Positions 1-64,000 of a DNA stretch of 64,000 nt are shown in pieces. Position 1 is the stretch's first letter. Every line of letters begins with the position of its first letter. The notes beneath the pieces were generated by a model that saw only the letters and a list, made by a program, of their open reading frames with translations, did no database searches and was not told the origin of the DNA. Origin of the DNA: Spirochaetales bacterium Spiro_09 (GTDB lineage: Bacteria; Spirochaetota; Spirochaetia; Treponematales; Treponemataceae); NCBI GenBank assembly GCA_001604385.1, contig LVBK01000026.1:1-64000 (forward strand). Direction: 5' to 3'. A program made the translations under genes and the position numbers.

Positions 1-19
1 AGATGTGTATAAGAGACAG
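1..19 (+). other. Tn5/Nextera mosaic-end adapter remnant
   Basis: The first 19 bases read AGATGTGTATAAGAGACAG. This is exactly the Tn5 transposase mosaic end used in Nextera library preparation. It sits at the extreme edge of the sequence, so it is best explained as untrimmed adapter at a contig end. Genomic sequence starts at about position 20, and what lies upstream of it in the real chromosome is unknown. Confidence 0.95.
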
Positions 20-44
20 GTATACAACTTGTCAATGTATTATG

Positions 45-252
45 TACTGCTATCAATATTGTTGATACAGATTATTATCACGCAATTAAGAGAAAAGATG
101 CTTTCTTTCGGTTAAAAACCTTGATCACGAAAACTGCAAGGGCTTGGCTCTGCAGGTTTTTTAAAACTGTTTACACGGGTAAAGAAATAACAATATATAT
201 GCTCTTCATGGTCATGGATAAATCAATTTCTTCAACAATATTGATAGCAGTT
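45..252. repeat. 208-bp element bounded by inverted copies of a dispersed 21-bp repeat
   Basis: Positions 45-68 carry TACTGCTATCAATATTGTTG followed by ATAC. Positions 231-252 carry the reverse complement, with GCAGT as the outer end. The two copies face each other about 160 bp apart, and the AT-rich interior has no convincing gene. The same repeat recurs at 6807, 20067-20130 and 61315-61393. The arrangement resembles a miniature inverted-repeat element. The right copy lies about 110 bp before the xylanase start, so it could also affect that promoter. Confidence 0.7.
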
Positions 253-359
253 ACTATCCCTTAGGAGGAAATTCAACATATACCTTGAGGCTTTTACCCG
301 ATACCACCTCCGAATAATCACTTAGACAATGGCAAGTATATTGTGATGGAGGCTTTGTA

Positions 360-1430
360 ATGATGAAAATGAGCACGTTTGTACTTCGCAGGGGTGTGCC
401 TGCACTGCTCGCAGTGAGTTTATTTTTTTCCTGTGCCCAGGAAGAGGAAATGGAACCGTACGAAAGCGATGGTATAACGCTTGCGGGTTCCTTCGATGAG
501 TACTTTGATATTGGTGCTGCAGTTGCCCTCGGGGTGAACAGTTTTGATTCATTTAATACGTATGAGGACAGCTTGTTGGCCGAGTTTAATTCGTTTACCG
601 CGGAGAATGAAATGAAACCGTCGGTACTTCGAACCGCAACCAAGGGTTTTTCCTGGTCGGCAGCGGATCGTCTGGTCGCGGAAGCAGCTTCCCGGGGAGC
701 CCGTGTTCGTGGTCATGCCCTGGTATGGCACAGCCAGACTCCGGACTGGTTCGCGAAAACCGCAGCGAACAAGGAAGCTGCACGGCAGAACATGAAAGAT
801 CACATAGAGGCTGTTCTGGCCCGGTATGACGAGAATGAAGTGTATTGCTGGGATGTGGTAAACGAAGCTATTTCGGACGGGGGCGATTACCGTAAAACGG
901 ATTCTCCCTGGTATACAATCTATGGTGGCCCTGAATATATCCGCGATGCTTTCCAGTTTGCCCGTGACGCGAATCCTGACGTGCAGCTTTTCTACAATGA
1001 TTACAATATTGTAAATACACCTAAGCAGGACATGATCGTCAAAATGATCGAGGACTTGAATTTGATAGAGGACGGTCTTATAGACGGTGTCGGGATTCAG
1101 GCTCACTGGAATATCAATAATTGGCCAAGCAAGGATACTATCCGGAATACCATAAACCGTTTCGGCGAGATGGGCTTGCGGGTGCACATTACCGAGCTTG
1201 ACCTGACCGGAAGGGAAAGCGAGCAGCCTCTTCTTGCCAACCGGTATAGGGACATATTTGAAGTCTTTATTGAGTGCAGCGAGTATATCGATAGCGTTAC
1301 CTTCTGGGGCGTAGCCGATGACCATACCTGGCTTAACAGTCACCGTGGGTATCCCAATTTCCCCTTTGTGTTTTCAGAGGAACACCAGCGGAAGACCGCC
1401 TATTACTCGATACGCAACCTGGTAGAGTAA
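360..1430 (+). CDS. Endo-1,4-beta-xylanase, glycoside hydrolase family 10, lipoprotein
   Basis: Secreted GH10 enzyme expected to cleave beta-1,4-xylan internally. Residues 1-25 form a lipoprotein signal ending in FFSC, with Cys25 as the likely lipidated residue, so the enzyme should be anchored on the cell surface or in the periplasm. GH10 hallmarks are TAENEMKP near 80-86, RGHALVWHSQTPDW near 117-130, the acid/base Glu169 in WDVVNEA, His249 in QAHW and the nucleophile Glu279 in ITELDL. The 356-residue length fits a single catalytic domain without a carbohydrate-binding module. GGAGG at 348-352 supports the ATG at 360 or 363. No other xylan-degradation genes are in the window. Confidence 0.95.
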   Translation: MMKMSTFVLRRGVPALLAVSLFFSCAQEEEMEPYESDGITLAGSFDEYFDIGAAVALGVNSFDSFNTYEDSLLAEFNSFTAENEMKPSVLRTATKGFSWSAADRLVAEAASRGARVRGHALVWHSQTPDWFAKTAANKEAARQNMKDHIEAVLARYDENEVYCWDVVNEAISDGGDYRKTDSPWYTIYGGPEYIRDAFQFARDANPDVQLFYNDYNIVNTPKQDMIVKMIEDLNLIEDGLIDGVGIQAHWNINNWPSKDTIRNTINRFGEMGLRVHITELDLTGRESEQPLLANRYRDIFEVFIECSEYIDSVTFWGVADDHTWLNSHRGYPNFPFVFSEEHQRKTAYYSIRNLVE

Positions 1431-1550
1431 AGCTTGCTGGCTGCGGGCACACAGTCATTGCGGTTGTGTGCTCAAGCCCTTTCTTGTACTGAAAATAAAG
1501 CCGCTGAAGTATCCGTAAAAAAAAACTCGATAAAAAAATAACTAATCCTA

Positions 1551-1580
1551 TTGACCTGCTGGGAATAGGGCAATTATATT
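1551..1580 (+). promoter_or_regulatory. Sigma-70-type promoter of the secreted-protein gene
   Basis: TTGACC at 1551-1556 and TATATT at 1575-1580 are separated by 18 bases. They lie about 40 bases before the ATG at 1620. A strong ribosome-binding site, GAGGAGG, occupies 1605-1611. Confidence 0.6.
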
Positions 1581-1619
1581 TACTGTATACATTTTCTCTG
1601 AGCTGAGGAGGCTTTATTC

Positions 1620-2285
1620 ATGACTTCACTGAAAAAAATTGCTGCTGCGGCAGTTGTTCTCGCGCTCGTTGCACCTGCCTTATTCGCACAGAACGCGAAA
1701 ATTGATTTTCGCCTGAATCTGGCTGCAGATGATGGTAAGAACTTTTTTAACTGGTCAGCGGGTAGCAAGGTTGTTCGCGACCGTTTTGATGCGGCTACAG
1801 GCGCTTCCGTGGCAGAAAGCACCTACGGATTCGATGTGGTGCGCTATGACAGTGCGGATACAAAAAAACTGACGCTTCCCGGTGGATTGCGCGGTCTGTT
1901 GCTGTTTCCGGTATCAAACGCGGGAATTGCAAAAGGCGACAATCTGACAGTAACCGCTGAAGGAAAGACCGTAACCGTACGTTATGTTCACCGCGGTGTA
2001 GCCTATGAACTGGTTACCGATAACCGCGGCCGCTTTGATGTGGCAACCGGTGCGAAGATGGCTCGAGGCCTTGCCGACAATGTTGGCGGAAAATTCGTGC
2101 TGAAAGCTGAATTCGTCAAATCCGGCGGGAATCCCGAGAATATGGCTGACCTTGACTGGTCGAAAATTACTCTTGTCCCCGATACTGCTGACAGTGCGGC
2201 AAGCAGAAAGTACAGCGGAACGCTTGCGTTTGCCTTTGCAAAAGATGTCCTGACCATCAAGGGTGATCTTAAAGAGGTCAAGTAA
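1620..2285 (+). CDS. Secreted protein of unknown function
   Basis: I do not recognise a family. The first 23 residues are a clear signal peptide (charged start, a run of Ala/Val/Leu, then ALFA), with probable cleavage before QNAKIDF. The mature part is about 198 residues with alternating hydrophobic and polar stretches, suggesting a beta-rich extracytoplasmic fold. It has no Cys and no lipobox. The gene has its own promoter (1551-1580), a strong GAGGAGG site and a strong terminator straight after it, so it is a monocistronic unit and may be well expressed. It could be a periplasmic or surface structural protein. Confidence 0.8.
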   Translation: MTSLKKIAAAAVVLALVAPALFAQNAKIDFRLNLAADDGKNFFNWSAGSKVVRDRFDAATGASVAESTYGFDVVRYDSADTKKLTLPGGLRGLLLFPVSNAGIAKGDNLTVTAEGKTVTVRYVHRGVAYELVTDNRGRFDVATGAKMARGLADNVGGKFVLKAEFVKSGGNPENMADLDWSKITLVPDTADSAASRKYSGTLAFAFAKDVLTIKGDLKEVK

Positions 2286-2310
2286 GACAGGTTTTTCTGA
2301 ATAACCGAAA

Positions 2311-2338
2311 AGCCCGCGCAACGCGCGGGCTTTTTTTT
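2311..2338. terminator. Strong bidirectional intrinsic terminator
   Basis: A 9-bp GC-rich stem (AGCCCGCGC at 2311-2319, GCGCGGGCT at 2323-2331) with a 3-base loop is followed by a run of T on the plus strand. A shorter A run on the other side gives weaker termination for the minus-strand transporter operon that ends at 2352. Confidence 0.9.
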
Positions 2339-2351
2339 ATGAAGGCTTCCC

Positions 2352-3155
2352 TCAGAGGGGGCCGGTATTGAGAAGGAGCTGGTCGTTCGCCAGTTCACGC
2401 TTTTTTATGTCCCTGAAGCGTTGTACGACCGCATCAATCGTTAATTGCGATTTTTCATTGCCGCTCACATCCATCACCATGTTTCCGCTATCCATCATCA
2501 AAAGTCGGGTTCCGTACTGGAGTGCATGCTGCATGTTGTGAGTAATCATCATAACGGTCAATTTGTATCGTTCGGCGAATTTTTGTGTCAGATTCATGAC
2601 AATTTCCGCATTTCTCGGGTCAAGGGCCGCGGTATGTTCGTCAAGAAGCAGTATGTCGGGTTCCGATAACACCGCCATGAGCAATGTCAGGGCCTGACGC
2701 TGTCCACCGGAGAATAATTCGACATTATCTGACAGACGATGCTCCAGTCCCATGTCCAGTTCGCTCAGCCGCTCGCGGAAATAGTTCCGCAAGGAATTAT
2801 TCAAACTGATTTTGAGCGACTTATAGCCCTTTCGATGGCACAAAACCATGTTGTCTTCCAGACTCATTTTTCCGGCTGTTCCGATGAGGGGATTCTGGAA
2901 AATCCGCCCGATATAGCGGGCCCGTTTGTATTCGGGACTGCGTGTGACGTCGATCCCCCGAATGACAATACGTCCTTCCGTCGGAATATAGGTGCCCGCG
3001 ATCGCGTTGTAGAGGGTGGTTTTACCCGCTCCGTTCGAGCCGATGACCGTGACGAATTCTCCGTTTGTCACTGTCAGATTGACACCATCAAGGGCTCTGT
3101 TTTCATCGCTGGTACCGGCGTTGAACGTCATGCCCAGATTTTCAACCGTCATCAT
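2352..3155 (-). CDS. ABC transporter ATP-binding protein (ABC_sub_bind-type importer)
   Basis: ATPase that powers the importer encoded with the two upstream genes. Of its 267 residues, Walker A is GSNGAGKTT at 39-47, the Q-loop Gln is near 87, the signature FSGGQ is at 148-152, Walker B with the catalytic Glu is ILLLDEHTAALDP at 168-180, and the switch His is in MMITHNM. It overlaps the permease gene by ATGA (3152-3155), indicating translational coupling. The three-gene arrangement matches importers whose binding protein is of the ABC_sub_bind type, such as the TrpXYZ-type tryptophan importers of streptococci. The substrate cannot be read from the ATPase itself. Confidence 0.92.
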   Translation of the reverse strand: MMTVENLGMTFNAGTSDENRALDGVNLTVTNGEFVTVIGSNGAGKTTLYNAIAGTYIPTEGRIVIRGIDVTRSPEYKRARYIGRIFQNPLIGTAGKMSLEDNMVLCHRKGYKSLKISLNNSLRNYFRERLSELDMGLEHRLSDNVELFSGGQRQALTLLMAVLSEPDILLLDEHTAALDPRNAEIVMNLTQKFAERYKLTVMMITHNMQHALQYGTRLLMMDSGNMVMDVSGNEKSQLTIDAVVQRFRDIKKRELANDQLLLNTGPL

Positions 3156-4060
3156 GTTGACCCCCGTTTCCGCGTGAAGAAGGTGCCATTGCCGTATTTC
3201 GAGATGATCAGGCAGCTGACGATAAGGATGCCGGTGATGAGCTTGAGATCGTTCGCGGTTAACTGAACGAGGTATCCGTATTGACGGCCGGCAAACATGA
3301 TTGCCCGATATAAAATCGAACCGAGAACGACGCGGAAGGTTAACAGTCCTATCCGGTTCGATCTGAGCAAAAACTCGCCGATCATAACCGATGCAAGACC
3401 CGCTACCGCTGTTCCAGTTCCGGCGTTGACATCGGCAAAACCCTGATACATGGCGGCAAGGGCGCCTGAAATGCCAACCAGACCGTTTGCAAGGCTTATC
3501 CCGATCAATTTGACCAGTTCAGGGTTCATTCCCTGGGAGGTGACCATCTGGGGGTTGGAACCGAGGGCTCCCAATGTGATTCCGAAGTCCGTATGGAAAA
3601 ACAGGATGATCAATACCAGTGCTATTGCGGTGAATACCAGCAAGAAAGCCAGAATCGCGTATTCGGTGGAGAGAATCCCTTCCATGCGGGCCGCGATTTG
3701 ACGGAACAGCGTGTCTACGCGCAACAATGATACATTTGCCTTGTTGCCCATAATACGCAAGTTGATCGAATACAGCATTGTCATGGTTAGAATTCCTGCA
3801 AGCAGTCCGGGAATCTTCAGTTTTGAGTGGATAACTGCGGTAACCGCGCCCGCTGCTGCCCCCGCAAGAAAGGCTGCTCCCATCGCCAGGAAGGGATTGA
3901 CCCCCGCAATCAATAGCATGGCCATGACTGCCGAGCCGAGCGGAAAGGAGCCGTCAACCGTCAGGTCGGCGAAGTCCAGTACACGAAAGGTGATAAAAAC
4001 AGCGAGGGCCATGATGGCGAACACCAGGCCCTCGATAAGTATGCCCTGTATCATGGGCAC
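3152..4060 (-). CDS. ABC transporter permease (ABC_sub_bind-type importer)
   Basis: Inner-membrane permease of 302 residues with many hydrophobic segments across its length. It belongs to the branched-chain/ribose-like permease superfamily, in the subgroup paired with ABC_sub_bind proteins. The start appears to be GTG at 4060, with AGGA six bases upstream. An ATG at 4054 is a weaker alternative. It lies 14 bases after the binding-protein gene and overlaps the ATPase gene by four bases, so the three genes form one transcript. The same TrpXYZ-type or other aromatic/aliphatic amine specificity is possible. Confidence 0.88.
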   Translation of the reverse strand: MPMIQGILIEGLVFAIMALAVFITFRVLDFADLTVDGSFPLGSAVMAMLLIAGVNPFLAMGAAFLAGAAAGAVTAVIHSKLKIPGLLAGILTMTMLYSINLRIMGNKANVSLLRVDTLFRQIAARMEGILSTEYAILAFLLVFTAIALVLIILFFHTDFGITLGALGSNPQMVTSQGMNPELVKLIGISLANGLVGISGALAAMYQGFADVNAGTGTAVAGLASVMIGEFLLRSNRIGLLTFRVVLGSILYRAIMFAGRQYGYLVQLTANDLKLITGILIVSCLIISKYGNGTFFTRKRGST

Positions 4061-4074
4061 AGTATATCCTGTTG

Positions 4075-5076
4075 TTATTTAGTGGTCAATTTCCCGTTTT
4101 CGATAATTTTGTTTGCGCTGGCAATAAGGTCAGCAGGCAGCGTGATTCCGCAAATCTTTGCGACATCAAGATCAAGAACCAGATCAAGTTCGGAGGGATC
4201 CGTCAGGAACTTGACCGGCATGGATTCGGGTTTTTTACCGGCAAGTACCTCGGCGACCAGCTTTCCTGTTGCCCGTCCAGCCTTATAATAATCGAATCCG
4301 CTTGCGATCAGCGCGCCTCCCTCGGCAGCGCTGGTGGTGTCGGAAGAGAACAGCGGCTTTTTATTGGCGAGCGTAACTTCAACTAGCGCGGGAAGGGCTG
4401 AATATACCGTGTTGTCGGTCGTCAGGTAGATTCCGTCAACCCGCTTGATAATTGCCTCGGTAGCCTGTTTCACTTCTGACGAGTTGTTGATGGACTGAAC
4501 AATCAGAGATATTGAAAGCTCTTTGCACGCTTTCTCGATTTCCGCAAGTGAAGCCGCCGAGTTTGCCTCGGAACTGGTATAGATGTGGCCAAGGGTTTTT
4601 ATTCCTGCAACTTTCTTGAACAATGCGAGATGGGCATAAATATCTGTTTTGTCGGAAAGACCGGTAACATTTCCCGAACCCCGGTCAAGGGAGGTAACCA
4701 GGCCAGCCGCTATGGGGTCTGTCACAACGGAAAAAATGACCGGAATGTCTTTGACGCTGTTCGCTGCGGCAACGGCAGTCGGGGTCGCAATGGCAACGAT
4801 GGCGTTTACCCGGTCACGGCGGAACTTGCTTGCAATTTGCGTAGCCGTATTGACGTCACCATTGGCGTTCTGTAAATCATAGCGCGCGACAATTCCCTGT
4901 TCGGTCAGTTCATCCTGAATCCCCTTTTCGACGGCATCAAGGGCGGGATGTGCAACTATTTTTGAGATGCCGATAACCGGATTCCCTGTTGTTTGTGTAT
5001 CTTTCGCACCGCCGGCAAAAACTGTAGCAGCACAAACGGCTGAAATCAGGATAGCCGCAATTCTTGATAATTTCAT
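4075..5076 (-). CDS. ABC transporter substrate-binding protein, ABC_sub_bind family
   Basis: Periplasmic binding protein of 333 residues and first gene of the importer operon. A signal peptide (MKLSRIAAIL onward) ends in VFAGGAKD, and the start of the mature protein has the family pattern IGISKIVAHPALDAVEKGI. The related streptococcal protein TrpX binds tryptophan. The start was set at 5076 because AAGGAG lies just upstream there. A longer frame reaching 5235 would run into the tRNA-Leu gene. A 26-bp perfect palindrome sits immediately upstream of the ribosome-binding site, so expression is probably repressor controlled. The nearby trpR makes a tryptophan link plausible but unproven. Confidence 0.9.
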   Translation of the reverse strand: MKLSRIAAILISAVCAATVFAGGAKDTQTTGNPVIGISKIVAHPALDAVEKGIQDELTEQGIVARYDLQNANGDVNTATQIASKFRRDRVNAIVAIATPTAVAAANSVKDIPVIFSVVTDPIAAGLVTSLDRGSGNVTGLSDKTDIYAHLALFKKVAGIKTLGHIYTSSEANSAASLAEIEKACKELSISLIVQSINNSSEVKQATEAIIKRVDGIYLTTDNTVYSALPALVEVTLANKKPLFSSDTTSAAEGGALIASGFDYYKAGRATGKLVAEVLAGKKPESMPVKFLTDPSELDLVLDLDVAKICGITLPADLIASANKIIENGKLTTK

Positions 5077-5087
5077 TGTATAGCTCC

Positions 5088-5113
5088 TTTTGTTACTATG
5101 CATAGTAACAAAA
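5088..5113. promoter_or_regulatory. 26-bp perfect palindrome, probable repressor operator of the ABC importer
   Basis: The core GTTACTATGCATAGTAAC (5092-5109) is flanked by TTTT and AAAA, giving a 26-bp perfect palindrome. It begins 12 bases upstream of the binding-protein start, directly before the ribosome-binding site. The arms ACTA and TAGT recall the TrpR operator, but the centre is 4 bases instead of the 6 of the E. coli site. With trpR at 6485, TrpR is the leading candidate. A different repressor is possible. Confidence 0.65.
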
Positions 5114-5192
5114 TCAATAATAGAGTAGCATTCACAAACTGTCAAGCTGTACAAACTGTTTATGGGGGATTTTTCGGGAAGTAAAAGAAACA

Positions 5193-5278
5193 TGCCGGGG
5201 ACCGGGCTTGAACCGGCACGACCGTTTCGGGTCAAGGGATTTTAAGTCCCTGGTGTCTACCAATTCCACCACCCCGGC
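5193..5278 (-). tRNA. tRNA-Leu (anticodon UAA)
   Basis: On the minus strand the sequence folds as a class II tRNA. The acceptor arm is GCCGGGG paired with CCCCGGC plus discriminator A, the D-arm contains TGGTAGACAC, and the anticodon stem AGGGA/TCCCT carries a CTTAAAA loop (anticodon TAA). The variable arm is long and the T-loop is TTCAAGC. The 3' CCA is not encoded. Length is 86 nt. Confidence 0.95.
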
Positions 5279-5319
5279 AGTTTATGTTATAGTAGCGTAA
5301 TAAGTTGCGGAGGTCAATA

Positions 5320-6213
5320 ATGTATAGCGACACTCATTGCCACCTGTCTCATATCAAAGACCGTGGCGTTGATCTGACTGCCCTTTTTGGCGATATGATC
5401 AGGGAGGGATTTCGGTTTGTTCTCGATATCGGAACCAAACCGGGTGATTTTTCCCGCCGCCTGGAAGCTGTTTCGGAAGCCTGCGCCCGTCTGTCAGATG
5501 CCACTATCCCCGATTTTTTTCATATGTCCTGCGGTATTTGGCCCGATGCACGCTTTATTGCCGACCGGATGGAATCGGTAAAGATATTATCTGATGATAT
5601 TGCCCTGATGCTTGAATTCGCGCGGAGCAGAAGCGGATATGCGGCGGTCGGGGAATGCGGTCTGGACCGATACTGGAACGGGCCGGCTGCTCCTGGCCGG
5701 AATAACTGCGGCCCGCAGTCCGAGGATGGTCCGGGGACTGTCGATATTGCGGGTGAGGAAGAACTTTTTTCCATGCAGCTTGAGCTTGCCTCGCGAACAG
5801 GTTTGGCCATAATTGTTCATTCGCGGGAGTCCTTTGAACCGACAGTCTCTCTGATAAAAAACGCCTCGAACAACCGTGGCGTCATTCATTGCTGGGCCTA
5901 TGGAATTCCCGAAGCGAGAGCCTTTCTGGATTTAGGATACAGCATATCCTTTCCGGGTACGGTTACCTGGGGAAAACGGGAAAGCGATCGGGAAGAGATT
6001 GCCGGTCTTTTACGTTATATTCCGCGTGACCGGCTCTTGCTTGAAACCGACGGACCCCATCTTGCGCCGGTCCCTTATCGGGGACAGACCAATACGCCCT
6101 TGTTGATACGCGAAACCTATGCGGTCGCGGCTCAGATGCTCGGTATGGATGCCGCCTCTCTTGCTGACCTGGTAACCGCTAACGCGAAAGCTCTTTTTGC
6201 CATTCCGCAATAA
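5320..6213 (+). CDS. TatD family metal-dependent deoxyribonuclease
   Basis: TatD-type hydrolase of 297 residues, a TIM-barrel metalloenzyme family with DNase or exonuclease activity in DNA repair or quality control. Family signatures are DTHCH near the start (metal ligands His6 and His8), GECGLD with the bridging Glu, VHSRES and HCWAYG with later His ligands, and LLETDGPHL near the C-terminus. An insert of roughly 25 residues follows GECGLD and is longer than usual. ATG at 5320 is preferred because GGAGG at 5309-5313 is seven bases upstream. The upstream TTG at 5305 lacks one. The 3' end overlaps a convergent small gene by 35 bases. Confidence 0.92.
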   Translation: MYSDTHCHLSHIKDRGVDLTALFGDMIREGFRFVLDIGTKPGDFSRRLEAVSEACARLSDATIPDFFHMSCGIWPDARFIADRMESVKILSDDIALMLEFARSRSGYAAVGECGLDRYWNGPAAPGRNNCGPQSEDGPGTVDIAGEEELFSMQLELASRTGLAIIVHSRESFEPTVSLIKNASNNRGVIHCWAYGIPEARAFLDLGYSISFPGTVTWGKRESDREEIAGLLRYIPRDRLLLETDGPHLAPVPYRGQTNTPLLIRETYAVAAQMLGMDAASLADLVTANAKALFAIPQ

Positions 6214-6433
6214 AGTATTCGTGGGCGGCTACCGTCGCCGCGATTGCGGTTTCAAAAACCCTTCCGCGTCCATCCCAGTCCTGTTCAGCGAAAATATACA
6301 GGTGCTTCAATAAGCCCTGTATCTGGTCTATGGTTAATGAGGGGTCGTTTTGCCGTCTTCGTTCAAGCCCTCTCAATTCATCATCGAAAACTTGCCGGTA
6401 CTTATCGTCCAGCCATTGTGTAGATTGGTTCAT
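6179..6433 (-). CDS. Small hypothetical protein, convergent with tatD
   Basis: An 84-residue frame with no family I recognise. It is rich in charged and aromatic residues (WLDDKYRQ, RGLERRRQ, WDGRGRVFETAI) and predicted helical and cytoplasmic, without a signal or membrane segment. Its last 35 bases overlap the end of tatD on the other strand. The AAGGG upstream is only two bases from the ATG, so the translation signal is weak. Balanced amino acid composition and the lack of another gene in 6214-6433 favour it being real, with moderate confidence. Confidence 0.5.
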   Translation of the reverse strand: MNQSTQWLDDKYRQVFDDELRGLERRRQNDPSLTIDQIQGLLKHLYIFAEQDWDGRGRVFETAIAATVAAHEYFIAEWQKELSR

Positions 6434-6484
6434 CGCCCTTGAATGTAGTGGTTTTTTTCAGTCCGTTCAAGTATACTGATTCTC

Positions 6485-6799
6485 ATGATAGAAACAGATC
6501 AAACCGAAGAAGCCGGAAAAATCGTAGAAAACGCATTTTCCGAACTGTGTGCGGCCCTGGCCGCCGCCGATGATCCCGCCCTGATCGGCGAGTTTCTGGA
6601 ATGCCTCTTGACCCCAAGTGAAAAGCATGAGGTTTCAACCCGGTGGGCTCTGGTCAGGGAAATAGACAAAGGCGTTACCCAACGGGAAATAGCCCGGAAA
6701 ATGGGCTTGAGTCTGTGCAAGATTACGCGGGGGTCCCGCGAGCTGAAAAAGGATGATTCTCCGTTCAGGAAGATGCTTCATTTGGGCGAGGAAGGTTGA
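6485..6799 (+). CDS. trpR: Trp repressor (TrpR family)
   Basis: Transcriptional repressor of 104 residues that in E. coli binds operators when loaded with L-tryptophan. The whole protein aligns with TrpR. LLTPSEKHEVSTRWALV contains the equivalents of the tryptophan-contacting Thr (Thr43) and Arg (Arg53). GVTQREIARKMGLS forms the helix-turn-helix, and ITRGSRELK includes the second ligand Arg (Arg82). Retention of these residues argues for true corepressor binding. A TATACT box at 6472-6477 sits seven bases before the ATG with no ribosome-binding site, so the mRNA is probably leaderless. The likely target is the importer palindrome at 5088-5113. Confidence 0.88.
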   Translation: MIETDQTEEAGKIVENAFSELCAALAAADDPALIGEFLECLLTPSEKHEVSTRWALVREIDKGVTQREIARKMGLSLCKITRGSRELKKDDSPFRKMLHLGEEG

Positions 6800-6806
6800 C
6801 CGTATG

Positions 6807-6830
6807 TACTGCTATCAATATTGTTGAAAC
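6807..6830 (+). repeat. Solo copy of the dispersed 21-bp repeat
   Basis: TACTGCTATCAATATTGTTG at 6807-6826, followed by AAAC, begins eight bases after the trpR stop. No facing partner is visible nearby, unlike the other three loci. It could be a decayed element or a single-ended insertion. Confidence 0.75.
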
Positions 6831-6851
6831 TTCCCATATCATCCGGAAAAT

Positions 6852-6890
6852 AAAAAAAAAGCCGCCAACTGGCGGCCTTTAGATTTTTAT
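6852..6890. terminator. Bidirectional intrinsic terminator between trpR and the ankyrin gene
   Basis: Stem GCCGCC/GGCGGC (6861-6876) with an AACT loop. The nine A bases at 6852-6860 form a T run for minus-strand transcripts leaving the ankyrin gene. On the plus side the T-rich CTTTAGATTTTT serves trpR. Confidence 0.85.
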
Positions 6891-6906
6891 ACGTAACGGA
6901 TCCTGC

Positions 6907-9723
6907 TTACTTCAGTAATTCGGCTATTTCAGGCCGCTGCCATCTGAGGGCGATGTCACGGGCTGTTTCACCGGCAATATTCTTTGCCGAGCGATCAATA
7001 CGGGGCAATGCAAGCAACTTTTTCACCGTGTCAGCGCTTCCCATTCGGGCTGCATAATGAAGTACCCCGTCTCCGATGGTGTCAGTTTTGTCCGCAGCGA
7101 ATTCGCCGAGTAATGAAACAAAACGATTTTCGGCTTTAAGGGCTACGGATACCGGACTTTCACCCTGATTATCGCTTGCAAAGGGGTCTGCCCCGGCTGC
7201 CAATAGAATCCGGGTGCTCGCTTCCTGTCCCGCCCGTATGGCCATGAGTAAGGCGGTGCTTCCTGTTCTGTTCCGGTTATTGACCGGAAAGCGTTCCCGA
7301 ATCAAACCCTGAAGTGTTGATTCATTGCTGTGCTCGCTTACTGCTATATGCAGGGGGGTGTTCCCGTCCGAGTCGACAATGTTTGTATTTCCTCCGGTGA
7401 CTGCCATAACCGCTTCTGCCGATTTCTTGAAAGCGAGCGAAAGGGGAGTGCGCCCAAAGCTGTCGCGGGCCATTGGATTGCCTCCCGCACTGCGAATCAG
7501 CTGTATGATGGAAACATCTGAATATTCGACCGCTTCATGATACGCATTCCGTCCGTACATGTCCTGCATGACCGGAGAGGCACCCCGTTCAAGTAATAAA
7601 CGAACAGAATCAAGTTTATTCAATATAATCGAATCGCTCAGCGCGGTTTTTCCGGTTTCATCAGCAGCGTTAATATCCGCTCCGGCATTCAACAGCATGC
7701 GAATAAAGGCGCTGTCACCCCTGCGGGCAGCTTCGTGCAAGGCTGTTTTGCCCGCAAGATTTCGCGCGTTCACCAACCGTCGGGCGTTTCCGCTGGCATC
7801 CCAGGCGAGCAGGGTTTCGGCCGCATTTGTCGAAGACCAGCGGATACAGGCATGCAACACGGTGTTTCCCAAAAAGTCGCGCGCATTGATGTCGGGTCTT
7901 CGCTCGTTGGTTTCCGAAAGCATTATGCGTATTGTCGCGCCCGAGTCGGATTTTACCGCGTTAAAGAGGGGGGTCTCGCCATTGGCGTTTCGGGCATTCA
8001 TGTCACCGCCCTTTTCCGCAATAAATAGTATTACCGGCGCCAGCTGCCATTCAGCTGCCAGATGCAAGGGGGTGTTACCCGATCCATCGGATGACTTTAT
8101 GACGTTCGAGTTGAGCGTCCAGTCTTGCCGGCCGCCTGCCAGGGTCAGAGCAATTTTGAGGGGGGAGTCGCCCGACACGTTGGTACTGAACACATCTGCG
8201 CGGTAGGCAAGGAGAATTTCTCCTGCAGCGCGGTCGTTGTTGCGTATTGCGATATGCAGTGGTGTGTCCCCGTTTTTATCGCGTGCATTGACATCTGCCT
8301 TGACGGATATAAGGTAATTAATGACCGGTGTGTCCGCGCGCATGAGAACGGCAATATGAAGCGGGGTTCTTCCCCGGGAATCTCGTGACTGGGTGTTTTC
8401 TTCAATAATAACAGCGCGGACCAGTTCAATTCCCGCAAGTATAGCCCGTGAAAGTGCGGTGTGGCCGTCAATGTCTTCAGCATGAATGTCTGCCCCCAGT
8501 TTGACAAATAAATTTGCCTGGCTCGTCTGGTTTCGCTCGATCGCAAGGGCGAGCGGTGTCACGCCTTTCTTGTTTCGCTCGTTCAAGTCCGCACCGGAGG
8601 CAAGAAGCGAACGGATGATGTCCTCGCTCATGCCAAGTCGTGCGGCGATATGAAGGGGTGTTTCCCCGTAATTGTCTTTCAGATTCGGGTTTGCTCCCGC
8701 TTCCAGAAGATGGCCGAAAATTTGGGATCGTACGGCAATCGGCATAACCAAATGAAGGGGTGTATTTCCCGAAGAGTCTCTCTGGTCAGGATCTGCACCG
8801 GAGGCAAGCAGTAACCGGACAATATCAAGGCTGCCGTTTCGAACCGCTCCGTGAAGGGGTGTCGAGCTGGCGATATCCTTGGCATTTACCGGGACCTTTT
8901 TGTCCAGTATATAGGAGACATAGCCTCCATGGCCGTTTTCAGAGGCGAAATGCAAGGGCGTCTTTCCCTCGTCAAAGCGCATGGAAAAATTACGCTTGAT
9001 AACGGCAATCTCGAAGTAGGAAAAAGCGCCTCGCACCGGTTCGGCTCCCGCCAATAGAAGCATGGCAGCAATAGAAGCACTTTTTTGATTTTCAGGTGAT
9101 GCATACACGTAGGAAAGGGGACTCATGCCCTTATTATCCAGTTCGGAAACTACCGAACCTCTGTCAAGAAGAAGCTGAACAGCCTGTTGGTCAAGTTGTT
9201 CTGCCGCAAGATGCAGCATTGTTTTTCCCTCGGCATTTTTCTGACGTGATGTGTCACCGGTGATTATCGCGGCAAGAGCAGCTTCCCCGGATGTACGTGC
9301 CACTTCGAAAATATTGGTTCCGGCGCTTCCGGCAGAAAATACGCGGGCGCCCTTGGCTGAAAGGCTTGCGGCCGCATTCAGGCAGGACGCCTTTACTGCA
9401 GCTGCGAGAGGTGTTTCCCCTCCTGCATCGGTAATTTCCATGTCCGCACCAAGGGCCAGTAAAAAACTGACCATTTCTGCATCATCGCGCAAGGCCGCTA
9501 TGTGTAACAGACTTTGCCCCTGGGCATTTTTCTGGTTTATTGATTCCGAACTTGAGAAGCGTTTCTTGACTTCCTCTGTCTTTCCGGCGGAAATAAGCGC
9601 AATTAAGGAATTTTCTTCGACCGGTGGCTCGACCGGAGCCTGTTGCGTCGCGCACGCCGAGGCAAGGATAGTGGCCGCAATAAGCAGGACAACGGCATAT
9701 CCCCGAGCAATTGGTGTATTCAT
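6907..9723 (-). CDS. Giant ankyrin-repeat lipoprotein
   Basis: An extracytoplasmic protein of 938 residues built almost wholly from ankyrin repeats. I count about 25-27 units with the pattern G-x-TPLHIA-x(n)-LL-x-GADxNxxD. The N-terminus is a lipoprotein signal ending in ASAC, with Cys24 as the likely lipidated residue, so it is anchored in a membrane facing the periplasm or outside. Ankyrin domains bind proteins and no catalytic domain is visible, so it is probably a scaffold or an adhesion/interaction protein. ATG at 9723 follows GGGGGG by six bases. A TTG at 9729 is possible. It ends at a strong terminator and stands alone. Confidence 0.9.
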   Translation of the reverse strand: MNTPIARGYAVVLLIAATILASACATQQAPVEPPVEENSLIALISAGKTEEVKKRFSSSESINQKNAQGQSLLHIAALRDDAEMVSFLLALGADMEITDAGGETPLAAAVKASCLNAAASLSAKGARVFSAGSAGTNIFEVARTSGEAALAAIITGDTSRQKNAEGKTMLHLAAEQLDQQAVQLLLDRGSVVSELDNKGMSPLSYVYASPENQKSASIAAMLLLAGAEPVRGAFSYFEIAVIKRNFSMRFDEGKTPLHFASENGHGGYVSYILDKKVPVNAKDIASSTPLHGAVRNGSLDIVRLLLASGADPDQRDSSGNTPLHLVMPIAVRSQIFGHLLEAGANPNLKDNYGETPLHIAARLGMSEDIIRSLLASGADLNERNKKGVTPLALAIERNQTSQANLFVKLGADIHAEDIDGHTALSRAILAGIELVRAVIIEENTQSRDSRGRTPLHIAVLMRADTPVINYLISVKADVNARDKNGDTPLHIAIRNNDRAAGEILLAYRADVFSTNVSGDSPLKIALTLAGGRQDWTLNSNVIKSSDGSGNTPLHLAAEWQLAPVILFIAEKGGDMNARNANGETPLFNAVKSDSGATIRIMLSETNERRPDINARDFLGNTVLHACIRWSSTNAAETLLAWDASGNARRLVNARNLAGKTALHEAARRGDSAFIRMLLNAGADINAADETGKTALSDSIILNKLDSVRLLLERGASPVMQDMYGRNAYHEAVEYSDVSIIQLIRSAGGNPMARDSFGRTPLSLAFKKSAEAVMAVTGGNTNIVDSDGNTPLHIAVSEHSNESTLQGLIRERFPVNNRNRTGSTALLMAIRAGQEASTRILLAAGADPFASDNQGESPVSVALKAENRFVSLLGEFAADKTDTIGDGVLHYAARMGSADTVKKLLALPRIDRSAKNIAGETARDIALRWQRPEIAELLK

Positions 9724-9862
9724 GTACAACCCCCCGTTTCCATCATCGGATGAAATGAGTCCGGGATAAACAGCAATCGTACGGGCTGGTGTGTCCTTTT
9801 TTTTGGTGAAAACAACAAAAAAATAACAGAAATCTCCAGAAATGCCGATACACTGTAAACAA

Positions 9863-10231
9863 ATGAATAACCGCTATACTTTTATCGAGGATTATGAAGC
9901 CGTGATGGAACGGCTCGGGGGAAATCCACTTCTTTTGGATAAGCTTCTCCGGAAGTTTTTCCTGGCCTACCGAAATACCCATCAGGAACTGGACTCATTT
10001 ATCGGATGCGGTAAATTGGTGGAGGCACACCGGCTTGTTCATTCCATTAAAGGTGTGTCGGGAAATTTGGGCCTTTCCGAGGTGTATCGCCAGTCTGTGG
10101 CCCTTGATCTGGTCATGAAAGACGGCAGTTTTGATCCTGCCGTCTGTGACACTGCCCTGTTTACTGCGGCAATGGACTCGTTGATATCCATGCTGGAAAC
10201 AGTGCTTGAATCAGACGTCTCCGGCCTGTAA
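9863..10231 (+). CDS. Hpt domain histidine phosphotransfer protein
   Basis: Single-domain phosphotransfer protein of about 122 residues. The Hpt motif AHRLVHSIKGVSGNLG contains the phospho-accepting His in HSIKG, preceded by a helical bundle (FIEDYEAVMERLGG). Such proteins shuttle phosphate between response-regulator domains of hybrid kinases. No kinase or receiver lies nearby, so it is an orphan component. The ATG at 9863 is chosen because TACACT at 9849-9854 lies eight bases before it and no ribosome-binding site is present, suggesting a leaderless start. An in-frame ATG at 9842 would place that box inside the gene. Confidence 0.85.
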   Translation: MNNRYTFIEDYEAVMERLGGNPLLLDKLLRKFFLAYRNTHQELDSFIGCGKLVEAHRLVHSIKGVSGNLGLSEVYRQSVALDLVMKDGSFDPAVCDTALFTAAMDSLISMLETVLESDVSGL

Positions 10232-10240
10232 CGAAACCCG

Positions 10241-12385
10241 TCAGTTTCCGGTAAACAATCGATGGACCTCGTCAACGCTTTTTGCATTGATAATCCGTTC
10301 CGTCAATTCTTTTTCTTTCAGTAAAATACTTACGGCTGCCAGGAACTGGACGTGCGGGCCGCTTTCCTTTTTCGGAGAAACTACCATTATAAACAGCCTT
10401 GACGGTTTTCCGTCGAACGAATTGAAGTCTATTCCGTCTTTCTTGATTCCGATCGCGATGGTCATTGCCCTGATGCCGTCGGTTTTACCATGAGGAAGCG
10501 CAATGCCGTGTTGCATGCCGGTGCTCATTGACCGTTCACGGCCCATGACATCTTCAAGTATCAGCGCCCGATCGGTGACATAGCCGCCCCGGATGATCAG
10601 GTCAACCATTTCGGTAATTATTTCTTCTTTTGTAGTACCTTTCAATTCGGTGGAAATGCATCGGGGCGACACAAGCTTCAGCAGTTTCTTGTCAGAGCGG
10701 GCCTCCCCGGAGGTAAGGTCGCGGAGCATTTGGGCAGGATCCGCCGAGGATTTGAGATGTTCCATTGACTCATTCAAACGGAGCACCACCTCGTACATTG
10801 AGGTTTTGACGAAGGCAGTATCCTCGGGTGCCGTTTCAATGGTTACCCTGTTTTCTTCCTCCGTGATTGATAGAGCAATGTCGCCCTTTCGCGCCTGTGA
10901 AATTCCCTCATCGATATTCATCATCTGAACATAAAAGCCTTCTGCCTTGAGATCCTTCAACAGAATATCCACTACAAGGTCGGCAATTTCATCATTGACA
11001 AAGTCCCAGGTAAGAGATTCCATTTCGGAGCTTTTTGCGTCCTTGCGCGTACCCCGACCCGGGATTTTCAGGACAAAGTTAAGGAAGGGTGGAGCGATCA
11101 GTGTGGTCAGCAAGGTCATCATGATCACTACACCGAAGAGCTGGTCGTTCAGTATACCAGCGGTCATTCCGATACCCGCAATGATCAGTGCCACTTCGCC
11201 GCGGGGAACCATGCCGGCGCCGATCCGCAAGGCTCCTTTCAGATTAAAGCCCAGAGCAAGGGAAGGCAGGGCGCATCCGACGGTTTTTGCCAGTACTGCA
11301 ATGACCGTATACAGGAGCCCAAAACTGATTACCTCGGGAGAAAAGAGTTCCTGCACGTTGACCAGCATGCCCATTACGGCAAAGAACAGGGGTACAAAGA
11401 ACTCATAGAGACCGTGAATGCGTTCCTGAATGACCGCCGCAATGTCGGTTTTTGAAAGCGACAGTCCGGTAATATACGCCCCGATGATCATGGCAAGGCC
11501 TTCCTTTTCAAATACGCCGGCCAGTATCAGCGCAAGGCCCAGGGCGCAGACGGAAAAATCAAAGGAATGCCTGAATACTTTCAGGAATGAGGCGATACGC
11601 TTGGAGAATATGAGTCCGGCCGCGGTAAATCCGAGCCAGATGCCGAAAGCCCGACCTGCTATGCCGCCGATTGCCGCAGCGCTGACGGTGCCGTCGCCGG
11701 AGCCGGACATGACTGCCACCAGGCCCAGAACGACCGCGAGCATGATAATGCCCAGCACATCGTCAAAGACGGCAGCGGCAAGGATGGTCACGCCTTCGGG
11801 AGAGTCCATTTTTTTCCGGTCTGAAAGAATCCGGGCGGTTATGCCAACCGAGGTCGCGGTGGACAGTATGCCAAGAAAGAGGGCTCGCGGGTCCATGAAC
11901 TCGACCCCGAGAAGCATGACGCCGACAAGATCGCCCAGGGCAAAGGAAAAAATAACGCCGCCCAATCCGACAATACCGCCTGCAACCGAATAGCGAAGGA
12001 AGAGCGGAATGTCGGTCTCCAGACCCGAGGCAAAAAGAAGTATTATTGACGCGACTGTCGCGAAGCCATACAGTTCCGGGCTGACAGCGAGAGCGCCTTC
12101 ATGCAGGGGAAAAATTCCGTGCGGAAAGAAAACGGGAATTTGAATCGCTCCCAGGGCATAGGGACCGATAACCACTCCTGCAAGCAGTTCACCCAATACC
12201 GATGGTATTCCGATTTTTTTGACGAGCATTCCGCCGACTCTGACGGCAAAAAGAATGATTCCGATTTGGAGAACCAGTTCGGACATGACTTCTGTCACCG
12301 ATTCGGTTTCTCCGGCAAAGATGGCGCCTGCTGTAAGCAGCAAAAACGTCAAGATGGCCAGAAAAAGCTTTACGCTGTGTTTCAT
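10241..12385 (-). CDS. CPA2 family cation/proton antiporter fused to a PTS EIIA (fructose-type) domain
   Basis: Membrane protein of 714 residues in two parts. Residues about 30-430 form a CPA2/KefB-like Na+/H+ exchanger with 11-13 hydrophobic segments and typical stretches such as GELLAGVVIGP and ASGLETDIPLF. The last 150 residues are a PTS EIIA type 2 domain with the phospho-His near 632 in GIALPHGKTD. The linker contains a short ferredoxin-like regulatory stretch. The fusion suggests that antiport activity responds to phosphotransferase status. The start at 12385 has AGAGG six bases upstream and an N-terminal signal-like segment. It is separated from fabH by a terminator. Confidence 0.9.
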   Translation of the reverse strand: MKHSVKLFLAILTFLLLTAGAIFAGETESVTEVMSELVLQIGIILFAVRVGGMLVKKIGIPSVLGELLAGVVIGPYALGAIQIPVFFPHGIFPLHEGALAVSPELYGFATVASIILLFASGLETDIPLFLRYSVAGGIVGLGGVIFSFALGDLVGVMLLGVEFMDPRALFLGILSTATSVGITARILSDRKKMDSPEGVTILAAAVFDDVLGIIMLAVVLGLVAVMSGSGDGTVSAAAIGGIAGRAFGIWLGFTAAGLIFSKRIASFLKVFRHSFDFSVCALGLALILAGVFEKEGLAMIIGAYITGLSLSKTDIAAVIQERIHGLYEFFVPLFFAVMGMLVNVQELFSPEVISFGLLYTVIAVLAKTVGCALPSLALGFNLKGALRIGAGMVPRGEVALIIAGIGMTAGILNDQLFGVVIMMTLLTTLIAPPFLNFVLKIPGRGTRKDAKSSEMESLTWDFVNDEIADLVVDILLKDLKAEGFYVQMMNIDEGISQARKGDIALSITEEENRVTIETAPEDTAFVKTSMYEVVLRLNESMEHLKSSADPAQMLRDLTSGEARSDKKLLKLVSPRCISTELKGTTKEEIITEMVDLIIRGGYVTDRALILEDVMGRERSMSTGMQHGIALPHGKTDGIRAMTIAIGIKKDGIDFNSFDGKPSRLFIMVVSPKKESGPHVQFLAAVSILLKEKELTERIINAKSVDEVHRLFTGN

Positions 12386-12398
12386 ATACTGCCTCTTG

Positions 12399-12442
12399 AA
12401 AAAAAATGAAGCCTGTTGAACGTGTACTATCATTCAACAGGC
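12399..12442 (-). terminator. Intrinsic terminator after fabH
   Basis: Read on the minus strand, GCCTGTTGAA pairs with TTCAACAGGC (12411-12420 and 12433-12442) and is followed by TTCA and eight T. It ends fabH just before the antiporter start. Confidence 0.85.
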
Positions 12443-12524
12443 ATTGTTGTACTGCAAATCATTACATATAGCGCAATACTTTGCAAGAGGGTGGAAATGT
12501 TTGCGGTTGTTTACATATTTTAGC

Positions 12525-13538
12525 TTACCAGACCACCAGACAACCGCCATACGTCAAGCCGCCGCCGAAGCCGACCATCATGATGATATCGCCCTTTTCA
12601 AGATCGCCGGTTCGCGCATATTCGTCGAGCGCTACCGGTATTGTGGCCCCCGAAGTATTGGCATAGCGCTCTATGTTCATGAAAAACTTGTCTTCCGGTA
12701 TGTTCATCCGTTTTGCTGCAGCCTGGATAATCCGCTCGTTTGCCTGGTGGGGAACCACTTTTTTAATATCGTTCATGGTCAAACCCTCAGCTTCCAGAAG
12801 CTGCTCCATAATATCGGTAAATGCTTTGACCGCAAAGTTATAGACAGCGCGTCCATTCATATAAATATGTATAGGCTGATCAATAACCTCTCCCTTTTTG
12901 AAGGGCGCGCGCGTTCCACCCCGGGCACATTTCAGTTCCTGCGCTCCCGATCCCTGCGCACGTAGAATTGATCTGATAAGGCCTCGTTTTCCGATTCCCC
13001 GGGAAGGAGCGTCGGTACGTTCAAGGATAACCGCTCCCGCTGCATCGCCGAAGAGAACTGCCGTTGCCCGGTCGTCCCAATTGGTTATGCGTGTCAGAAT
13101 ATCTGCACCCACGACAAGGGCTCGTTTTCGGTCTCCGTTCATCAGCATGGAGGAGGCTGCATCAAGGGCGTATACAAAACCGGTGCAGGCGGCCTGAATG
13201 TCGAAGGCTCCCGCGTTTTCAGCCTTTAATTTGTCCTGAATGATACAGGCAACTGAAGGAAAACCATAATAATCGGGACTACCCGTTGCCACGACGATCA
13301 GATCCAGGGAAGCTGCTTCCGCTTCGGGATTTTCCGGATTAAGGCTTTTCAGCGCATCAAGGGCTGCCTTGTATGCCAGATCGCTTGTTGCTTCATCATC
13401 GGCTGCAATATGGCGTGAACCGATTCCGGTATGGGAGCGAATCCATTCATCCGAGGTATCCATGGTTTTTGCCAAATCATCATTGGTTACCCGACGTGCT
13501 GGCAAATACCGTCCCGTTGCGACTATTTCAATGGCCAT
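12525..13538 (-). CDS. fabH: 3-oxoacyl-ACP synthase III
   Basis: Starts type II fatty acid synthesis by condensing acetyl-CoA (or a branched acyl-CoA) with malonyl-ACP in the cytoplasm. The catalytic triad is intact: Cys118 in DIQAACTGF, His264 in VVPHQANERI and Asn294 in RYANTSGAT. Length is 337 residues, usual for FabH. AGGAG lies nine bases before the ATG. The gene is monocistronic, ends at the terminator at 12399-12442, and faces the oxoacid oxidoreductase operon. Branched-chain acyl-CoA made by that operon could be a FabH primer, which would give the divergent pairing a metabolic logic (inference). Confidence 0.95.
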   Translation of the reverse strand: MAIEIVATGRYLPARRVTNDDLAKTMDTSDEWIRSHTGIGSRHIAADDEATSDLAYKAALDALKSLNPENPEAEAASLDLIVVATGSPDYYGFPSVACIIQDKLKAENAGAFDIQAACTGFVYALDAASSMLMNGDRKRALVVGADILTRITNWDDRATAVLFGDAAGAVILERTDAPSRGIGKRGLIRSILRAQGSGAQELKCARGGTRAPFKKGEVIDQPIHIYMNGRAVYNFAVKAFTDIMEQLLEAEGLTMNDIKKVVPHQANERIIQAAAKRMNIPEDKFFMNIERYANTSGATIPVALDEYARTGDLEKGDIIMMVGFGGGLTYGGCLVVW

Positions 13539-13573
13539 TCGTATTCTCCTGGAAAAAATATCATTTTGTTAAT

Positions 13574-13610
13574 GCAACCGGTTTAGACTGCCGGTGTCTA
13601 AAAAGGTTGC
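13574..13610 (-). promoter_or_regulatory. Interrupted palindrome in the fabH leader
   Basis: GCAACC at 13574-13579 and GGTTGC at 13605-13610 enclose TTTAGAC at 13582-13588 and GTCTAAA at 13596-13602, around a 7-base centre. The 37-base structure lies between the fabH promoter and its ribosome-binding site, so it could be an operator or an mRNA hairpin. I see no T run that would make it an attenuator. Confidence 0.5.
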
Positions 13611-13615
13611 AGAGT

Positions 13616-13683
13616 AAAAATAGCACATGTGCATTATTTGTCAATATGTCAAATTGACATTATTACAGATTATGTCATAAAGT
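13616..13683. promoter_or_regulatory. Divergent promoter region of fabH and the oxoacid oxidoreductase operon
   Basis: For fabH, TTGACA on the minus strand (13639-13644) is 16 bases from TATTTT. For the plus operon, TTGACA at 13654-13659 is 18 bases from TAAAGT at 13678-13683. The spacer of the fabH promoter contains the 10-bp palindrome GCACATGTGC (13623-13632), a possible repressor site. Assignment is by sequence only. Confidence 0.5.
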
Positions 13684-13761
13684 AAGGTTGGTGCATTTAC
13701 CGGATTTTCCGGATAATACATGCCATGTATCCGGTACACGCGCCGGGTCGGGGAGAAGTGA

Positions 13762-13989
13762 ATGAGACGTGGTAAGGTGGTTATAGACAGGGAGCGCTGC
13801 AAGGGTTGTTACCTCTGCGTTCGGAGCTGCCCCTTCGGGGTGCTGGGTGAGGATACCCGCATGAACGGTTCCGGGGTGTATCCCTCTTGCGTAATAAAGG
13901 CAGAAGCCTGTACGGGTTGTACCTCCTGTTTCAAGGTGTGTCCCGATGTGGCGATCACCGTGTGGGAGCGGGAGGAAGGAGACAAATGA
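13762..13989 (+). CDS. 4Fe-4S ferredoxin-type delta subunit of 2-oxoacid:ferredoxin oxidoreductase
   Basis: Small 75-residue iron-sulfur protein carrying two 4Fe-4S motifs: CKGCYLCVRSC followed by P, and CTGCTSCFKVC followed by P. It passes electrons from the thiamine-diphosphate centre to the external acceptor. It is the first gene of a four-gene operon and overlaps the next by ATGA at 13986-13989. GGAG lies six bases before the ATG. In this enzyme family it is usually named VorD or KorD. Confidence 0.92.
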   Translation: MRRGKVVIDRERCKGCYLCVRSCPFGVLGEDTRMNGSGVYPSCVIKAEACTGCTSCFKVCPDVAITVWEREEGDK

Positions 13990-15098
13990 GCGACGGTATG
14001 TCCGAAAAGATATTGATGAAGGGTAATGAGGCCATTGCGGAAGCGGCAATTCGCGCCGGCTGTATGGCGTACTACGGGTATCCCATTACCCCCCAGAACG
14101 AGTTGATTGCCTATATGGCCGAGCATATGCATGAACATGGGCGCATATTCATTCAGGCCGAAAGTGAAACAGCCGCAATTAATATGGTTTATGGGTCCGC
14201 GGCGACCGGTGTTCGTGCAATGACCAGTTCGTCCAGTCCGGGTATAAGCCTCAAGCAGGAAGGTATCTCCTATGCCGCGGGTGCAGATTTACCGCTTGTT
14301 TTCGTAAATATCGTTCGGGGTGGGCCGGGGCTTGGTTCAATAGCACCGGCGCAAAGTGACTACATTCAGTCAACACGGGGCGGGGGGCATGGTGATTACC
14401 GGGTTGTCGTGCTCGCTCCGGCAAGTGTCCAGGAGGCTGCCGACCTGACCTGGGCTGCTTTTGATATTGCCGACCGCTGGCGCATGCCCGTTTTGATTCT
14501 GGGTGACGGAGTCATCGGGCAAATGATGGAAGGTATCGAACTTCCTCCCATGCGGGATCTTGCCTCCCTGCCGGACAAAACTGACTGGGCTGTCGGTAAC
14601 ATGGCCTCCTCTCCGGAAGGCAACCGTCCAGCCCGGCACATCACCTCCATAAATCTAGTTCCCGAAGAACTTGAAGCGCTGGTTTTCAGCCGTTTTGAAC
14701 GGTACCGGAAGGTAGAAACCGAAGAAGTACGGTATGACGAGTACTGCTGCGATGAGGCCGATCTGGTACTCGTTGCCTATGGTACGGCCGCGCGTGTGTG
14801 CCGAGGAGCGGTCGAAGCCGCCCGTGCAGCCGGCCTGAAAGTCGGTTTGTTCAGGCCAATATCGCTGTGGCCCTTTCCGAAACAGGCCCTTGCCGGTCGT
14901 TCCGCAACCGCAAAACGGTTTCTGGTGGTTGAAATGAGTATGGGACAGATGATCGATGATGTGCGTCTTTCGATACGCGATGCAATCCAGGTTGACCTCT
15001 TGCCCCATGCGGGTGGTGTTGTGCCGACCGAAGAGGAAGTATATGCACGATGTGTCGCGATTTGCGCGGAATTGAACCAAGGGAGAATACATTCATGA
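13986..15098 (+). CDS. vorB: 3-methyl-2-oxobutanoate/2-oxoglutarate ferredoxin oxidoreductase alpha subunit (VorB/KorA)
   Basis: Alpha subunit of 370 residues of a CoA-acylating 2-oxoacid:ferredoxin oxidoreductase. The N-terminus EKILMKGNEAIAEAAIRAGC and the GYPITPQNE motif are typical of VorB proteins, which oxidise branched-chain 2-oxoacids to acyl-CoA. The start at 13986 overlaps the ferredoxin stop. A frame reaching 13887 runs inside that gene and is not used. The 3' end overlaps the next gene by ATGA at 15095-15098. Whether valine-derived 2-oxoacids or 2-oxoglutarate is the true substrate cannot be decided from sequence alone. Confidence 0.9.
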   Translation: MSDGMSEKILMKGNEAIAEAAIRAGCMAYYGYPITPQNELIAYMAEHMHEHGRIFIQAESETAAINMVYGSAATGVRAMTSSSSPGISLKQEGISYAAGADLPLVFVNIVRGGPGLGSIAPAQSDYIQSTRGGGHGDYRVVVLAPASVQEAADLTWAAFDIADRWRMPVLILGDGVIGQMMEGIELPPMRDLASLPDKTDWAVGNMASSPEGNRPARHITSINLVPEELEALVFSRFERYRKVETEEVRYDEYCCDEADLVLVAYGTAARVCRGAVEAARAAGLKVGLFRPISLWPFPKQALAGRSATAKRFLVVEMSMGQMIDDVRLSIRDAIQVDLLPHAGGVVPTEEEVYARCVAICAELNQGRIHS

Positions 15099-15868
15099 AG
15101 CTCTTAGCCGGACACCCCGAAAGCCTGGTTTCCGTTCAGACGAAATATTGTGCCGGGTGTGGACATGGCGTCATACACCGTGTCATCTGTGAAATTATCG
15201 ATGAACTGGGCTTGAGACAAAAAAGTATTATTACCAATCCGGTCGGCTGTTCCATCTGGGCCGACCTTTACTTCGATTTTGATTCCGTACAACCGGCACA
15301 CGGGCGCACACCGGCTGCCGCTACGGGCATCAAGCGAGTGTTGAATGATCATCTGGTCATCTGTTATCAGGGTGACGGTGATCTTGCCGCCATCGGGACC
15401 GCGGAGATAATTCATGCGGCAAACCGGGGTGAAAAATTTACGACCATCTTCGTCAATAATGCCATTTATGGCATGACCGGGGGACAGATGGCTCCTACTA
15501 CCCTTGTCGGTCAACGGGCAGCTACCGCTCCCGGTGGACGGGATCCGGTAGAACAGGGCATGGGATATCCCATCCGGGTGCTCGAAATGCTCGCAACCCT
15601 TGGTGGAACACGGTACCTTGCGCGCGGCGCGACCAATTCACCAGCCAATATCGCCAAGCTGAAAACGTATATAAAGAAGGCATTTACCGCCCAGATGGCG
15701 GGGGAAGGTTTTACCATGGTGGAAATACTGTCTCCCTGCGGCACAAACTGGGGAATGTCTCCGGTTGAGGCGGTAGACTGGCTTGAAAAAGAAATGATTC
15801 CGTTCTATCCCCTTGGGGAGATCAAAAACGAGTTGAGCCACAATGCGGCTCAGGGAGAAAAGACATGA
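15095..15868 (+). CDS. 2-oxoacid:ferredoxin oxidoreductase beta subunit, thiamine diphosphate-binding
   Basis: Catalytic TPP subunit of 257 residues (VorA or KorB in other systems). KYCAGCGHGVIHR near the N-terminus is the family signature. The TPP/Mg motif is GDGDLAAIG followed by VNNAIYGMTGGQMAPTT. Start 15095 overlaps the previous stop, and the 3' end overlaps the gamma subunit by ATGA at 15865-15868. Such repeated four-base overlaps suggest strict stoichiometric translation of the complex. Confidence 0.93.
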   Translation: MKLLAGHPESLVSVQTKYCAGCGHGVIHRVICEIIDELGLRQKSIITNPVGCSIWADLYFDFDSVQPAHGRTPAAATGIKRVLNDHLVICYQGDGDLAAIGTAEIIHAANRGEKFTTIFVNNAIYGMTGGQMAPTTLVGQRAATAPGGRDPVEQGMGYPIRVLEMLATLGGTRYLARGATNSPANIAKLKTYIKKAFTAQMAGEGFTMVEILSPCGTNWGMSPVEAVDWLEKEMIPFYPLGEIKNELSHNAAQGEKT

Positions 15869-16416
15869 CCGAGAAAACAATTTTCGCCGGTTTCGGCGGT
15901 CAGGGAATCATTTCCCTGGGTCAGATTTGGGTGTTTTGCGGTATGAAAGAAGGAAAAAAAGTAAGCTTTTTTCCGTTTTACGGGGCGGAAAAACGCGGAG
16001 GAATCGCACGGGCTAGTTGCGTTGTCTCCGATACCGGTATCGCGAGTCCCATTGTGTCCCGTGCGGATTCTGCCGTGGTCATGAACAAGGACAGCCTTGA
16101 AGGCTGCGCCAAGGCTCTCAATGATGGCGGCGTCATGATCGTCAACTCATCCCTGATACCCGATTCCGACATTCCTGTATCCTTTTTCGAGCGCTTTAAA
16201 ATTATCCGGGTTGCGGCAACGGAGATTGCGGACAAACTGGGAAACGTTCGTATTGCGAATATGGTAATGCTTGGTGCGCTCGCGAAGCAAACCCATGCAG
16301 TCTTGCTTGACCGCATCGAAATCATCCTTGAACATTTTTTTCCGGGAAATAAAAAGCGTTTTATTCCCCTCAATGTCGAGGCGATTAAGGCGGGTATGGC
16401 TGCCCTCAGTTTGTAA
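15865..16416 (+). CDS. 2-oxoacid:ferredoxin oxidoreductase gamma subunit
   Basis: Gamma subunit of 183 residues (VorC/KorC type). The start TEKTIFAGFGGQGIISLG and the segment FPFYGAEKRGGIARAS are characteristic. It is the last gene of the operon. An 8-bp GC-rich inverted repeat (CGAGCCGG/CCGGCTCG, 16433-16457) follows, without a T run, and may help end transcription. The four subunits together form a cytoplasmic enzyme that reduces ferredoxin, in keeping with an anaerobe. Confidence 0.92.
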   Translation: MTEKTIFAGFGGQGIISLGQIWVFCGMKEGKKVSFFPFYGAEKRGGIARASCVVSDTGIASPIVSRADSAVVMNKDSLEGCAKALNDGGVMIVNSSLIPDSDIPVSFFERFKIIRVAATEIADKLGNVRIANMVMLGALAKQTHAVLLDRIEIILEHFFPGNKKRFIPLNVEAIKAGMAALSL

Positions 16417-16514
16417 ATAGCATACCGTATTGCGAGCCGGCCGGCATGACCGGCTCGAAGTCCGAGCCATACACTCCTTGTCTCTTGTGCGGATAACCCG
16501 TTATACTTTCCGCT

Positions 16515-17948
16515 ATGCGCATAGTCATTGTCGGGGCAGGGTCCATCGGAAAACAAATAGCCCGCGAACTGGTCAACGAAAAACGTGATGTGGTCGTTAT
16601 TGAAAAGAATGCGGAAACAGCCCGTATTGCCGATAACGAACTTGATTGTCTTGTTATCAACGACGATGGGAGCCGGCCCGAGGTGTTACGCCAGGTAAGC
16701 GCCGGTACTGCCGACTGGTTTATCGCCCTGACAGGATCGGATGCGGTAAACCTCGTTGCCTGCGGCCTGGTCGCCGCCGAATCTTCAAAAACGCGGACAA
16801 TTGCCCGGGTGGAAACGCCATTCTATGCGGCGCTCTCTCCCGCCCAGCAAAAAACCTTCGGACTTGATTTTCTCCTGAATCCCGCGCAGGAAACCGCCCG
16901 ATCCCTTATCCGCATCATCGGCGAAGGTTTCGCCGAATCGGTCGTCCCCCTGCATCAGGGCGACCTGCAGCTTCGAAGCGTACCCGCGACGTTTCTTGAA
17001 AGTTATATCGGAAAAACCCTGGGTGAGATCCGGCACAGTTCCATCAAGCACTTTATCATTGCCGCGGTGGTCAGAAACGGCTCGATCATCATTCCGAAAG
17101 GCGATTGCCGCATCGAGGAACATGATTTCCTGTACGTGCTTGGCCCGCCCGACTCCCTGAACGGGCTTTTGGGTGCCATAAGCGGCCTCGATGATCAGGC
17201 GCGTCGCATTTTGATCCTGGGCGCATCGAAAATTGCCGAACGGTTCCTGGATTCGTTCCGGGATGCCCTTGCCAGCGGAGAGCCGATCAGCGAAAACAAA
17301 CGGAAAAGCAGACTTTCCCGCTTCATTCGCCGGGTTTTTGTCCGCCAACCTGAAATGACCCTGCTGGAAATGGCCGAGGGCGAGGCTAAACGGATGCTGC
17401 AAACCTACCAGGACATCCATGTGGTGTGCGGAGACAGCTCCGACGAGGGCGTGCTTGAGGGAGCCGGTATATCCCGCGCCGATCTCTTTATCGCGGCGAC
17501 AGACTCCCAATCAAAAAATATCCTGACAGCCCAGCTTGCCAAGGTGCTCGGCGTGAAAAAATCGATCGCCATTACCTACAATGAACGCTTTTTGCCGCTC
17601 CGCAACAGTATTGAGGTTGATTCCCTCATTTCCCTGAACGATTCGGTGGCTGCCGCGGTACTCGAGATTGTCCGCAAGGCGCATATCAGAACCATTTTCA
17701 GTTTTTTCGAGGACGAGGTGGAAATTGTCGAGCTTACCGTCGGCAAGGATTCCCCGGTTTCCGGCAAAAAACTGAAAACAATCGACTTGCCCCGTGATGT
17801 GCTCATTGCGTTTGTCACCAAATTCGGCGAGATCATTGTACCGAACGGGGAAACCGAGCTGGAGGATGGCGACGAAATTGGACTGGTAACCCGCAAGGAT
17901 TACATGGGCATCCTCGAGTCCATTTTTGGCGGTACCCATGGAAACTAA
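16515..17948 (+). CDS. trkA: Trk system potassium uptake regulatory protein TrkA
   Basis: Cytoplasmic NAD(H)-binding gating subunit of the Trk potassium transporter, 477 residues. Two tandem RCK units are visible. The first starts MRIVIVGAGSIGKQIARELV (nucleotide-binding GAGSIG at 7-12). The second Rossmann fold begins around ARRILILGASKIAERF. Each is followed by a TrkA-C domain. A charged insert (ENKRKSRLSRFIRRVF) in the second RCK makes it slightly longer than E. coli TrkA. TATACT at 16502-16507 is seven bases before the ATG, with TTGTCT upstream and no ribosome-binding site, so a leaderless mRNA is likely. It overlaps trkH by 11 bases. Confidence 0.94.
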   Translation: MRIVIVGAGSIGKQIARELVNEKRDVVVIEKNAETARIADNELDCLVINDDGSRPEVLRQVSAGTADWFIALTGSDAVNLVACGLVAAESSKTRTIARVETPFYAALSPAQQKTFGLDFLLNPAQETARSLIRIIGEGFAESVVPLHQGDLQLRSVPATFLESYIGKTLGEIRHSSIKHFIIAAVVRNGSIIIPKGDCRIEEHDFLYVLGPPDSLNGLLGAISGLDDQARRILILGASKIAERFLDSFRDALASGEPISENKRKSRLSRFIRRVFVRQPEMTLLEMAEGEAKRMLQTYQDIHVVCGDSSDEGVLEGAGISRADLFIAATDSQSKNILTAQLAKVLGVKKSIAITYNERFLPLRNSIEVDSLISLNDSVAAAVLEIVRKAHIRTIFSFFEDEVEIVELTVGKDSPVSGKKLKTIDLPRDVLIAFVTKFGEIIVPNGETELEDGDEIGLVTRKDYMGILESIFGGTHGN

Positions 17949-19392
17949 GTCGTTAATACGGGCCCTGTCGGTGCTTCTTTCGATTGTGTCGCTCTTCATG
18001 CTCCTGTGTCTTGGTGCCGGTCTCGCGCTCGGAGAAGGCACTGCCGCCATGCGGGCCTTCGGGGCGCCGGTGTTATTCGGTCTCTTGCTCTTCGTCCTCT
18101 TCGTCTTTGTCATAAAAAGGAACAAGGTCCTGTTATCCTCGCGCAGCGGGTATCTTTTCGTGACACTGTCCTGGATAGCCTCGGCAAGCCTTGGCGCTTT
18201 CCCCTTTCTCCTTTCAGGGGCGACCTCTTCCTTTGCCGACGCCCTTTTCGAATCCATGTCCGGTTTTACCACGACGGGAGCCTCGGTGTTTGCCGACATC
18301 GAGGCGATCCCCCGCTCCGTACTCCTGTGGCGTGCGACCACGCACTGGCTGGGCGGCATGGGAATAGTCGTTCTGACGGTTGCCATCTTTCCCCTTCTGG
18401 GAATCAGCAGTAAAAGCTTGATGGAGGCGGAGGCCCCCGGCCCGCAGGTAGACAAATTCACCCCCCGTCTGTCCCATACCGCCGGTCTCCTCTGGGGCCT
18501 CTATCTTGCAATGACCCTTGTTTTGACTGTGCTCCTCTGCGTGGGCGGGATGGATATCCTTGACGCGGTAACCCACTCCTTCGCGACAATGGCGACCGGA
18601 GGCTTTTCAACCAAAAATGCATCGGTCGCCTCGTTTGGCTCAGCCTACATCGACATCGTCATCACGGTGTTCATGATTCTGGCGGGGACAAACTTTGCCA
18701 TTCACTGGAAACTGGTGACGGGGAAATTTTCCCTCGTCATGAAGGACAGCGAATGGAAACTGTATATTCTGGTATTTTTGCTCGCATCAGGGGGAATCGC
18801 GTTCAGCGTATACCGCGCCGGTCATTATGCGACCGCTGCCGACTCACTTCGCTTCGCCGCCTTTCAGGCCGCGTCGATACTGACAACAACCGGATTCGTC
18901 ACCGCCGACTACCTGGCATGGCCGTCCTTTGCCCAGGCTCTGCTTTTTGCACTCATGCTTGTCGGTGGCTGTTCGGGATCAACCGGCGGCGGCATCAAGG
19001 TGGGAAGAATCCTGACCCTGTTCCGCATGGGCGTCGCCGAAATGCGTTATCTGCTGAATCCGCGCGGGGTCTACGGTATATTTGTCAGCCGGACATACAT
19101 GAAAAAAACGATTGTCTACGACATCGCGGCAATGGTTTATCTGTACCTGTTTACCGCCGTCATCTCCACCCTTGTTATTGCCTGGGGCGGCTATGATATC
19201 CTGACCAGCCTGACCGCTACCCTGGCGACACTGGGAAACATCGGCCCCGGCTTCAGTCTTGTCGGCCCGGTTTCCAATTACGCCTTTTTTCCTGATTGGC
19301 TAAAATACTGGCTCACTTTGATAATGCTGGTTGGCCGCCTGGAAGTATATACGGTATTGGTTCTCTTTACCCGTTGGTTCTGGAAACGATGA
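17938..19392 (+). CDS. trkH: Trk potassium transporter membrane subunit TrkH
   Basis: Potassium channel-like membrane subunit of 484 residues with repeated M1-P-M2 units. The filter regions include SMSGFTTTGASV, SFATMATGGFSTKN, ILTTTGFVTADY and TATLATLGNIGPG. GGCSGSTGGGIKVGR is the conserved segment in the third-fourth repeat. ATG at 17938 is used because GGCGG lies upstream. It overlaps the trkA stop by 11 bases, so translation is coupled. Both subunits together give a complete K+ uptake system. The region 19393-19515 after it contains only weak hairpins. Confidence 0.93.
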   Translation: METKSLIRALSVLLSIVSLFMLLCLGAGLALGEGTAAMRAFGAPVLFGLLLFVLFVFVIKRNKVLLSSRSGYLFVTLSWIASASLGAFPFLLSGATSSFADALFESMSGFTTTGASVFADIEAIPRSVLLWRATTHWLGGMGIVVLTVAIFPLLGISSKSLMEAEAPGPQVDKFTPRLSHTAGLLWGLYLAMTLVLTVLLCVGGMDILDAVTHSFATMATGGFSTKNASVASFGSAYIDIVITVFMILAGTNFAIHWKLVTGKFSLVMKDSEWKLYILVFLLASGGIAFSVYRAGHYATAADSLRFAAFQAASILTTTGFVTADYLAWPSFAQALLFALMLVGGCSGSTGGGIKVGRILTLFRMGVAEMRYLLNPRGVYGIFVSRTYMKKTIVYDIAAMVYLYLFTAVISTLVIAWGGYDILTSLTATLATLGNIGPGFSLVGPVSNYAFFPDWLKYWLTLIMLVGRLEVYTVLVLFTRWFWKR

Positions 19393-19515
19393 AGGCTGCA
19401 GGAACGGCATGAGGCAGAACGCTTCTGCCCGTTGATCGCTCATCGGGCGGAGCCCCCGCCAAGATTGAAGGACTTGCGTGTCGCGGGCCTTCGGAATGGC
19501 GGTGTGCTTGACCGC

Positions 19516-20028
19516 TCAGGATGGGGCTAAAGTGACCGCCAGATTCTGTGCCCAGGCGGCTATAGCGTCCTTTTCCCACAAATCAATCGGGGCGTTTTTT
19601 GGAATGCCGAAAATGAAGCGCATGGGTGCGGGAAGCGGCTCTCCGATGCGACCGCCGAAAATGGCGGTGTCAACCGGGTTCACGATCGCCTTTGCGGGTT
19701 TGAATACTCCCTCAATAACCTTTCTCCAGAAAGAGCTTCCGGTCTGGTGAATATAGGACATGCAATAAAAGGCTGTATTTTTATTTTCCAGCTCTGAGGC
19801 ATGTGAGCGGATAAACTCAATTGCCTCGGGAAGCCACTTCATGCCGTTTATCGGTGCGCCCACAATAACCGTGTCGTAGCGGTCAAGCTGACCTGCTTCG
19901 GTCGTAGCACTGATTGTTGTTTCGAATCCCTGAGCCGCCAGAACTGCAGCAATGACCTCTGCTGCGTCGCGGGTCGAACCAGCTTGTGTTTTATAGGTAA
20001 CCAGTACCCGTTTTCCCGTTGTATTCAT
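19516..20028 (-). CDS. Flavodoxin domain protein (HemG-like)
   Basis: Cytoplasmic flavodoxin-like protein of 170 residues. The FMN phosphate-binding loop is VTYKTQAGSTRDAA near the N-terminus, followed by DTVIVGAPINGMKW and FYCMSYIHQTG, the usual flavodoxin pattern. Likely roles are low-potential electron transfer or menaquinone/protoporphyrinogen-type redox (HemG relatives), but no partner gene is adjacent. ATG at 20028 is selected because the longer frame would start inside the inverted repeat element. TATATT six bases upstream and no ribosome-binding site point to a leaderless transcript. Confidence 0.85.
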   Translation of the reverse strand: MNTTGKRVLVTYKTQAGSTRDAAEVIAAVLAAQGFETTISATTEAGQLDRYDTVIVGAPINGMKWLPEAIEFIRSHASELENKNTAFYCMSYIHQTGSSFWRKVIEGVFKPAKAIVNPVDTAIFGGRIGEPLPAPMRFIFGIPKNAPIDLWEKDAIAAWAQNLAVTLAPS

Positions 20029-20066
20029 AAGAAAAATATACACCCGATTGTCGGGAAATGCTACTT

Positions 20067-20130
20067 TACTGCTATCAATATTGTTGAAAGGCAAGATGGC
20101 ACAGGTGTTTCAACAATATTGATAGCAGTT
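20067..20130. repeat. 64-bp element: facing pair of the dispersed 21-bp repeat
   Basis: TTACTGCTATCAATATTG starts at 20066 and the inverse copy ends in GATAGCAGTT at 20130. The arms (20067-20089 and 20108-20130) are near perfect over about 22 bp with an 18-base spacer. Transcribed from either side this would form a long hairpin. It lies in the divergent region between the flavodoxin and cyclase genes. Confidence 0.8.
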
Positions 20131-20206
20131 CATTCTGTACACATTTTGGAGTTTTTCTTCAGATTTCGCCCTTTCCCGCTGATGTTCTCTATGGTATACT
20201 TTTTTT

Positions 20207-21097
20207 GTGCTTATCACACTGAAGAACCGCCTGATCCTGATTGAAGACTGCGACACAGGATCCACACACAGTCTGTTGCTCGAACTGGAAGATGACGGTC
20301 ATTTGATTGTCACCGATGCTGAATCATATACACCGGCATTTGTGTATCGTATTTTGCTGGATCGCTTTCCTTCAGATGACGTCATTGAATCGGCTATTTC
20401 CGCCGAATTGAATAAACGGGTCAGAATTTCACGGGCGCTTGACCGCAATATCCATCTTGACGGATCGGTTCTTTCCGGCTTGCATAAAATGCCGGTTGAT
20501 ATTTTCGACAATGTGTATCTGGACGAGGTTAAGCAGTCCGCGCTCGTGTTGTGTGTCGATATCAGAAATTTCAGCAATTTCTTGTGTACCAACGAGGAAA
20601 GCGCTGTTTTCAAGCTGATCAAGGATTTTACTTCCAATTTTCTGTCCTGCGTGAATCAGTTTGGCTTTGGCTGTTCATATTATAAACTTCTTGGTGACGG
20701 AGCCCTGGTCATCTGGGATGAAACGACAGAATCCACTGTTTCGGAGGCCCTCCAGGTTTTTGACACCTTTACCGACTTTGTCAATGAAGAACTGTTCGTC
20801 TCCTGTCCTCTTTTGGGTTTTGCCGGCGCATTGGTGTCCGAGAAGGTGTTCAAGTATGAAATTTCGGCTGAGGCCTCACAGTTAAAATATCGGGACTATG
20901 TCGGGTACGGCATCAATCTTGCCTGCCGGATACAGGCTCTTGCGGTGCGCGACGAGCTGGTTATCAATAAAACGCTTGCGGACACATCTCTTGTTTCGTT
21001 TGAAAGTCGGGATCTTTCACGGTATGCACAGGAATTGCATTTATTGAAGGGAATGAAAAGCGAGGATCGTGAGGCAGTCTTGTTCTATAAGCGATAA
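20207..21097 (+). CDS. Class III nucleotidyl cyclase domain protein
   Basis: Protein of 296 residues with a C-terminal class III adenylate/guanylate cyclase homology domain. Metal-binding Asp118 lies in CVDIRNFSNF, Asp164 in YKLLGDGALVIWD, and the transition-state Asn237 and Arg241 in YGINLACRIQ, so the active site looks complete. The N-terminal 100 residues match no domain I recognise. The substrate (ATP or GTP) is not certain. The start is GTG at 20207, with TATACT six bases upstream and no ribosome-binding site. It is soluble and ends at a terminator. Confidence 0.85.
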   Translation: MLITLKNRLILIEDCDTGSTHSLLLELEDDGHLIVTDAESYTPAFVYRILLDRFPSDDVIESAISAELNKRVRISRALDRNIHLDGSVLSGLHKMPVDIFDNVYLDEVKQSALVLCVDIRNFSNFLCTNEESAVFKLIKDFTSNFLSCVNQFGFGCSYYKLLGDGALVIWDETTESTVSEALQVFDTFTDFVNEELFVSCPLLGFAGALVSEKVFKYEISAEASQLKYRDYVGYGINLACRIQALAVRDELVINKTLADTSLVSFESRDLSRYAQELHLLKGMKSEDREAVLFYKR

Positions 21098-21125
21098 TCG
21101 CCTTCGGCAGATCATAGGGTATAAA

Positions 21126-21156
21126 AAAACCGGACAGCAGTATACTGTCCGGTTTT
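21126..21156. terminator. Bidirectional terminator between the cyclase and tRNA-Val
   Basis: Stem ACCGGACAG (21129-21137) pairs with CTGTCCGGT (21145-21153). It has a run of A before and TTTT after, so it can stop the cyclase transcript from the left and the tRNA-Val transcript from the right. Confidence 0.85.
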
Positions 21157-21229
21157 GGGCAATACTGGAATCGAACCAGTGACCCCCACGATGTCAACGT
21201 GATACTCTAACCAGCTGAGCTAATTGCCC
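21156..21229 (-). tRNA. tRNA-Val (anticodon GAC)
   Basis: Minus-strand cloverleaf of 74 nt. The acceptor is GGGCAAT/ATTGCCC with discriminator A, the D-arm is GCTCAGCTGGTTAGAGT, the anticodon loop TTGACAT gives GAC, and the T-loop is TTCGATT. CCA is not encoded. Confidence 0.95.
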
Positions 21230-21325
21230 GAATCGTTCGGTCTCGAACGCTCGCTAAAATTATACCATTTTTTCATTTGCGTCAATACCTGCCTTTCGGT
21301 ATACTGGAGGCATAAGGAGAACGGT

Positions 21326-21712
21326 ATGTGTATAGAACCAATGTTTTATGTATGCAAAAAATGCGGAAATTTGGTGGGAATGATTCATGCTTCAGGTGTT
21401 CCCATGATCTGCTGTGGTGAGGAAATGACCGCACTCAAGGCCAATACCAGCGATGGTGCCAAGGAGAAGCATGTGCCTGTTGTTACCGTCAATGGATCCA
21501 CCGTTACCGTCAAGATCGGCTCGGTCGATCATCCGATGACAGCAGAACACTGGATACAGTGGGTGTATCTGGAAACCGTACAGGGAGGTCAGCGCAAGTG
21601 CCTGAATCCCGGAGACAAGCCCGAGGTTACCTTCAGTCTGACTGCAGATGATAAGGCTATTGCAGCGTTTGAATATTGCAATCTTCATGGATTGTGGAAA
21701 GCAACTGTATAA
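21326..21712 (+). CDS. Desulfoferrodoxin-type superoxide reductase
   Basis: Cytoplasmic superoxide reductase of 128 residues that reduces superoxide to hydrogen peroxide without making oxygen, which suits an anaerobe. The N-terminal desulforedoxin-like iron site is complete (Cys10, Cys13, Cys29, Cys30). The catalytic iron site has Glu47-Lys48-His49, His69, His75, Cys118 and His121. Both centres are present, so it is the two-iron class, unlike the one-centre neelaredoxin of Treponema pallidum, which it resembles in the C-terminal domain. AAGGAG precedes ATG 21326 by seven bases, and TATACT at 21299-21304 is a likely -10. Confidence 0.94.
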   Translation: MCIEPMFYVCKKCGNLVGMIHASGVPMICCGEEMTALKANTSDGAKEKHVPVVTVNGSTVTVKIGSVDHPMTAEHWIQWVYLETVQGGQRKCLNPGDKPEVTFSLTADDKAIAAFEYCNLHGLWKATV

Positions 21713-21726
21713 GAGTAATGTCAGTG

Positions 21727-21756
21727 GGGGGTCACAGAAGTGACCCCCTTGTTTTT
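21727..21756 (+). terminator. Intrinsic terminator of the superoxide reductase gene
   Basis: GGGGGTCAC (21727-21735) pairs with GTGACCCCC (21740-21748) over an AGAA loop, followed by TTGTTTTT. Confidence 0.92.
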
Positions 21757-21767
21757 ATGCGTTTTGC

Positions 21768-21796
21768 TTGACTTTTTTTTTGTGTTTTGCTAGAGT
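21768..21796 (+). promoter_or_regulatory. Promoter of tRNA-Leu(GAG)
   Basis: TTGACT at 21768-21773 and TAGAGT at 21791-21796 are 17 bases apart, with a T-rich spacer. The tRNA begins 20 bases after the -10 box. Confidence 0.65.
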
Positions 21797-21815
21797 GCTT
21801 TTGTCAACGCGACAT

Positions 21816-21899
21816 GCGGCGATGGTGGAATTGGTAGACACGCCAGCTTGAGGTGCTGGTGCTCGAAAGGGTATGGAAGTTCAAGTCTTCTTCGCCGCA
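21816..21899 (+). tRNA. tRNA-Leu (anticodon GAG)
   Basis: Class II tRNA of 84 nt. The acceptor is GCGGCGA paired with TCGCCGC plus discriminator A, the D-arm has TGGTAGACAC, the anticodon stem CCAGC/GCTGG carries loop TTGAGGT (GAG), a variable arm follows, and the T-loop is TTCAAGT. CCA is not encoded. Confidence 0.95.
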
Positions 21900-21900
21900 T

Positions 21901-21937
21901 AAGGGTTTTCCTTGTAAAAGGAAAACCCTTTTTCTTT
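21901..21937 (+). terminator. Intrinsic terminator of tRNA-Leu(GAG)
   Basis: A 13-bp stem, AAGGGTTTTCCTT (21901-21913) with AAGGAAAACCCTT (21918-21930), is followed by TTTCTTT. Confidence 0.88.
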
Positions 21938-22112
21938 GCCGGTCCCCTCCGTATGTTCGATCAAAACCCCATATTTCCGGTATTTCATCAAAATAGTAAT
22001 GTAGTGAAGAAGAATAGTAATTTCGTGTAGATAAAAGGCCTTCTCCCGATTTGACAGCAGTTATTTTCCGCTCCACCATGGAACACAACAATGAATCAGT
22101 AAGGAGAGGAAT

Positions 22113-23120
22113 ATGAATCGATGCATGAAGAAGATCGCGATGGCGATGTTCGGGATGGGTGTGTCTGCTCTTGTGTTTGCGGGCGGCGCGCAGGATGCGA
22201 AACCGGCAGGGAAAATAACTGTGACTTTCGCCGGAACGGAGGCTGCTACAACTACCCAAAGCCGGATGATGCAGGCGGTTGCGGACGCGTTGAACGCGGA
22301 TGGCCGTTTTGATGCGAAGGTACTGGTCGCCGGAGCCCTTTCGAATGACACGAACGCGCTTGTAACCCAGGCAAAAATGGGCGTTCCCCTGGTCGTCCCC
22401 TCGGATCCCGGACGGCTCGCAAGCCAGTTCGCCATTTCCGATATGAATATTCTGATGGCTCCCTATATTTTGACGGATCCTGCGGTTCTGGAAAAACTTC
22501 CCGACACCGAGCTATTTAAAACCTGGTCCAAGCAGCTTGAGGGGCAGGGCATTTCCCTGCTTGCGAATATGTACAATGGTTTCCGCAATTTTTATACCGT
22601 TCGTCCGGTAAAGAATGTTAAGGACCTGTCCGGCATGCGAATCCGCGGTTTTGGAAACGACATCGGAAATGGCCTTGCAAAGTATCTTGGTTTTGCCAAT
22701 ATCGCCATTTCGTTCGGCGAGGTATTCCCTGCCATCCAGCAGAAGACGCTCGATGGAACGGAAGTTCAGGTTTCGGCCGCGGCGGGAAACGCGTTCTGGG
22801 ATGTAACCAAGCATATTGCCATGACAAAGCATTTTATGCTGCAGACAACCTTTGTCTGTTCAACCCGTCTTCTCGACGGCATGCCCCCCGATGCGCGTGC
22901 GTTCTTCCTTAAGACTATCCGCGAAAAGGCTCTGGAATACGGAAGACTTGCGGAAAAAGATGAAGCCGGTTTGTATGATCAGATGAAGAAAAATGGAGTG
23001 ACCATTACCGAAGTTAATATCAAGGAATTCCAGGACGCCATTGCTCCCCTGTATACAAACAACGACCTCAAGTTCTCTGCAGGACTCAAGGAAAATCTCT
23101 TTAAACAGCTCGGGATGTAA
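22113..23120 (+). CDS. TRAP transporter solute-binding protein, DctP family
   Basis: Periplasmic binding protein of 335 residues for a TRAP transporter. The signal peptide (MKKIAMAMFGMG then ALVFAGGAQD) resembles that of the ABC binding protein at 4075. The DctP core includes NMYNGFRNFYTVRPVKNVKDLSGMRIR, where the Arg of MRIRG normally contacts the substrate carboxylate, so an organic acid substrate is expected though not identified. AAGGAGAGG lies directly upstream of the ATG. It is the first gene of a DctP-DctQ-DctM operon. TTGACA upstream, near 22047, may be the -35 box. Confidence 0.92.
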   Translation: MNRCMKKIAMAMFGMGVSALVFAGGAQDAKPAGKITVTFAGTEAATTTQSRMMQAVADALNADGRFDAKVLVAGALSNDTNALVTQAKMGVPLVVPSDPGRLASQFAISDMNILMAPYILTDPAVLEKLPDTELFKTWSKQLEGQGISLLANMYNGFRNFYTVRPVKNVKDLSGMRIRGFGNDIGNGLAKYLGFANIAISFGEVFPAIQQKTLDGTEVQVSAAAGNAFWDVTKHIAMTKHFMLQTTFVCSTRLLDGMPPDARAFFLKTIREKALEYGRLAEKDEAGLYDQMKKNGVTITEVNIKEFQDAIAPLYTNNDLKFSAGLKENLFKQLGM

Positions 23121-23192
23121 TTGCTCAGCTATCGGGTTGACCTCCGTACATGAGTGTGTGCGGAGGTACTATTCAAATACGGGGTGTCGGTT

Positions 23193-23678
23193 GTGAAGAA
23201 AATATATCGAATGCTGTGCAAGGCGGAAGAAATTGCCTGTGGTACAGGGTTTCTTTTCCTGGTTTTTTTTGTTTTTTTGTCGGCCATTTTGCGGTTCTTC
23301 CGGTTTTCCATGTCCTGGAATATTGATCTGGCAATGCTCCTGCTTGCCTGGACAGCGTTTCTGGGTGCGGATATCGCCTGGAGAAGCGGCCAGATAATCG
23401 GTGTCGATCTGGTGACCCGTAACCTGCCCGTTATGGTGCAGCGGATTATCCGATTGGCGGTGTACCTCCTGATGCTGTTTGCACTCGTTATAATGTTTGT
23501 CTATGGCGCGCGCCTTGCCTGGACCGAGCGGGTCAGCCGGTATCAGTCCATGGCGATACCCTACTCACTGGTTACCTTAAGCCTGGTATTGGCATCCTTT
23601 TCGATGATCGGGACTACACTTCAAAAAATCGGGTCTCTCGTGCGGGAAATGGCCGGGAAAGGCGAGGCATACACATGA
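23193..23678 (+). CDS. TRAP transporter small permease, DctQ family
   Basis: Small membrane subunit with four hydrophobic segments (GFLFLVFFVFLSAILRF, MLLLAWTAFLGADI, LAVYLLMLFALVIMF and LVTLSLVLASFSMIG) and the family W-R-SGQIIGVD stretch. The start is uncertain. GTG at 23193 gives MKKIYRMLCKAEEI, the usual DctQ opening, in 161 residues. A GTG at 23154 would add 13 residues. CCTCCG at 23141 can pair with CGGAGG at 23161, which may mask a ribosome-binding site and keep this subunit's output below that of DctP. It overlaps DctM by ATGA. Confidence 0.85.
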   Translation: MKKIYRMLCKAEEIACGTGFLFLVFFVFLSAILRFFRFSMSWNIDLAMLLLAWTAFLGADIAWRSGQIIGVDLVTRNLPVMVQRIIRLAVYLLMLFALVIMFVYGARLAWTERVSRYQSMAIPYSLVTLSLVLASFSMIGTTLQKIGSLVREMAGKGEAYT

Positions 23679-24961
23679 TCTATGTCGTCATTTGTTTTGT
23701 CGTTTTTTTGCTGATGGGAATGCCCATTGCCTTCGTCATCGGTTTGGCCGGAATCGTCTATTTTATTAGTCAGCCAATGCTCCCGCTCGAGGGAGCGGTA
23801 CAAATGATCGTGCTGCAAAGCCAGTCCTTTGCCTTCCTTGCGGTTCCCTTCTTCATTTTTGCAGGAAACCTGATGAATGTGTCGGGAATTACGGACAGGC
23901 TGCTGGGTCTTGCGCGGCTTTTAACGCGAAGGATGTACGGGGGAACGGCACAGATCAGTGTTGTCATGAGTACCCTGATGGGTGGCGTGTCAGGCTCCGC
24001 AACGGCCGACGCCGCCATGGAAACCCGGATCCTGGGACCGGAAATGCTTCGTACCGGATACACGAAGGGGTACATCTGTGCGGTAAACTGCACTACTTCC
24101 CTTATTACCGCGACCATTCCACCCAGCCTGGGCCTGATCATCTTCGGTTTTGTCGGAGAGGTGTCAATTGGACGCCTGTTTGCCGGCGGTATTATTCCCG
24201 GTATTCTTATGATGGTCTTTCTGATGGCGACAACATCAATCACCAGCCGGATCAGGCGCTTTGATCCCCCGCGCCGGGAACTGCCCCGTCTGACGCTTCG
24301 TGAGCTGGGTGACAACCTTAAGGATTCTGTGTGGGCGCTCCTGTTCCCGGTCCTTTTGATCGTCGGAATCCGCTTCGGCGTGTTTACACCGTCTGAATCG
24401 GGTGCCTTTGCGGTCATCTATGCCATACTTATCGGAAAGTTTGTATACAGGGAATTGACCTGGAAAAACTTCAGGGAAGCCCTGGTCATGAGTTTCAAGG
24501 ACAATGGCGCGATTATGCTGATTATTGCCCTGTCAGGGCCGTTCAGCTATGCGCTCACCTGGATACAGCTGCCGGTTATCATGAGCGATGTAATATTCGG
24601 CATAACGAGCGATCCGCAAAACCTGGTTCTGATCATGCTGGGCTTTTTGTTCATCAGTGGTATGCTCGTGGACAGCAATGTCAACTTCTTGCTGTTAACG
24701 CCGATCTTTTTGCCCATGGTGAAAAGTCTCGGCGTCGATCCTGTGCATTTCGGTGTCCTGATGGCTACGGTCGTCACCCTCGGGGTTATGACTCCTCCCA
24801 TAGGCGCTGCATTGTATACCGTTTGCGGCATTATCGACTGTCCGATTGAGGAGTATACCAGGGAATCCATTCCCTTTATGGCCGCCATATTGCTTGAGCT
24901 GGCCATACTGGTATTCATTCCGGAGGCGATTACCTTCATTCCGAACCTTATTTTCGGCTAA
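23675..24961 (+). CDS. TRAP transporter large permease, DctM family
   Basis: Main sodium-driven membrane subunit of 428 residues with about 12 hydrophobic segments. Family motifs include GGVSGSATADAAMET near the first hairpin loop and VTLGVMTPPIGAALY near the second. The start ATG overlaps the DctQ stop (23675-23678). With the two upstream genes this gives a complete three-component TRAP importer. A long hairpin follows. Confidence 0.93.
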   Translation: MIYVVICFVVFLLMGMPIAFVIGLAGIVYFISQPMLPLEGAVQMIVLQSQSFAFLAVPFFIFAGNLMNVSGITDRLLGLARLLTRRMYGGTAQISVVMSTLMGGVSGSATADAAMETRILGPEMLRTGYTKGYICAVNCTTSLITATIPPSLGLIIFGFVGEVSIGRLFAGGIIPGILMMVFLMATTSITSRIRRFDPPRRELPRLTLRELGDNLKDSVWALLFPVLLIVGIRFGVFTPSESGAFAVIYAILIGKFVYRELTWKNFREALVMSFKDNGAIMLIIALSGPFSYALTWIQLPVIMSDVIFGITSDPQNLVLIMLGFLFISGMLVDSNVNFLLLTPIFLPMVKSLGVDPVHFGVLMATVVTLGVMTPPIGAALYTVCGIIDCPIEEYTRESIPFMAAILLELAILVFIPEAITFIPNLIFG

Positions 24962-24965
24962 GGCT

Positions 24966-25045
24966 GCGATGCACCGGGAAGTTGCATTCTTCCCGGTGCA
25001 TCGCGAGGTACCGGCATGATTCTGTGCGGTCCCGGTATCTTTTTA
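24966..25045 (+). terminator. Terminator region of the TRAP operon
   Basis: A 16-bp stem (24966-24981 with 24989-25004) and a 7-base loop has no T run directly behind it. A second, weaker hairpin (TACCGG at 25009-25014, CCGGTA at 25032-25037) is followed by TCTTTTT, which could complete termination. Confidence 0.65.
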
Positions 25046-25102
25046 ACTGTTTGCTCATGAAATAGTAACGGAATCTTTATATACGCCTGCGATAATGGGA
25101 GC

Positions 25103-26182
25103 ATGAAAGACCTGGGACTTGAACAATTGCTCGACTGCCCGGTGATACCGGTAACCCGGAAAGACCGTATTGTGATTGTAAGCGATCTGCATATGGGTGA
25201 CGGTGGGAAGACCGATGATTTTGCCAGAAACTCGGGTGTGTTTCTGGATGCATTGACCAATTACTATTATCCACGGGGGTACACCCTCCTTTTAAACGGT
25301 GATATTGAGGAATTGCTCCGTCACCGATTGGCACGCATTCAAAAAGCCTGGCCTGCCATTTACCGCCTCTTCGATGATTTCAGGCGTTCGGGCCGGCTGA
25401 TACGATTGCGGGGAAACCATGAAATTGTTTCCAATGGGGATGGCTCTCCGGAGCGGTTTGACGGGGATTCCGTCCAGCTGGATATTGCGGGACAGCGCAT
25501 GCTGGTTTTTCATGGCCATCAGGGTGGCACAGTCAACTCGGGCAAGTATAACCATATTATCGGACTTGTGTTGCGGGTGTTTGCAAATACCTTCCGGATC
25601 GGAAACCGGTCCATTGCGCACAATTCACGGAAAAAATACCAGCTTGAACGCCAGGTCTATGATTTTTCCTTTTCCCGGGGCATTGTTTCCATTATCGGGC
25701 ATACGCATCGGCCCCTTTTTGAATCCCTTTCAAAGAGTGAAACTATTGCGTACCGGATTGAGCGCCTCTGCCGCCTGTATCCCCGCGCAACGGAAAATGA
25801 CCGGCAACGGATCAGAAAAACAATACAGTATCTGAAACAGGAGTATGTCAAACATCCCGCGAAACTGAGGGGTTTGCTGGTGGACAGCCTGTACGGATCA
25901 ATAGTGACCCCCTGTCTTTTTAATGCAGGCTGCGGTATCGGTAAAAAGGGCATGACCGCGCTGGAGATAAAAAACGGAAAGATTTTTCTTGTGTACTGGT
26001 CCAGTACCGGTAGAACCAAAAGGTACCGGCAATACAGCGAGTACAAAGGGGCCCGCCGCTTTGGTGCTGACACCTTTCGCCTGATTCTGAGAAAAAAACC
26101 GCTTGACTACATATTTTCCCGCTTGCAACTGATTGCCGGCGAAGCGCGCGAATTGCCCGAGACCCTCTCCGAACGGCTGTGA
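25103..26182 (+). CDS. Calcineurin-like metallophosphoesterase
   Basis: Cytoplasmic phosphoesterase of 359 residues with all five metallophosphoesterase motifs: VSDLHMGDG (D-x-H), LLNGDIEELL (GD), LRGNHEI (GNH), VFHGHQGG (GH) and IGHTHRP (GHTH). The substrate could be a phosphomonoester, a cyclic nucleotide or nucleic acid. The C-terminal 130 residues are basic and do not match a domain I know. GATAAT lies six bases before the ATG, and the only purine-rich stretch, GGGAG, is one base from the start, so leaderless expression is likely. Confidence 0.88.
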   Translation: MKDLGLEQLLDCPVIPVTRKDRIVIVSDLHMGDGGKTDDFARNSGVFLDALTNYYYPRGYTLLLNGDIEELLRHRLARIQKAWPAIYRLFDDFRRSGRLIRLRGNHEIVSNGDGSPERFDGDSVQLDIAGQRMLVFHGHQGGTVNSGKYNHIIGLVLRVFANTFRIGNRSIAHNSRKKYQLERQVYDFSFSRGIVSIIGHTHRPLFESLSKSETIAYRIERLCRLYPRATENDRQRIRKTIQYLKQEYVKHPAKLRGLLVDSLYGSIVTPCLFNAGCGIGKKGMTALEIKNGKIFLVYWSSTGRTKRYRQYSEYKGARRFGADTFRLILRKKPLDYIFSRLQLIAGEARELPETLSERL

Positions 26183-26287
26183 GCGGCCTTACGTGAATAC
26201 TCGTGGCCCTGTCTGCCTCAATCTTTTTTCTCTTTTTCTTTTCTCCTACATATTTTATAGTTATACTAAGTGTGAAAGGAGCGCGTA

Positions 26288-27529
26288 ATGAAAAAAAAGC
26301 TTCGTATTGCATTTTTTGACACAAAACCATACGACCGCAGGTGGTTCGAGCTGCTTGCCAGGGATGATTCTTTTAAAGAATTTGATTTTGTATTCAGTTT
26401 TTTTGAAGCGAAGTTGACCAAAGAGACCGCAGCCCTTACCCGGGATCATGATGTTGCCTGTATTTTCGTGAACGACCGCCTTGATGCGGATGTGGCGGAC
26501 ATACTTGCGGCAAACAAGGTCGAGCTCGTAGCCCTGCGGTGTGCCGGGTACAATAATGTCGATTTGGAAGCGGTGTGGGAGCGCATTCACGTCGTTCGCG
26601 TTCCGGCCTATTCACCCCATGCGGTAGCCGAGCATGCTCTGTCTTTGTTAATGACGCTAACCCGCCGGATACATACGGCCTACAATCGCACCCGGGACGG
26701 AAATTTTGCTCTTTCCGGCCTTGTTGGACGGGACTTGTTCGGGAAAACGGTGGGGGTAATCGGTACCGGTAAAATCGGGAAAATATTCGCCCGTATCATG
26801 AGCGGTTTTGGTATGAAGGTGCTTCTTGACGACCTCTATCCCGACACCGAATTTGCCGCTTCCCTCGGCGCCTCCTATGTCAGCCGGGAAGAGCTGTTTC
26901 GGTCTTCCGACGTTATCAGTCTGCATTGTCCGCTGACCCCGGAAAACCGGTATCTGGTCAACGAGGACAGCATTGCAAAGATGAAGACGGGAGTTGTCAT
27001 TATCAATACCGGCCGCGGCGGACTTATCGATACCCGCGCCCTGGTTGAGGGACTGAAAGATGGAAAGATCGGCGGTGCGGGACTTGATGTATATGAGGAA
27101 GAGGAGCACTACTTTTTTGAGGACTGGTCTCTTGCCCCGATCAAGGACGATCTTCTGGCCCGTCTCTTGCAGTTCCCGAATGTGGTGTTGACGTCCCATC
27201 AGGCGTTTTTAACCGAGGAAGCGCTTTCCGAGATTGCCCGGGTGACCCTCGAGAATATCAAGCGGTGGGCGCTCTCACAGGAGCCGGAGAATGAAATTTG
27301 CTATCATTGCACGCGTCTTGGCGGCGCGTTGTCTTGCAGCCGTGAGGTAACCGGTCAATGCTGGACGAAAGCAGGTGTAAAGGAGGAAGGTATGTACGAG
27401 AAAAGTGACAAAAGCGACGCGTTGTATGTGACGGAGCAGGGTGATTTACCGGTATGTACCCGGTCTTTCGATCCTGAAAGCCACCGGTTCAGCGATGAAG
27501 ACGGACCCTGCCTGGACGGGGAGGGATGA
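26288..27529 (+). CDS. D-2-hydroxyacid (D-lactate) dehydrogenase with C-terminal extension
   Basis: NAD-dependent enzyme that reduces pyruvate to D-lactate in fermentation, LdhA type. The Rossmann motif is GVIGTGKIGKIFA, with catalytic Arg in LHCPLTPENRYLVN/NTGRGGLIDT, Glu in the GLDVYEEEEHYFFED region and His in LTSHQAFLT. The enzyme proper should end near residue 337 (PENEI), the normal LdhA length. Here the frame runs on to 413 residues. The extra 76 residues are Cys-rich and include a perfect ribosome-binding site and ATG (27392) that could start a separate 45-residue protein. The tail may come from a lost stop codon. AAAGGAG precedes the start. Confidence 0.9.
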   Translation: MKKKLRIAFFDTKPYDRRWFELLARDDSFKEFDFVFSFFEAKLTKETAALTRDHDVACIFVNDRLDADVADILAANKVELVALRCAGYNNVDLEAVWERIHVVRVPAYSPHAVAEHALSLLMTLTRRIHTAYNRTRDGNFALSGLVGRDLFGKTVGVIGTGKIGKIFARIMSGFGMKVLLDDLYPDTEFAASLGASYVSREELFRSSDVISLHCPLTPENRYLVNEDSIAKMKTGVVIINTGRGGLIDTRALVEGLKDGKIGGAGLDVYEEEEHYFFEDWSLAPIKDDLLARLLQFPNVVLTSHQAFLTEEALSEIARVTLENIKRWALSQEPENEICYHCTRLGGALSCSREVTGQCWTKAGVKEEGMYEKSDKSDALYVTEQGDLPVCTRSFDPESHRFSDEDGPCLDGEG

Positions 27530-27545
27530 CAGGCACTAAGAGATA

Positions 27546-27578
27546 AAAAAAGCCCCCGCTGAGGAGGGCTTTTTTTTC
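27546..27578. terminator. Bidirectional terminator between ldhA-like gene and efp
   Basis: AGCCCCC and GGAGGGCT pair with one bulge. A run of A precedes and eight T follow, so it serves both convergent genes. Confidence 0.88.
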
Positions 27579-27584
27579 GTGGTC

Positions 27585-28148
27585 CTAGCTGTTGACCCGT
27601 TCCTGGTATTCGTTTGTTTCGGTGTTGACCATGATTTTCTCGCCCTGTTTGATGAACAGGGGCACGCGCACGGTGAGCCCTGTTTCGGTGACGACGGGTT
27701 TGGTCGCGCCGGAAACAGTGTCGCCGCGTACGTAGTTTTCGCTTTCGGCAACGACGAAAATCATTTTGGTGGGAATCTTCACATCAATTGACTCTTCTTC
27801 CCAAATGACAATGTCGTATTCGTCACCTTCGCGCAGGTAGAACTTCTTGTCTCCCATGACATCATCGGCGACCATAACCTGTTCGAAGGACTGGGAGTCC
27901 ATGAATACATAGTTCTCTCCGTCATTGTACTGATACTGGCACTTTCGGGTTTCTACAACCGCATCTTCAACGGTATCGGGGGTTTTAATGGTTTGGGTGA
28001 GTACTGAGCCGTCCCGAAGGTTTTTCATCTTTACACGGGCAAAGGCTGCTCCCTTTCCGGGATTGACAAATTCGCGTTCAACGACGAGGTAAGGGGTTCC
28101 CTTAATCAGAAGGACTGTGCCCTTTCCGATATCTCCGCCTCTAATCAT
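27585..28148 (-). CDS. efp: Translation elongation factor P
   Basis: EF-P of 187 residues. It binds the ribosome and relieves stalling at consecutive prolines. The KOW domain is at the N-terminus, followed by two OB folds. The modified tip Lys32 lies in NPGKGAAF, the sequence that EpmA beta-lysylates in other bacteria. The C-terminus GLTVRVPLFIKQGEKI is typical. AGGAG is seven bases before the ATG. The neighbouring gene encodes the likely modifying enzyme EpmA on the same strand, so modification by beta-lysine is expected. Confidence 0.97.
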   Translation of the reverse strand: MIRGGDIGKGTVLLIKGTPYLVVEREFVNPGKGAAFARVKMKNLRDGSVLTQTIKTPDTVEDAVVETRKCQYQYNDGENYVFMDSQSFEQVMVADDVMGDKKFYLREGDEYDIVIWEEESIDVKIPTKMIFVVAESENYVRGDTVSGATKPVVTETGLTVRVPLFIKQGEKIMVNTETNEYQERVNS

Positions 28149-28297
28149 ACTATACTCCTGTCAGTAAATGGATGCTCCGGCAATGCCAACCCCTGCAGGG
28201 GTGGCAGATGCAGCCCGAATTATGCCGGGCTGTTCGGGGTGCCGAAGAATTACTCGGCAGAGTATAGCGAATTTGGCGGATTGTGCCTAGCAGTGTA

Positions 28298-29299
28298 TCA
28301 CAGCCTGTCCGTCAGTGGAAATGGAAGTACCGCATCGATTGTCTTTTTTCCGGCCAGACGCATAATAAGCCGGTCAATCCCGGCGGCGACACCCGAACAG
28401 GGGGGCATACGTGCGCACACCGCGCCGAAATTCTCGATGACCCGGTGAGGTACCAGGGCGGTTGTGTCCTTGAGCGACTGTTCTTCGCTCATGTAGCGGT
28501 TGACGGCTTCTGCGTTCCGTTCTTCGCTGTAACAGTTTGCTATTTCAACGCCGCCCATATACAATTCCCATCGATCCTTCGTCTTCCATCCGGTTCCCCT
28601 TTCTGAGGCAAGGCAGGGAACCCGGGCAGGATAATCGCACAGGAAAACCGCATCAAAGGACGAGAGCCAGGGTTCAACCGTATGAACCAGAAGAAGCTCA
28701 TACAGATCATCCCAGGCCCAGCTCTCATAGTCACAGTGGTTCCCCAGACCGAGGCGCTCGGCATGGTATGCAAGATCCCGGCTTTCGGGACAGGAGGACA
28801 GGGGAAAACCGGCAGCCTGGGCAAAGGCTTCGTCCATGGTAATTTCTGTGAAAGAAACCGGGACACTCCGCGCACCGCTTACTGTCGTGCACAAGCGGGT
28901 AATAAGCTCGCAGGTGAGCGTAAGGGAGGCGCGGTAGTCAAAACCGATGGTATAGTATTCAAGCATGGTAAATTCCGGGCTGTGAATGTTTCCGGTTGAT
29001 TCGACATTCCGGTAGCATTTTGACAGTTGAAAAAGCGACACCCCATGATCTGCAATGATCCGTTTGAGGTAGACTTCAGGCGAGGGGACGAGATAGAGCT
29101 CCCTGTCGGCGTCGCTATCTGACCGGGAGGCGCTCCATGCGGGGCGCAGATAGGAGGTTTTGAACACCTCAAGACAGGTTTCCGGAATCAGGCTGGATGC
29201 GAGGGCGGGTGTGTCGGTTTCCAGGTATCCCCGTTCGTGAAAAAAAGCCCTGATTTCACGCAAACAATCTGAGCGGAAGGTTAACATTTCCAGATCCAT
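28298..29299 (-). CDS. epmA: EF-P lysine ligase EpmA (PoxA/GenX type)
   Basis: Class II lysyl-tRNA synthetase paralogue of 333 residues that attaches (R)-beta-lysine to EF-P. It keeps the catalytic core: the motif 2 region KCYRNVESTGNIHSPEFTML, the motif 3 region GVAAGIDRLIMRLAG and GVEIANCY. It lacks the N-terminal anticodon-binding domain, which distinguishes it from LysS. ATG 29299 is chosen. TAATAT is seven bases upstream, without a ribosome-binding site. The 2,3-aminomutase partner EpmB is not in this window. Two GC-rich hairpins lie in 28149-28297, the 150-base gap before efp, where I see no gene. Confidence 0.88.
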   Translation of the reverse strand: MDLEMLTFRSDCLREIRAFFHERGYLETDTPALASSLIPETCLEVFKTSYLRPAWSASRSDSDADRELYLVPSPEVYLKRIIADHGVSLFQLSKCYRNVESTGNIHSPEFTMLEYYTIGFDYRASLTLTCELITRLCTTVSGARSVPVSFTEITMDEAFAQAAGFPLSSCPESRDLAYHAERLGLGNHCDYESWAWDDLYELLLVHTVEPWLSSFDAVFLCDYPARVPCLASERGTGWKTKDRWELYMGGVEIANCYSEERNAEAVNRYMSEEQSLKDTTALVPHRVIENFGAVCARMPPCSGVAAGIDRLIMRLAGKKTIDAVLPFPLTDRL

Positions 29300-29401
29300 A
29301 ATCAGTATATTATCATACAGAAACCGGGAAAAACTACCGCCTGTCCACAGGTGTGGCGGACTTGACAGTTCAGCCGGTTTCCAGGCCTCAAGGAGGTTTA
29401 T

Positions 29402-30292
29402 ATGAGCGTGCATAATAATGATGACGATCTACGTTCCCGGCTTTCGCCCATGCAGTGGCATGTGACCCGGGAAAACGGAACCGAACCCCCGTTTGCGAAT
29501 GAATACTGGAATACTGCCGAAGACGGTCTGTATCTGGATATTATCAGCGGTGAGCTGTTATTTACCTCGGACGACAAGTTTCAGTCTTCCTGTGGCTGGC
29601 CAAGTTTTACCCGTCCTGCCCGGGAATCGGCTGTTCTGGAGAAGACTGATTATTCCCATAATATGCAACGAACCGAGGTGCGCGCATCTCGTTCCGATTC
29701 TCATCTGGGTCATGTGTTCGATGACGGCCCGCTGCCCGGTGGCCTGCGGTACTGTATAAACTCTGCCGCCCTGCGTTTTGTGCCGGCGTCCCGATCGGTT
29801 GCCTACCTCGCGGCCGGGTGTTTTTGGGGTACAGAGGCATATTTTCGCGCTCTTGCCGGCGTGCTTGACGTGACGGCAGGGTATATGGGCGGTACGGTGG
29901 AAGCACCCACATACGAACAGGTGTGTTCGGGAACCACCGGACATGCGGAAACTGTTCGCGTTCGCTTCGATCCGGAACGCATAAGCTATCGCGACATATT
30001 GCGTCATTTTTTCAGGATGCACGATCCGACATCGCTTGACCGGCAGGGCGGCGATGTTGGCACCCAGTATCGCTCGGCGATTTTTTGTGTTGATGACGGA
30101 CAGCGTGAAGTGTCAACGAATCTTGTGCGCGAACTTGAGTCGGCAGGCCGGTATGCCGATCCGGTTGTGACGGAAATTGCGAGAAGCGCGGTCTTTTATC
30201 CTGCAGAGGGGTATCACCAGCGTTACCTTGAACAGCATCCCGGCGGTTACTGTCATGTGAACCTTTCACTCGCGAACCGTCCGTTGGATTGA
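29402..30292 (+). CDS. Fused methionine sulfoxide reductase MsrB-MsrA
   Basis: Bifunctional repair enzyme of 296 residues reducing both stereoisomers of oxidised methionine. The N-terminal part is MsrB, with catalytic Cys118 in [11 protein letters not shown] and another Cys in SSCGWPSF. The C-terminal part is MsrA, with catalytic Cys140 in GCFWG and the family stretch [24 protein letters not shown]. The B-A order is less common than A-B. No signal peptide is seen, so it acts in the cytoplasm. GGAGG precedes the ATG and TTGACA near 29363 is a candidate -35. Confidence 0.93.
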
Positions 30293-30313
30293 GGGGCACT
30301 GTACGGTTTTCGT

Positions 30314-31114
30314 CTAGACGAGGCGGATTCTGTCTCCCGGCGGTACGTGGTGAATGGTTCCATTGAAAGAAATACACACCGGAATGCCGGAGGGATTTTC
30401 GACCAAGCGTGAATCCGCGGAGTATCGCAGCCGTTTTGCCGCATCGAGATAATCCCACATGCCGGTGCAGGTGGTGTACCACAGATCGGAACGGTTACCG
30501 CAGAGGGTAATAAAGTCTTCAAGCAGCTGCCAGTTATTGTCCCGGTCAAATTCCCAGGAATGGCCCCAGACCGTGAACCAGTACAGGTATTGAGTCTTTG
30601 TCAGGGAGATGAACTCCCTCGCTCGTTCAAGAAGTTTATCTTTGTGATGGCAGCTTGTTTTCATGGAGAAGGGGTCTTCGCCGTGATGGAAGTGTCCGGT
30701 GGTATCCACCGTTCGGGCCCAGGACAGGCCGAGGCGGGGAAGAAGGTCCTTGATGCCGGCATTCCAGGCTCCGTTCGGGTAGGAGAAGCCGCGTATAGTA
30801 TAGCCGGCAAGCTCTTCAAGCGCGCGCCGGTCATCCAGTATTTGGGAGATGATTTCATGATCCGGGCAACGGGTGAGGGTCGGGTGAGAGACTGTATGAC
30901 AGGCAATCTCATGACCTGTGTACAGGGAGGCTACTTCGTCACTCCTGACGCGGTGTTCCCCATCGAGCTGACCGGAATTGAGGTGAAAGGTTCCCTTTAT
31001 ATTTCCGGCATTCAGAAGGTGTATCATGGTTCGGTCCGCAACGTTGCCGTCATCGTAGGAGAGGGACAGAGCCTTGTGTTTCCCTCCGGGGTAACAGGTA
31101 TATAGTGTGTTCAT
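30314..31114 (-). CDS. Polysaccharide deacetylase (NodB homology domain)
   Basis: Carbohydrate esterase family 4-type protein of 266 residues. The NodB motifs are SYDDG with Asp21-Asp22, HTVSHPTL with metal ligands His73 and His77, FSYPNGAW, and a later GHSWEF His. The substrate could be an N-acetylated glycan or peptidoglycan. No signal peptide is present, which is unusual for this family, so a cytoplasmic role is possible. TACACT is eight bases before the ATG and no good ribosome-binding site is seen. Confidence 0.88.
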   Translation of the reverse strand: MNTLYTCYPGGKHKALSLSYDDGNVADRTMIHLLNAGNIKGTFHLNSGQLDGEHRVRSDEVASLYTGHEIACHTVSHPTLTRCPDHEIISQILDDRRALEELAGYTIRGFSYPNGAWNAGIKDLLPRLGLSWARTVDTTGHFHHGEDPFSMKTSCHHKDKLLERAREFISLTKTQYLYWFTVWGHSWEFDRDNNWQLLEDFITLCGNRSDLWYTTCTGMWDYLDAAKRLRYSADSRLVENPSGIPVCISFNGTIHHVPPGDRIRLV

Positions 31115-31161
31115 ACTCTTCGAGTGTATGGTGTTTTTCTCGTTTTTGACAGAGCTCTTTT

Positions 31162-33048
31162 TCAGTCGATTGTGTATCGTGCTCCAAGTGTAATACTGGC
31201 AAGCGGCATGGGGTATCCGTCCCGCAGGGTGTACCGTTCGCCCAGAAGATTTTTTCCGTCGAGCGAGAGAACAAGAGAACTTCCGGTGTCAAATGCAATG
31301 CCTGCGTCAAGGACATGAAAGGAGGGGAGCGTGCTGACATTCAGGACTCCGGTGTACCGCTCTCCCTCGTAACGGGACGAGATATACCAAACGGTACGGG
31401 GGAGCGTGCCACGTATACCGATGTTCAGACGGTGTCTGGCCTGATAGGGCATTTGTTTATTGTCTGCGAAGGTCAGGTCTCCTGTCAGCACACGAGTCTC
31501 GATGAAGTTGTACGTGACTGTCACCCCGGGACCCTTTTCCGGTTTCCAGGCAATGCGGGTTTCACCTCCGGCATAGAGCGCCTCTCCGACATTTTCAGGT
31601 CGCCAGATACCGCTTGAATTCTGCCATTGAATGGCGTTGAAATACCAGCTTGCGAAGGCCGATTGCTCGACCTCCCAGTCGCTGCCGTTTTCTATGGTAC
31701 AGCGCGCGCTCACAGTCCAGCTTTCTTCTCCCGAGAGCCCGGGATTCCCCGCCGCCGTCAGATCGGCATTCCAGTAGAGGTCGTTAAAATCGGGAGACTT
31801 CCATGCGCGGAAGATCGACGCTTGCACAATGGCGGTATCTCCTGCCAGGGTTGAAAATGAAACTGAAGGAAGCAAGACCGCCGGGTGACGGGAAGACAGC
31901 GCGGCGGCAAGCGATGCCTCCACCGCAGTTTTTCTTCCCTTTGCGTGTCGCACCGAAGCGGATACCATAGCTTCGTGCCGGTCAACGGTCCCGGTGTTTG
32001 TCGAATCAAGGCGGTCGTACCGGAGCGAGCCGGTGAAATCTAACGAAACTGGCGCCTTTCCGGACAGGTTCCATGCAGTATGTGCCAGAATGGAATGAAG
32101 GTCGTGGTTTGAGAATGTCGACGCATCCTTCCATGCAAGTGCGGTCCATGCATGGGTTATTCCCGCCTTTGCACCGAGCAGGTCGCTTCCCGCGCGGGGA
32201 AGATCCACTGCGATCGTCGTCAGGGTACGCCGGTCGTTCTGCGTTCCGGATGAGAGGGAGGCTTCCGAGCCTGCCACATCCTTGTCGGCTGCATACAATG
32301 ACGAAGACAAACTGACTCGTGCGAGCGAGGGCAGCGCGACGGAAAGGTCGAGGTTCCCCCCCGCATCACGTATATCGTTTCCCTCCCGGATTACCGGTGT
32401 GCCAGCCGAAGTGCGGTAGCCAAACCTGTTCGCCGCGCTTGTCGCAAAGGCGCCGGTCCGAAGCGAGAACGGCGAGCGGGTAATTGTTGACTCAAGCTGT
32501 ACGCGTTGCGTATCGACGAGCGCGGCACTGTCGGTTGCAGTCTGTGACGTATTCGAAAAACCGATCGATAATGACTTTCTGTCAGGATCTCCCGCTCGAT
32601 TTGCTGCAGTGAAAATCTTGATGGTGCCGCCAGGAGACTTACCATAGTCTATTTCGATGCGTTCGATGGATTCGACATTGATCGAGGTGAAGTCGAAGTC
32701 TCCGGATTGGGGGGAATTGACCGGCACGCCGTTTACTTCAACCCGCACCTGTTTGCCCGAAAAGCCCCGGAGGCTGACAGAGCTTACCGTGCCGTAGCCG
32801 CCGTAGTTGACCGCTGAAAGGGCCGCTGCCTTTTCAAGGAGATCGCTCAGATTCGCAGCGCGGAATGAGGCAAGTTCTTCGCGTTCGAGGATGCGGGTTT
32901 GTTCCGTTTGCGCGCGAGCGACAACGGTAATTCCCTCTCCCTCAATATCGGAATAGTCCGCGAAGGGTTCCGTGTCGTCCTCGGCGGCAAGCGGAAAAAG
33001 GATGAGGGCGAGGCAGATCGCGCGCGTCAGGCGGAAACGGCAGGACAT
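31162..33048 (-). CDS. TonB-dependent outer-membrane receptor, probable cobalamin (BtuB-like) receptor
   Basis: Outer-membrane beta-barrel receptor of 628 residues. After a signal peptide (ICLALILFPLAAE), a TonB-box-like region (EGITVVARA) is followed by the plug domain with VSSVSLRGFSGKQVRVEVNGVPVN and IERIEIDYGKSPGG, then a barrel ending in ITLGARYTID. Size and plug resemble BtuB. It is the second gene of a transcript that begins with a cobalamin riboswitch and a lipoprotein gene 15 bases upstream, so B12 or a related corrinoid is the expected substrate. The TonB, ExbB and ExbD energisers are not in the window. Confidence 0.88.
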   Translation of the reverse strand: MSCRFRLTRAICLALILFPLAAEDDTEPFADYSDIEGEGITVVARAQTEQTRILEREELASFRAANLSDLLEKAAALSAVNYGGYGTVSSVSLRGFSGKQVRVEVNGVPVNSPQSGDFDFTSINVESIERIEIDYGKSPGGTIKIFTAANRAGDPDRKSLSIGFSNTSQTATDSAALVDTQRVQLESTITRSPFSLRTGAFATSAANRFGYRTSAGTPVIREGNDIRDAGGNLDLSVALPSLARVSLSSSLYAADKDVAGSEASLSSGTQNDRRTLTTIAVDLPRAGSDLLGAKAGITHAWTALAWKDASTFSNHDLHSILAHTAWNLSGKAPVSLDFTGSLRYDRLDSTNTGTVDRHEAMVSASVRHAKGRKTAVEASLAAALSSRHPAVLLPSVSFSTLAGDTAIVQASIFRAWKSPDFNDLYWNADLTAAGNPGLSGEESWTVSARCTIENGSDWEVEQSAFASWYFNAIQWQNSSGIWRPENVGEALYAGGETRIAWKPEKGPGVTVTYNFIETRVLTGDLTFADNKQMPYQARHRLNIGIRGTLPRTVWYISSRYEGERYTGVLNVSTLPSFHVLDAGIAFDTGSSLVLSLDGKNLLGERYTLRDGYPMPLASITLGARYTID

Positions 33049-33063
33049 ACGGTGTCGGGTTCC

Positions 33064-33564
33064 TTACTGTTTGACGTACTCGCCAAGGTAGCCGAAGTAC
33101 CCGTTTGCGACGGTGTATTCGTCCCTGGCTTCCGCAAGCGTCGGCAGCCCGTTATTGATCGGGTCTGTATAATCGGCCGAGCTTGCCGCTCCTGCTTCCA
33201 CACCAGCTGATGAAAGATTAGCCCAGTACACCGTGTAAAAGTAGTTTTCCGTCTTTCCCCAGCTTCCCCCGTCGGTAATTTGAATGTGTATGTAGCCTTC
33301 CTCCGCGCTGAAGTTGGGGCTATTGACGATTATTCCCGAAAAACTGATGGCTTTCTCCGCGTTGTCGTACTGTATGAAGAGCCACTGGTCATCGGAGTGT
33401 TTGATCTCGAATCCGTCGCCCCAGGATGACTTCCAGTAACCGACAAGATTCGCGGCGGATGCATCTTCAGGCAATAATTGTTCGCAGGAGAATGCCGTCA
33501 ATGACAGCACGAGGAGCGCGATGAGCGCGATGAGCGCAGCCAGACGGGTAGCGGTGAATTTCAT
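33064..33564 (-). CDS. Lipoprotein of unknown function, controlled by a cobalamin riboswitch
   Basis: No family recognised. Of the 166 residues, the signal peptide ends in LTAFSC with Cys27 as the probable lipidated residue, so the mature protein of about 140 residues is membrane anchored and extracytoplasmic. It has aromatic-rich, likely beta strands (YWKSSWGDGFEIKHSDDQWLFIQYD) and a C-terminal YFGYLGEYVKQ. It lies directly behind the riboswitch and before the receptor gene, which suggests a role as a cobalamin-capture accessory, perhaps analogous to BtuG of Bacteroides. No sequence similarity to BtuG is claimed. AAGGA lies upstream of ATG 33564. Confidence 0.85.
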   Translation of the reverse strand: MKFTATRLAALIALIALLVLSLTAFSCEQLLPEDASAANLVGYWKSSWGDGFEIKHSDDQWLFIQYDNAEKAISFSGIIVNSPNFSAEEGYIHIQITDGGSWGKTENYFYTVYWANLSSAGVEAGAASSADYTDPINNGLPTLAEARDEYTVANGYFGYLGEYVKQ

Positions 33565-33617
33565 GAAATACGTTCCTTTTTTCCGTTCCTGATCCTCGAG
33601 GTACGGAATAGTGCAAG

Positions 33618-33803
33618 CGGTGTGTATACCAAAGTCTCCTGGCTCCGGGGCGTGCGGCGGGTATGCCGGTTTCCTTTTCCGTGCAGCCTTCCCGCACCCG
33701 CGCGACGCGCAGCCATGCAGTGGCAGTCATGACGGAATTGTTCCCTCTTACAGTTACGGGCTAGCGGAGGATTCACACCTCGCTTCCTTTGAAATATACC
33801 GGC
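33618..33803 (-). promoter_or_regulatory. Cobalamin (adenosylcobalamin-class) riboswitch
   Basis: Read on the minus strand, the region contains an unusual GAGGTGTGAATCCTC stem, CCCGTAACTGTAAG, a GCCACTGCATGG element, CGGGAAGGC and the conserved B12 box GAGCCAGGAGACTTTGG at 33629-33645. These occur in the order of the cobalamin riboswitch core. A TTCCGT/ACGGAA hairpin between the aptamer and the lipoprotein start could be the expression platform, acting on translation. Edges are approximate. Confidence 0.88.
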
Positions 33804-33878
33804 TTGAACGTACCGCAAGGAGCGCCTGGCCGTCAAGTCGCATTCCCGAACCGGTGCCTTTTCTGTTAGTATGAGGCC

Positions 33879-34595
33879 ATGTCCAATCCGAAACTCTTCC
33901 GGCTGATTGATCACGCCGTCGAACGGTATTCCATGATCGAAGAAGGTGACCGCATCCTTATCGGCGCTTCGGGCGGCAAGGATTCCACCGCCCTCGTAGA
34001 ATATTTTGCCCACCGCATGATGCGCCGTTCCCGCGGGGGGACGCGCTTCGAGATTGCCGCCCTCCATGTATCAACCGAAATCGGGTCTCCCCTGCATCCG
34101 TCGATTGTTGACGCATTCGGGCGCTGGAAGGTTCCGCTGCATATTGTTCCGGTGTCCGTGCTTGGCCGTCTCAAACCGGGAAAGCGGATGAACTGCTGGT
34201 GGTGCTCAACCCAGCGCCGGACAGAACTCAATGACTTTGCCATACGCGAGGGCTACAATAAAATCGCCCTTGGTCATCACCTGGACGATATTCTTGAAAC
34301 CTTGCTCATGAACGCCCTCACGAAGGCAGAACTTTCAACCATGCCCCCGCGACTTTCGTACGACAAGTATCCGGTGACCATCATTCGGCCGCTCTGTCTT
34401 GCCGACATCCCGCATATTGTGCGCCATGCAGAGGCCGCGGGGTATATGTCGGCTACCTGTACCTGCGACTATCAGGATAACTCGGGTCGAAAAGAGGCGC
34501 GAGGAAAGCTTGACGCGCTCACGGGCGGATCCTACGACGAAAAGCGAAAACTGTTCGATGCGCTTTCCAATATCAAGAAAGAATATCTTCCGTGA
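33879..34595 (+). CDS. TtcA-like tRNA 2-thiocytidine biosynthesis protein
   Basis: PP-loop ATPase of 238 residues in the TtcA/TtuA tRNA thiolation family. The PP-loop SGGKDS is at residues 31-36. A Cys pair, CWWC (106 and 109), and a later CTC pair (194 and 196) could hold an iron-sulfur cluster, and GHHLDDILETLLMN is the family core. It would thiolate cytidine 32 of tRNA if it is TtcA, but the exact target is not certain. TAGTAT is six bases before the ATG, with only GAGG next to the start, so leaderless initiation is likely. Confidence 0.85.
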   Translation: MSNPKLFRLIDHAVERYSMIEEGDRILIGASGGKDSTALVEYFAHRMMRRSRGGTRFEIAALHVSTEIGSPLHPSIVDAFGRWKVPLHIVPVSVLGRLKPGKRMNCWWCSTQRRTELNDFAIREGYNKIALGHHLDDILETLLMNALTKAELSTMPPRLSYDKYPVTIIRPLCLADIPHIVRHAEAAGYMSATCTCDYQDNSGRKEARGKLDALTGGSYDEKRKLFDALSNIKKEYLP

Positions 34596-34646
34596 ACCGG
34601 CAGCCTGATTGTGTTACAATTATGAGATGACAGAAAGGTATGACCA

Positions 34647-35630
34647 ATGACCGGTCTTTCCCGGCTTTTGAACATTCACGAGCGCACATCACTTCCCGAC
34701 AGCCGCACATATACCGCCACGGTGGAAGAATGTCTGTCTGTTCTTGAGCATGAGAACCCGGCAATCAGACCGCCTGATTCCTCCGGGGCTTCCGGCGGTC
34801 TCCTGGAACTTCCCGCACATTTGCCGGCGGTCATTGTGCCCGATTTGCATGCGCGAACGCTCTTTTTCCTTGCCATTATGGAAAGCCGCCCCTTTGATTC
34901 CGGGACACTCTACGAATTGCTTGCCTCGGGCAATGTGATCGTGCTCTGCCTGGGCGACGGCTTCCATGCCGAATCCCGCGCGAGGGAACGCTGGAGCGAA
35001 GCCCTTGAAGAGTATATCGGCGGTTTTATCCAGCACAGGGCAATGGATGGCGAAATGAGGGAATCCCTCTCTCTCATGGAAATGGTCATGCACTGCAAAA
35101 TATCCTTTCCCGACCACTTTCATTTTTTGAAGGGAAACCACGAAAATGTGCTGAACGAGGAGGGGAACGGCAATCACGCGTTCCGAAAATTCGCGCTTGA
35201 GGGTGAAATGGTTCTTGACTGGCTGGTCCGGCAGTATGGCGAAGATTTCGTACATCTGTATGCCCGATTCGAAAAGGCCCTGCCGCTTGCAGCCGTTTCC
35301 GGTGAATGGATGGCTTCCCATGCCGAACCGCACCGTTTCTATTCCCGGCAGGAGCTTGTAGAAGGGCGGTTGAACGCCGACACCATTGCCGGTTTGAGCT
35401 GGACAGATAATGGAGCCGCACAGGCCGATGCGGTAGAGCGGATGGTTGCGGCACACTTGCCCGGCGCCCGCGATCCGGTGTACTTCGGTGGTCATCGTCC
35501 GGTGTCGCAGCTCTATTCCTTGCGGGCCGGCGGACTGTTTGTGCAAATACACAATCCCTCACAAACGCAAATTGCCCGCATCCGGCCCGGATTTCCCTTT
35601 ACTCCCGATCTGGATATTGTGCGTCTTTGA
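34647..35630 (+). CDS. Calcineurin-like metallophosphoesterase
   Basis: Protein of 327 residues with metallophosphoesterase motifs PDLHARTLFF, CLGDGFHAE, FLKGNHENV, SHAEPH and FGGHRP. The usual substrate range is open, including diadenosine polyphosphates or protein phosphates. The start ATG at 34647 is preceded by AAGG. A seven-codon reading frame beginning at 34627 ends in the overlapping ATGA and could couple to it. The gene is unrelated in its flanking sequence to the phosphoesterase at 25103. Confidence 0.85.
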   Translation: MTGLSRLLNIHERTSLPDSRTYTATVEECLSVLEHENPAIRPPDSSGASGGLLELPAHLPAVIVPDLHARTLFFLAIMESRPFDSGTLYELLASGNVIVLCLGDGFHAESRARERWSEALEEYIGGFIQHRAMDGEMRESLSLMEMVMHCKISFPDHFHFLKGNHENVLNEEGNGNHAFRKFALEGEMVLDWLVRQYGEDFVHLYARFEKALPLAAVSGEWMASHAEPHRFYSRQELVEGRLNADTIAGLSWTDNGAAQADAVERMVAAHLPGARDPVYFGGHRPVSQLYSLRAGGLFVQIHNPSQTQIARIRPGFPFTPDLDIVRL

Positions 35631-35653
35631 CCGCGTGATCCATCACCGGTTCT

Positions 35654-37066
35654 TTACAGCGTTTCAAGTTCCTCGGCATCGTTCATCTGGTATTCCAGAA
35701 GCGACGCTTCTATTCCTGAATACACAAGCTGTACCACGACATCGGTGTACCAGAAGCCACGTACCGCCTGTTTTTTGCGGGAAGTGAATACTTCCTGCGC
35801 ATATTCGTTCATTCGGTTCATGTATTGATCATAGGAAAAGAAATCCGGTCGATCGGGCATCCTGCATTGCTGTCGCAATTTGTCCAAAAACTGGTCCATA
35901 TAGTTCAGTATTTTGAAGATGGTGATCGGGCTGCCCGTTTTTTTGTGGGCCGCGGCCATTTTCCCCGACACTGATTCCAGAAGCGATTCAAGCCTGAATA
36001 CGACGCCCCGTTTTTCAAGACCATGCTGCAGGGCGTCCAGGATATAATGATTGCCGCGATAGTAACGGAAAAACTCAAGGATTTGTTTGACGCCCGCCTC
36101 TCCGTGATTCAGAAGTTCCATGGCCTGTCGCGCCAGTGATTCCGGAAGAGCGGGATAGACCTGCACACTGTATGTTTTATACGAGGCATTGCGTTTTTCA
36201 TGCAGGACAACCTCCCTGAAGCGGAACAGGTCATCCCACTTGATCGTGCGGTATACGCTGCCGAGTATGTCCGCTTCTTCCCTGAACTGTTTGAAGTAAT
36301 CGTCTGCGATGCCCGTTTCCTTCAGGATGTTGAAAAACTCCTCGGATATTCTGAGTCCCCCGACCGGAGCGGTCGATTCCATCCGTTTGGCGTTAATGAC
36401 CGGCAAGCCGATTACATCCCAGTGTTTGGACCCCTCTGGACCGAAATTTCCTATGGTCACCTCGCCGATATTGGCCCCGATGCGGATGTGAATTTGAAAG
36501 AAGGCAAAGAGGGTTGAAGAGATGTCGGTTTTATTGCGTAGTTCCCTGATGATATTGAAAGCGGACACCAGGGCGTTCCGTGACGCCTGGCTATCTGTCC
36601 CCTCAAGGAATTCCTCATCGGCCTGATTGAATAATACGCATACCCGCTGCATGTCAACGCAGGTATAAAAAAGCTCGCGCGCGATCAGGGTTTCCCGGTT
36701 TGCCTTGTCCAAATCCCACAGGCGCTTGTCGATGATGTCATCAAAATGAAACATCATCGAATCCCCTTCGATTTTGTTCAGGTATCCGCCGTGCCGCTCA
36801 AGCACAATCTGGAAGGCGGTATACAGACCGTTCAGGAGAATCTGGTTTTCTTTGGGGCTCAGGTATTTTGAAAGACGGGTATAATCCGCAATGTCTATAA
36901 AACCGACGCCCACCTGACCTTCCCTTGAATGTTCCGGTATATGGCCGATTTCATAAATGGCGTTAACCAGATGGCGGGGCAAATAAAATTCTTCGATGGA
37001 GTCCATCAGGTCTTCCTGAAAAGAGACACGGAGCGATTCGTTGCGAACTTTTTCAAATATGTCCAT
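35654..37066 (-). CDS. Class III nucleotidyl cyclase domain protein
   Basis: Cytoplasmic protein of 470 residues. A class III cyclase domain is visible, with metal-binding Asp58 in VGFIDIADYTRLS and Asp102 in NKIEGDSMMFHFDD, then GANIGEVTIGNFG and the WDVIGLPVINAKRMES segment carrying the catalytic Asn and Arg. The C-terminal 150 residues are an unknown helical region. The start is set at ATG 37066, six bases after the pncB stop. A TTG at 37072 is possible. It is the last gene of the sbcD-sbcC-pncB operon. Confidence 0.82.
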   Translation of the reverse strand: MDIFEKVRNESLRVSFQEDLMDSIEEFYLPRHLVNAIYEIGHIPEHSREGQVGVGFIDIADYTRLSKYLSPKENQILLNGLYTAFQIVLERHGGYLNKIEGDSMMFHFDDIIDKRLWDLDKANRETLIARELFYTCVDMQRVCVLFNQADEEFLEGTDSQASRNALVSAFNIIRELRNKTDISSTLFAFFQIHIRIGANIGEVTIGNFGPEGSKHWDVIGLPVINAKRMESTAPVGGLRISEEFFNILKETGIADDYFKQFREEADILGSVYRTIKWDDLFRFREVVLHEKRNASYKTYSVQVYPALPESLARQAMELLNHGEAGVKQILEFFRYYRGNHYILDALQHGLEKRGVVFRLESLLESVSGKMAAAHKKTGSPITIFKILNYMDQFLDKLRQQCRMPDRPDFFSYDQYMNRMNEYAQEVFTSRKKQAVRGFWYTDVVVQLVYSGIEASLLEYQMNDAEELETL

Positions 37067-37072
37067 ACGCAA

Positions 37073-38497
37073 TTATGTATCAGTCCTGCCAAGGAATGCA
37101 AGTTTCAGATCTTTCAATGTTTCGCTTAAGGATACCTTATACACATGGGGGTTCAAAATGCGTAAATAGCTTTTGTCAAAACGGCTCAGGCCGCTTCTGA
37201 CGCGCTTCTGGATTGTGCCGAGCTTCTCGGCGGGGTTGACTCGCGCTCCGTTTCGCATGACAGGCGCAAGGAGGGGTTCTGCCATGGCTGCGGCGAAGGA
37301 AAAGCTTTGCAGGTCGTTTGCCGGGTGATAATAGCGCAGGCACTCCCCGGGGGGAATGTGCTCGCTGCCAAGGGTCAATACATCGGCTTTCGCGCTGCCG
37401 TCCTCGTTAAATAACCTCCACACCTGTTTAACGCCGGGATTGGTCGTTTTCGCGGGATTATCCGACAGTTTCATGGTTGGTTCGGTAGTGCCGGATGCAG
37501 TGGTTCGCTCGGCAAGTTTGTACACTCCCGTAAAGGATGACTCGTTTCCTCCGGTTACCAAATGGGTTCCAACGCCCCAGGTGTCAATTGGAGCCCGATT
37601 TTGAACCAGCGATTCAATAATTTCTTCGGTCAGCTCGTTTGATACGGTAATAGTCGCTTTTGTGAGACCTTCCCTGTCCAGCGCCTTTCGCACCTCCGTA
37701 CTCAAATACTGGATGTCACCAGAATCAAGGCGCACACCGAAATTCTTTCCGCGTTCGGCAAGCCGCTTGCCCACGGCAATAGCCGCCCGGAGACCGGATT
37801 CCAGCGTATTGTACGTATCGATCAAAAAGACCGATGAGTCGGGATAGATATCGGCATAGGCAGAGAAGGCTTCTTCTTCATTGTCAAAGGACATAACCCA
37901 TGAATGGGCCATGGTACCCATGGCCGGTATGCCCCATATCCGGGCGGCAAGCGCATTGCTCGTACCCTTAGCCCCGCCAATGAATGCCGCACGGCTCGCG
38001 CTGAGCGCCCCGTCGGGACCCTGTGCACGGCGCAGGCCGAATTCCATGATCGATCCGCGGTTTGAGGCAAGAGAAATTCGCGCTGTCTTTGTCGCAATCA
38101 GGCTTTGGAAGTTTATTATGTTCAGAACAAGGCCCTCAATGATGGCAGCTTCGATCATCGGCGCATGAACCCGGATCAGGGGTTCATCCGGGAAGACGAT
38201 GGAGCCTTCTTTCATGGCATATATTTCGCCCGAAAAACGGAACGAAGACAGGTAATCAAGAAAGTCCTTTTCGAACAGGCCCCGTTTTTCCAGCCACTCA
38301 AGATCCCCGGCAGAGAACCGGAAGTTCTCGATCGCGTCGAGGAGGGGATCAAGACCCGCGAATACGGAAAAACCGCCCGAAAAGGGATGCCGGCGAAAAA
38401 AGACATCGAACACCGACGGACGGTTCATGTTTTTTTTAAGGAATCCCTGACCCATGGTCAATTCATACAAGTCGGTAAACAGCGCGCTGTGAATCAT
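37073..38497 (-). CDS. pncB: Nicotinate phosphoribosyltransferase
   Basis: Salvages nicotinate into nicotinate mononucleotide for NAD synthesis. Of its 474 residues, the start ALFTDLYELTMGQGFLKKN and the FDVFFRRHPFSGGFSVFAGL segment are typical, and the phosphoribosyl region holds MEFGLRRAQGPDGAL and SGDIQYLS. GGAGG lies before ATG 38497, whose TGATG overlaps the sbcC stop. Its place behind sbcDC and before a cyclase may simply be operon sharing. Confidence 0.93.
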   Translation of the reverse strand: MIHSALFTDLYELTMGQGFLKKNMNRPSVFDVFFRRHPFSGGFSVFAGLDPLLDAIENFRFSAGDLEWLEKRGLFEKDFLDYLSSFRFSGEIYAMKEGSIVFPDEPLIRVHAPMIEAAIIEGLVLNIINFQSLIATKTARISLASNRGSIMEFGLRRAQGPDGALSASRAAFIGGAKGTSNALAARIWGIPAMGTMAHSWVMSFDNEEEAFSAYADIYPDSSVFLIDTYNTLESGLRAAIAVGKRLAERGKNFGVRLDSGDIQYLSTEVRKALDREGLTKATITVSNELTEEIIESLVQNRAPIDTWGVGTHLVTGGNESSFTGVYKLAERTTASGTTEPTMKLSDNPAKTTNPGVKQVWRLFNEDGSAKADVLTLGSEHIPPGECLRYYHPANDLQSFSFAAAMAEPLLAPVMRNGARVNPAEKLGTIQKRVRSGLSRFDKSYLRILNPHVYKVSLSETLKDLKLAFLGRTDT

Positions 38498-41400
38498 CAA
38501 TACACCTCCGTCCGGATTGTCGAGCCGGAACCAGTTTTGCAAATTTCAATACGTCCCGGTATACGGTTTCTCAGTTCGGCGACATGGGAGACAATGCCCA
38601 CCATGCGGCTCCCCCGAATTTCGTCCAGTATGGCGATTGCCCGCTCGAGGCTTGCCTCATCCAGTGAACCGAATCCTTCGTCGATGAATACGGCGTCCAG
38701 CTGGATGCCTCCTGAGCGGGCCTGTATGGAATCGGCAAGTCCCAGAGCAAGCGATATCGATGCCATAAAGGTTTCACCTCCGGACAATGTTGCCGAGGGC
38801 CGAGCCCGTCCGGTATAGGCATCCAGTATTTCCAGATCGAGGCCGGACAGACTGTTTCCCTTGCGGTAGCTGTCGTTCAGCCGGATGCGATAGCGGCCTT
38901 CACTCATGCGCTCAAGACGGGTATTCGCGTAGGCGGTAATCTCTTCAAGATACATTCCCAGAATCCAGGCATCAAAGCTGATATTGAGCGGGTTGGCGCC
39001 GGACAGATCATCGGCAAGCCGGCGAAATCGTCCCGCCTCTATGGAACGCTCGCTTCGCAGTGTATCAAGTTCGTCACGCTGCCCTTTCAGGGCATCGAGG
39101 CTGGAGAGTCTGGCGTTCTCGTCGCGCAATTGACTGGATAATGCGGCATGGAGCTCCTCAAGCCGGTTCAGTTCAGCGTCCGCACTCACCGGGTCGGGCC
39201 CGTTCCAGGCGGACGTTTCTCTTTCGAGCTGTGAAGCAAGACTGCGGGCTGCAGATATTTCGCGATGCCAGAGCGCGGTCTCTTCCTCGAGTTTCAGTAA
39301 GTGCTCCTCTGTCCGGACTGAGGCTTCCATTTCCTCCCGGCTCCGGAAGCCTGCACGGCGGCATTCTGCCTCGAACCGCCCTTCGGTCTCTGTTTGTTCC
39401 TTCATCAATAGATCAAGCGACTCTTCCAGTGTCCGGAAGGTTGCCTCAAGGGCGGAATGTCGGGACATGGTTTCGGTCAGCCGGTCGGCATGGCCGGCAA
39501 TCCTGGTTTCTGCTGCAAGAAGGTCGGCCGAACAGCGATCAAGCATCTCGCTCGCTGTTTTCCCGTCGGGTTGCAGTCCGTCACTGAAGGCTTCGTGGTA
39601 ACGTGCCTCTTTTTGCTTGCACGCTTCACGGAGACCGGCATATTCTACCTCAAGGCGACCGATTTCATCTGTCTGCCTTTCCAGCTCATGTTCCCGCTCC
39701 CGTTTTCGTTTAAGCAACTCTTCCCGTTCCCGTGCCGAGCGCTGTGCCTTTTGTAGCGTGTCAAATGTTTTCTGGGCATGCTCCGCCGCGCGCTTGACCA
39801 GTACGGCTGCTTCTTCAGCGGAGGGAATGGCATCGGCGGGAATACAGGCTGGATCATCGGCACTTGCCGCGGCGCAATACCGTCTGACGGCTTCCTCCCG
39901 GCGTGATTGAGCTGCCGCCCGGTTATCATTTCGATTTCCGGCGTCAGAGACCGCCCGTGCATGATCCCGTTCGAGGCTCGCAATTCTGCGCTGGGCCGCT
40001 TCAAGCCGCTCTTCCGCATCAATGCCGTGCAGTCCGTTGCGCCCCGCGGGAGCAGGATGTTCGCAGGAACCGCACACGGGGCATGGTTGCCCTTCCGCGA
40101 GGGCGAGGGCTAACACTGCGGCCGATTCCTTCCGGGCGCATGCACGGACTTCCTCGGAAAGCGCCTCCGTTTCGGCACGGGCGATTTCTAAATCCCTCTC
40201 AAGTGTTCTTCTGAGGGTTTCTGCCGCCTCGAAGGCCTGTTCATGGCCCCGGAGTGCAGCGGTATCCTGTTCGTATGCTTCGGCCAGCTGTTTCAGCTGT
40301 TTTGCCTTTTCAAGGGAGGCACGGGCTTCTGCGTGGACGGTAATGCATATTTCAAGGGATTCGCCCCCATCCTCAAGAGCCTGAATCTGCTGCGTCAGGA
40401 GGGTATGCTCTTCCTTTGTCACGACACGCTGTTTTTTCACCGCATCAAGTTGTTTTTTTATCCGGTCCCGACCGGCAATTTCTTCTTCGAGCGTTTCTTC
40501 GATGCGGGCTGCCACGCGCAGTTGTTCCTGCCGGAGCAACAGGCTGTTTTTTTCGGCCGAAAGGCTGGAGATAAGGGGTTTCTCATCTTCAAGCTCCAAC
40601 AGACGCTTGCCGGTTTCGGCACGGTCTACACTGATCCGGTCCCGATCGATGCGTGTTTTTGCCAATTTTTGTTCCAGTTGACGGAGAAGGATCAAGCGTT
40701 CGTTAAGCGGAGCTGCCCTGCGGGCACTATCCTGTTCCTTTTCAATTGCGCGTATATGCGCTTCCTGTCCCTCAAGCACCGATACTTTTGCTTTCTGTTC
40801 TTCAAACGCCTTGTAACGGCGCTCTGCCTGTCTTGCCTGTTCGCTCGTGACCGTTGCCTGTGAAATTTGTTTTCGGGCGCTTTCTGTTTCTGCGCCAAGC
40901 CGTTCAATACTACCTGTCAGTTGTTTTCTCTGTTCCTCGTAGGTTTCACCGGAAAATTTTTCCTGGAGCGACAACAGGGCTGCTTCCGTATCCTTTAGCC
41001 GGTTTTCCGCCTCCCGGGCACGGACGCGTGCCAGTTCGGTCACCCTGCCGTATTCCGAAACCGGAAAGAGCTTCGACAGAACCTGTTTGCGTTCGGTGGA
41101 ATTCTGTTTCAGAAAGCGGGAAAATTCCCCCTGCGGCAGCAAAACGATGCGGGAAAATTCTTCTTCCGATAGGGCTATCAGGGTAATAATCTTGCGGTCC
41201 GTCTCGCTTTTATTGGTATCGGTACGGGAAACCCAGGTGGGGCCTTCCTGTTCGTCAAATGACACTTCCTCCGCACGCGTGCGTATTTTACCGCTTCGAA
41301 CGCCGATGTGTTCCTGGGGCAGTACGCGTCTGATGCGGTAACGCTTTCCCGAGAGTGTGAATACAAGCTCAACGGAGCTTTCCTCCTCATCCCGGGCAAA

Positions 41401-41604
41401 GTGGCTGCGCATTTCCTTGACCAGTCCCTTCCTCGAGCCGGGGGCCTGACCGTAGAGGGCGTAGGTCAATGCGTCGAAGACAGTCGTTTTTCCTGCTCCC
41501 GTTTTACCATATACCAGAAAAATATCCCCGAGTCCCGTAAAATCAACGGCGTGGCTTCCCCTGAACGGACCGATATTGGTTATGACAAGGCGTTCCGGTT
41601 TCAT
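38497..41604 (-). CDS. sbcC: Exonuclease SbcCD, ATPase subunit SbcC
   Basis: SMC-like ATPase of 1035 residues that pairs with SbcD to process hairpins and double-strand breaks. Walker A is GKTGAGKTT at residues 33-41. Long coiled coils flank a zinc hook, CPVCGSCEHP near the middle. The signature LSGGETFMASISLALGLADS and Walker B LDAVFIDEGFGSLDE are near the C-terminus. The start at 41604 overlaps sbcD by ATGA. A longer frame upstream is inside sbcD and not used. Confidence 0.95.
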   Translation of the reverse strand: MKPERLVITNIGPFRGSHAVDFTGLGDIFLVYGKTGAGKTTVFDALTYALYGQAPGSRKGLVKEMRSHFARDEEESSVELVFTLSGKRYRIRRVLPQEHIGVRSGKIRTRAEEVSFDEQEGPTWVSRTDTNKSETDRKIITLIALSEEEFSRIVLLPQGEFSRFLKQNSTERKQVLSKLFPVSEYGRVTELARVRAREAENRLKDTEAALLSLQEKFSGETYEEQRKQLTGSIERLGAETESARKQISQATVTSEQARQAERRYKAFEEQKAKVSVLEGQEAHIRAIEKEQDSARRAAPLNERLILLRQLEQKLAKTRIDRDRISVDRAETGKRLLELEDEKPLISSLSAEKNSLLLRQEQLRVAARIEETLEEEIAGRDRIKKQLDAVKKQRVVTKEEHTLLTQQIQALEDGGESLEICITVHAEARASLEKAKQLKQLAEAYEQDTAALRGHEQAFEAAETLRRTLERDLEIARAETEALSEEVRACARKESAAVLALALAEGQPCPVCGSCEHPAPAGRNGLHGIDAEERLEAAQRRIASLERDHARAVSDAGNRNDNRAAAQSRREEAVRRYCAAASADDPACIPADAIPSAEEAAVLVKRAAEHAQKTFDTLQKAQRSAREREELLKRKREREHELERQTDEIGRLEVEYAGLREACKQKEARYHEAFSDGLQPDGKTASEMLDRCSADLLAAETRIAGHADRLTETMSRHSALEATFRTLEESLDLLMKEQTETEGRFEAECRRAGFRSREEMEASVRTEEHLLKLEEETALWHREISAARSLASQLERETSAWNGPDPVSADAELNRLEELHAALSSQLRDENARLSSLDALKGQRDELDTLRSERSIEAGRFRRLADDLSGANPLNISFDAWILGMYLEEITAYANTRLERMSEGRYRIRLNDSYRKGNSLSGLDLEILDAYTGRARPSATLSGGETFMASISLALGLADSIQARSGGIQLDAVFIDEGFGSLDEASLERAIAILDEIRGSRMVGIVSHVAELRNRIPGRIEICKTGSGSTIRTEVY

Positions 41605-42818
41605 ACGTTCACGCCGTCCTCTCGCGTGCATTCTGCAAGCAGTTCTTCGAAGAGCGTCTGACGGCTTTCATCGATATTCCCATAGAGCATCTCCTGAAAG
41701 CGTTTGAAATCGTCTGAAGCGCTCCTGACGGTTTTTTGCATTTCCGCTTCAACCCTGTTTCGGGCGGTGCTGTCCGTTTCCCTCTCGAGCCCCTGTTTCA
41801 GGCTCAAAAGCCAGGGAAACTTCGGCTTCAGAAGATTGACCGGGTTTGCGACCAGATCATGGTCATCAAGGCAAATTTCAAGATAATCGGCGGCAAAGCG
41901 GTCAAATGCGGTTCCCGAATAGAAGTCATCGAACGATCCTGAAAGGCGGCGAACGGCGCGCAGAGGCTGAAAGGGAATTGGCTCCACGCTTACGGGCCAG
42001 GAAGGCGTGGAAGTGTCGATTTCAACGCGGAGGAACACTTTCACGGTTTCCGCCTCGTCAAAGGCATAGGCAAGGGGGGAACCCGCATAGTACATGCGGT
42101 CGGTTATCTTCTGGAAACGGTGCAAATGGCCGAGGGCGGTATAGGCAAACCGGGAGAACAGCGCCGGGGAAACCTGTTCGGCTGTCCCCAGAAAAATGCG
42201 CTCGGACGAGGATTCCGCTCCTCCTGTCGTAAACAGGTGGGCCGCAAGAACCGCGGGAATCCCGTCGAGTTCCGGTGAATCGAGGAGGAGGGAAAAGCGG
42301 CGGGACGCCTCGCGCGCAAGCTCTGCCTGCGAAAGAAGAGCCCCCCCTGCATCATCAAAGAGAGTCGGTTCCTCACCGGTACTTCGGGATTGTTCCGGCT
42401 GCAGGGTTCCTGCGGCCAAAAATGGCAATAAAAAGAGAGCTAGTTTTTCCGTTCCTTTGGATAGTATAATGGGAGTAAAGGAATCTTCCGGATTGCAGAT
42501 AATATGTATATGCCGGGTTCCCAGAATTCTGTCGGCGAAGGCAAGCCGTTTCGCCGAATCATGATTTCCCGGAATGACCGCGATGGTTACTTCCGGGCAG
42601 GCGTCGCGGCAATCGGCCAGAAAGGCACTGAACAGAGCGACAGCTTCCGCCGGCGGTACCGTGCGGTCGTAGACGTCTCCCGCGATAATTAGGGCTGCGT
42701 AATCTTCCCCGCGCAGTTCATTGACAAGCTGATCAAGAATGTGCTTTTGATCTTCAAGCACAGAGTGTTCGTGCAGGCTTTTGCCCAGGTGTAGATCGCC
42801 CGTGTGGAGCAGTTTCAT
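41601..42818 (-). CDS. sbcD: Exonuclease SbcCD, nuclease subunit SbcD
   Basis: Metal-dependent nuclease of 405 residues (Mre11 homologue). Phosphoesterase motifs are HTGDLHLGKSL, IIAGDVYDRTVP, IPGNHDSAKRL, AAHLFTTGG and TALGHLHRFQ. It heads the operon sbcD-sbcC-pncB-cyclase. TAGAGT is six bases before the ATG and no ribosome-binding site is evident, which fits leaderless initiation. Confidence 0.95.
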   Translation of the reverse strand: MKLLHTGDLHLGKSLHEHSVLEDQKHILDQLVNELRGEDYAALIIAGDVYDRTVPPAEAVALFSAFLADCRDACPEVTIAVIPGNHDSAKRLAFADRILGTRHIHIICNPEDSFTPIILSKGTEKLALFLLPFLAAGTLQPEQSRSTGEEPTLFDDAGGALLSQAELAREASRRFSLLLDSPELDGIPAVLAAHLFTTGGAESSSERIFLGTAEQVSPALFSRFAYTALGHLHRFQKITDRMYYAGSPLAYAFDEAETVKVFLRVEIDTSTPSWPVSVEPIPFQPLRAVRRLSGSFDDFYSGTAFDRFAADYLEICLDDHDLVANPVNLLKPKFPWLLSLKQGLERETDSTARNRVEAEMQKTVRSASDDFKRFQEMLYGNIDESRQTLFEELLAECTREDGVNV

Positions 42819-42903
42819 ACGTACACTCTAAGTATTTGGCTGCTATCTGTAAAGAGCCGTGTAATCGGTCTTGGTCAGCTCTTCTTGGTAAGGATACAAA
42901 TGG

Positions 42904-44265
42904 ATGATGAAAACCGGTTATAAAATAACTCTGGGTGTTGTGCTGGTCTTGTTCCTGGCCTGTTGCACCGCCGGTGTGTTCTTTTTGATTCTGGCTCCCG
43001 CAACTGCCGACGGAGCGGGTGAATTTCGTTCTACCGCACTCCTTATTTCCGGCGCAATCATTATTTCAACCTGGATACTCGGTCTGTTATCCGTTTTTTT
43101 TATTGCCGCCTCCGTTGCTCAAACAACGAAACGCTTTACACGCATCATGGAAGAGGTCTCTGCGGGGAATCTTCACTCCTATACGCCTTCCGTCGACACC
43201 CCTTCGGACAATCCGCTTCTCCGTCATATGAACGCGTTTCTGGAAAACCTGAAGGATCTGTCAGCCTCGCTCAAAGAGGATGCCTCGCATTCGGTGGATA
43301 CAAGTTCAGCCCTATCCCTGGCGCTTGATAATACCTCCGCCACCTTCGAGGTTGTTGACGGCTTTATTGAAAGCATCCGGAGCGAGGTGAAAATTCTCGA
43401 GGAACAGGTCCACAGCGTCAAGCAAAGCCTCGAACGGGTTACCGGCGGACTGACCCATCTTGACGGGCGAATTACCTCGCAAAAAGAGGTTGTCGAAGGC
43501 TCGGTCTCCTCGGTTCAGGGTATGATCCAGACAATCAATGAACTGGCGTCAATCGCCACGCAGGATGAACGGGTCATCCATGATCTGGTGGTGTCCTCCG
43601 CGGACAGTCAGAGTCTGTTCAGCGACACCCACCAGAAAATTACCCGCATCAGCGACAGTATTTCCCGGATCAACGGCATGGCAACCGTTATTGACAGCAT
43701 TGCCGAGCAGACCAACATGCTTGCCCTGAACGCGGCGATAGAGGCCGCCCATGCAGGCGACGCGGGAAAGGGTTTTGCGGTGGTCGCCGAGGAAATTACC
43801 AAACTTGCCGAGGCAAGCTCGGAAAGTTCGCGGGAAATCTCGGACAGCATTGAGGAAATAGTTGAAAACATTACCGGGATGGCGGATTCGGGCGGTCGTC
43901 TTGACGAGGCGTTTACCCGTATGACCGGCGACATCGGTGCCGTACACTCGACCATCACCAAAATTGCGGGCGGACTTCAGGATTCCACCGGGGATACCAG
44001 GGAAGTTCTTGCAACAATGAATACCCTGGACGAGGTAACCTCCAAGGTAACAAGGGATTCGGCTCTTATGGCCGAGGGTGCGCTTTCCATTGGTCGTTCG
44101 ATGACTGAACTTGATATGATTGCGAGCCGGGTCTTTGATGGAATTACCGCGATGAGCCTGATGCTTGACGGCTTGAAGGATGTCATGAAAGAATTCAAAC
44201 ACTCTGCCGAGGGAATGAAAGCCTCGGGCCTCGCGATACACGAAAAACTTGCACAGTTGAAGTAG
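42904..44265 (+). CDS. Methyl-accepting chemotaxis protein with a minimal external domain
   Basis: Receptor of 453 residues. Two membrane segments (residues 7-31 and 44-69) are separated by only about 12 residues, so there is no sizeable periplasmic sensor domain. The rest is a long cytoplasmic coiled coil with the signalling hairpin [23 protein letters not shown] and [15 protein letters not shown] at 264-300. It probably senses an internal or membrane signal. AAGGA precedes the ATG by nine bases. The gene is followed after 27 bases by malic enzyme, but no shared function is evident. Confidence 0.93.
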
Positions 44266-44292
44266 TGTGCCCCTTTATGATATTTTCATTTC

Positions 44293-45789
44293 ATGAAAAT
44301 CGATACCTCCCTTAAAAATCTTCAAGATATGTTTCCCGCCGATTTTACCGAAGCGGAAAAGGCTCAGGCAAAAACGGCGTTTCTGAAGAAACTGTCCGTT
44401 CTTGCGCATGATTTCTACGGCGGCAAGATGCAAACCCTGCCGAAATGCGGCCTCTACGGTTTTAACTGGTTTAACGTGTGGTACACGCCCGGCGTTTCGG
44501 CTGTTTCAACCGGCATACGGGACAATAATGACGCTTCGTTCACCCTGTCCAACCGCGGCAATCTGGTTGCGGTTGTCAGCAATTCGACACGGGTGTTGGG
44601 TGATGGAGACTGTACCCCTCCGGGCGGTCTTGGCGTCATGGAAGGCAAGGCCATGTTGATGAAGTATCTGGGCGGTGTTGATTCCATCGCGCTATGCATG
44701 GATTCCCGCGTCCGGGAAGATGAAGCCGCCAAACGCGGTGTAAAGGCCGGCTCCCATGATCCGGAGAAAATCATCGATTTTGTCAGGATGCTCGAACCCT
44801 CCGTGGGTGCGGTCAATCTTGAGGATATTGCCCAGCCGGACTGTTTCCGGGTGCTCGATGAATTGCGCGAGGTATGCGACATTCCGGTCTGGCATGACGA
44901 TGCCCAGGGAACCGCCTGTATTACGCTCGCCGGTCTTCTCAATGCCCTGAAACTGGCCGGGAAAACCCTCGCGGATGCGCGGATTGTCCTCCTCGGCGCG
45001 GGAGCTTCGAACACAACCATCGCGCGGCTTATCCTGGCCGATGGCGGTAATCCGGCGAATATGATTGTATGCGACTCGCGGGGGGCTTTGCATGCCGGAC
45101 GCGCCGATGTCGAGAAGGATACCCGTTATTACCGGAAGTGGGAATTGTGCCAGCAGACAAATCCGTCACGCATCGAGACCATAGAGGAAGCGGTGAAGGG
45201 TGCGGACGTTCTGATCGCCCTTTCGACCCCCGGGCCAGGCACGGTCAAAAAGGAATGGGTGGCATCCATGGCCGATAAGGCAATTGTCTTTGCCTGTGCG
45301 AATCCCGTCCCCGAAATTTGGCCCCATGAAGCCAAGGAAGCGGGAGCCTTTATCGTGGCAACCGGTCGCGGAGACTTTCCCAACCAGGTGAATAACTCGG
45401 TGTGTTTTCCCGGCATACTCAAGGGCGCTCTTTTGGTGCGCAGCCGGAAAATTACCGATTCCATGGCCATTACCTGTGCCCACTCCATCGCGGATTACTC
45501 CGAGAAGAAGGGCATTTCACCCGACAATATCGTGGTAACCATGGATGACAGCGATGTATTCGCGGTCGAGGCGGCGGATGTCGCCATGAAGGCTATAGAA
45601 GAGGGCGTCGCAAGAATTACCCTGAGCTGGCAGGAAGTCCATGACCGGGCGGCCGCAGACATTGTACAGGCACGCGAAGCAAGCCGTCTATTGATGGAAA
45701 AAGGGCTTATTCCCGAACCGTCTTCCGACATGCTTGAATCGGCCCTGTCCTTTGCCGTGCAGAAAATACTCGAAGCACGTCGTTCATGA
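44293..45789 (+). CDS. NAD-dependent malic enzyme
   Basis: Oxidatively decarboxylates malate to pyruvate. Of the 498 residues, typical stretches are YTPGVSAVS, GDCTPPGGLGVMEGKAMLMKYLGG, NLEDIAQPDCFRVLDELR, VWHDDAQGTA and the nucleotide-binding LLGAGASNTTIARLIL. The NAD versus NADP preference is not certain. The start at 44293 lacks a ribosome-binding site. GATATT lies about eight bases upstream. It overlaps the DMT transporter gene by ATGA at 45786-45789. Confidence 0.93.
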   Translation: MKIDTSLKNLQDMFPADFTEAEKAQAKTAFLKKLSVLAHDFYGGKMQTLPKCGLYGFNWFNVWYTPGVSAVSTGIRDNNDASFTLSNRGNLVAVVSNSTRVLGDGDCTPPGGLGVMEGKAMLMKYLGGVDSIALCMDSRVREDEAAKRGVKAGSHDPEKIIDFVRMLEPSVGAVNLEDIAQPDCFRVLDELREVCDIPVWHDDAQGTACITLAGLLNALKLAGKTLADARIVLLGAGASNTTIARLILADGGNPANMIVCDSRGALHAGRADVEKDTRYYRKWELCQQTNPSRIETIEEAVKGADVLIALSTPGPGTVKKEWVASMADKAIVFACANPVPEIWPHEAKEAGAFIVATGRGDFPNQVNNSVCFPGILKGALLVRSRKITDSMAITCAHSIADYSEKKGISPDNIVVTMDDSDVFAVEAADVAMKAIEEGVARITLSWQEVHDRAAADIVQAREASRLLMEKGLIPEPSSDMLESALSFAVQKILEARRS

Positions 45790-46628
45790 TCCGGAAAACA
45801 ACCGGGACGTCCGTGGCGTCCCTGATTCTCTGCGCCTTTTTATGGAGTTCGTCAGGAATTCTCATAAAATTGGTAGACTGGGACCCGTTCGCTATTTCCG
45901 GAGTCAGGAGCATCATCGGTTTTATTACCATGCTGTTCTTTTTACGGCGACCGCACTTTACTTTTTCAGCGGATCAGCTGCTGGCCGCGCTTTTTTACAG
46001 CCTGACCATGATTCTCTTTGTCATTGCGAATAAATTGACCAGCTCGGCCAATGCGGTACTTCTTCAATATACAGAACCGGTGTACATCATTTTGTTTGGC
46101 CGCTTTCTTCTTGCCGACGAACGCAGTACCTGGATTGACTGGTTCGCGGTCATCGGGGTATTCGCGGGTATGGTGCTCTTTTTTCTGGATGAACTGTCCC
46201 TGGACGCGAATACGGGAAATATACTGGCAATACTGTCGGGTGTCTCATTCGCGCTTACTACCATTTTTATGAGACGCCAGAAAAATGGTCGCCCGGCAGA
46301 TTCCTTCATGCTGTCGCATTTACTGACGTTTGCGGTCAGCATTCCGTTTATCGTTCGCGCTGGCCCACCCGACCTCCGGGGCTCGGTGGGCCTGGTTCTC
46401 CTTGGCGTTTTGCAAATAGGCATTCCGTCCTTTTTGTATGGATGGGGTGTTGCCGGAGTCACGGCAGTCAGCACCGCACTGATTACCATGATCGAACCGG
46501 TCATGAACCCGGTATGGGTTGCGCTGTTTGTTCATGAACTTCCGACTCCGCGGGCGATTGCTGGCGGTGTAGTCATACTCTTGAGCGTTGCCGCACGCAC
46601 GGTTCTCAAGATGCGGAAAATATACTAG
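45786..46628 (+). CDS. DMT superfamily transporter (EamA domains)
   Basis: Inner-membrane transporter of 280 residues with about ten hydrophobic segments in two EamA repeats. Family features include LCAFLWSSSGILIKL at the start, KLTSSANAVLLQYTEPVYIILFG and the second-repeat AVSTALITMIEPVMNPVWV. These proteins export amino acids or related metabolites. Coupling to malic enzyme by a four-base overlap hints at metabolite export, but the substrate is unknown. Confidence 0.9.
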   Translation: MIRKTTGTSVASLILCAFLWSSSGILIKLVDWDPFAISGVRSIIGFITMLFFLRRPHFTFSADQLLAALFYSLTMILFVIANKLTSSANAVLLQYTEPVYIILFGRFLLADERSTWIDWFAVIGVFAGMVLFFLDELSLDANTGNILAILSGVSFALTTIFMRRQKNGRPADSFMLSHLLTFAVSIPFIVRAGPPDLRGSVGLVLLGVLQIGIPSFLYGWGVAGVTAVSTALITMIEPVMNPVWVALFVHELPTPRAIAGGVVILLSVAARTVLKMRKIY

Positions 46629-46657
46629 AATCAAGCTTTCGACTGGAGGAACTGTAA

Positions 46658-47107
46658 TTGGCAATCCAAAGAACTTTTGCCATGCTGAAGCCGGGTGTGC
46701 TGCAGCGAAGAATTGTCGGGGACGTGCTTTCCCGCTTTGAACGGAAAGGCCTCAATATTGTAGCCCTCAAGGTTATGACCATTCCGCCGTTGCTCGCCGC
46801 GACTCATTATGCCGAACATAAGGGAAAGTCCTTTTATGACAATCTTATATCCTATATTATTTCCGGACCGGTTATCGCAATGGTGATAGAGGGCGATGAG
46901 GCAATTCAGCTGGTCAGACGCATTTGCGGTCCGACCGCCGTCTGCGAATCCCTTCCCGGAACCATCCGGGGCGATTATTGTTTGCATACCAATTACAACA
47001 TTATTCACTCTTCGGACTCACCGGAAAGTGCTGAACGGGAACTGAAACTTTTTTTCAAACCGGGCGAAATTGTTTCCTGGGAAGACGGAAACGCCACCTG
47101 GTTCTGA
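46658..47107 (+). CDS. ndk: Nucleoside diphosphate kinase
   Basis: Transfers the gamma phosphate among nucleoside triphosphates. The protein has 149 residues starting AIQRTFAMLKPGVLQRR, with the phospho-His in the NYNIIHSSDS active-site motif. Length is normal. It starts at TTG 46658, with GGAGG nine bases upstream. The C-terminal KLFFKPGEIVSWEDGNATWF is typical of the family. Confidence 0.96.
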   Translation: MAIQRTFAMLKPGVLQRRIVGDVLSRFERKGLNIVALKVMTIPPLLAATHYAEHKGKSFYDNLISYIISGPVIAMVIEGDEAIQLVRRICGPTAVCESLPGTIRGDYCLHTNYNIIHSSDSPESAERELKLFFKPGEIVSWEDGNATWF

Positions 47108-47170
47108 GTACGTACCGGCTGTATTTTTGCCGGCATACGGTACATCGGATCAAACGCAAGGAGTAACAAG

Positions 47171-48226
47171 ATGGCACAATCAATCGGCGTTATCGGAGCA
47201 GGAGCATGGGGTACCGCAGTCGCGATGTCTCTTGCCCGCAGCGGGCACGAAGTGGAAATATGGGCGCTGGAAGCGGATGTTGTTGAATCCATAAATACAA
47301 AGCATGAAAATACCCGGTATCTTCCCGGATATGGGACACCGGAAAATCTTGTTGCCTCGTCCGATATCAAAAAGGTTGCGACAGACAAGCAGTTTCTCAT
47401 ACTTGCAAGTCCGTCTCTCTATCTTGCTCGCACCATGGCGGGCCTTCTTGATGTTCCGAATATTAAAAATGGCACAACCTGTATCGGCGTGCTCACCAAG
47501 GGTTTTATTCCCTCCGATAAGGGCCCTCGTCTTATCCTGGAAACCCTGGAAGAGGTTCTGCCCGACTCGTACAAAAAAAATCTGGTGTACATTTCCGGTC
47601 CGAGCCATGCCGAAGAAGTCGCGATGGGAAAAGTAACGGGTCTTATTGCTGCAAGCGAAAATCCCATGAACTCCATCCGGTTCCGTGAAGTGCTCAAGTC
47701 CAGGGGTTTGCTTGTTTTTTCGAGTCTTGACGTTATTGGCGTACAGATATGCGCGGCAGCGAAAAACGTCATCGCCGTTGCGTTTGGCTGTCTTGACGCC
47801 ATCGCGGAAAAATCGGAAGTATTCGGCGACAACACGGAATCCCTTCTCCTCGCTGCGGGGCTCAATGAAATTCAGATTATCGGCAAGGCTCTGGGAGCGA
47901 CACATCCGGAAACGTTTACGTCAATTGCCGGTGTAGGAGACCTCGATGTAACCTGCCGGTCGGAATTCGGCAGAAACAGACGTTTCGGCCATGATATCAT
48001 CCAGCAAAATATACTGGATAACTTTGCAAGTCTTGACGATCTTATCAACCGTATCACGGAAATAGGGTATTTGCCCGAAGGTGCGGTCGCGTGCAAGTTT
48101 GTGCATGAATTGTCAGAACAGCGAGGCTTGAAACTGCCCATTTGCAACGGCTTGTACCGTATTTTGAACAAAGAATTACGGCCCGTCCAGTTTATCGTCC
48201 AGCTGCTTGACGGAATCGAGGTATAA
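47171..48226 (+). CDS. gpsA: Glycerol-3-phosphate dehydrogenase [NAD(P)+]
   Basis: Makes sn-glycerol-3-phosphate for phospholipid synthesis. Of the 351 residues, the nucleotide-binding motif is GAGAWGTA at 9-16, the catalytic segments are AAKNVIAVAFG and AGVGDLDVTCRSEFGRNRRFG, and GPSHAEEV is conserved. AAGGAG is seven bases before the ATG. It lies three bases before ffh, so the two are probably co-transcribed. Confidence 0.96.
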   Translation: MAQSIGVIGAGAWGTAVAMSLARSGHEVEIWALEADVVESINTKHENTRYLPGYGTPENLVASSDIKKVATDKQFLILASPSLYLARTMAGLLDVPNIKNGTTCIGVLTKGFIPSDKGPRLILETLEEVLPDSYKKNLVYISGPSHAEEVAMGKVTGLIAASENPMNSIRFREVLKSRGLLVFSSLDVIGVQICAAAKNVIAVAFGCLDAIAEKSEVFGDNTESLLLAAGLNEIQIIGKALGATHPETFTSIAGVGDLDVTCRSEFGRNRRFGHDIIQQNILDNFASLDDLINRITEIGYLPEGAVACKFVHELSEQRGLKLPICNGLYRILNKELRPVQFIVQLLDGIEV

Positions 48227-48229
48227 GGA

Positions 48230-49579
48230 ATGCTCGAAAAGGTAAGCAATACATTCAGCGATATCATCCGTACCATTGGCGGAAAGTCGCAGATTACAGA
48301 AAAAAATATCGAAGAAACCGTTGAGCGCATTAAAATGGCCCTGCTTGAAGCCGATGTCAACCTTCGGGTTGTCCGGCGCTTTGTCAATGGCACCATTGAA
48401 GAAGCAAAGGGTGAAAAAGTATTGCGCGCTGTCGATCCCGGCCAGCAGTTTATAAAGATTGTTCACGATCGCATGGTGGCCCTGTTGGGGGATGCAAAAC
48501 AGGATTTACACCTGCGGGGTCCCGACACCCAATCGGTCATATTGTTTCTCGGTCTCCAGGGTTCGGGAAAAACAACCTCCGCGGCCAAACTTGCTGCCCG
48601 CCTGGTGAAACAGGGCCGAAAACCCCTGCTCGCGGCCTGTGACCTCGTCCGTCCCGCTGCTGTTGAACAGCTTTCCGTCCTGGGAGACAAAATCGGTGTC
48701 CCGGTATACCGGGAAGAAACAAAAGACGCGCTTCGTGTTGCGAAAAATGCCCTGCAACACGCAAAAAAGAACGGTTTTGATACGCTTATCGTGGATACTG
48801 CCGGACGTCTTCAAATTGACGAACCGATGATGGCCGAAATCGGCAGCCTCAAAAAGACGCTTGATCCTGTTGAAACCATCCTTGTCGCTGACTCGATGAC
48901 CGGACAGAACGCGGTCGAAATTGCAAAATCCTTCGACGAGCAGGTGGGCCTCACCGGCGTTATCCTGACGAAATTCGACTCGGATGCCCGCGGCGGTGCC
49001 GCACTTTCCCTGAAGTCCATTACCGGCAAGCCCATATTGTTTACCGGAACCGGTGAAAAAATCGAGGACCTGGAGCCCTTTTATCCTGAACGCATCGCGA
49101 GTCGTATTTTGGGTATGGGAGATATTGTTTCCCTTGTTGAAAAAGCCCAGGAAACCATTGACCGGGACGAGGCCGAAAAGCTTCAAAAGAAAATGGCAAC
49201 CGAAAGTTTCACTCTCCAGGACATGCTTGATCAGCTGGAACGGGTGAATAAAATGGGTTCAATTCAATCCATGCTCGAAATGATTCCCGGTATGGCCGGC
49301 CAGATTGATGAGTCCGCGCTGGATACGTCAGGTTTGAAGGTTCAGAAGGCAATCATTCAGTCAATGACGAAAAAGGAACGCCTGAACCATTTGATCATCG
49401 GACCCTCTCGCCGCAGGCGCATAGCCAGGGGATCGGGAACTTCGGTCGGAGAGGTAAACAAGCTTTTAAAACAGTTCGAGAAAACTCGTCAGACCATGCG
49501 GAAGTTGTCGAAAAACCGCGGGGCGGCAGCAAAAATGTTCGGTGCGATGGGCGGAATGGGTGGTTTTCCCGGCATGTAA
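48230..49579 (+). CDS. ffh: Signal recognition particle protein Ffh
   Basis: SRP54 homologue of 449 residues that targets nascent membrane proteins. It has an N domain, a GTPase G domain with P-loop GLQGSGKTT (108-116), DTAGRLQ and TKFDSDARGG, and a methionine-rich M domain ending in MFGAMGGMGGFPGM. The only ribosome-binding signal, GAGG, overlaps the end of gpsA, giving translational linkage. The 4.5S RNA gene is not seen in the window. Confidence 0.97.
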   Translation: MLEKVSNTFSDIIRTIGGKSQITEKNIEETVERIKMALLEADVNLRVVRRFVNGTIEEAKGEKVLRAVDPGQQFIKIVHDRMVALLGDAKQDLHLRGPDTQSVILFLGLQGSGKTTSAAKLAARLVKQGRKPLLAACDLVRPAAVEQLSVLGDKIGVPVYREETKDALRVAKNALQHAKKNGFDTLIVDTAGRLQIDEPMMAEIGSLKKTLDPVETILVADSMTGQNAVEIAKSFDEQVGLTGVILTKFDSDARGGAALSLKSITGKPILFTGTGEKIEDLEPFYPERIASRILGMGDIVSLVEKAQETIDRDEAEKLQKKMATESFTLQDMLDQLERVNKMGSIQSMLEMIPGMAGQIDESALDTSGLKVQKAIIQSMTKKERLNHLIIGPSRRRRIARGSGTSVGEVNKLLKQFEKTRQTMRKLSKNRGAAAKMFGAMGGMGGFPGM

Positions 49580-49597
49580 GCGACGCTGAGTTTTCGC

Positions 49598-50713
49598 TCA
49601 GTGCTGTCTGAGTACTTTTGCCATTCCCAGAAGACCGGTGGTATAGAGCTGGCTTTGATTTCTTCCGTTACTCTTCGCCCGGTAGAGCGCCTTGTCCGCG
49701 TCTCCAAGCAACATAAGTGATGTTTGCTTTCCACACCCGCGTACCATACGCGCACCGATGCTGATTGTCAGTGTCAGGTCTGTGCCGGTCGGCGGGTAGG
49801 GTATCCGGATTTCCGAAACTGCGATGCGTATGCGTTCCGCGACCTTCATCAACTTCGATTCGTTACACTCTGCTACCAGCACCGAAAATTCTTCTCCGCC
49901 AAAACGAGCTGCACAGTCCTCTCCCCGGATGCTTTTTTGCAGCACGCCTGCAAGTGCGATGAGCGCTTCGTCTCCCATGACGTGGCCCCAGTTATCGTTG
50001 AAACGCTTGAAATGGTCGACATCCATCAACAGCACACCCGCTGTTGAATTGCGCCTGTACGTATGTGCGATAGCCTCGTCAAGGCGGCGTACAAAAAAGT
50101 CGTGGGTAAAGAGCCCGGTCTTGGGGTCGGTAATGGAACTTTCATAGTGCAGTCCGTTTTGTATACTGACGGAAAGGAAGCGAATCATTCGGTCAACATA
50201 CTTTTCCTCTAGTTCCGAATAGCTGTCTCCAATCAGCTTTTTCCCCATAATGACTATGCCATAGAGTCCTCCAATACCGAACATGGGGAAAATACGTTCG
50301 GGTTGTAAATTGTGAAAGTCTTTGCCGAAGAGATCGGGCCCCAGTTCCTCGGCAATTTCCTCGAATCGGGCATACATGGGGTTCTTGTTGAATCGTTCAC
50401 GGAATATTTCATAATAGAGGGGGTCGATGACATCATCGCTGGGTTTGAGGTTGCGGAAGCAAAATTGCCGGATACCGCGTCCCCGTGGCGGCAGTACAAT
50501 GAAACCCAAAAACTGCGGGATGAAATGGTCAAGCAGCTTGCTGATGATAAAGTCCAGCATGGAATTAACGTCGGTGTATGAAACAAGCATTGCTGCGTCG
50601 GTTATTATTCTTTCCAGTTCCCTGTTTTCCCGGCGCAGTTCACCCAGTTGATCGAGGGCTCCGGATTTTTCCAGGTGATTGAATTGGGCAAGTACATCCT
50701 GTGATATATTCAT
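49598..50713 (-). CDS. Diguanylate cyclase with GAF-like sensor domain
   Basis: Protein of 371 residues. A GAF-like region spans about 36-190, and the C-terminal GGDEF domain (active site GGEEF at 272-276) makes cyclic di-GMP. The inhibitory site RGED (RxxD, 263-266) is present five residues before GGEEF, so feedback inhibition is expected. There are no membrane segments. A TATACT box is nine bases before the ATG on the minus strand, with no ribosome-binding site. Confidence 0.92.
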   Translation of the reverse strand: MNISQDVLAQFNHLEKSGALDQLGELRRENRELERIITDAAMLVSYTDVNSMLDFIISKLLDHFIPQFLGFIVLPPRGRGIRQFCFRNLKPSDDVIDPLYYEIFRERFNKNPMYARFEEIAEELGPDLFGKDFHNLQPERIFPMFGIGGLYGIVIMGKKLIGDSYSELEEKYVDRMIRFLSVSIQNGLHYESSITDPKTGLFTHDFFVRRLDEAIAHTYRRNSTAGVLLMDVDHFKRFNDNWGHVMGDEALIALAGVLQKSIRGEDCAARFGGEEFSVLVAECNESKLMKVAERIRIAVSEIRIPYPPTGTDLTLTISIGARMVRGCGKQTSLMLLGDADKALYRAKSNGRNQSQLYTTGLLGMAKVLRQH

Positions 50714-50766
50714 ACATTTTCAAGTATATATGATTTTTCTCCGAAAGTTGCATTATACTGAAAAAT

Positions 50767-51621
50767 ATGACAGCACAATCTTCGGAAAAAGAGACTCTAT
50801 TTGGTTGTCTGATGCCCCATCCCCCGCTTCTTGTTCCGCAGGTCGGTCATGGCCGGGAACATGAAGCCGAATCTACCGATGCTGCGTGCCGGATGCTTGC
50901 CTCCCGCATCGCACAATGGAAACCGGATACGGTTATTGTCATATCGCCGCACGCGCATCTTTTCAGCGATTATCTGTTTATGTATGACAAGCCTGTCCTT
51001 ACCGGCAGTTTTGCCCGTTTTGATGCGAGTGATGTTTCTTTTTCCTTCGAGCAGGACAGCGACCTTCACGGGAGTATTCGGGAATGTCTTGCCCGCGAGG
51101 GAATACAGTCAGGTTCCACGGAAGGAACGCGCATGGCAAGATACGGCCTTGATGCCGAACTCGATCATGGTGTCCTCATCCCCCTGTATTATCTGTCGCT
51201 CAAACACATACCCTTCAAGCTTATCGCCCTGTCCCAGTCGGCTATGGATACAGCGCGGATTCTCTCTTCCGGGAGGATACTTGCCTCCTGTGCCGCGGAT
51301 ACCGGCAAGCGGGTGTGCATCATTGCAAGCGGTGACTTGTCACACAAGGTAAATACGCATAGTCCCTACGGTCTGTCTCCCGAAGGAGCCCGATTCGACG
51401 AGGCGGTGTGCCGGGTGTTCAGGTCGGGACGGTTTTCTTCTATTTTGGAGATTGACAGCCGTCTGGTCGAAAAGAGTGCTGAATGCGGTTATCGCTCCCT
51501 TGTCATGCTTGCGGGAGCCATGCCGCACGGCCGTTCCGAACTATTGTCCTATGAATCGCCCTTCGGTATCGGTTATTGCGTGGGCGCAGTTGTACAGGGC
51601 TCGGAAGGGGATTTAAAATGA
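50767..51621 (+). CDS. AmmeMemoRadiSam system protein B (MEMO1 family)
   Basis: MEMO1-like protein of 284 residues related to class III extradiol dioxygenases (LigB fold). Conserved His/Asp-containing segments are MPHPPLLVPQVG (His18), VISPHAH, LDHGVLIPLYYL and ASGDLSH. The function is unknown. The family occurs with AMMECR1 and a radical SAM enzyme, as it does here. It overlaps the next gene by ATGA. TATACT is seven bases before the ATG, without a ribosome-binding site. Confidence 0.92.
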   Translation: MTAQSSEKETLFGCLMPHPPLLVPQVGHGREHEAESTDAACRMLASRIAQWKPDTVIVISPHAHLFSDYLFMYDKPVLTGSFARFDASDVSFSFEQDSDLHGSIRECLAREGIQSGSTEGTRMARYGLDAELDHGVLIPLYYLSLKHIPFKLIALSQSAMDTARILSSGRILASCAADTGKRVCIIASGDLSHKVNTHSPYGLSPEGARFDEAVCRVFRSGRFSSILEIDSRLVEKSAECGYRSLVMLAGAMPHGRSELLSYESPFGIGYCVGAVVQGSEGDLK

Positions 51622-52133
51622 AAGAAACACAGTCGATTCCGGTGCAGATAGCCCGTATTACCATTGAATCCTGGGTTCTCTCTCACGCCATGCCCGATGT
51701 TGCACGGCTTCCCCAATTCGGCACGGGGAGGGCAGCCTGCTTTGTCTCCCTTCACCGGAATGCTCAATTGCGGGGGTGTATCGGGACCATTGCTCCAACC
51801 ATGGAGTCGGTCCGCTCAGAAATTATTCGCAATGCCGTTTCTGCCTGCTCGGAGGATCCCCGCTTCGACCCGGTCAGCCCGGAAGAACTTTCTGGTCTCG
51901 ACATAAGTGTGGATATTCTGGAACCGGGCGAACCGGTTTCTTCAGCTGCGGAGCTGGATCCCTCGAGATACGGCGTGATAGTACGAAGCGGGGGCAAACG
52001 TGGCCTTTTACTGCCCGATCTTGAGGGTGTCGACACAGTCGAGGATCAGCTTGCAATAGCTTGCCGCAAGGCGGGAATCGTCAAGGGAGAGCGGTTCGAT
52101 ATCGAACGATTTACCGTGACACGCTATCACTGA
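51618..52133 (+). CDS. AmmeMemoRadiSam system protein A (AMMECR1 family)
   Basis: AMMECR1 domain protein of 171 residues. The hallmark LRGCIGTI is in AQLRGCIGT, and CSEDPRFDPV plus EPVSSAAELDPSRYGVIVR follow the usual pattern. Its biochemical role is not established for the family. Start 51618 overlaps the MEMO stop by four bases, so the two proteins are made together. A radical SAM gene lies 14 bases downstream. Confidence 0.92.
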   Translation: MKETQSIPVQIARITIESWVLSHAMPDVARLPQFGTGRAACFVSLHRNAQLRGCIGTIAPTMESVRSEIIRNAVSACSEDPRFDPVSPEELSGLDISVDILEPGEPVSSAAELDPSRYGVIVRSGGKRGLLLPDLEGVDTVEDQLAIACRKAGIVKGERFDIERFTVTRYH

Positions 52134-52147
52134 TAGAGGATGCCGTA

Positions 52148-53035
52148 ATGCACAAAGCCTTGTTCTGGGAAAAAGAGGGACAGTCGGTACGCTGCCGGCT
52201 TTGTCCCCATCAGTGTCTTGTTCCGGACGGTTCATCCGGGATATGCAGGGTCAGACATAATCATGAGGGTGAACTCTATGCCCGGTCCTGGGGTATTCTA
52301 CCTGCCCTTGCCCTTGATCCTGTCGAGAAAAAACCCTTTGCCCGTTTCCATCCGGGTGCCTTTATACTTTCAGCAGGTTTTTACGGCTGTAATATGCGCT
52401 GCCTTTTTTGCCAGAACTGGTCAATATCTCAAAGCGGTTCACCGTCTCCCGACGGTGATCCCTGGAGCGGGGCTGGTGATATTGTAAGCCCGGAAGCACT
52501 TGTGCGTACCGCTCTTGATATGAAAAAACACGGTAATATAGGTATTGCGTTCACCTACAGTGAACCCTTGGTGAATATCGAGTTTATACTGGAGACAGCC
52601 CCTTTAGCCAGAAAAGAAGGGCTTCTTGTTGCCGTTGTGACAAACGGGTATATCAATGAGGACGCCCTGTCAGTTCTTCTTCCTCATGTTGACGCCTTCA
52701 ACATCGACCTGAAGGCGTTTTCTGAATCCTTTTACCGGGATTTGTGCGGTGCAAGCCTCTCTCCGGTTCTTCAGACAATTACCGCTGCGCACAGTCGCGC
52801 CCATGTCGAGCTGACAACCCTGGTCATTCCCGGACATAATGACAGCGAGGATGAAATTGATGCTCTCTCTTCCTGGATTGCCTCCCTCTCTGCAGATATT
52901 CCGCTCCACTTGAACCGTCATCATCCCGATTACCGCATGACCGATGTCCCACCGGTCGAGCTGGATCGCCTTGCTGCACTTGCCAGGATCGCACGTACAC
53001 ATTTGTCCTGTGTGCATAACGGAAATATCAATTGA
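52148..53035 (+). CDS. amrS: AmmeMemoRadiSam system radical SAM enzyme
   Basis: Radical SAM protein of 295 residues. The cluster motif is CNMRCLFC (Cys81, 85, 88), and four more N-terminal Cys (CRLCPHQC and GICR) could hold a second cluster or metal. The body resembles the PflA activase class (FTYSEPLVNIEFIL, FNIDLKAFSESFYRDL). It is the third member of the trio. The start at 52148 has GAGG eight bases upstream. The substrate is unknown. The trio is proposed to act together in a modification reaction, which is inference. Confidence 0.92.
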   Translation: MHKALFWEKEGQSVRCRLCPHQCLVPDGSSGICRVRHNHEGELYARSWGILPALALDPVEKKPFARFHPGAFILSAGFYGCNMRCLFCQNWSISQSGSPSPDGDPWSGAGDIVSPEALVRTALDMKKHGNIGIAFTYSEPLVNIEFILETAPLARKEGLLVAVVTNGYINEDALSVLLPHVDAFNIDLKAFSESFYRDLCGASLSPVLQTITAAHSRAHVELTTLVIPGHNDSEDEIDALSSWIASLSADIPLHLNRHHPDYRMTDVPPVELDRLAALARIARTHLSCVHNGNIN

Positions 53036-53067
53036 GGATAGCGTAAAAGGGGAGTATACTGATACGT

Positions 53068-53412
53068 ATGCAGGAAGACACAATAATCAATACCAGCAAG
53101 ATTGGACAACGGCTCGATTCGATCGTCAAACAGGAACAGGTTTCCTACTTGATGTTCGAGAACGGAAAAATCCCCATGGTAAGCAAAATCACCATTGGCC
53201 GTTCTTCGGACAATGACGTTGTCATCGACAACAAGCTCGCAAGCCGTCATCATGCCATCATTCAGAAAATCAAGAACGATTATTACCTCAAGGACCTGGA
53301 CAGCACGAACGGCACCTTGCTGAACGGCCAGCTGATTCCCAAGGACAAGTACGTAAAACTGGGTTCCTCGGATACGGTAACTATCGGCAAGACAAACCTG
53401 ATCATAGGCTGA
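53068..53412 (+). CDS. FHA domain protein
   Basis: Protein of 114 residues that is essentially one FHA phosphothreonine-binding domain (about 30-110). Key residues are in GRSSDNDVV, SRHHAII and DSTNGTLLNG. It precedes the kinase gene by two bases, so it is likely the kinase's partner or substrate. TTGAGG and TATACT precede the ATG, with seven bases between the -10 and the start. The GGGGAG is 13 bases off, so leaderless initiation is favoured. Confidence 0.92.
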   Translation: MQEDTIINTSKIGQRLDSIVKQEQVSYLMFENGKIPMVSKITIGRSSDNDVVIDNKLASRHHAIIQKIKNDYYLKDLDSTNGTLLNGQLIPKDKYVKLGSSDTVTIGKTNLIIG

Positions 53413-53414
53413 GT

Positions 53415-55040
53415 ATGACAGCAGCGAGGTCTCCCTCCGTACCGGAAAAAATCGGCAAATACCCGGTTGAATCCCTTCTTGCCCAGGGCGGTATGGGCGC
53501 GGTGTACAAGGCAACACATCCCGAGCTCAAACGAACGGTCATTATCAAAAAACTGATGATACGGGGCAATGCGACTATTGCCGAGCGCTTCAAGCGGGAA
53601 GCGCGCATTCTGATGGATTTGAATAATCCTCGCATAGTACGTCTGCTTGATTATTTTCACGAAGGATCGTCCCGCTATCTGGTGCTTGAATTTGTCGACG
53701 GGCTCTCGCTCGATAAAATATTGGCGCGCAAGAAGTCCTTTTCTGCCCAGATGGCCCTGTTAGTCATTCTTGAAGTATGTATGGCGCTAAAACATGCCCA
53801 CGACCATGGTATTGTTCACCGGGATATCAAGCCCGGAAATATCCTTGTATCGCGCAAGGGCGAAATAAAGCTGGCTGATTTCGGTATCGCTTCCGGCGAG
53901 GAAAGCGAACCGGTTATGGAGCACAAGGGGAGCACCTCCGTTCCCGACGGGGACCTGACCGGAGCCGGGACCATGCTCGGAACGCCATCCTATATGCCTC
54001 CCGAGCAATTCGCAGACTCTTCCACCGTCGACAAACGAGCGGACATCTATGCGGTCGGCGTGATGCTCTATGAAATGCTGACCGGGGTAAAACCCTTCGC
54101 CTCGCGAACCATACCGGAAACCATTGAAAAAATTCGAAAGGGAGCCTTTGTCCCGGTAGGCCGCTTGTCTCCGCAGGCACCCCGCATTGTTCGATCCCTT
54201 ATCCGTTCAATGATTCGCCGTGATCCCAGAAAACGTATCCGCGACCTCGCCCCGGTAATTGCGCGCATCCATTCATACCTGTCACGATACCAGGTGCGTG
54301 AAATCCGGTATGCGCTTGTCCGGAATATGTTGACAAACGAGGTTACCGAGCCCCAATTTCTGCCGCTCAGGCGCAATACCGCCCGGGCGCTTGCCATTGC
54401 GGCAAGTGTTGTCGCGTTTTCCGCTATCTCCGTCTTTCTCTGGAATTATGGATACGTTCATGCGAGCCTGCTTCGTCGACTGTATGCGCCCTTATCTCTT
54501 TCGATGCCCCTTCCGCCTGATGCGGGCGTGGCGGGTTCAGGGCCTGACAGTACGGTATACCGGGTGTTTTTTTTCCGGGACAATGATGACACCATTCCGG
54601 AAATAGTATCTGCCCGTAGAATTCTTGCAATAGAAAGGGATGCTTCCCGCCTGGTTGCCCGACCGGTATGGCTCAGACCCGGTCCCTATCGTATTAAAAT
54701 AACGGCTGGTAATCGCATTTGGTGGCACAATATTGCCCTTGGTATCGAGGGCGCTGTCGTTGAACCCCCGTTCGGACGCACGGTTTCATCCCCGGTCACG
54801 CTTTCCTGGCGGATACGGGATGCCCTTACCGGTCAGGATATCAGCTCCCGGGGAACGATCCTTCTTTTCCATGAAGGCTCGTACCGGAATCTGCAAACCG
54901 TCCCGCAGTCAGAACTGCGTAGCGGCCGTGTACTGAAGTTCCGGTTTGAAGCACCAGGATACCGCCCCAAGGACTTTGACTTGCGGGTTGCCCTGGCTCA
55001 AACCGAGCTGGTGCTTGAAGCCGCGCTCTTTGCTGAATAA
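53415..55040 (+). CDS. Membrane serine/threonine protein kinase, Hanks type
   Basis: Kinase of 541 residues. The glycine loop is AQGGMGAVYKA near 24-33, Lys45 lies in VIIKKL, the catalytic loop is HRDIKPGN with Asp136, DFG is at Asp154, and GTPSYMPPEQF follows. A transmembrane segment spans about 322-342. The C-terminal 200 residues are predicted extracytoplasmic, beta-rich and of no known family, and may sense an external ligand. It is paired with the FHA gene, two bases upstream. Confidence 0.93.
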   Translation: MTAARSPSVPEKIGKYPVESLLAQGGMGAVYKATHPELKRTVIIKKLMIRGNATIAERFKREARILMDLNNPRIVRLLDYFHEGSSRYLVLEFVDGLSLDKILARKKSFSAQMALLVILEVCMALKHAHDHGIVHRDIKPGNILVSRKGEIKLADFGIASGEESEPVMEHKGSTSVPDGDLTGAGTMLGTPSYMPPEQFADSSTVDKRADIYAVGVMLYEMLTGVKPFASRTIPETIEKIRKGAFVPVGRLSPQAPRIVRSLIRSMIRRDPRKRIRDLAPVIARIHSYLSRYQVREIRYALVRNMLTNEVTEPQFLPLRRNTARALAIAASVVAFSAISVFLWNYGYVHASLLRRLYAPLSLSMPLPPDAGVAGSGPDSTVYRVFFFRDNDDTIPEIVSARRILAIERDASRLVARPVWLRPGPYRIKITAGNRIWWHNIALGIEGAVVEPPFGRTVSSPVTLSWRIRDALTGQDISSRGTILLFHEGSYRNLQTVPQSELRSGRVLKFRFEAPGYRPKDFDLRVALAQTELVLEAALFAE

Positions 55041-55110
55041 CTCAATCCTCTGGACGATTGTGTATATTTAGGCTACCATAACGCATACATATTCATCCCA
55101 AGGGGTCATC

Positions 55111-56148
55111 ATGTCACAGTTATTGGTGCCGGCATCGTACAAGCCGTTTCTTACTGTCAAGGAAACCGAACAGGCAATTATCAGAATAAAGGAATTTTTT
55201 CAGCTTGCGCTTTCTACCGAACTCAATCTGACCAGGGTTACCGCTCCGCTTTTTGTGGAAAAAGGGAAGGGCCTCAATGATGATCTGAACGGGGTCGAGC
55301 GGCCCGTGCAGTTTCCGGTCAAGGATATGAATGAGCAACAACTTGAAATTGTTCACTCGCTTGCGAAATGGAAGCGGGTAAAGGTAACCGAACTTGGACT
55401 GAAAAAGGGTTTCGGCATTTACACCGACATGAACGCAATCCGGGCTGACGAAGAACTGGACAATATTCACTCTCTCTATGTTGATCAGTGGGATTGGGAA
55501 ATGGCTATGTCGGAGAATGATCGAACCATCGATTTTCTTACATCGGTTGTACGCAAAATTTATGGTGTTCTCAAGCGTACCGAATTTTTTGTGTATGACA
55601 ATTATCCTGAAATCGAACCCTCTCTGCCCGAAGATATAACCTTCATTCACGCGGAAACCCTTTTGCGGGACTATCCGGCTCTTAGCCCCAAGGAACGCGA
55701 GCACGAGGTGGCCCGAAAGTACGGAGCGGTATTTATCATTGGCATTGGATATCCCCTGGCCGACGGTAATCTGCACGATGGCCGCGCGCCTGATTATGAT
55801 GACTGGATAACAGAGACCGGTAACGGATTTCGGGGCCTTAACGGAGACCTCCTGGTGTGGAATTCTGTGCTTGGCCAGGCTCTCGAGCTTTCTTCAATGG
55901 GTATCCGGGTGAGCCCTGAAACCCTGGTTGAACAGCTTGCCTTCCGCGCCTGTCCTGAACGGGCGTCTCTTTATTTCCACAAAAAACTTCTCGGCGGCGA
56001 GCTTTCTCAAACCTGCGGCGGCGGTATCGGTCAGTCCCGGCTGTGTATGTTTTTCCTGAAAAAAGCGCATGTCGGCGAAACACAGGTTTCTGTATGGCCT
56101 GACGACATGCGTGCTGCCTGCGCAAAAGCGGGCATTACGCTCCTGTAA
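55111..56148 (+). CDS. asnA: Aspartate--ammonia ligase
   Basis: Ammonia-dependent asparagine synthetase of 345 residues, class II aminoacyl-tRNA synthetase fold. Characteristic segments are VTAPLFVEKGKGLNDDLNGVERPV, GIYTDMNAIRADEELDNIHSLYVDQWDWE and SQTCGGGIGQSRLCMFFLKKAHVGE. AAGGGG is before the ATG. A radical SAM gene begins seven bases after the stop. Confidence 0.97.
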   Translation: MSQLLVPASYKPFLTVKETEQAIIRIKEFFQLALSTELNLTRVTAPLFVEKGKGLNDDLNGVERPVQFPVKDMNEQQLEIVHSLAKWKRVKVTELGLKKGFGIYTDMNAIRADEELDNIHSLYVDQWDWEMAMSENDRTIDFLTSVVRKIYGVLKRTEFFVYDNYPEIEPSLPEDITFIHAETLLRDYPALSPKEREHEVARKYGAVFIIGIGYPLADGNLHDGRAPDYDDWITETGNGFRGLNGDLLVWNSVLGQALELSSMGIRVSPETLVEQLAFRACPERASLYFHKKLLGGELSQTCGGGIGQSRLCMFFLKKAHVGETQVSVWPDDMRAACAKAGITLL

Positions 56149-56155
56149 CGCGTCA

Positions 56156-57844
56156 GTGAAAGCATCCAATACAGCCCTTGCCATTGTTGTTTCTCTTCAG
56201 GTTCATTCATCCTGGCAGGCATTGCCCCTGGGCGCTGGATGCATCGCCTCTGCACTTCGCGCGGATGCCGCACTATCCGGTCGATGTGAGGTTGTCCTTC
56301 TAGATCTTTCTCTTGAACAGGACGATTTTATCGCGGCGGACACTGATGCGCGCGCGCGCCTGGTTGTTGACCGTGTCCGCTCTCTTTCTTCGGGCCGACA
56401 CTGTTTTGTGGCCTTTTCAGTGTATGTATGGAACCGCACCATTTTCGAACGCTCTGCGACTATTCTTCGCCAGGAAATTCCCGAAGCGGTAATTTGCGCT
56501 GGCGGACCTGAAATAACCGCTCTTGCCGCTGGTTCCCCTACTGCCTTCGAGTATCTTGTTCTCGGCGAGGGTGAATCCTCCACGCGCGCCCTGCTTCGAT
56601 CCTGGCTTGACGGCACCCTTGTAAAACCTTTGCGAAACTCCGGCATCAGAAGTCCCGCGGAGCCTCTTGCTGAACTGCCCTCGCCCTGGCTGGATGGAAC
56701 TCTTGACAATACCGAAGCCGTTCTCCTTCATCGGGGAGCCCTCTGGGAATTGTCGCGGGGGTGTCCGTATTCCTGTTCATATTGCTACGAGTCGAAAGGA
56801 GACAAAAAGGTCAGAACCTATCCGCTTGAGCGTCTCGAAAGTGAGCTTGAGTACTTTATGAAAAAGGGAATCGAACGGGTTTTTGTGCTCGATCCGACGT
56901 ATAATGCGAACAAAAAACGCGCGCTCGAGATACTGAAGCTCATTAAACAAAAGGCGCTCAACATTCATTTCAATTTTGAGGTACGCGCTGAATTGCTTGA
57001 CCGTGAACTGGTTGCTGCCTTCTCCGAAATTCCCTGTTCACTGCAGATTGGTCTGCAGTCATCCAATCCACAGGCCCTCGCGGCAGTCGGACGACCTTCG
57101 GACCTGAAACAGTTTTCCAAAAAAATCGCATTGCTCAATGAATCTGGAGTCGTATTCGGTCTGGATGTCATGTACGGACTACCCTGCGATACTCTTGCCA
57201 CGTTCAGGGACAGTCTCGACTATGCGCTTTCTCTGTATCCCAATAATCTTGAGCTCTTTCGCTTATCGGTACTTCCGGGAACCGCTCTCTACGAGGACGC
57301 AGCGCGTCTTTCGCTTGTGTTCAACCCCGAACCGCCGTATCAGGTAGTCTCGCTGCCCGCTTTTTCTGCGGAAGATCTTGCGCGTGCCGAAGCCCTCGCC
57401 CGTGCCTGCGACATTTTTTACACGCAGGGAAGAGCGGTTACCTGGTTTTTAAGCGCTCTCGCTCCGCTCAAACAACGGCCTTCACGGTTCTTGACCGAGT
57501 TTGATCGCTTCTTGCAGGACAGAAAAAAGTATCCTCGAAATGGTGTTGTTCTTTCCCACCAGGAAGCCGAAGACTTGCAACTTGCTTTTCTTGATCAGGC
57601 GTACCACCAGAAAAAAATAGCCCACCTGCTTCCTGCCCTTTACGATATTGTCCGGTTTAATGGCGCCCTGACACGGGCTCTTGCGGAGGGAGAGGAAAGC
57701 ACGCTCGATTTGTCATACCACGGAGAGGATCTTCTCGGTCCCGAGTCTATGGATGTGGTGTGGTTTACCGAAAATGCGTGTATGGAACACTGTACGGTGC
57801 GCGTGTTTCCGACTGCGGACGGCCCCGATTTCGAGATACTGTAA
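56156..57844 (+). CDS. B12-binding domain radical SAM protein of unknown substrate
   Basis: Protein of 562 residues. The N-terminal 160 residues form a cobalamin-binding-type domain (SLQVHSSWQALPLGAGCIASAL, CAGGPEITA), without a clear DxHxxG. The radical SAM cluster motif is CPYSCSYC (Cys203, 207, 210). The C-terminal region is of the kind found in broad B12-radical SAM families, and the reaction is not predictable. The start is GTG at 56156, seven bases after asnA, and the ribosome-binding site is weak. The longer frame upstream lies inside asnA. Confidence 0.82.
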   Translation: MKASNTALAIVVSLQVHSSWQALPLGAGCIASALRADAALSGRCEVVLLDLSLEQDDFIAADTDARARLVVDRVRSLSSGRHCFVAFSVYVWNRTIFERSATILRQEIPEAVICAGGPEITALAAGSPTAFEYLVLGEGESSTRALLRSWLDGTLVKPLRNSGIRSPAEPLAELPSPWLDGTLDNTEAVLLHRGALWELSRGCPYSCSYCYESKGDKKVRTYPLERLESELEYFMKKGIERVFVLDPTYNANKKRALEILKLIKQKALNIHFNFEVRAELLDRELVAAFSEIPCSLQIGLQSSNPQALAAVGRPSDLKQFSKKIALLNESGVVFGLDVMYGLPCDTLATFRDSLDYALSLYPNNLELFRLSVLPGTALYEDAARLSLVFNPEPPYQVVSLPAFSAEDLARAEALARACDIFYTQGRAVTWFLSALAPLKQRPSRFLTEFDRFLQDRKKYPRNGVVLSHQEAEDLQLAFLDQAYHQKKIAHLLPALYDIVRFNGALTRALAEGEESTLDLSYHGEDLLGPESMDVVWFTENACMEHCTVRVFPTADGPDFEIL

Positions 57845-57869
57845 GGCCCGTCCGCTACTCTTGTACGTT

Positions 57870-59069
57870 CTATGCCAGCCGCTCGGCAATCCGGTCAATA
57901 AACTGCCAGCTGTCCAGAACCTCGCGGGCTGCCGGTTCGGCAATTTTCGCAAGATCTCCGGTCATTGAACCGGACTCGATTGTGTCGAGCGTCGCTTTTT
58001 CAAGGGCAAGCGCAAACACCTTCAATTCCGGGGTGTTGTCAATCTCGGCCCGTTTGGCAAGCGCTCCTGTCCAGGCAAAGATAAGGGCAACAGGATTCGT
58101 CGAGGTTTTTTCGCCTTTCAGGTACTTGTAATAATGGCGCTGTACGGTGCCGTGCGCCGCCTCGTATTCAAAGACGCCGTCCGGGGACACCAAAACGCTC
58201 GTCATCATGGCAAGGCTTCCCGATGCGGATGCAACCATGTCGCTCATCACGTCACCATCATAATTCTTGCAGGCCCACAGGAATCCACCCTTCGCCTGCA
58301 TGACCCGGGCGACAGCGTCGTCAATCAGGGTATAAAAGTATTCCCGTCCTGCCTTGTCATACTGTTCTTTATATTCAGTGTCAAAAATACGCTGAAAAAT
58401 TTCCTTGAAGCGGCCATCGTAGGTTTTCGAGATCGTATCCTTGGTGGAAAACCATACGTCCATATTCTCGGAAAGACCGTAAAAGAAGCAGGCGCGGGCA
58501 AAACTTTCGATTGACTCGTCAAGATTATGAATGCCTTGAATGATGCCGGGTCCCTTCATTTCCATGATTGTTCGCCGGATTTGGGTCCCGTCGCTGCGGG
58601 TAAAAACCAGTTCTGCCGTACCGGGACCATCGGTCGCAATCTCGCAATTTTTGTACACGTCCCCGTACGCATGACGGCCAAGTACGATCGGTTTCTTCCA
58701 GCAGGATACAGTGCTCTTGATATTGTTGACGATAATCGGCTTCCGGAATACCGTTCCGTCAAGCTCCGCGCGGATAATTCCGTTAGGACTCGGGGTCAGT
58801 TTTTTCAGGGAATATTCCTCCAGCCGTGCTGCGTTCGAGGTTATCGTCGCACATTTGACGCCAACACCCAGGCGTTTGATTGCCGCCGCAGACTCATAGG
58901 TTATACGGTCGTCGGAATCGTCCCGGGCTTTCAGGCCAAGATCAAAATACTCGACCTTCAGATCGACAAAAGGAGAAATCAGTTTTTCCTTGATTACTCC
59001 CCATAAAATGCGTGTCATTTCGTCGCCATCAAGCTCCGCGATCGCGTTCTTCATCTGTATCTTTGCCAT
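57870..59069 (-). CDS. icd: NADP-dependent isocitrate dehydrogenase
   Basis: Converts isocitrate to 2-oxoglutarate. The 399 residues are of the eukaryote-like dimeric type: EMTRILWGVIKEKL, ITSNAARLEEY, KSPNGIIRA-like KLTPSPNGIIRAELDGTVFR, YDGDVMSDMVASASGSLAMMTSVL and HGTVQRHYY. It is probably a source of glutamate precursor. It is convergent with the radical SAM gene, and the 25-base gap shows no strong terminator. Confidence 0.95.
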   Translation of the reverse strand: MAKIQMKNAIAELDGDEMTRILWGVIKEKLISPFVDLKVEYFDLGLKARDDSDDRITYESAAAIKRLGVGVKCATITSNAARLEEYSLKKLTPSPNGIIRAELDGTVFRKPIIVNNIKSTVSCWKKPIVLGRHAYGDVYKNCEIATDGPGTAELVFTRSDGTQIRRTIMEMKGPGIIQGIHNLDESIESFARACFFYGLSENMDVWFSTKDTISKTYDGRFKEIFQRIFDTEYKEQYDKAGREYFYTLIDDAVARVMQAKGGFLWACKNYDGDVMSDMVASASGSLAMMTSVLVSPDGVFEYEAAHGTVQRHYYKYLKGEKTSTNPVALIFAWTGALAKRAEIDNTPELKVFALALEKATLDTIESGSMTGDLAKIAEPAAREVLDSWQFIDRIAERLA

Positions 59070-59265
59070 GATGATTCCTTACCTTTCTGTGTGTTTATCG
59101 AATTGTACCCGAAAGATGCCCTTGCGTTCAAGAACAGGGACTGCATGATGCAGAAGGTGCAAGGGTTCTTCATGTGCAACGCGCGCAGCGCGCGTCGGGT
59201 CTTTGCAGGGGCGCTCTTCCCGTTGTATAGTGTCACAAGATTTTCGCGAACGGAGAGAGCGTGTC

Positions 59266-60534
59266 ATGGCACATACCGAATCGTCCCATATCGATAACAT
59301 ACTGGATATTTCAGTCCGCGCGGGAACCATGATTTTGCAAAATGGCGGTGAAACGTACCGGTGCGAGGAATCCATGCTTTCTATCGCATCTTCGCTCGGT
59401 GCACTTGAAAGTTCGGCCTTTGTTACGCCAACCGTGGTCATGCTCAGCTGTCAGGACAGTTCTGGCGTGTCGCGTACCCGTATAACCCGGGTTACCGAAC
59501 GCACCATTAATTTAGGGGTGATCGCCCGAATCAACGAGCTGTCGAGACGGCTTGTCAAACAGGGCAGAACGTCAAATTTGCATCAGCTGGGGTGTTTGCT
59601 TGACCGTATTGCACGCGCTCCCGTTCATCATCCGTTTGGCGTAGTCCTGGCAACCGGTTTGTCGGGTTTTTTCTTCTCTCTTCTTTTTAACGGTAGCCCT
59701 CGCGAAGCCTTGTTGTCCTTTGTTATCGGAGCCCTCTTGCGGACCAGTTTGTTCGCCGTCATGCCGTTAGGCCTCTCGGGCTTTGTGATCAGCGCCTTTG
59801 GGGGTTTGGTCGTATCACTCCTGTCGGGGCTTGCCGTTCTGGTGTCCTTGAGTCCCTCGACCGCCAATATCAGTATTGCGGTATTAATGAGTCTTGTTCC
59901 GGGTCTCGCAATCGTCAATTCAATCCGGGACATCATCGCCGGCGATCTGGTCGCAGGTTCCGCACGTTTATTGGAAGCATTTATCATAGCGGCGGGTTTA
60001 TCGCTGGGAGCCGGCGTAGGGCTTCTGGTATATCCCTCCTTCGGGGTACATGTCGCAATGGATATCGCCGCTATCCATCCCTTGTGGGCCTTTGTTCTCG
60101 CCTTTTGCGCGGGTGCATCCTTCGCCCATTTCTTTTATATCAGCAAATATGATATTGTGTGGACCTCGCTTCTTGCGGGACTTGGCTGGATTGTGTATGT
60201 GCTTTCGTCGCCCCTGTTCATCATCCCCTCCGGAGGCTATTTCGCGGGCGCGCTTGTAGTCGGACTGCTAGCCGAATTGTTCGCGGTTGTATTCAGAAAA
60301 CCGGCAACGGTCTACATTGTCAGCGGCATTATACCGCTCGTTCCCGGAGGCGGCATGTACGAAACCATGCTGTACTCGATGATGGGAAATATACAGGTTG
60401 CAGAGTTTGCTGCCTTCCGTACATTAAGCGCGGCTGCCGCAATAGCGGTCGGAATTGCCCTTGCCTCATCAGTTGCCCGCGTTCTGTCCCGGATGGTCCA
60501 GAATTTAACATCCCGAACATCCCGAACATCCTGA
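59266..60534 (+). CDS. Threonine/serine exporter family protein (ThrE type)
   Basis: Membrane protein of 422 residues. The N-terminal domain (RAGTMILQNGGETYRCEESM, then LGALESSAFVTPTVVML) and about ten hydrophobic segments follow the single-chain ThrE organisation, with both halves fused. It likely exports threonine or serine. GGAG is ten bases before ATG 59266. The gene ends in a 9-bp tandem repeat (AACATCCCG three times) encoding TSR units. thrA lies 945 bases away, a possible metabolic link. Confidence 0.85.
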   Translation: MAHTESSHIDNILDISVRAGTMILQNGGETYRCEESMLSIASSLGALESSAFVTPTVVMLSCQDSSGVSRTRITRVTERTINLGVIARINELSRRLVKQGRTSNLHQLGCLLDRIARAPVHHPFGVVLATGLSGFFFSLLFNGSPREALLSFVIGALLRTSLFAVMPLGLSGFVISAFGGLVVSLLSGLAVLVSLSPSTANISIAVLMSLVPGLAIVNSIRDIIAGDLVAGSARLLEAFIIAAGLSLGAGVGLLVYPSFGVHVAMDIAAIHPLWAFVLAFCAGASFAHFFYISKYDIVWTSLLAGLGWIVYVLSSPLFIIPSGGYFAGALVVGLLAELFAVVFRKPATVYIVSGIIPLVPGGGMYETMLYSMMGNIQVAEFAAFRTLSAAAAIAVGIALASSVARVLSRMVQNLTSRTSRTS

Positions 60535-60553
60535 ACGCTCACCCCACAGTCCT

Positions 60554-61285
60554 TCAGGGCTCTGCCGTCTCATCCGGAAGTTCGCTTATCAACACCTTGT
60601 CAATGCGGTGACCGTCCATATCAACGATTTCGCACAGATAACGGCCACAGGGTATTCGGTCCCCGGTATGGGGTATGCTTCCTTTAACCGACAGAATATA
60701 ACCGGCCAGAGTATGATAATCATGGGTGTTTTCCAGAGGTGGTAACTTGAACTGGTCAGCGAGTTCTTCCATGCGAACCTGTCCTCCAATCAGCCAGCTT
60801 CCGTCTTCCCGTCTGAACATATCTGCGTCTTCTTCGGTAAGAGGCGACACCTCCTCCAGAAGCTCATTTACCAGACTGTTTCTTGTTACCAGGCCTTCGA
60901 TGCCGCCATACTCGTCTATGATGAAAGCCATGCGGCAGTCGGTGTTTTGAAGGTTCTCCAGTGCCTTTAAAATGGTAACCGTTTCCGGTAGATACACGGG
61001 TTTTTTCACCAGGTTTTTCAGGCCCGGCCAGGGGGTTTCCAGAAGCGACTCCAGAAAGTCCCGCACCCGTAAAACGCCGCTTACCGCGTCCACCGTTTCC
61101 GAACATACTGGAAAGAAATTGAACAGGGGATACTGTCGTACAAGGCGCAATATCTCTTCCTGTTTCATCCGGCTGTCTATCCAGATAATGTCCGGGCGGT
61201 GCGTCATACAGGAACCGATTCTCCGGTTTGCGCTCAAGAAAATTCCTTTCGATTCCGTGTTTTCAGTCAGTTCTTTCTTTTTCAT
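60554..61285 (-). CDS. CorC-like protein: CBS pair plus CorC_HlyC domain, no membrane domain
   Basis: Soluble protein of 243 residues. Two CBS motifs (RIGSCMTHRPDIIWID and KKPVYLPETVTILKALE, with AFIIDEYGGIEGLVT) are followed by a C-terminal CorC_HlyC domain (DADMFRREDGSWLIGG to DMDGHRIDKVLI). The DUF21 membrane domain of hemolysin-type relatives is absent, so it matches the CorC/cytoplasmic form linked to magnesium or cobalt efflux. The start is ATG 61285. Convergence with the exporter leaves only 19 bases between genes. Confidence 0.82.
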   Translation of the reverse strand: MKKKELTENTESKGIFLSANRRIGSCMTHRPDIIWIDSRMKQEEILRLVRQYPLFNFFPVCSETVDAVSGVLRVRDFLESLLETPWPGLKNLVKKPVYLPETVTILKALENLQNTDCRMAFIIDEYGGIEGLVTRNSLVNELLEEVSPLTEEDADMFRREDGSWLIGGQVRMEELADQFKLPPLENTHDYHTLAGYILSVKGSIPHTGDRIPCGRYLCEIVDMDGHRIDKVLISELPDETAEP

Positions 61286-61314
61286 GGTATGTCCATAGTG
61301 TATCAACTTTACTG

Positions 61315-61393
61315 TACTGCTATCAATATTGTTGATACGGAGGATTTTGCTTTTTCAACTAAACAGGTACTTTCAACAATATTGATAGCAGTA
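61315..61393. repeat. 79-bp element: facing pair of the dispersed repeat between corC and thrA
   Basis: Left arm TACTGCTATCAATATTGTTG at 61315-61334 followed by ATAC. The right arm, 61371-61393, ends in GATAGCAGTA. Both outer ends carry TA, consistent with a TA target duplication. GTATCAAC at 61300 also pairs with GTTGATAC at 61331. It occupies most of the divergent intergenic region, 86 bp before thrA. Confidence 0.8.
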
Positions 61394-61478
61394 AATTCGG
61401 GTAACCTTAGTGCTGTGAATATACATAAACCTTGTATAAATATACAATATCAGGTATGGTTTCGGTACGAGGTATAAC

Positions 61479-63974
61479 ATGCTGGTCATGAAATTTGGCG
61501 GTACTTCCATGGGAAGCGCCGGACGTATGTCCAATTCTGTCGACATTATGTGCGACCGCGCCCGGGCGGATCGAATTTGTGTCGTTGTTTCGGCTGTTGC
61601 AGGCATTTCAAATCTGCTTCAGGAAAGTATTACTGCCGCAATGCGGCTTTTTGACGGAGAGACGACAACCAGCTTTACCACTCTTGACGACTTTGTGGCT
61701 ACTGTACGGAATAAACATTCTGTGATTCTTGCCGATCTGCGGGATCAGCATCGAGGGTATCCTGTTGAGGATGTGAGCACCCGTCTTGAGCCTTTTTATG
61801 CCTTGTACGGGCGGTTACTGGTTGCAGTGGCTTCGTTCGGGGAATGCCCCCCCACCATTGAAAGCCGTATTATGGGTTTGGGTGAACAAATGTGTATCCC
61901 CATTGTTTCCGGTATACTTGAGGCAAAGGGCCTTGATCACGAAATTCTTGACAGCCGCAAAATAATCGTTACCGACGGTGGTCCGTTGACCGAGGCCGAC
62001 CCGGTTCTTTCCCGCATAGAGGATAATTGTGCTCGGTGGCGAACGGGCGGAAAGGCGGTTCTTCTTGCCCCCGGTTTTATCAGTTCGGATATTTCCGGAA
62101 AACCGGGGCTTCTGGGTCGTAATGGTTCCGACTTTTCCGCGGCTCTTTATGCCATGGGCCTTCACGCGGACAAGCTTGAAGTGTGGACCGATGTTGACGG
62201 CATTTATACCGCTGATCCGCGCATTGTTCGCGATGCGCGCCTTGTTGACGATTTATCCTATGAAGAAGCCATGGAATTATCCTTTTTTGGCTCCAAGGTG
62301 TTGCACCCGAAAACGATCGCGCCGGCTGCCGCGCGGGAAATTGAAATCTGGAGTATGAACAGTTTTAATCCTGCCGCACGCGGAAGCCGCATTACGTCAG
62401 CCAATCGAATACCGCAGAGCGAGGGAGCCGGGCCTGTCCGGGGGGTCACCTGCCTGAAGGATACTGCGATGATCAGTATTTCGGGAGCCGGTATGAAAGG
62501 ACGTAAGGGTATCGCAGCCCGTATCTTCGCCGCGGTCAGCCGGGCGGGAATATCTGTGCTTTTGATAACCCAGTCAAGTTCAGAATATGCCATCAGTTTT
62601 TGTGTGCGTGGATCGGAGGCAAAATCTGCGGTATCGACGCTCGAGGAAGAATTTGCCCTTGAAATACGAGAGAAACTTATTGACGATATTTCCCTTCTCT
62701 CCGGTATGGCGATTGTGTCTATCGTCGGAGACGGCATGATGCAATGCAAGGGGGTTGCGGGCACCTTCTTTTCAGCTCTTGCCTTCGGGGGCATCAATAT
62801 TCAGGCTATCGCACAGGGCTCGTCCGAGCGGTCAATCAGTACTGTCGTAGCGAGCGCCGATGGAGACAAGGCGGTCAAGATCGCTCACCGTTTTTTCTTC
62901 AATACCATGCAATCAGTCGAAGTGTTTCTGTATGGCATAGGTGTTGTCGGCGGAAAATTGCTTGAACAGATTCGCGGTCAACAGCGCGAACTGAGAAAGC
63001 ACCATATCGATATGCAAGTTTGGCTTGTTGCGAACTCGCGGAATATGCTGATAAATCGCGATGGCATAGATCTGGAATCGTGGCGCGCGCAACTTGAGTC
63101 GTCATCGGAAGCAGCCTCGCTCGATCAACTTCTCAATCTGGTAAAAACAGAAAAACCGCTCAATCCGGTTTTTGTAGATTGTACTGCAACCTCGGCTATT
63201 CCCGAACGCTATCCCGATCTGTTTCGTGCCGGCATGCATGTGGTAACACCCAATAAACGGGCGAATTCGCTTTCCTGGGAGTGGTACACGTCGCTCCGCT
63301 CTGAGGCGATTAAAAATCGCAAACGCTTTCTGTATGAAACAAATGTTGGTGCAGGCCTTCCGGTCCTCGACACCTTCCGCAATATGCTCAAGTCGGGAGA
63401 TGAACTGTTCAGCTTCTCCGGTATTATGTCCGGCTCCCTGTCCTATATTTTCGGACGGCTTGACGAAGGTGTCCCTTTCTCGCAAGCTGTGCAGGAAGCC
63501 CGGCAAAAAGGGTTTACGGAACCAGATCCCAGGGATGACCTTTCCGGTCTCGATGTTGCCCGCAAGGCGCTTATCATTGCGCGAGAGGCACACTGTCCCC
63601 TGGAGCTTGATCATATTACGCTGTCGCCACTGTTTCCGGACAGCTTTGATACGAGCGGGACTGTTGAGGAGTTCATGAAACGGTTGCCGGATATCGACAA
63701 CTGGTTCGCGGACCGACTTTCCCGTCTTCGTGCGGAGGGGAAGGTTCTCCGCTTTGCGGCCTCTATTGACGGAAAGGATTGTTCCGCGGGTGTCGGGCCA
63801 ATTGAGGTTTCCGCATCCGAACCCCTTGCAGCGATTCGCGGCGGGGAAAACGCCTTTGTGTTTACCACAAAGTATTACTCACCCATACCGCTCGTGATAC
63901 GAGGGTATGGTGCCGGTGCCGACGTAACCGCTTCCGGTGTATTTGCAGATATATTGAGGACAACAACATGGTAA
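61479..63974 (+). CDS. thrA: Bifunctional aspartokinase / homoserine dehydrogenase
   Basis: Fused enzyme of 831 residues for the first and third steps of the threonine/methionine branch. The kinase part (LVMKFGGTSMGSAGRM, GLGEQMCIPIVSG, FGSKVLHPKTIAPA) is followed by ACT domains about 310-460 (ISVLLITQSSSE, GGINIQAIAQGSSE) and the dehydrogenase from 463 (GIGVVGGKLLEQI, TSAIPERYPDLFRAG, TPNKRAN, SLSYIFG). GAGG is six bases before the ATG. It overlaps the next gene by seven bases. Confidence 0.95.
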   Translation: MLVMKFGGTSMGSAGRMSNSVDIMCDRARADRICVVVSAVAGISNLLQESITAAMRLFDGETTTSFTTLDDFVATVRNKHSVILADLRDQHRGYPVEDVSTRLEPFYALYGRLLVAVASFGECPPTIESRIMGLGEQMCIPIVSGILEAKGLDHEILDSRKIIVTDGGPLTEADPVLSRIEDNCARWRTGGKAVLLAPGFISSDISGKPGLLGRNGSDFSAALYAMGLHADKLEVWTDVDGIYTADPRIVRDARLVDDLSYEEAMELSFFGSKVLHPKTIAPAAAREIEIWSMNSFNPAARGSRITSANRIPQSEGAGPVRGVTCLKDTAMISISGAGMKGRKGIAARIFAAVSRAGISVLLITQSSSEYAISFCVRGSEAKSAVSTLEEEFALEIREKLIDDISLLSGMAIVSIVGDGMMQCKGVAGTFFSALAFGGINIQAIAQGSSERSISTVVASADGDKAVKIAHRFFFNTMQSVEVFLYGIGVVGGKLLEQIRGQQRELRKHHIDMQVWLVANSRNMLINRDGIDLESWRAQLESSSEAASLDQLLNLVKTEKPLNPVFVDCTATSAIPERYPDLFRAGMHVVTPNKRANSLSWEWYTSLRSEAIKNRKRFLYETNVGAGLPVLDTFRNMLKSGDELFSFSGIMSGSLSYIFGRLDEGVPFSQAVQEARQKGFTEPDPRDDLSGLDVARKALIIAREAHCPLELDHITLSPLFPDSFDTSGTVEEFMKRLPDIDNWFADRLSRLRAEGKVLRFAASIDGKDCSAGVGPIEVSASEPLAAIRGGENAFVFTTKYYSPIPLVIRGYGAGADVTASGVFADILRTTTW

Positions 63975-64000
63975 TCGTACTTGAGAAAAATATCCGCGAT
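63968..64000 (+). CDS. Start of a downstream gene, possibly DAHP synthase (partial)
   Basis: ATG at 63968, with GAGGA seven bases upstream, begins the frame MVIVLEKNIRD, cut off by the window end. Short N-termini of this kind open AroF-type 3-deoxy-7-phosphoheptulonate synthases. Eleven residues are too few to be sure. It overlaps the thrA stop, so it is in the same operon. Confidence 0.4.
   Translation, partial: MVIVLEKNIRD

Follow-up and report, generated by a model that had tools for sequence, protein, structure and literature searches.

A small lipoprotein of no recognised family, encoded between a cobalamin riboswitch and a BtuB-like TonB-dependent receptor, probably helps spirochaetes to catch vitamin B12 at the cell surface. 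The gene lies in a 64,000-nucleotide stretch of DNA from Spirochaetales bacterium Spiro_09 (hereafter, the window), where the riboswitch, the gene order and the lipobox are all directly observed, and the family to which it belongs is linked across the phylum to B12 riboswitches and BtuB-like receptors.

A riboswitch-led operon with a lipoprotein and a receptor

All elements of the locus are on the minus strand, in the order cobalamin riboswitch, lipoprotein gene, TonB receptor and polysaccharide deacetylase; positions 33064-33803 cover the lipoprotein gene and the riboswitch, and the receptor gene is located just beyond them.

33789-33632, minus strand: cobalamin riboswitch aptamer (RF00174), first element of the operon; cmscan 61.8 bits, gathering score 31.5, E 7.1e-13
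33581..33608, minus strand: short hairpin between the aptamer and the ribosome-binding site, in the predicted fold
33564-33064, minus strand: lipoprotein gene (ORF), 166 amino acids, conserved family
33067..33486, minus strand: mature domain of the lipoprotein, Cys27-Gln166; eight-stranded beta barrel with a C-terminal helix in the AlphaFold2 model
33048-31162, minus strand: BtuB-like TonB-dependent receptor, 628 amino acids (PF07715 and PF00593; best NCBIfam model TIGR01779)
31114-30314, minus strand: polysaccharide deacetylase gene (PF01522), after the receptor

A preliminary description of this DNA had named a cobalamin riboswitch with a clear B12 box, a lipoprotein of no known family and a BtuB-like receptor, and all three assignments held up. 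The riboswitch far exceeds the RF00174 gathering score (61.8 vs 31.5 bits), and its alignment includes the sequence GCCACUG, which we take to be the B12 box. The lipoprotein ORF starts 67 bases past the aptamer match, and a TtcA-like gene in divergent orientation (33879) lies about 90 bases from the start of the riboswitch-led unit. The deacetylase gene at the other end of the unit is possibly a co-transcribed passenger of the receptor. The leader between the aptamer and the start codon folds no better than its shuffled versions (z 1.38), the minus strand of the leader region has no terminator-like site, and a search for a sigma-70-like promoter at the riboswitch-led unit found none. Given the leader folding and the outcome of the promoter search, we make no claim regarding the mode of action of the riboswitch; the short hairpin in the predicted fold might conceivably form part of an expression platform.

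A lipoprotein family without a name

The lipobox of the window lipoprotein, as read from the sequence, ends at Cys27 (TAFS-C). Searches with the protein found no match in Pfam or NCBIfam (E <= 1), and none among PDB sequences (E <= 5). Protein searches identified homologues in 11 of 59 genomes, including the window's own, with nine of these among the 12 genomes of the genus. A profile built from 11 family members (A1), in which the 10 other loci are 26-52% identical to the window protein, matched 79 of 392 genomes sampled from all over the Spirochaetota at E <= 0.01, many of the weak matches covering only the signal-peptide end, and 54 of the 392 with strong matches (E <= 1.6e-7). A pattern scan of the genome_contigs collection, which reaches near relatives only, yielded 10 confirmed loci, all 10 from spirochaetes or Treponema; the pattern came from a smaller alignment (A2), the 11-row A1 having given no conserved stretch. 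Even with a threshold of E <= 5, no two of the 11 members share a Pfam or NCBIfam family, and the best match of any single member is to a putative lipoprotein model (TIGR04134, E 0.0019).

Under a loose script rule, a lipobox-type Cys is present in 59 of 60 members, the exception (L037) being truncated by a contig end; in some rows (L006, L017), the rule chose a Cys slightly upstream of a likelier one. The lipobox by itself does not locate the lipoprotein on the outer face. In an alignment of 61 domains, conservation is highest, in the window numbering, at Ala146, Cys27, Gly90, Trp44 and Thr151 (90-98%), followed by the stretch Asn154-Gly-Tyr-Phe157 (72-82%). The mature domains, compared in 57 members, have a median length of 146 residues and a mostly acidic character, with net charges from -20 to +5 and a median of -9, and Tyr, Trp and Phe make up 14% of their residues; no recognisable corrinoid-binding motif was found in the lipoprotein. 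One member (L089 114-1091) carries the domain twice in a single 325-amino-acid frame, ahead of a receptor. No lipoprotein was detected in three genomes of the same genus that carry a B12 riboswitch (G003, G007 and G010; 77, 72 and 95% complete, respectively).

Linkage to B12 riboswitches

In the first 11 loci, including the window, RF00174 scores above gathering in nine; of the other two, one starts at a contig end (L007) and one has a match of 24.6 bits (L008). For a larger sample, RF00174 matches were listed under strict filters in 64 genomes, 61 of which supplied 70 lipoprotein places for comparison. The 70 places comprise 63 of the 108 profile match rows and seven of the 11 protein-search rows: 45 profile rows weaker than E 1.6e-7, many of them confined to the signal-peptide end, were dropped, and four protein-search rows represented the same places as profile rows. 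At 45 of the 70 places (43 of the 61 genomes), the 3 kb upstream of the gene contain an RF00174 match on its strand, with a score above gathering at 32 of the 70; at 42 of the 45 places, the distance between riboswitch and gene is 43 to 242 bases. By chance, about 0.05 of the 70 places would be expected to show this arrangement (81 RF00174 matches in about 192 Mb).

The strict scan left 25 of the 70 places without a riboswitch. A permissive scan of 17 loci revealed an AdoCbl-II riboswitch (RF01689, 39.0 bits, above gathering) leading the lipoprotein gene in L036 (2104-2181), as well as a cobalamin match of 28.9 bits in L033 and others, very weak, in L039 and L041; it found none upstream of the gene in L022, L027, L028, L030, L031, L032 and L035. 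In L020, the riboswitch is located beyond the scanned stretch, and in genome G006, both the riboswitch (C82:192-362, minus strand) and the gene (C137:95) are at contig ends, a separation consistent with a broken assembly.

The genomes contain 81 riboswitch matches in all, 38 of which are not ahead of a lipoprotein gene. In four places, the riboswitch is followed by a TonB receptor and the lipoprotein is absent:

L092, 3072-5168: riboswitch-led receptor, lipoprotein-free
L093, 2457-4493: riboswitch-led receptor, lipoprotein-free
L095, 2423-3223: riboswitch-led receptor, lipoprotein-free
L106, 5808-7850: riboswitch-led receptor, lipoprotein-free

The remaining riboswitches of this kind that were inspected lead into other genes or contig ends. 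The genome that holds L095 (G009) has a lipoprotein elsewhere. The three lipoprotein-free genomes of the genus, together with the four lipoprotein-free receptors, imply that the partner is dispensable.

The adjoining receptor resembles BtuB

With a profile grown from the window receptor, a TonB receptor was detected in 42 of 45 distinct loci, of which 35 came from 40 hand-picked regions, a choice favouring strong matches and matches without a riboswitch, and 10 from the pattern scan. These are loci L042 to L091, minus L043, L046, L050 and L051 (repeats of L082, L085, L083 and L084, respectively), and minus L062, a flank without a lipoprotein gene. In 40 of the 45 loci, the receptor gene follows the lipoprotein gene on the same strand. 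The gap is at most 400 bases in 28 loci and 0.6 to 1.6 kb in another 11, most of which have a further small gene in between; in the remaining one, L085, a long overlapping frame misled the script, and the Met of the receptor itself comes after the lipoprotein. L053 has the receptor upstream, as the first gene of the operon, and in L066 the two genes converge. The profile detected no receptor in L069, L077 or L086; the contig of L086 ends 82 bases past the gene. For the most part, across the 45 loci, a single copy of the lipoprotein adjoins a single receptor.

The pairing of the two genes behind B12 riboswitches in other spirochaetes, which the preliminary description had raised, is thus borne out, with a riboswitch at 45 of 70 places and a receptor in 42 of 45 loci. 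Homologues outside this context, which the same description had set against its own proposal, do exist, as a minority: L069 and L077, with no receptor detected, and the copies with no riboswitch detected.

Two other lipoprotein-like families are encoded between the lipoprotein and the receptor in some loci. The first (f30), again small, has the sequence ...AWYGGG... near its end and no Pfam match above cut-off in the two members scanned (L070 and L073); arrays of up to four paralogues occur in the f30 loci, with four copies beside one receptor in L075.

L070, 7402-7965: family f30
L071, 8898-9464: family f30
L073, 8558-9121: family f30
L075, 9600-10193: family f30

The second (f19) is a different gene of 277-308 codons (L061 4603-5529, L079 6169-7002), with no Pfam match.

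The window receptor contains the Plug (PF07715) and TonB_dep_Rec_b-barrel (PF00593) domains, at 62.7 and 70 bits against cut-offs of 23.9 and 27. Its best NCBIfam model is that of the vitamin B12 receptor (TIGR01779), at 89.8 bits, far under the cut-off of 599.7; because the cut-off was not reached, although the model ranked first, we call the receptor BtuB-like. The same model was the best for seven of seven lipoprotein-adjacent receptors (window, L048, L052, L055, L070, L083 and L061), all of them under its cut-off and L055 weakly (E 1e-7). Among PDB sequences, the window receptor matched 11 at E <= 0.001; BtuB1 (8blw) was on top, and eight of the 11 bear the name of a vitamin B12 receptor or transporter. 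When 20 receptors were combined in a profile, the top matches, near full length and at E 1e-56 to 2e-48, were 8bmx, 8blw, 8p98 and 8p97, ahead of the colicin I receptor and other BtuB entries. The four top structures were all deposited with the study of the Bacteroides BtuBG complexes, where 8BLW is given as BtuB1G1, 8P97 and 8P98 as BtuB3G3, and 8BMX as BtuG2 (PMC10404256); we infer that the TonB-linked receptor chain under 8bmx is BtuB2. The best match of the lipoprotein-free receptor in L092 is a siderophore model.

In phylogenetic trees of the receptors, the lipoprotein-linked rows cluster strongly, with two label changes against a mean of 7.6 after shuffling in the rebuilt tree. Because the 43 lipoprotein-linked receptors require two label changes in both the first and the rebuilt tree, we do not claim that they form a single clade. 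Three long ORFs labelled "other" in the first tree are probably not receptors, one having a caspase domain and two being its tree neighbours; the rebuilt tree leaves these out, along with the long "other" ORF L117 and the partial L095.

Transport genes and probable B12 use in the host

In some relatives, the remainder of the import pathway is encoded at the same locus. Behind the pair, L048 has BtuF-, BtuC- and BtuD-like genes (Peripla_BP_2, FecCD and ABC, respectively) and L054 has BtuF- and BtuC-like ones; a FecCD permease is present in L056 and L058. The window genome has a single FecCD permease set, BtuFCD-like, elsewhere (C2, L112), no second RF00174 match in the strict scan, and two plug-domain proteins, of which only the window's receptor matches the BtuB models. 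It also has four B12-binding domain matches. CbiD, the sole biosynthetic family searched, was found neither in this genome, which is 88% complete, nor in any of the 13 genomes tested, while a control search was positive in 6 of 14; by its gene content, this fits a host that would use B12 and not make the corrin ring. A 591-amino-acid ORF in the window (56069-57844) has a weak B12-binding domain and a CxxxCxxC motif; this is probably a radical SAM protein and possibly a user of the imported cofactor.

A predicted small beta barrel

AlphaFold2 gave confident models both for the window domain (mean pLDDT 89.6, pTM 0.84) and for a distant member, L091 (pLDDT 86.6, pTM 0.80), and both have eight strands with a helix preceding the last strand. 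In Foldseek searches, neither model had a match at E <= 0.001. The best matches of the L091 model are two lipocalin-like lipoproteins, 4gzv from Bacteroides ovatus (E 0.013) and Tp0751 from Treponema pallidum (5jk2), with probability 0.98 to 1.00, TM 0.46 to 0.63 and 7-13% identity; we know of no B12 context for either. Those of the window model are avidins, a designed barrel, 4gzv and 5jk2, at E 0.05 and worse. A search against viral structures gave nothing useful, the best match being an avidin-family protein (E 0.058). The strand count and the best matches agree with lipocalin- or calycin-like barrels, though none of the matches reaches E <= 0.001. With this reserve, the models weakly suggest a small, lipocalin-like beta barrel; no enzyme was recognised in the predicted fold, which the preliminary description had proposed to examine as a check on an uptake role.

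Comparison with known B12 lipoproteins

Lipoprotein-assisted uptake through BtuB is, as a kind of system, already known: in Bacteroides, a lipoprotein binds B12 outside the cell and passes it to BtuB (PMC10404256, PMC6143338). As with BtuG and BtuB, which form a "pedal bin", the lipoprotein gene described here adjoins that of a BtuB-like receptor in a B12-riboswitch locus (PMC6143338, PMC10404256), and it is the structures of the BtuBG study that the spirochaete receptor profile matches best. However, BtuG is a seven-bladed beta-propeller (PMC6143338), whereas the spirochaete lipoprotein is predicted to be a single barrel of 140 residues, and there is no BtuG among the Foldseek matches listed (best 50 of 456 and best 50 of 425).

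BtuJ, of the DUF4465 family (IPR027828), is likewise a B12-linked lipoprotein; it binds the corrin via an aromatic "halo" (PMC12751083), and some Spirochaetota are reported to have homologues of DUF4465, a separate B12-binding family (PMC13398666). We rejected the assignment of the spirochaete lipoprotein to DUF4465/BtuJ, which matched neither the window protein (E <= 1) nor any of the 11 members (E <= 5). BtuJ is an augmented jelly roll, whereas the spirochaete model comes closest to lipocalin-like barrels. BtuH, another B12-binding lipoprotein of Bacteroides B12 loci (PMC8941943), binds by a C-terminal globular domain that is said to be without a known structural homologue; BtuH is absent from the PDB sequence matches at E <= 5 and from the Foldseek matches listed (best 50 of 456 and best 50 of 425). 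The Bacteroides thetaiotaomicron BtuK, a B12-operon lipoprotein of which BtuK1 binds cobalamin (PMC12751083), can be set beside the spirochaete family by description only. Among the literature matches listed, the excerpts contain no description of the lipoprotein family or of a B12-binding partner of a spirochaete BtuB. Thus far, then, what appears to be new, as judged from these excerpts, is the protein family, its predicted fold and the phylum.

Proposed role and alternative explanations

We consider it fairly probable that the lipoprotein is anchored in the outer membrane and binds corrinoids as the partner of the adjoining BtuB-like receptor. When internal cobalamin is low, the riboswitch would permit expression of the operon; the lipocalin-like barrel would bind cobalamin or another cobamide, presumably at the outer face, and would hand it to the receptor, which would import it with TonB energy, after which BtuFCD would move the corrinoid over the inner membrane. 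A role as a partner is favoured by the single copy per receptor that most of the 45 loci show, and one as a ligand binder by the f30 arrays of up to four copies and the two-domain member in L089. Of the surface corrinoid-capture component that the preliminary description had suggested, the role in corrinoid uptake is well supported, whereas exposure on the outside and direct corrinoid binding are steps that we infer, together with cobalamin repression, receptor contact and hand-over.

An unlikely, although not negligible, alternative is an accessory role without corrinoid binding, in which the lipoprotein, facing the periplasm or located in the outer leaflet, would serve the assembly, stability or gating of the BtuB-like barrel. 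The linkage to the receptor (42 of 45 loci) is indeed tighter than that to a detected riboswitch (45 of 70 places), and the operon in L053 has the receptor first. The BtuB of E. coli is not known to need such a lipoprotein partner. Nevertheless, the four-copy array beside one receptor in L075 and the two-domain protein in L089 fit ligand capture better than a structural subunit, and small lipocalin-like barrels usually bind ligands.

It is also rather improbable that the lipoprotein, while binding corrinoids, works as a free-standing scavenger or selector, for example, of incomplete corrinoids or stripped cobamides, and not as a lid or partner of the receptor. BtuJ and BtuH are thought to work in this manner in Bacteroides (PMC12751083, PMC8941943, PMC10404256), and the paralogue arrays in the f30 loci would fit such a function, but in most of the 45 loci one copy adjoins one receptor, as does BtuG in 106 of 109 btuB operons (PMC6143338).

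That the gene is under B12 control for some other reason, such as a B12-independent function needed under scarcity, with the receptor importing something else, seems very improbable: although the receptors score under the cut-off of the curated B12 receptor model, TIGR01779 ranks first for seven of seven, BtuB structures top the ranking of the receptor profile, and btuFCD-like genes are found at the same locus in some relatives. A spurious ORF or a chance association, for which nothing but the absence of database matches speaks, has a negligible probability and, as regards the ORF, is ruled out by conservation of the protein sequence (10 other loci at 26-52% identity to the window protein, with an invariant Cys), next to a confident predicted fold and a linkage far beyond chance.

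According to PMC10404256, lipoprotein-capped TonB-dependent transporters, including BtuBG, are seemingly exclusive to Bacteroidetes. The broader proposition that spirochaetes, phylum-wide, employ lipoprotein-assisted BtuB uptake with an unrelated, lipocalin-like lid or loading subunit in the place of BtuG is one that we advance tentatively, as somewhat short of an even call. If true, this would be a second, unrelated solution in another diderm phylum, such that lipoprotein capture of small molecules at TonB receptors would have evolved more than once, and a nameless family present in 79 of 392 spirochaete genomes (E <= 0.01) would gain a functional assignment.

Other genes in the vicinity

Apart from the riboswitch-led unit, the window includes what we presume to be an elongation factor P-like gene (27585-28148) and, adjoining it, a class II tRNA-synthetase-like gene (28298-29413). 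A tRNA-synthetase gene (PF00152) follows the receptor in L042. The other plug-domain protein of the window genome adjoins a caspase-domain (Peptidase_C14) protein (L113 3976-6237), and long ORFs resembling the latter are also found in L114 and L116.
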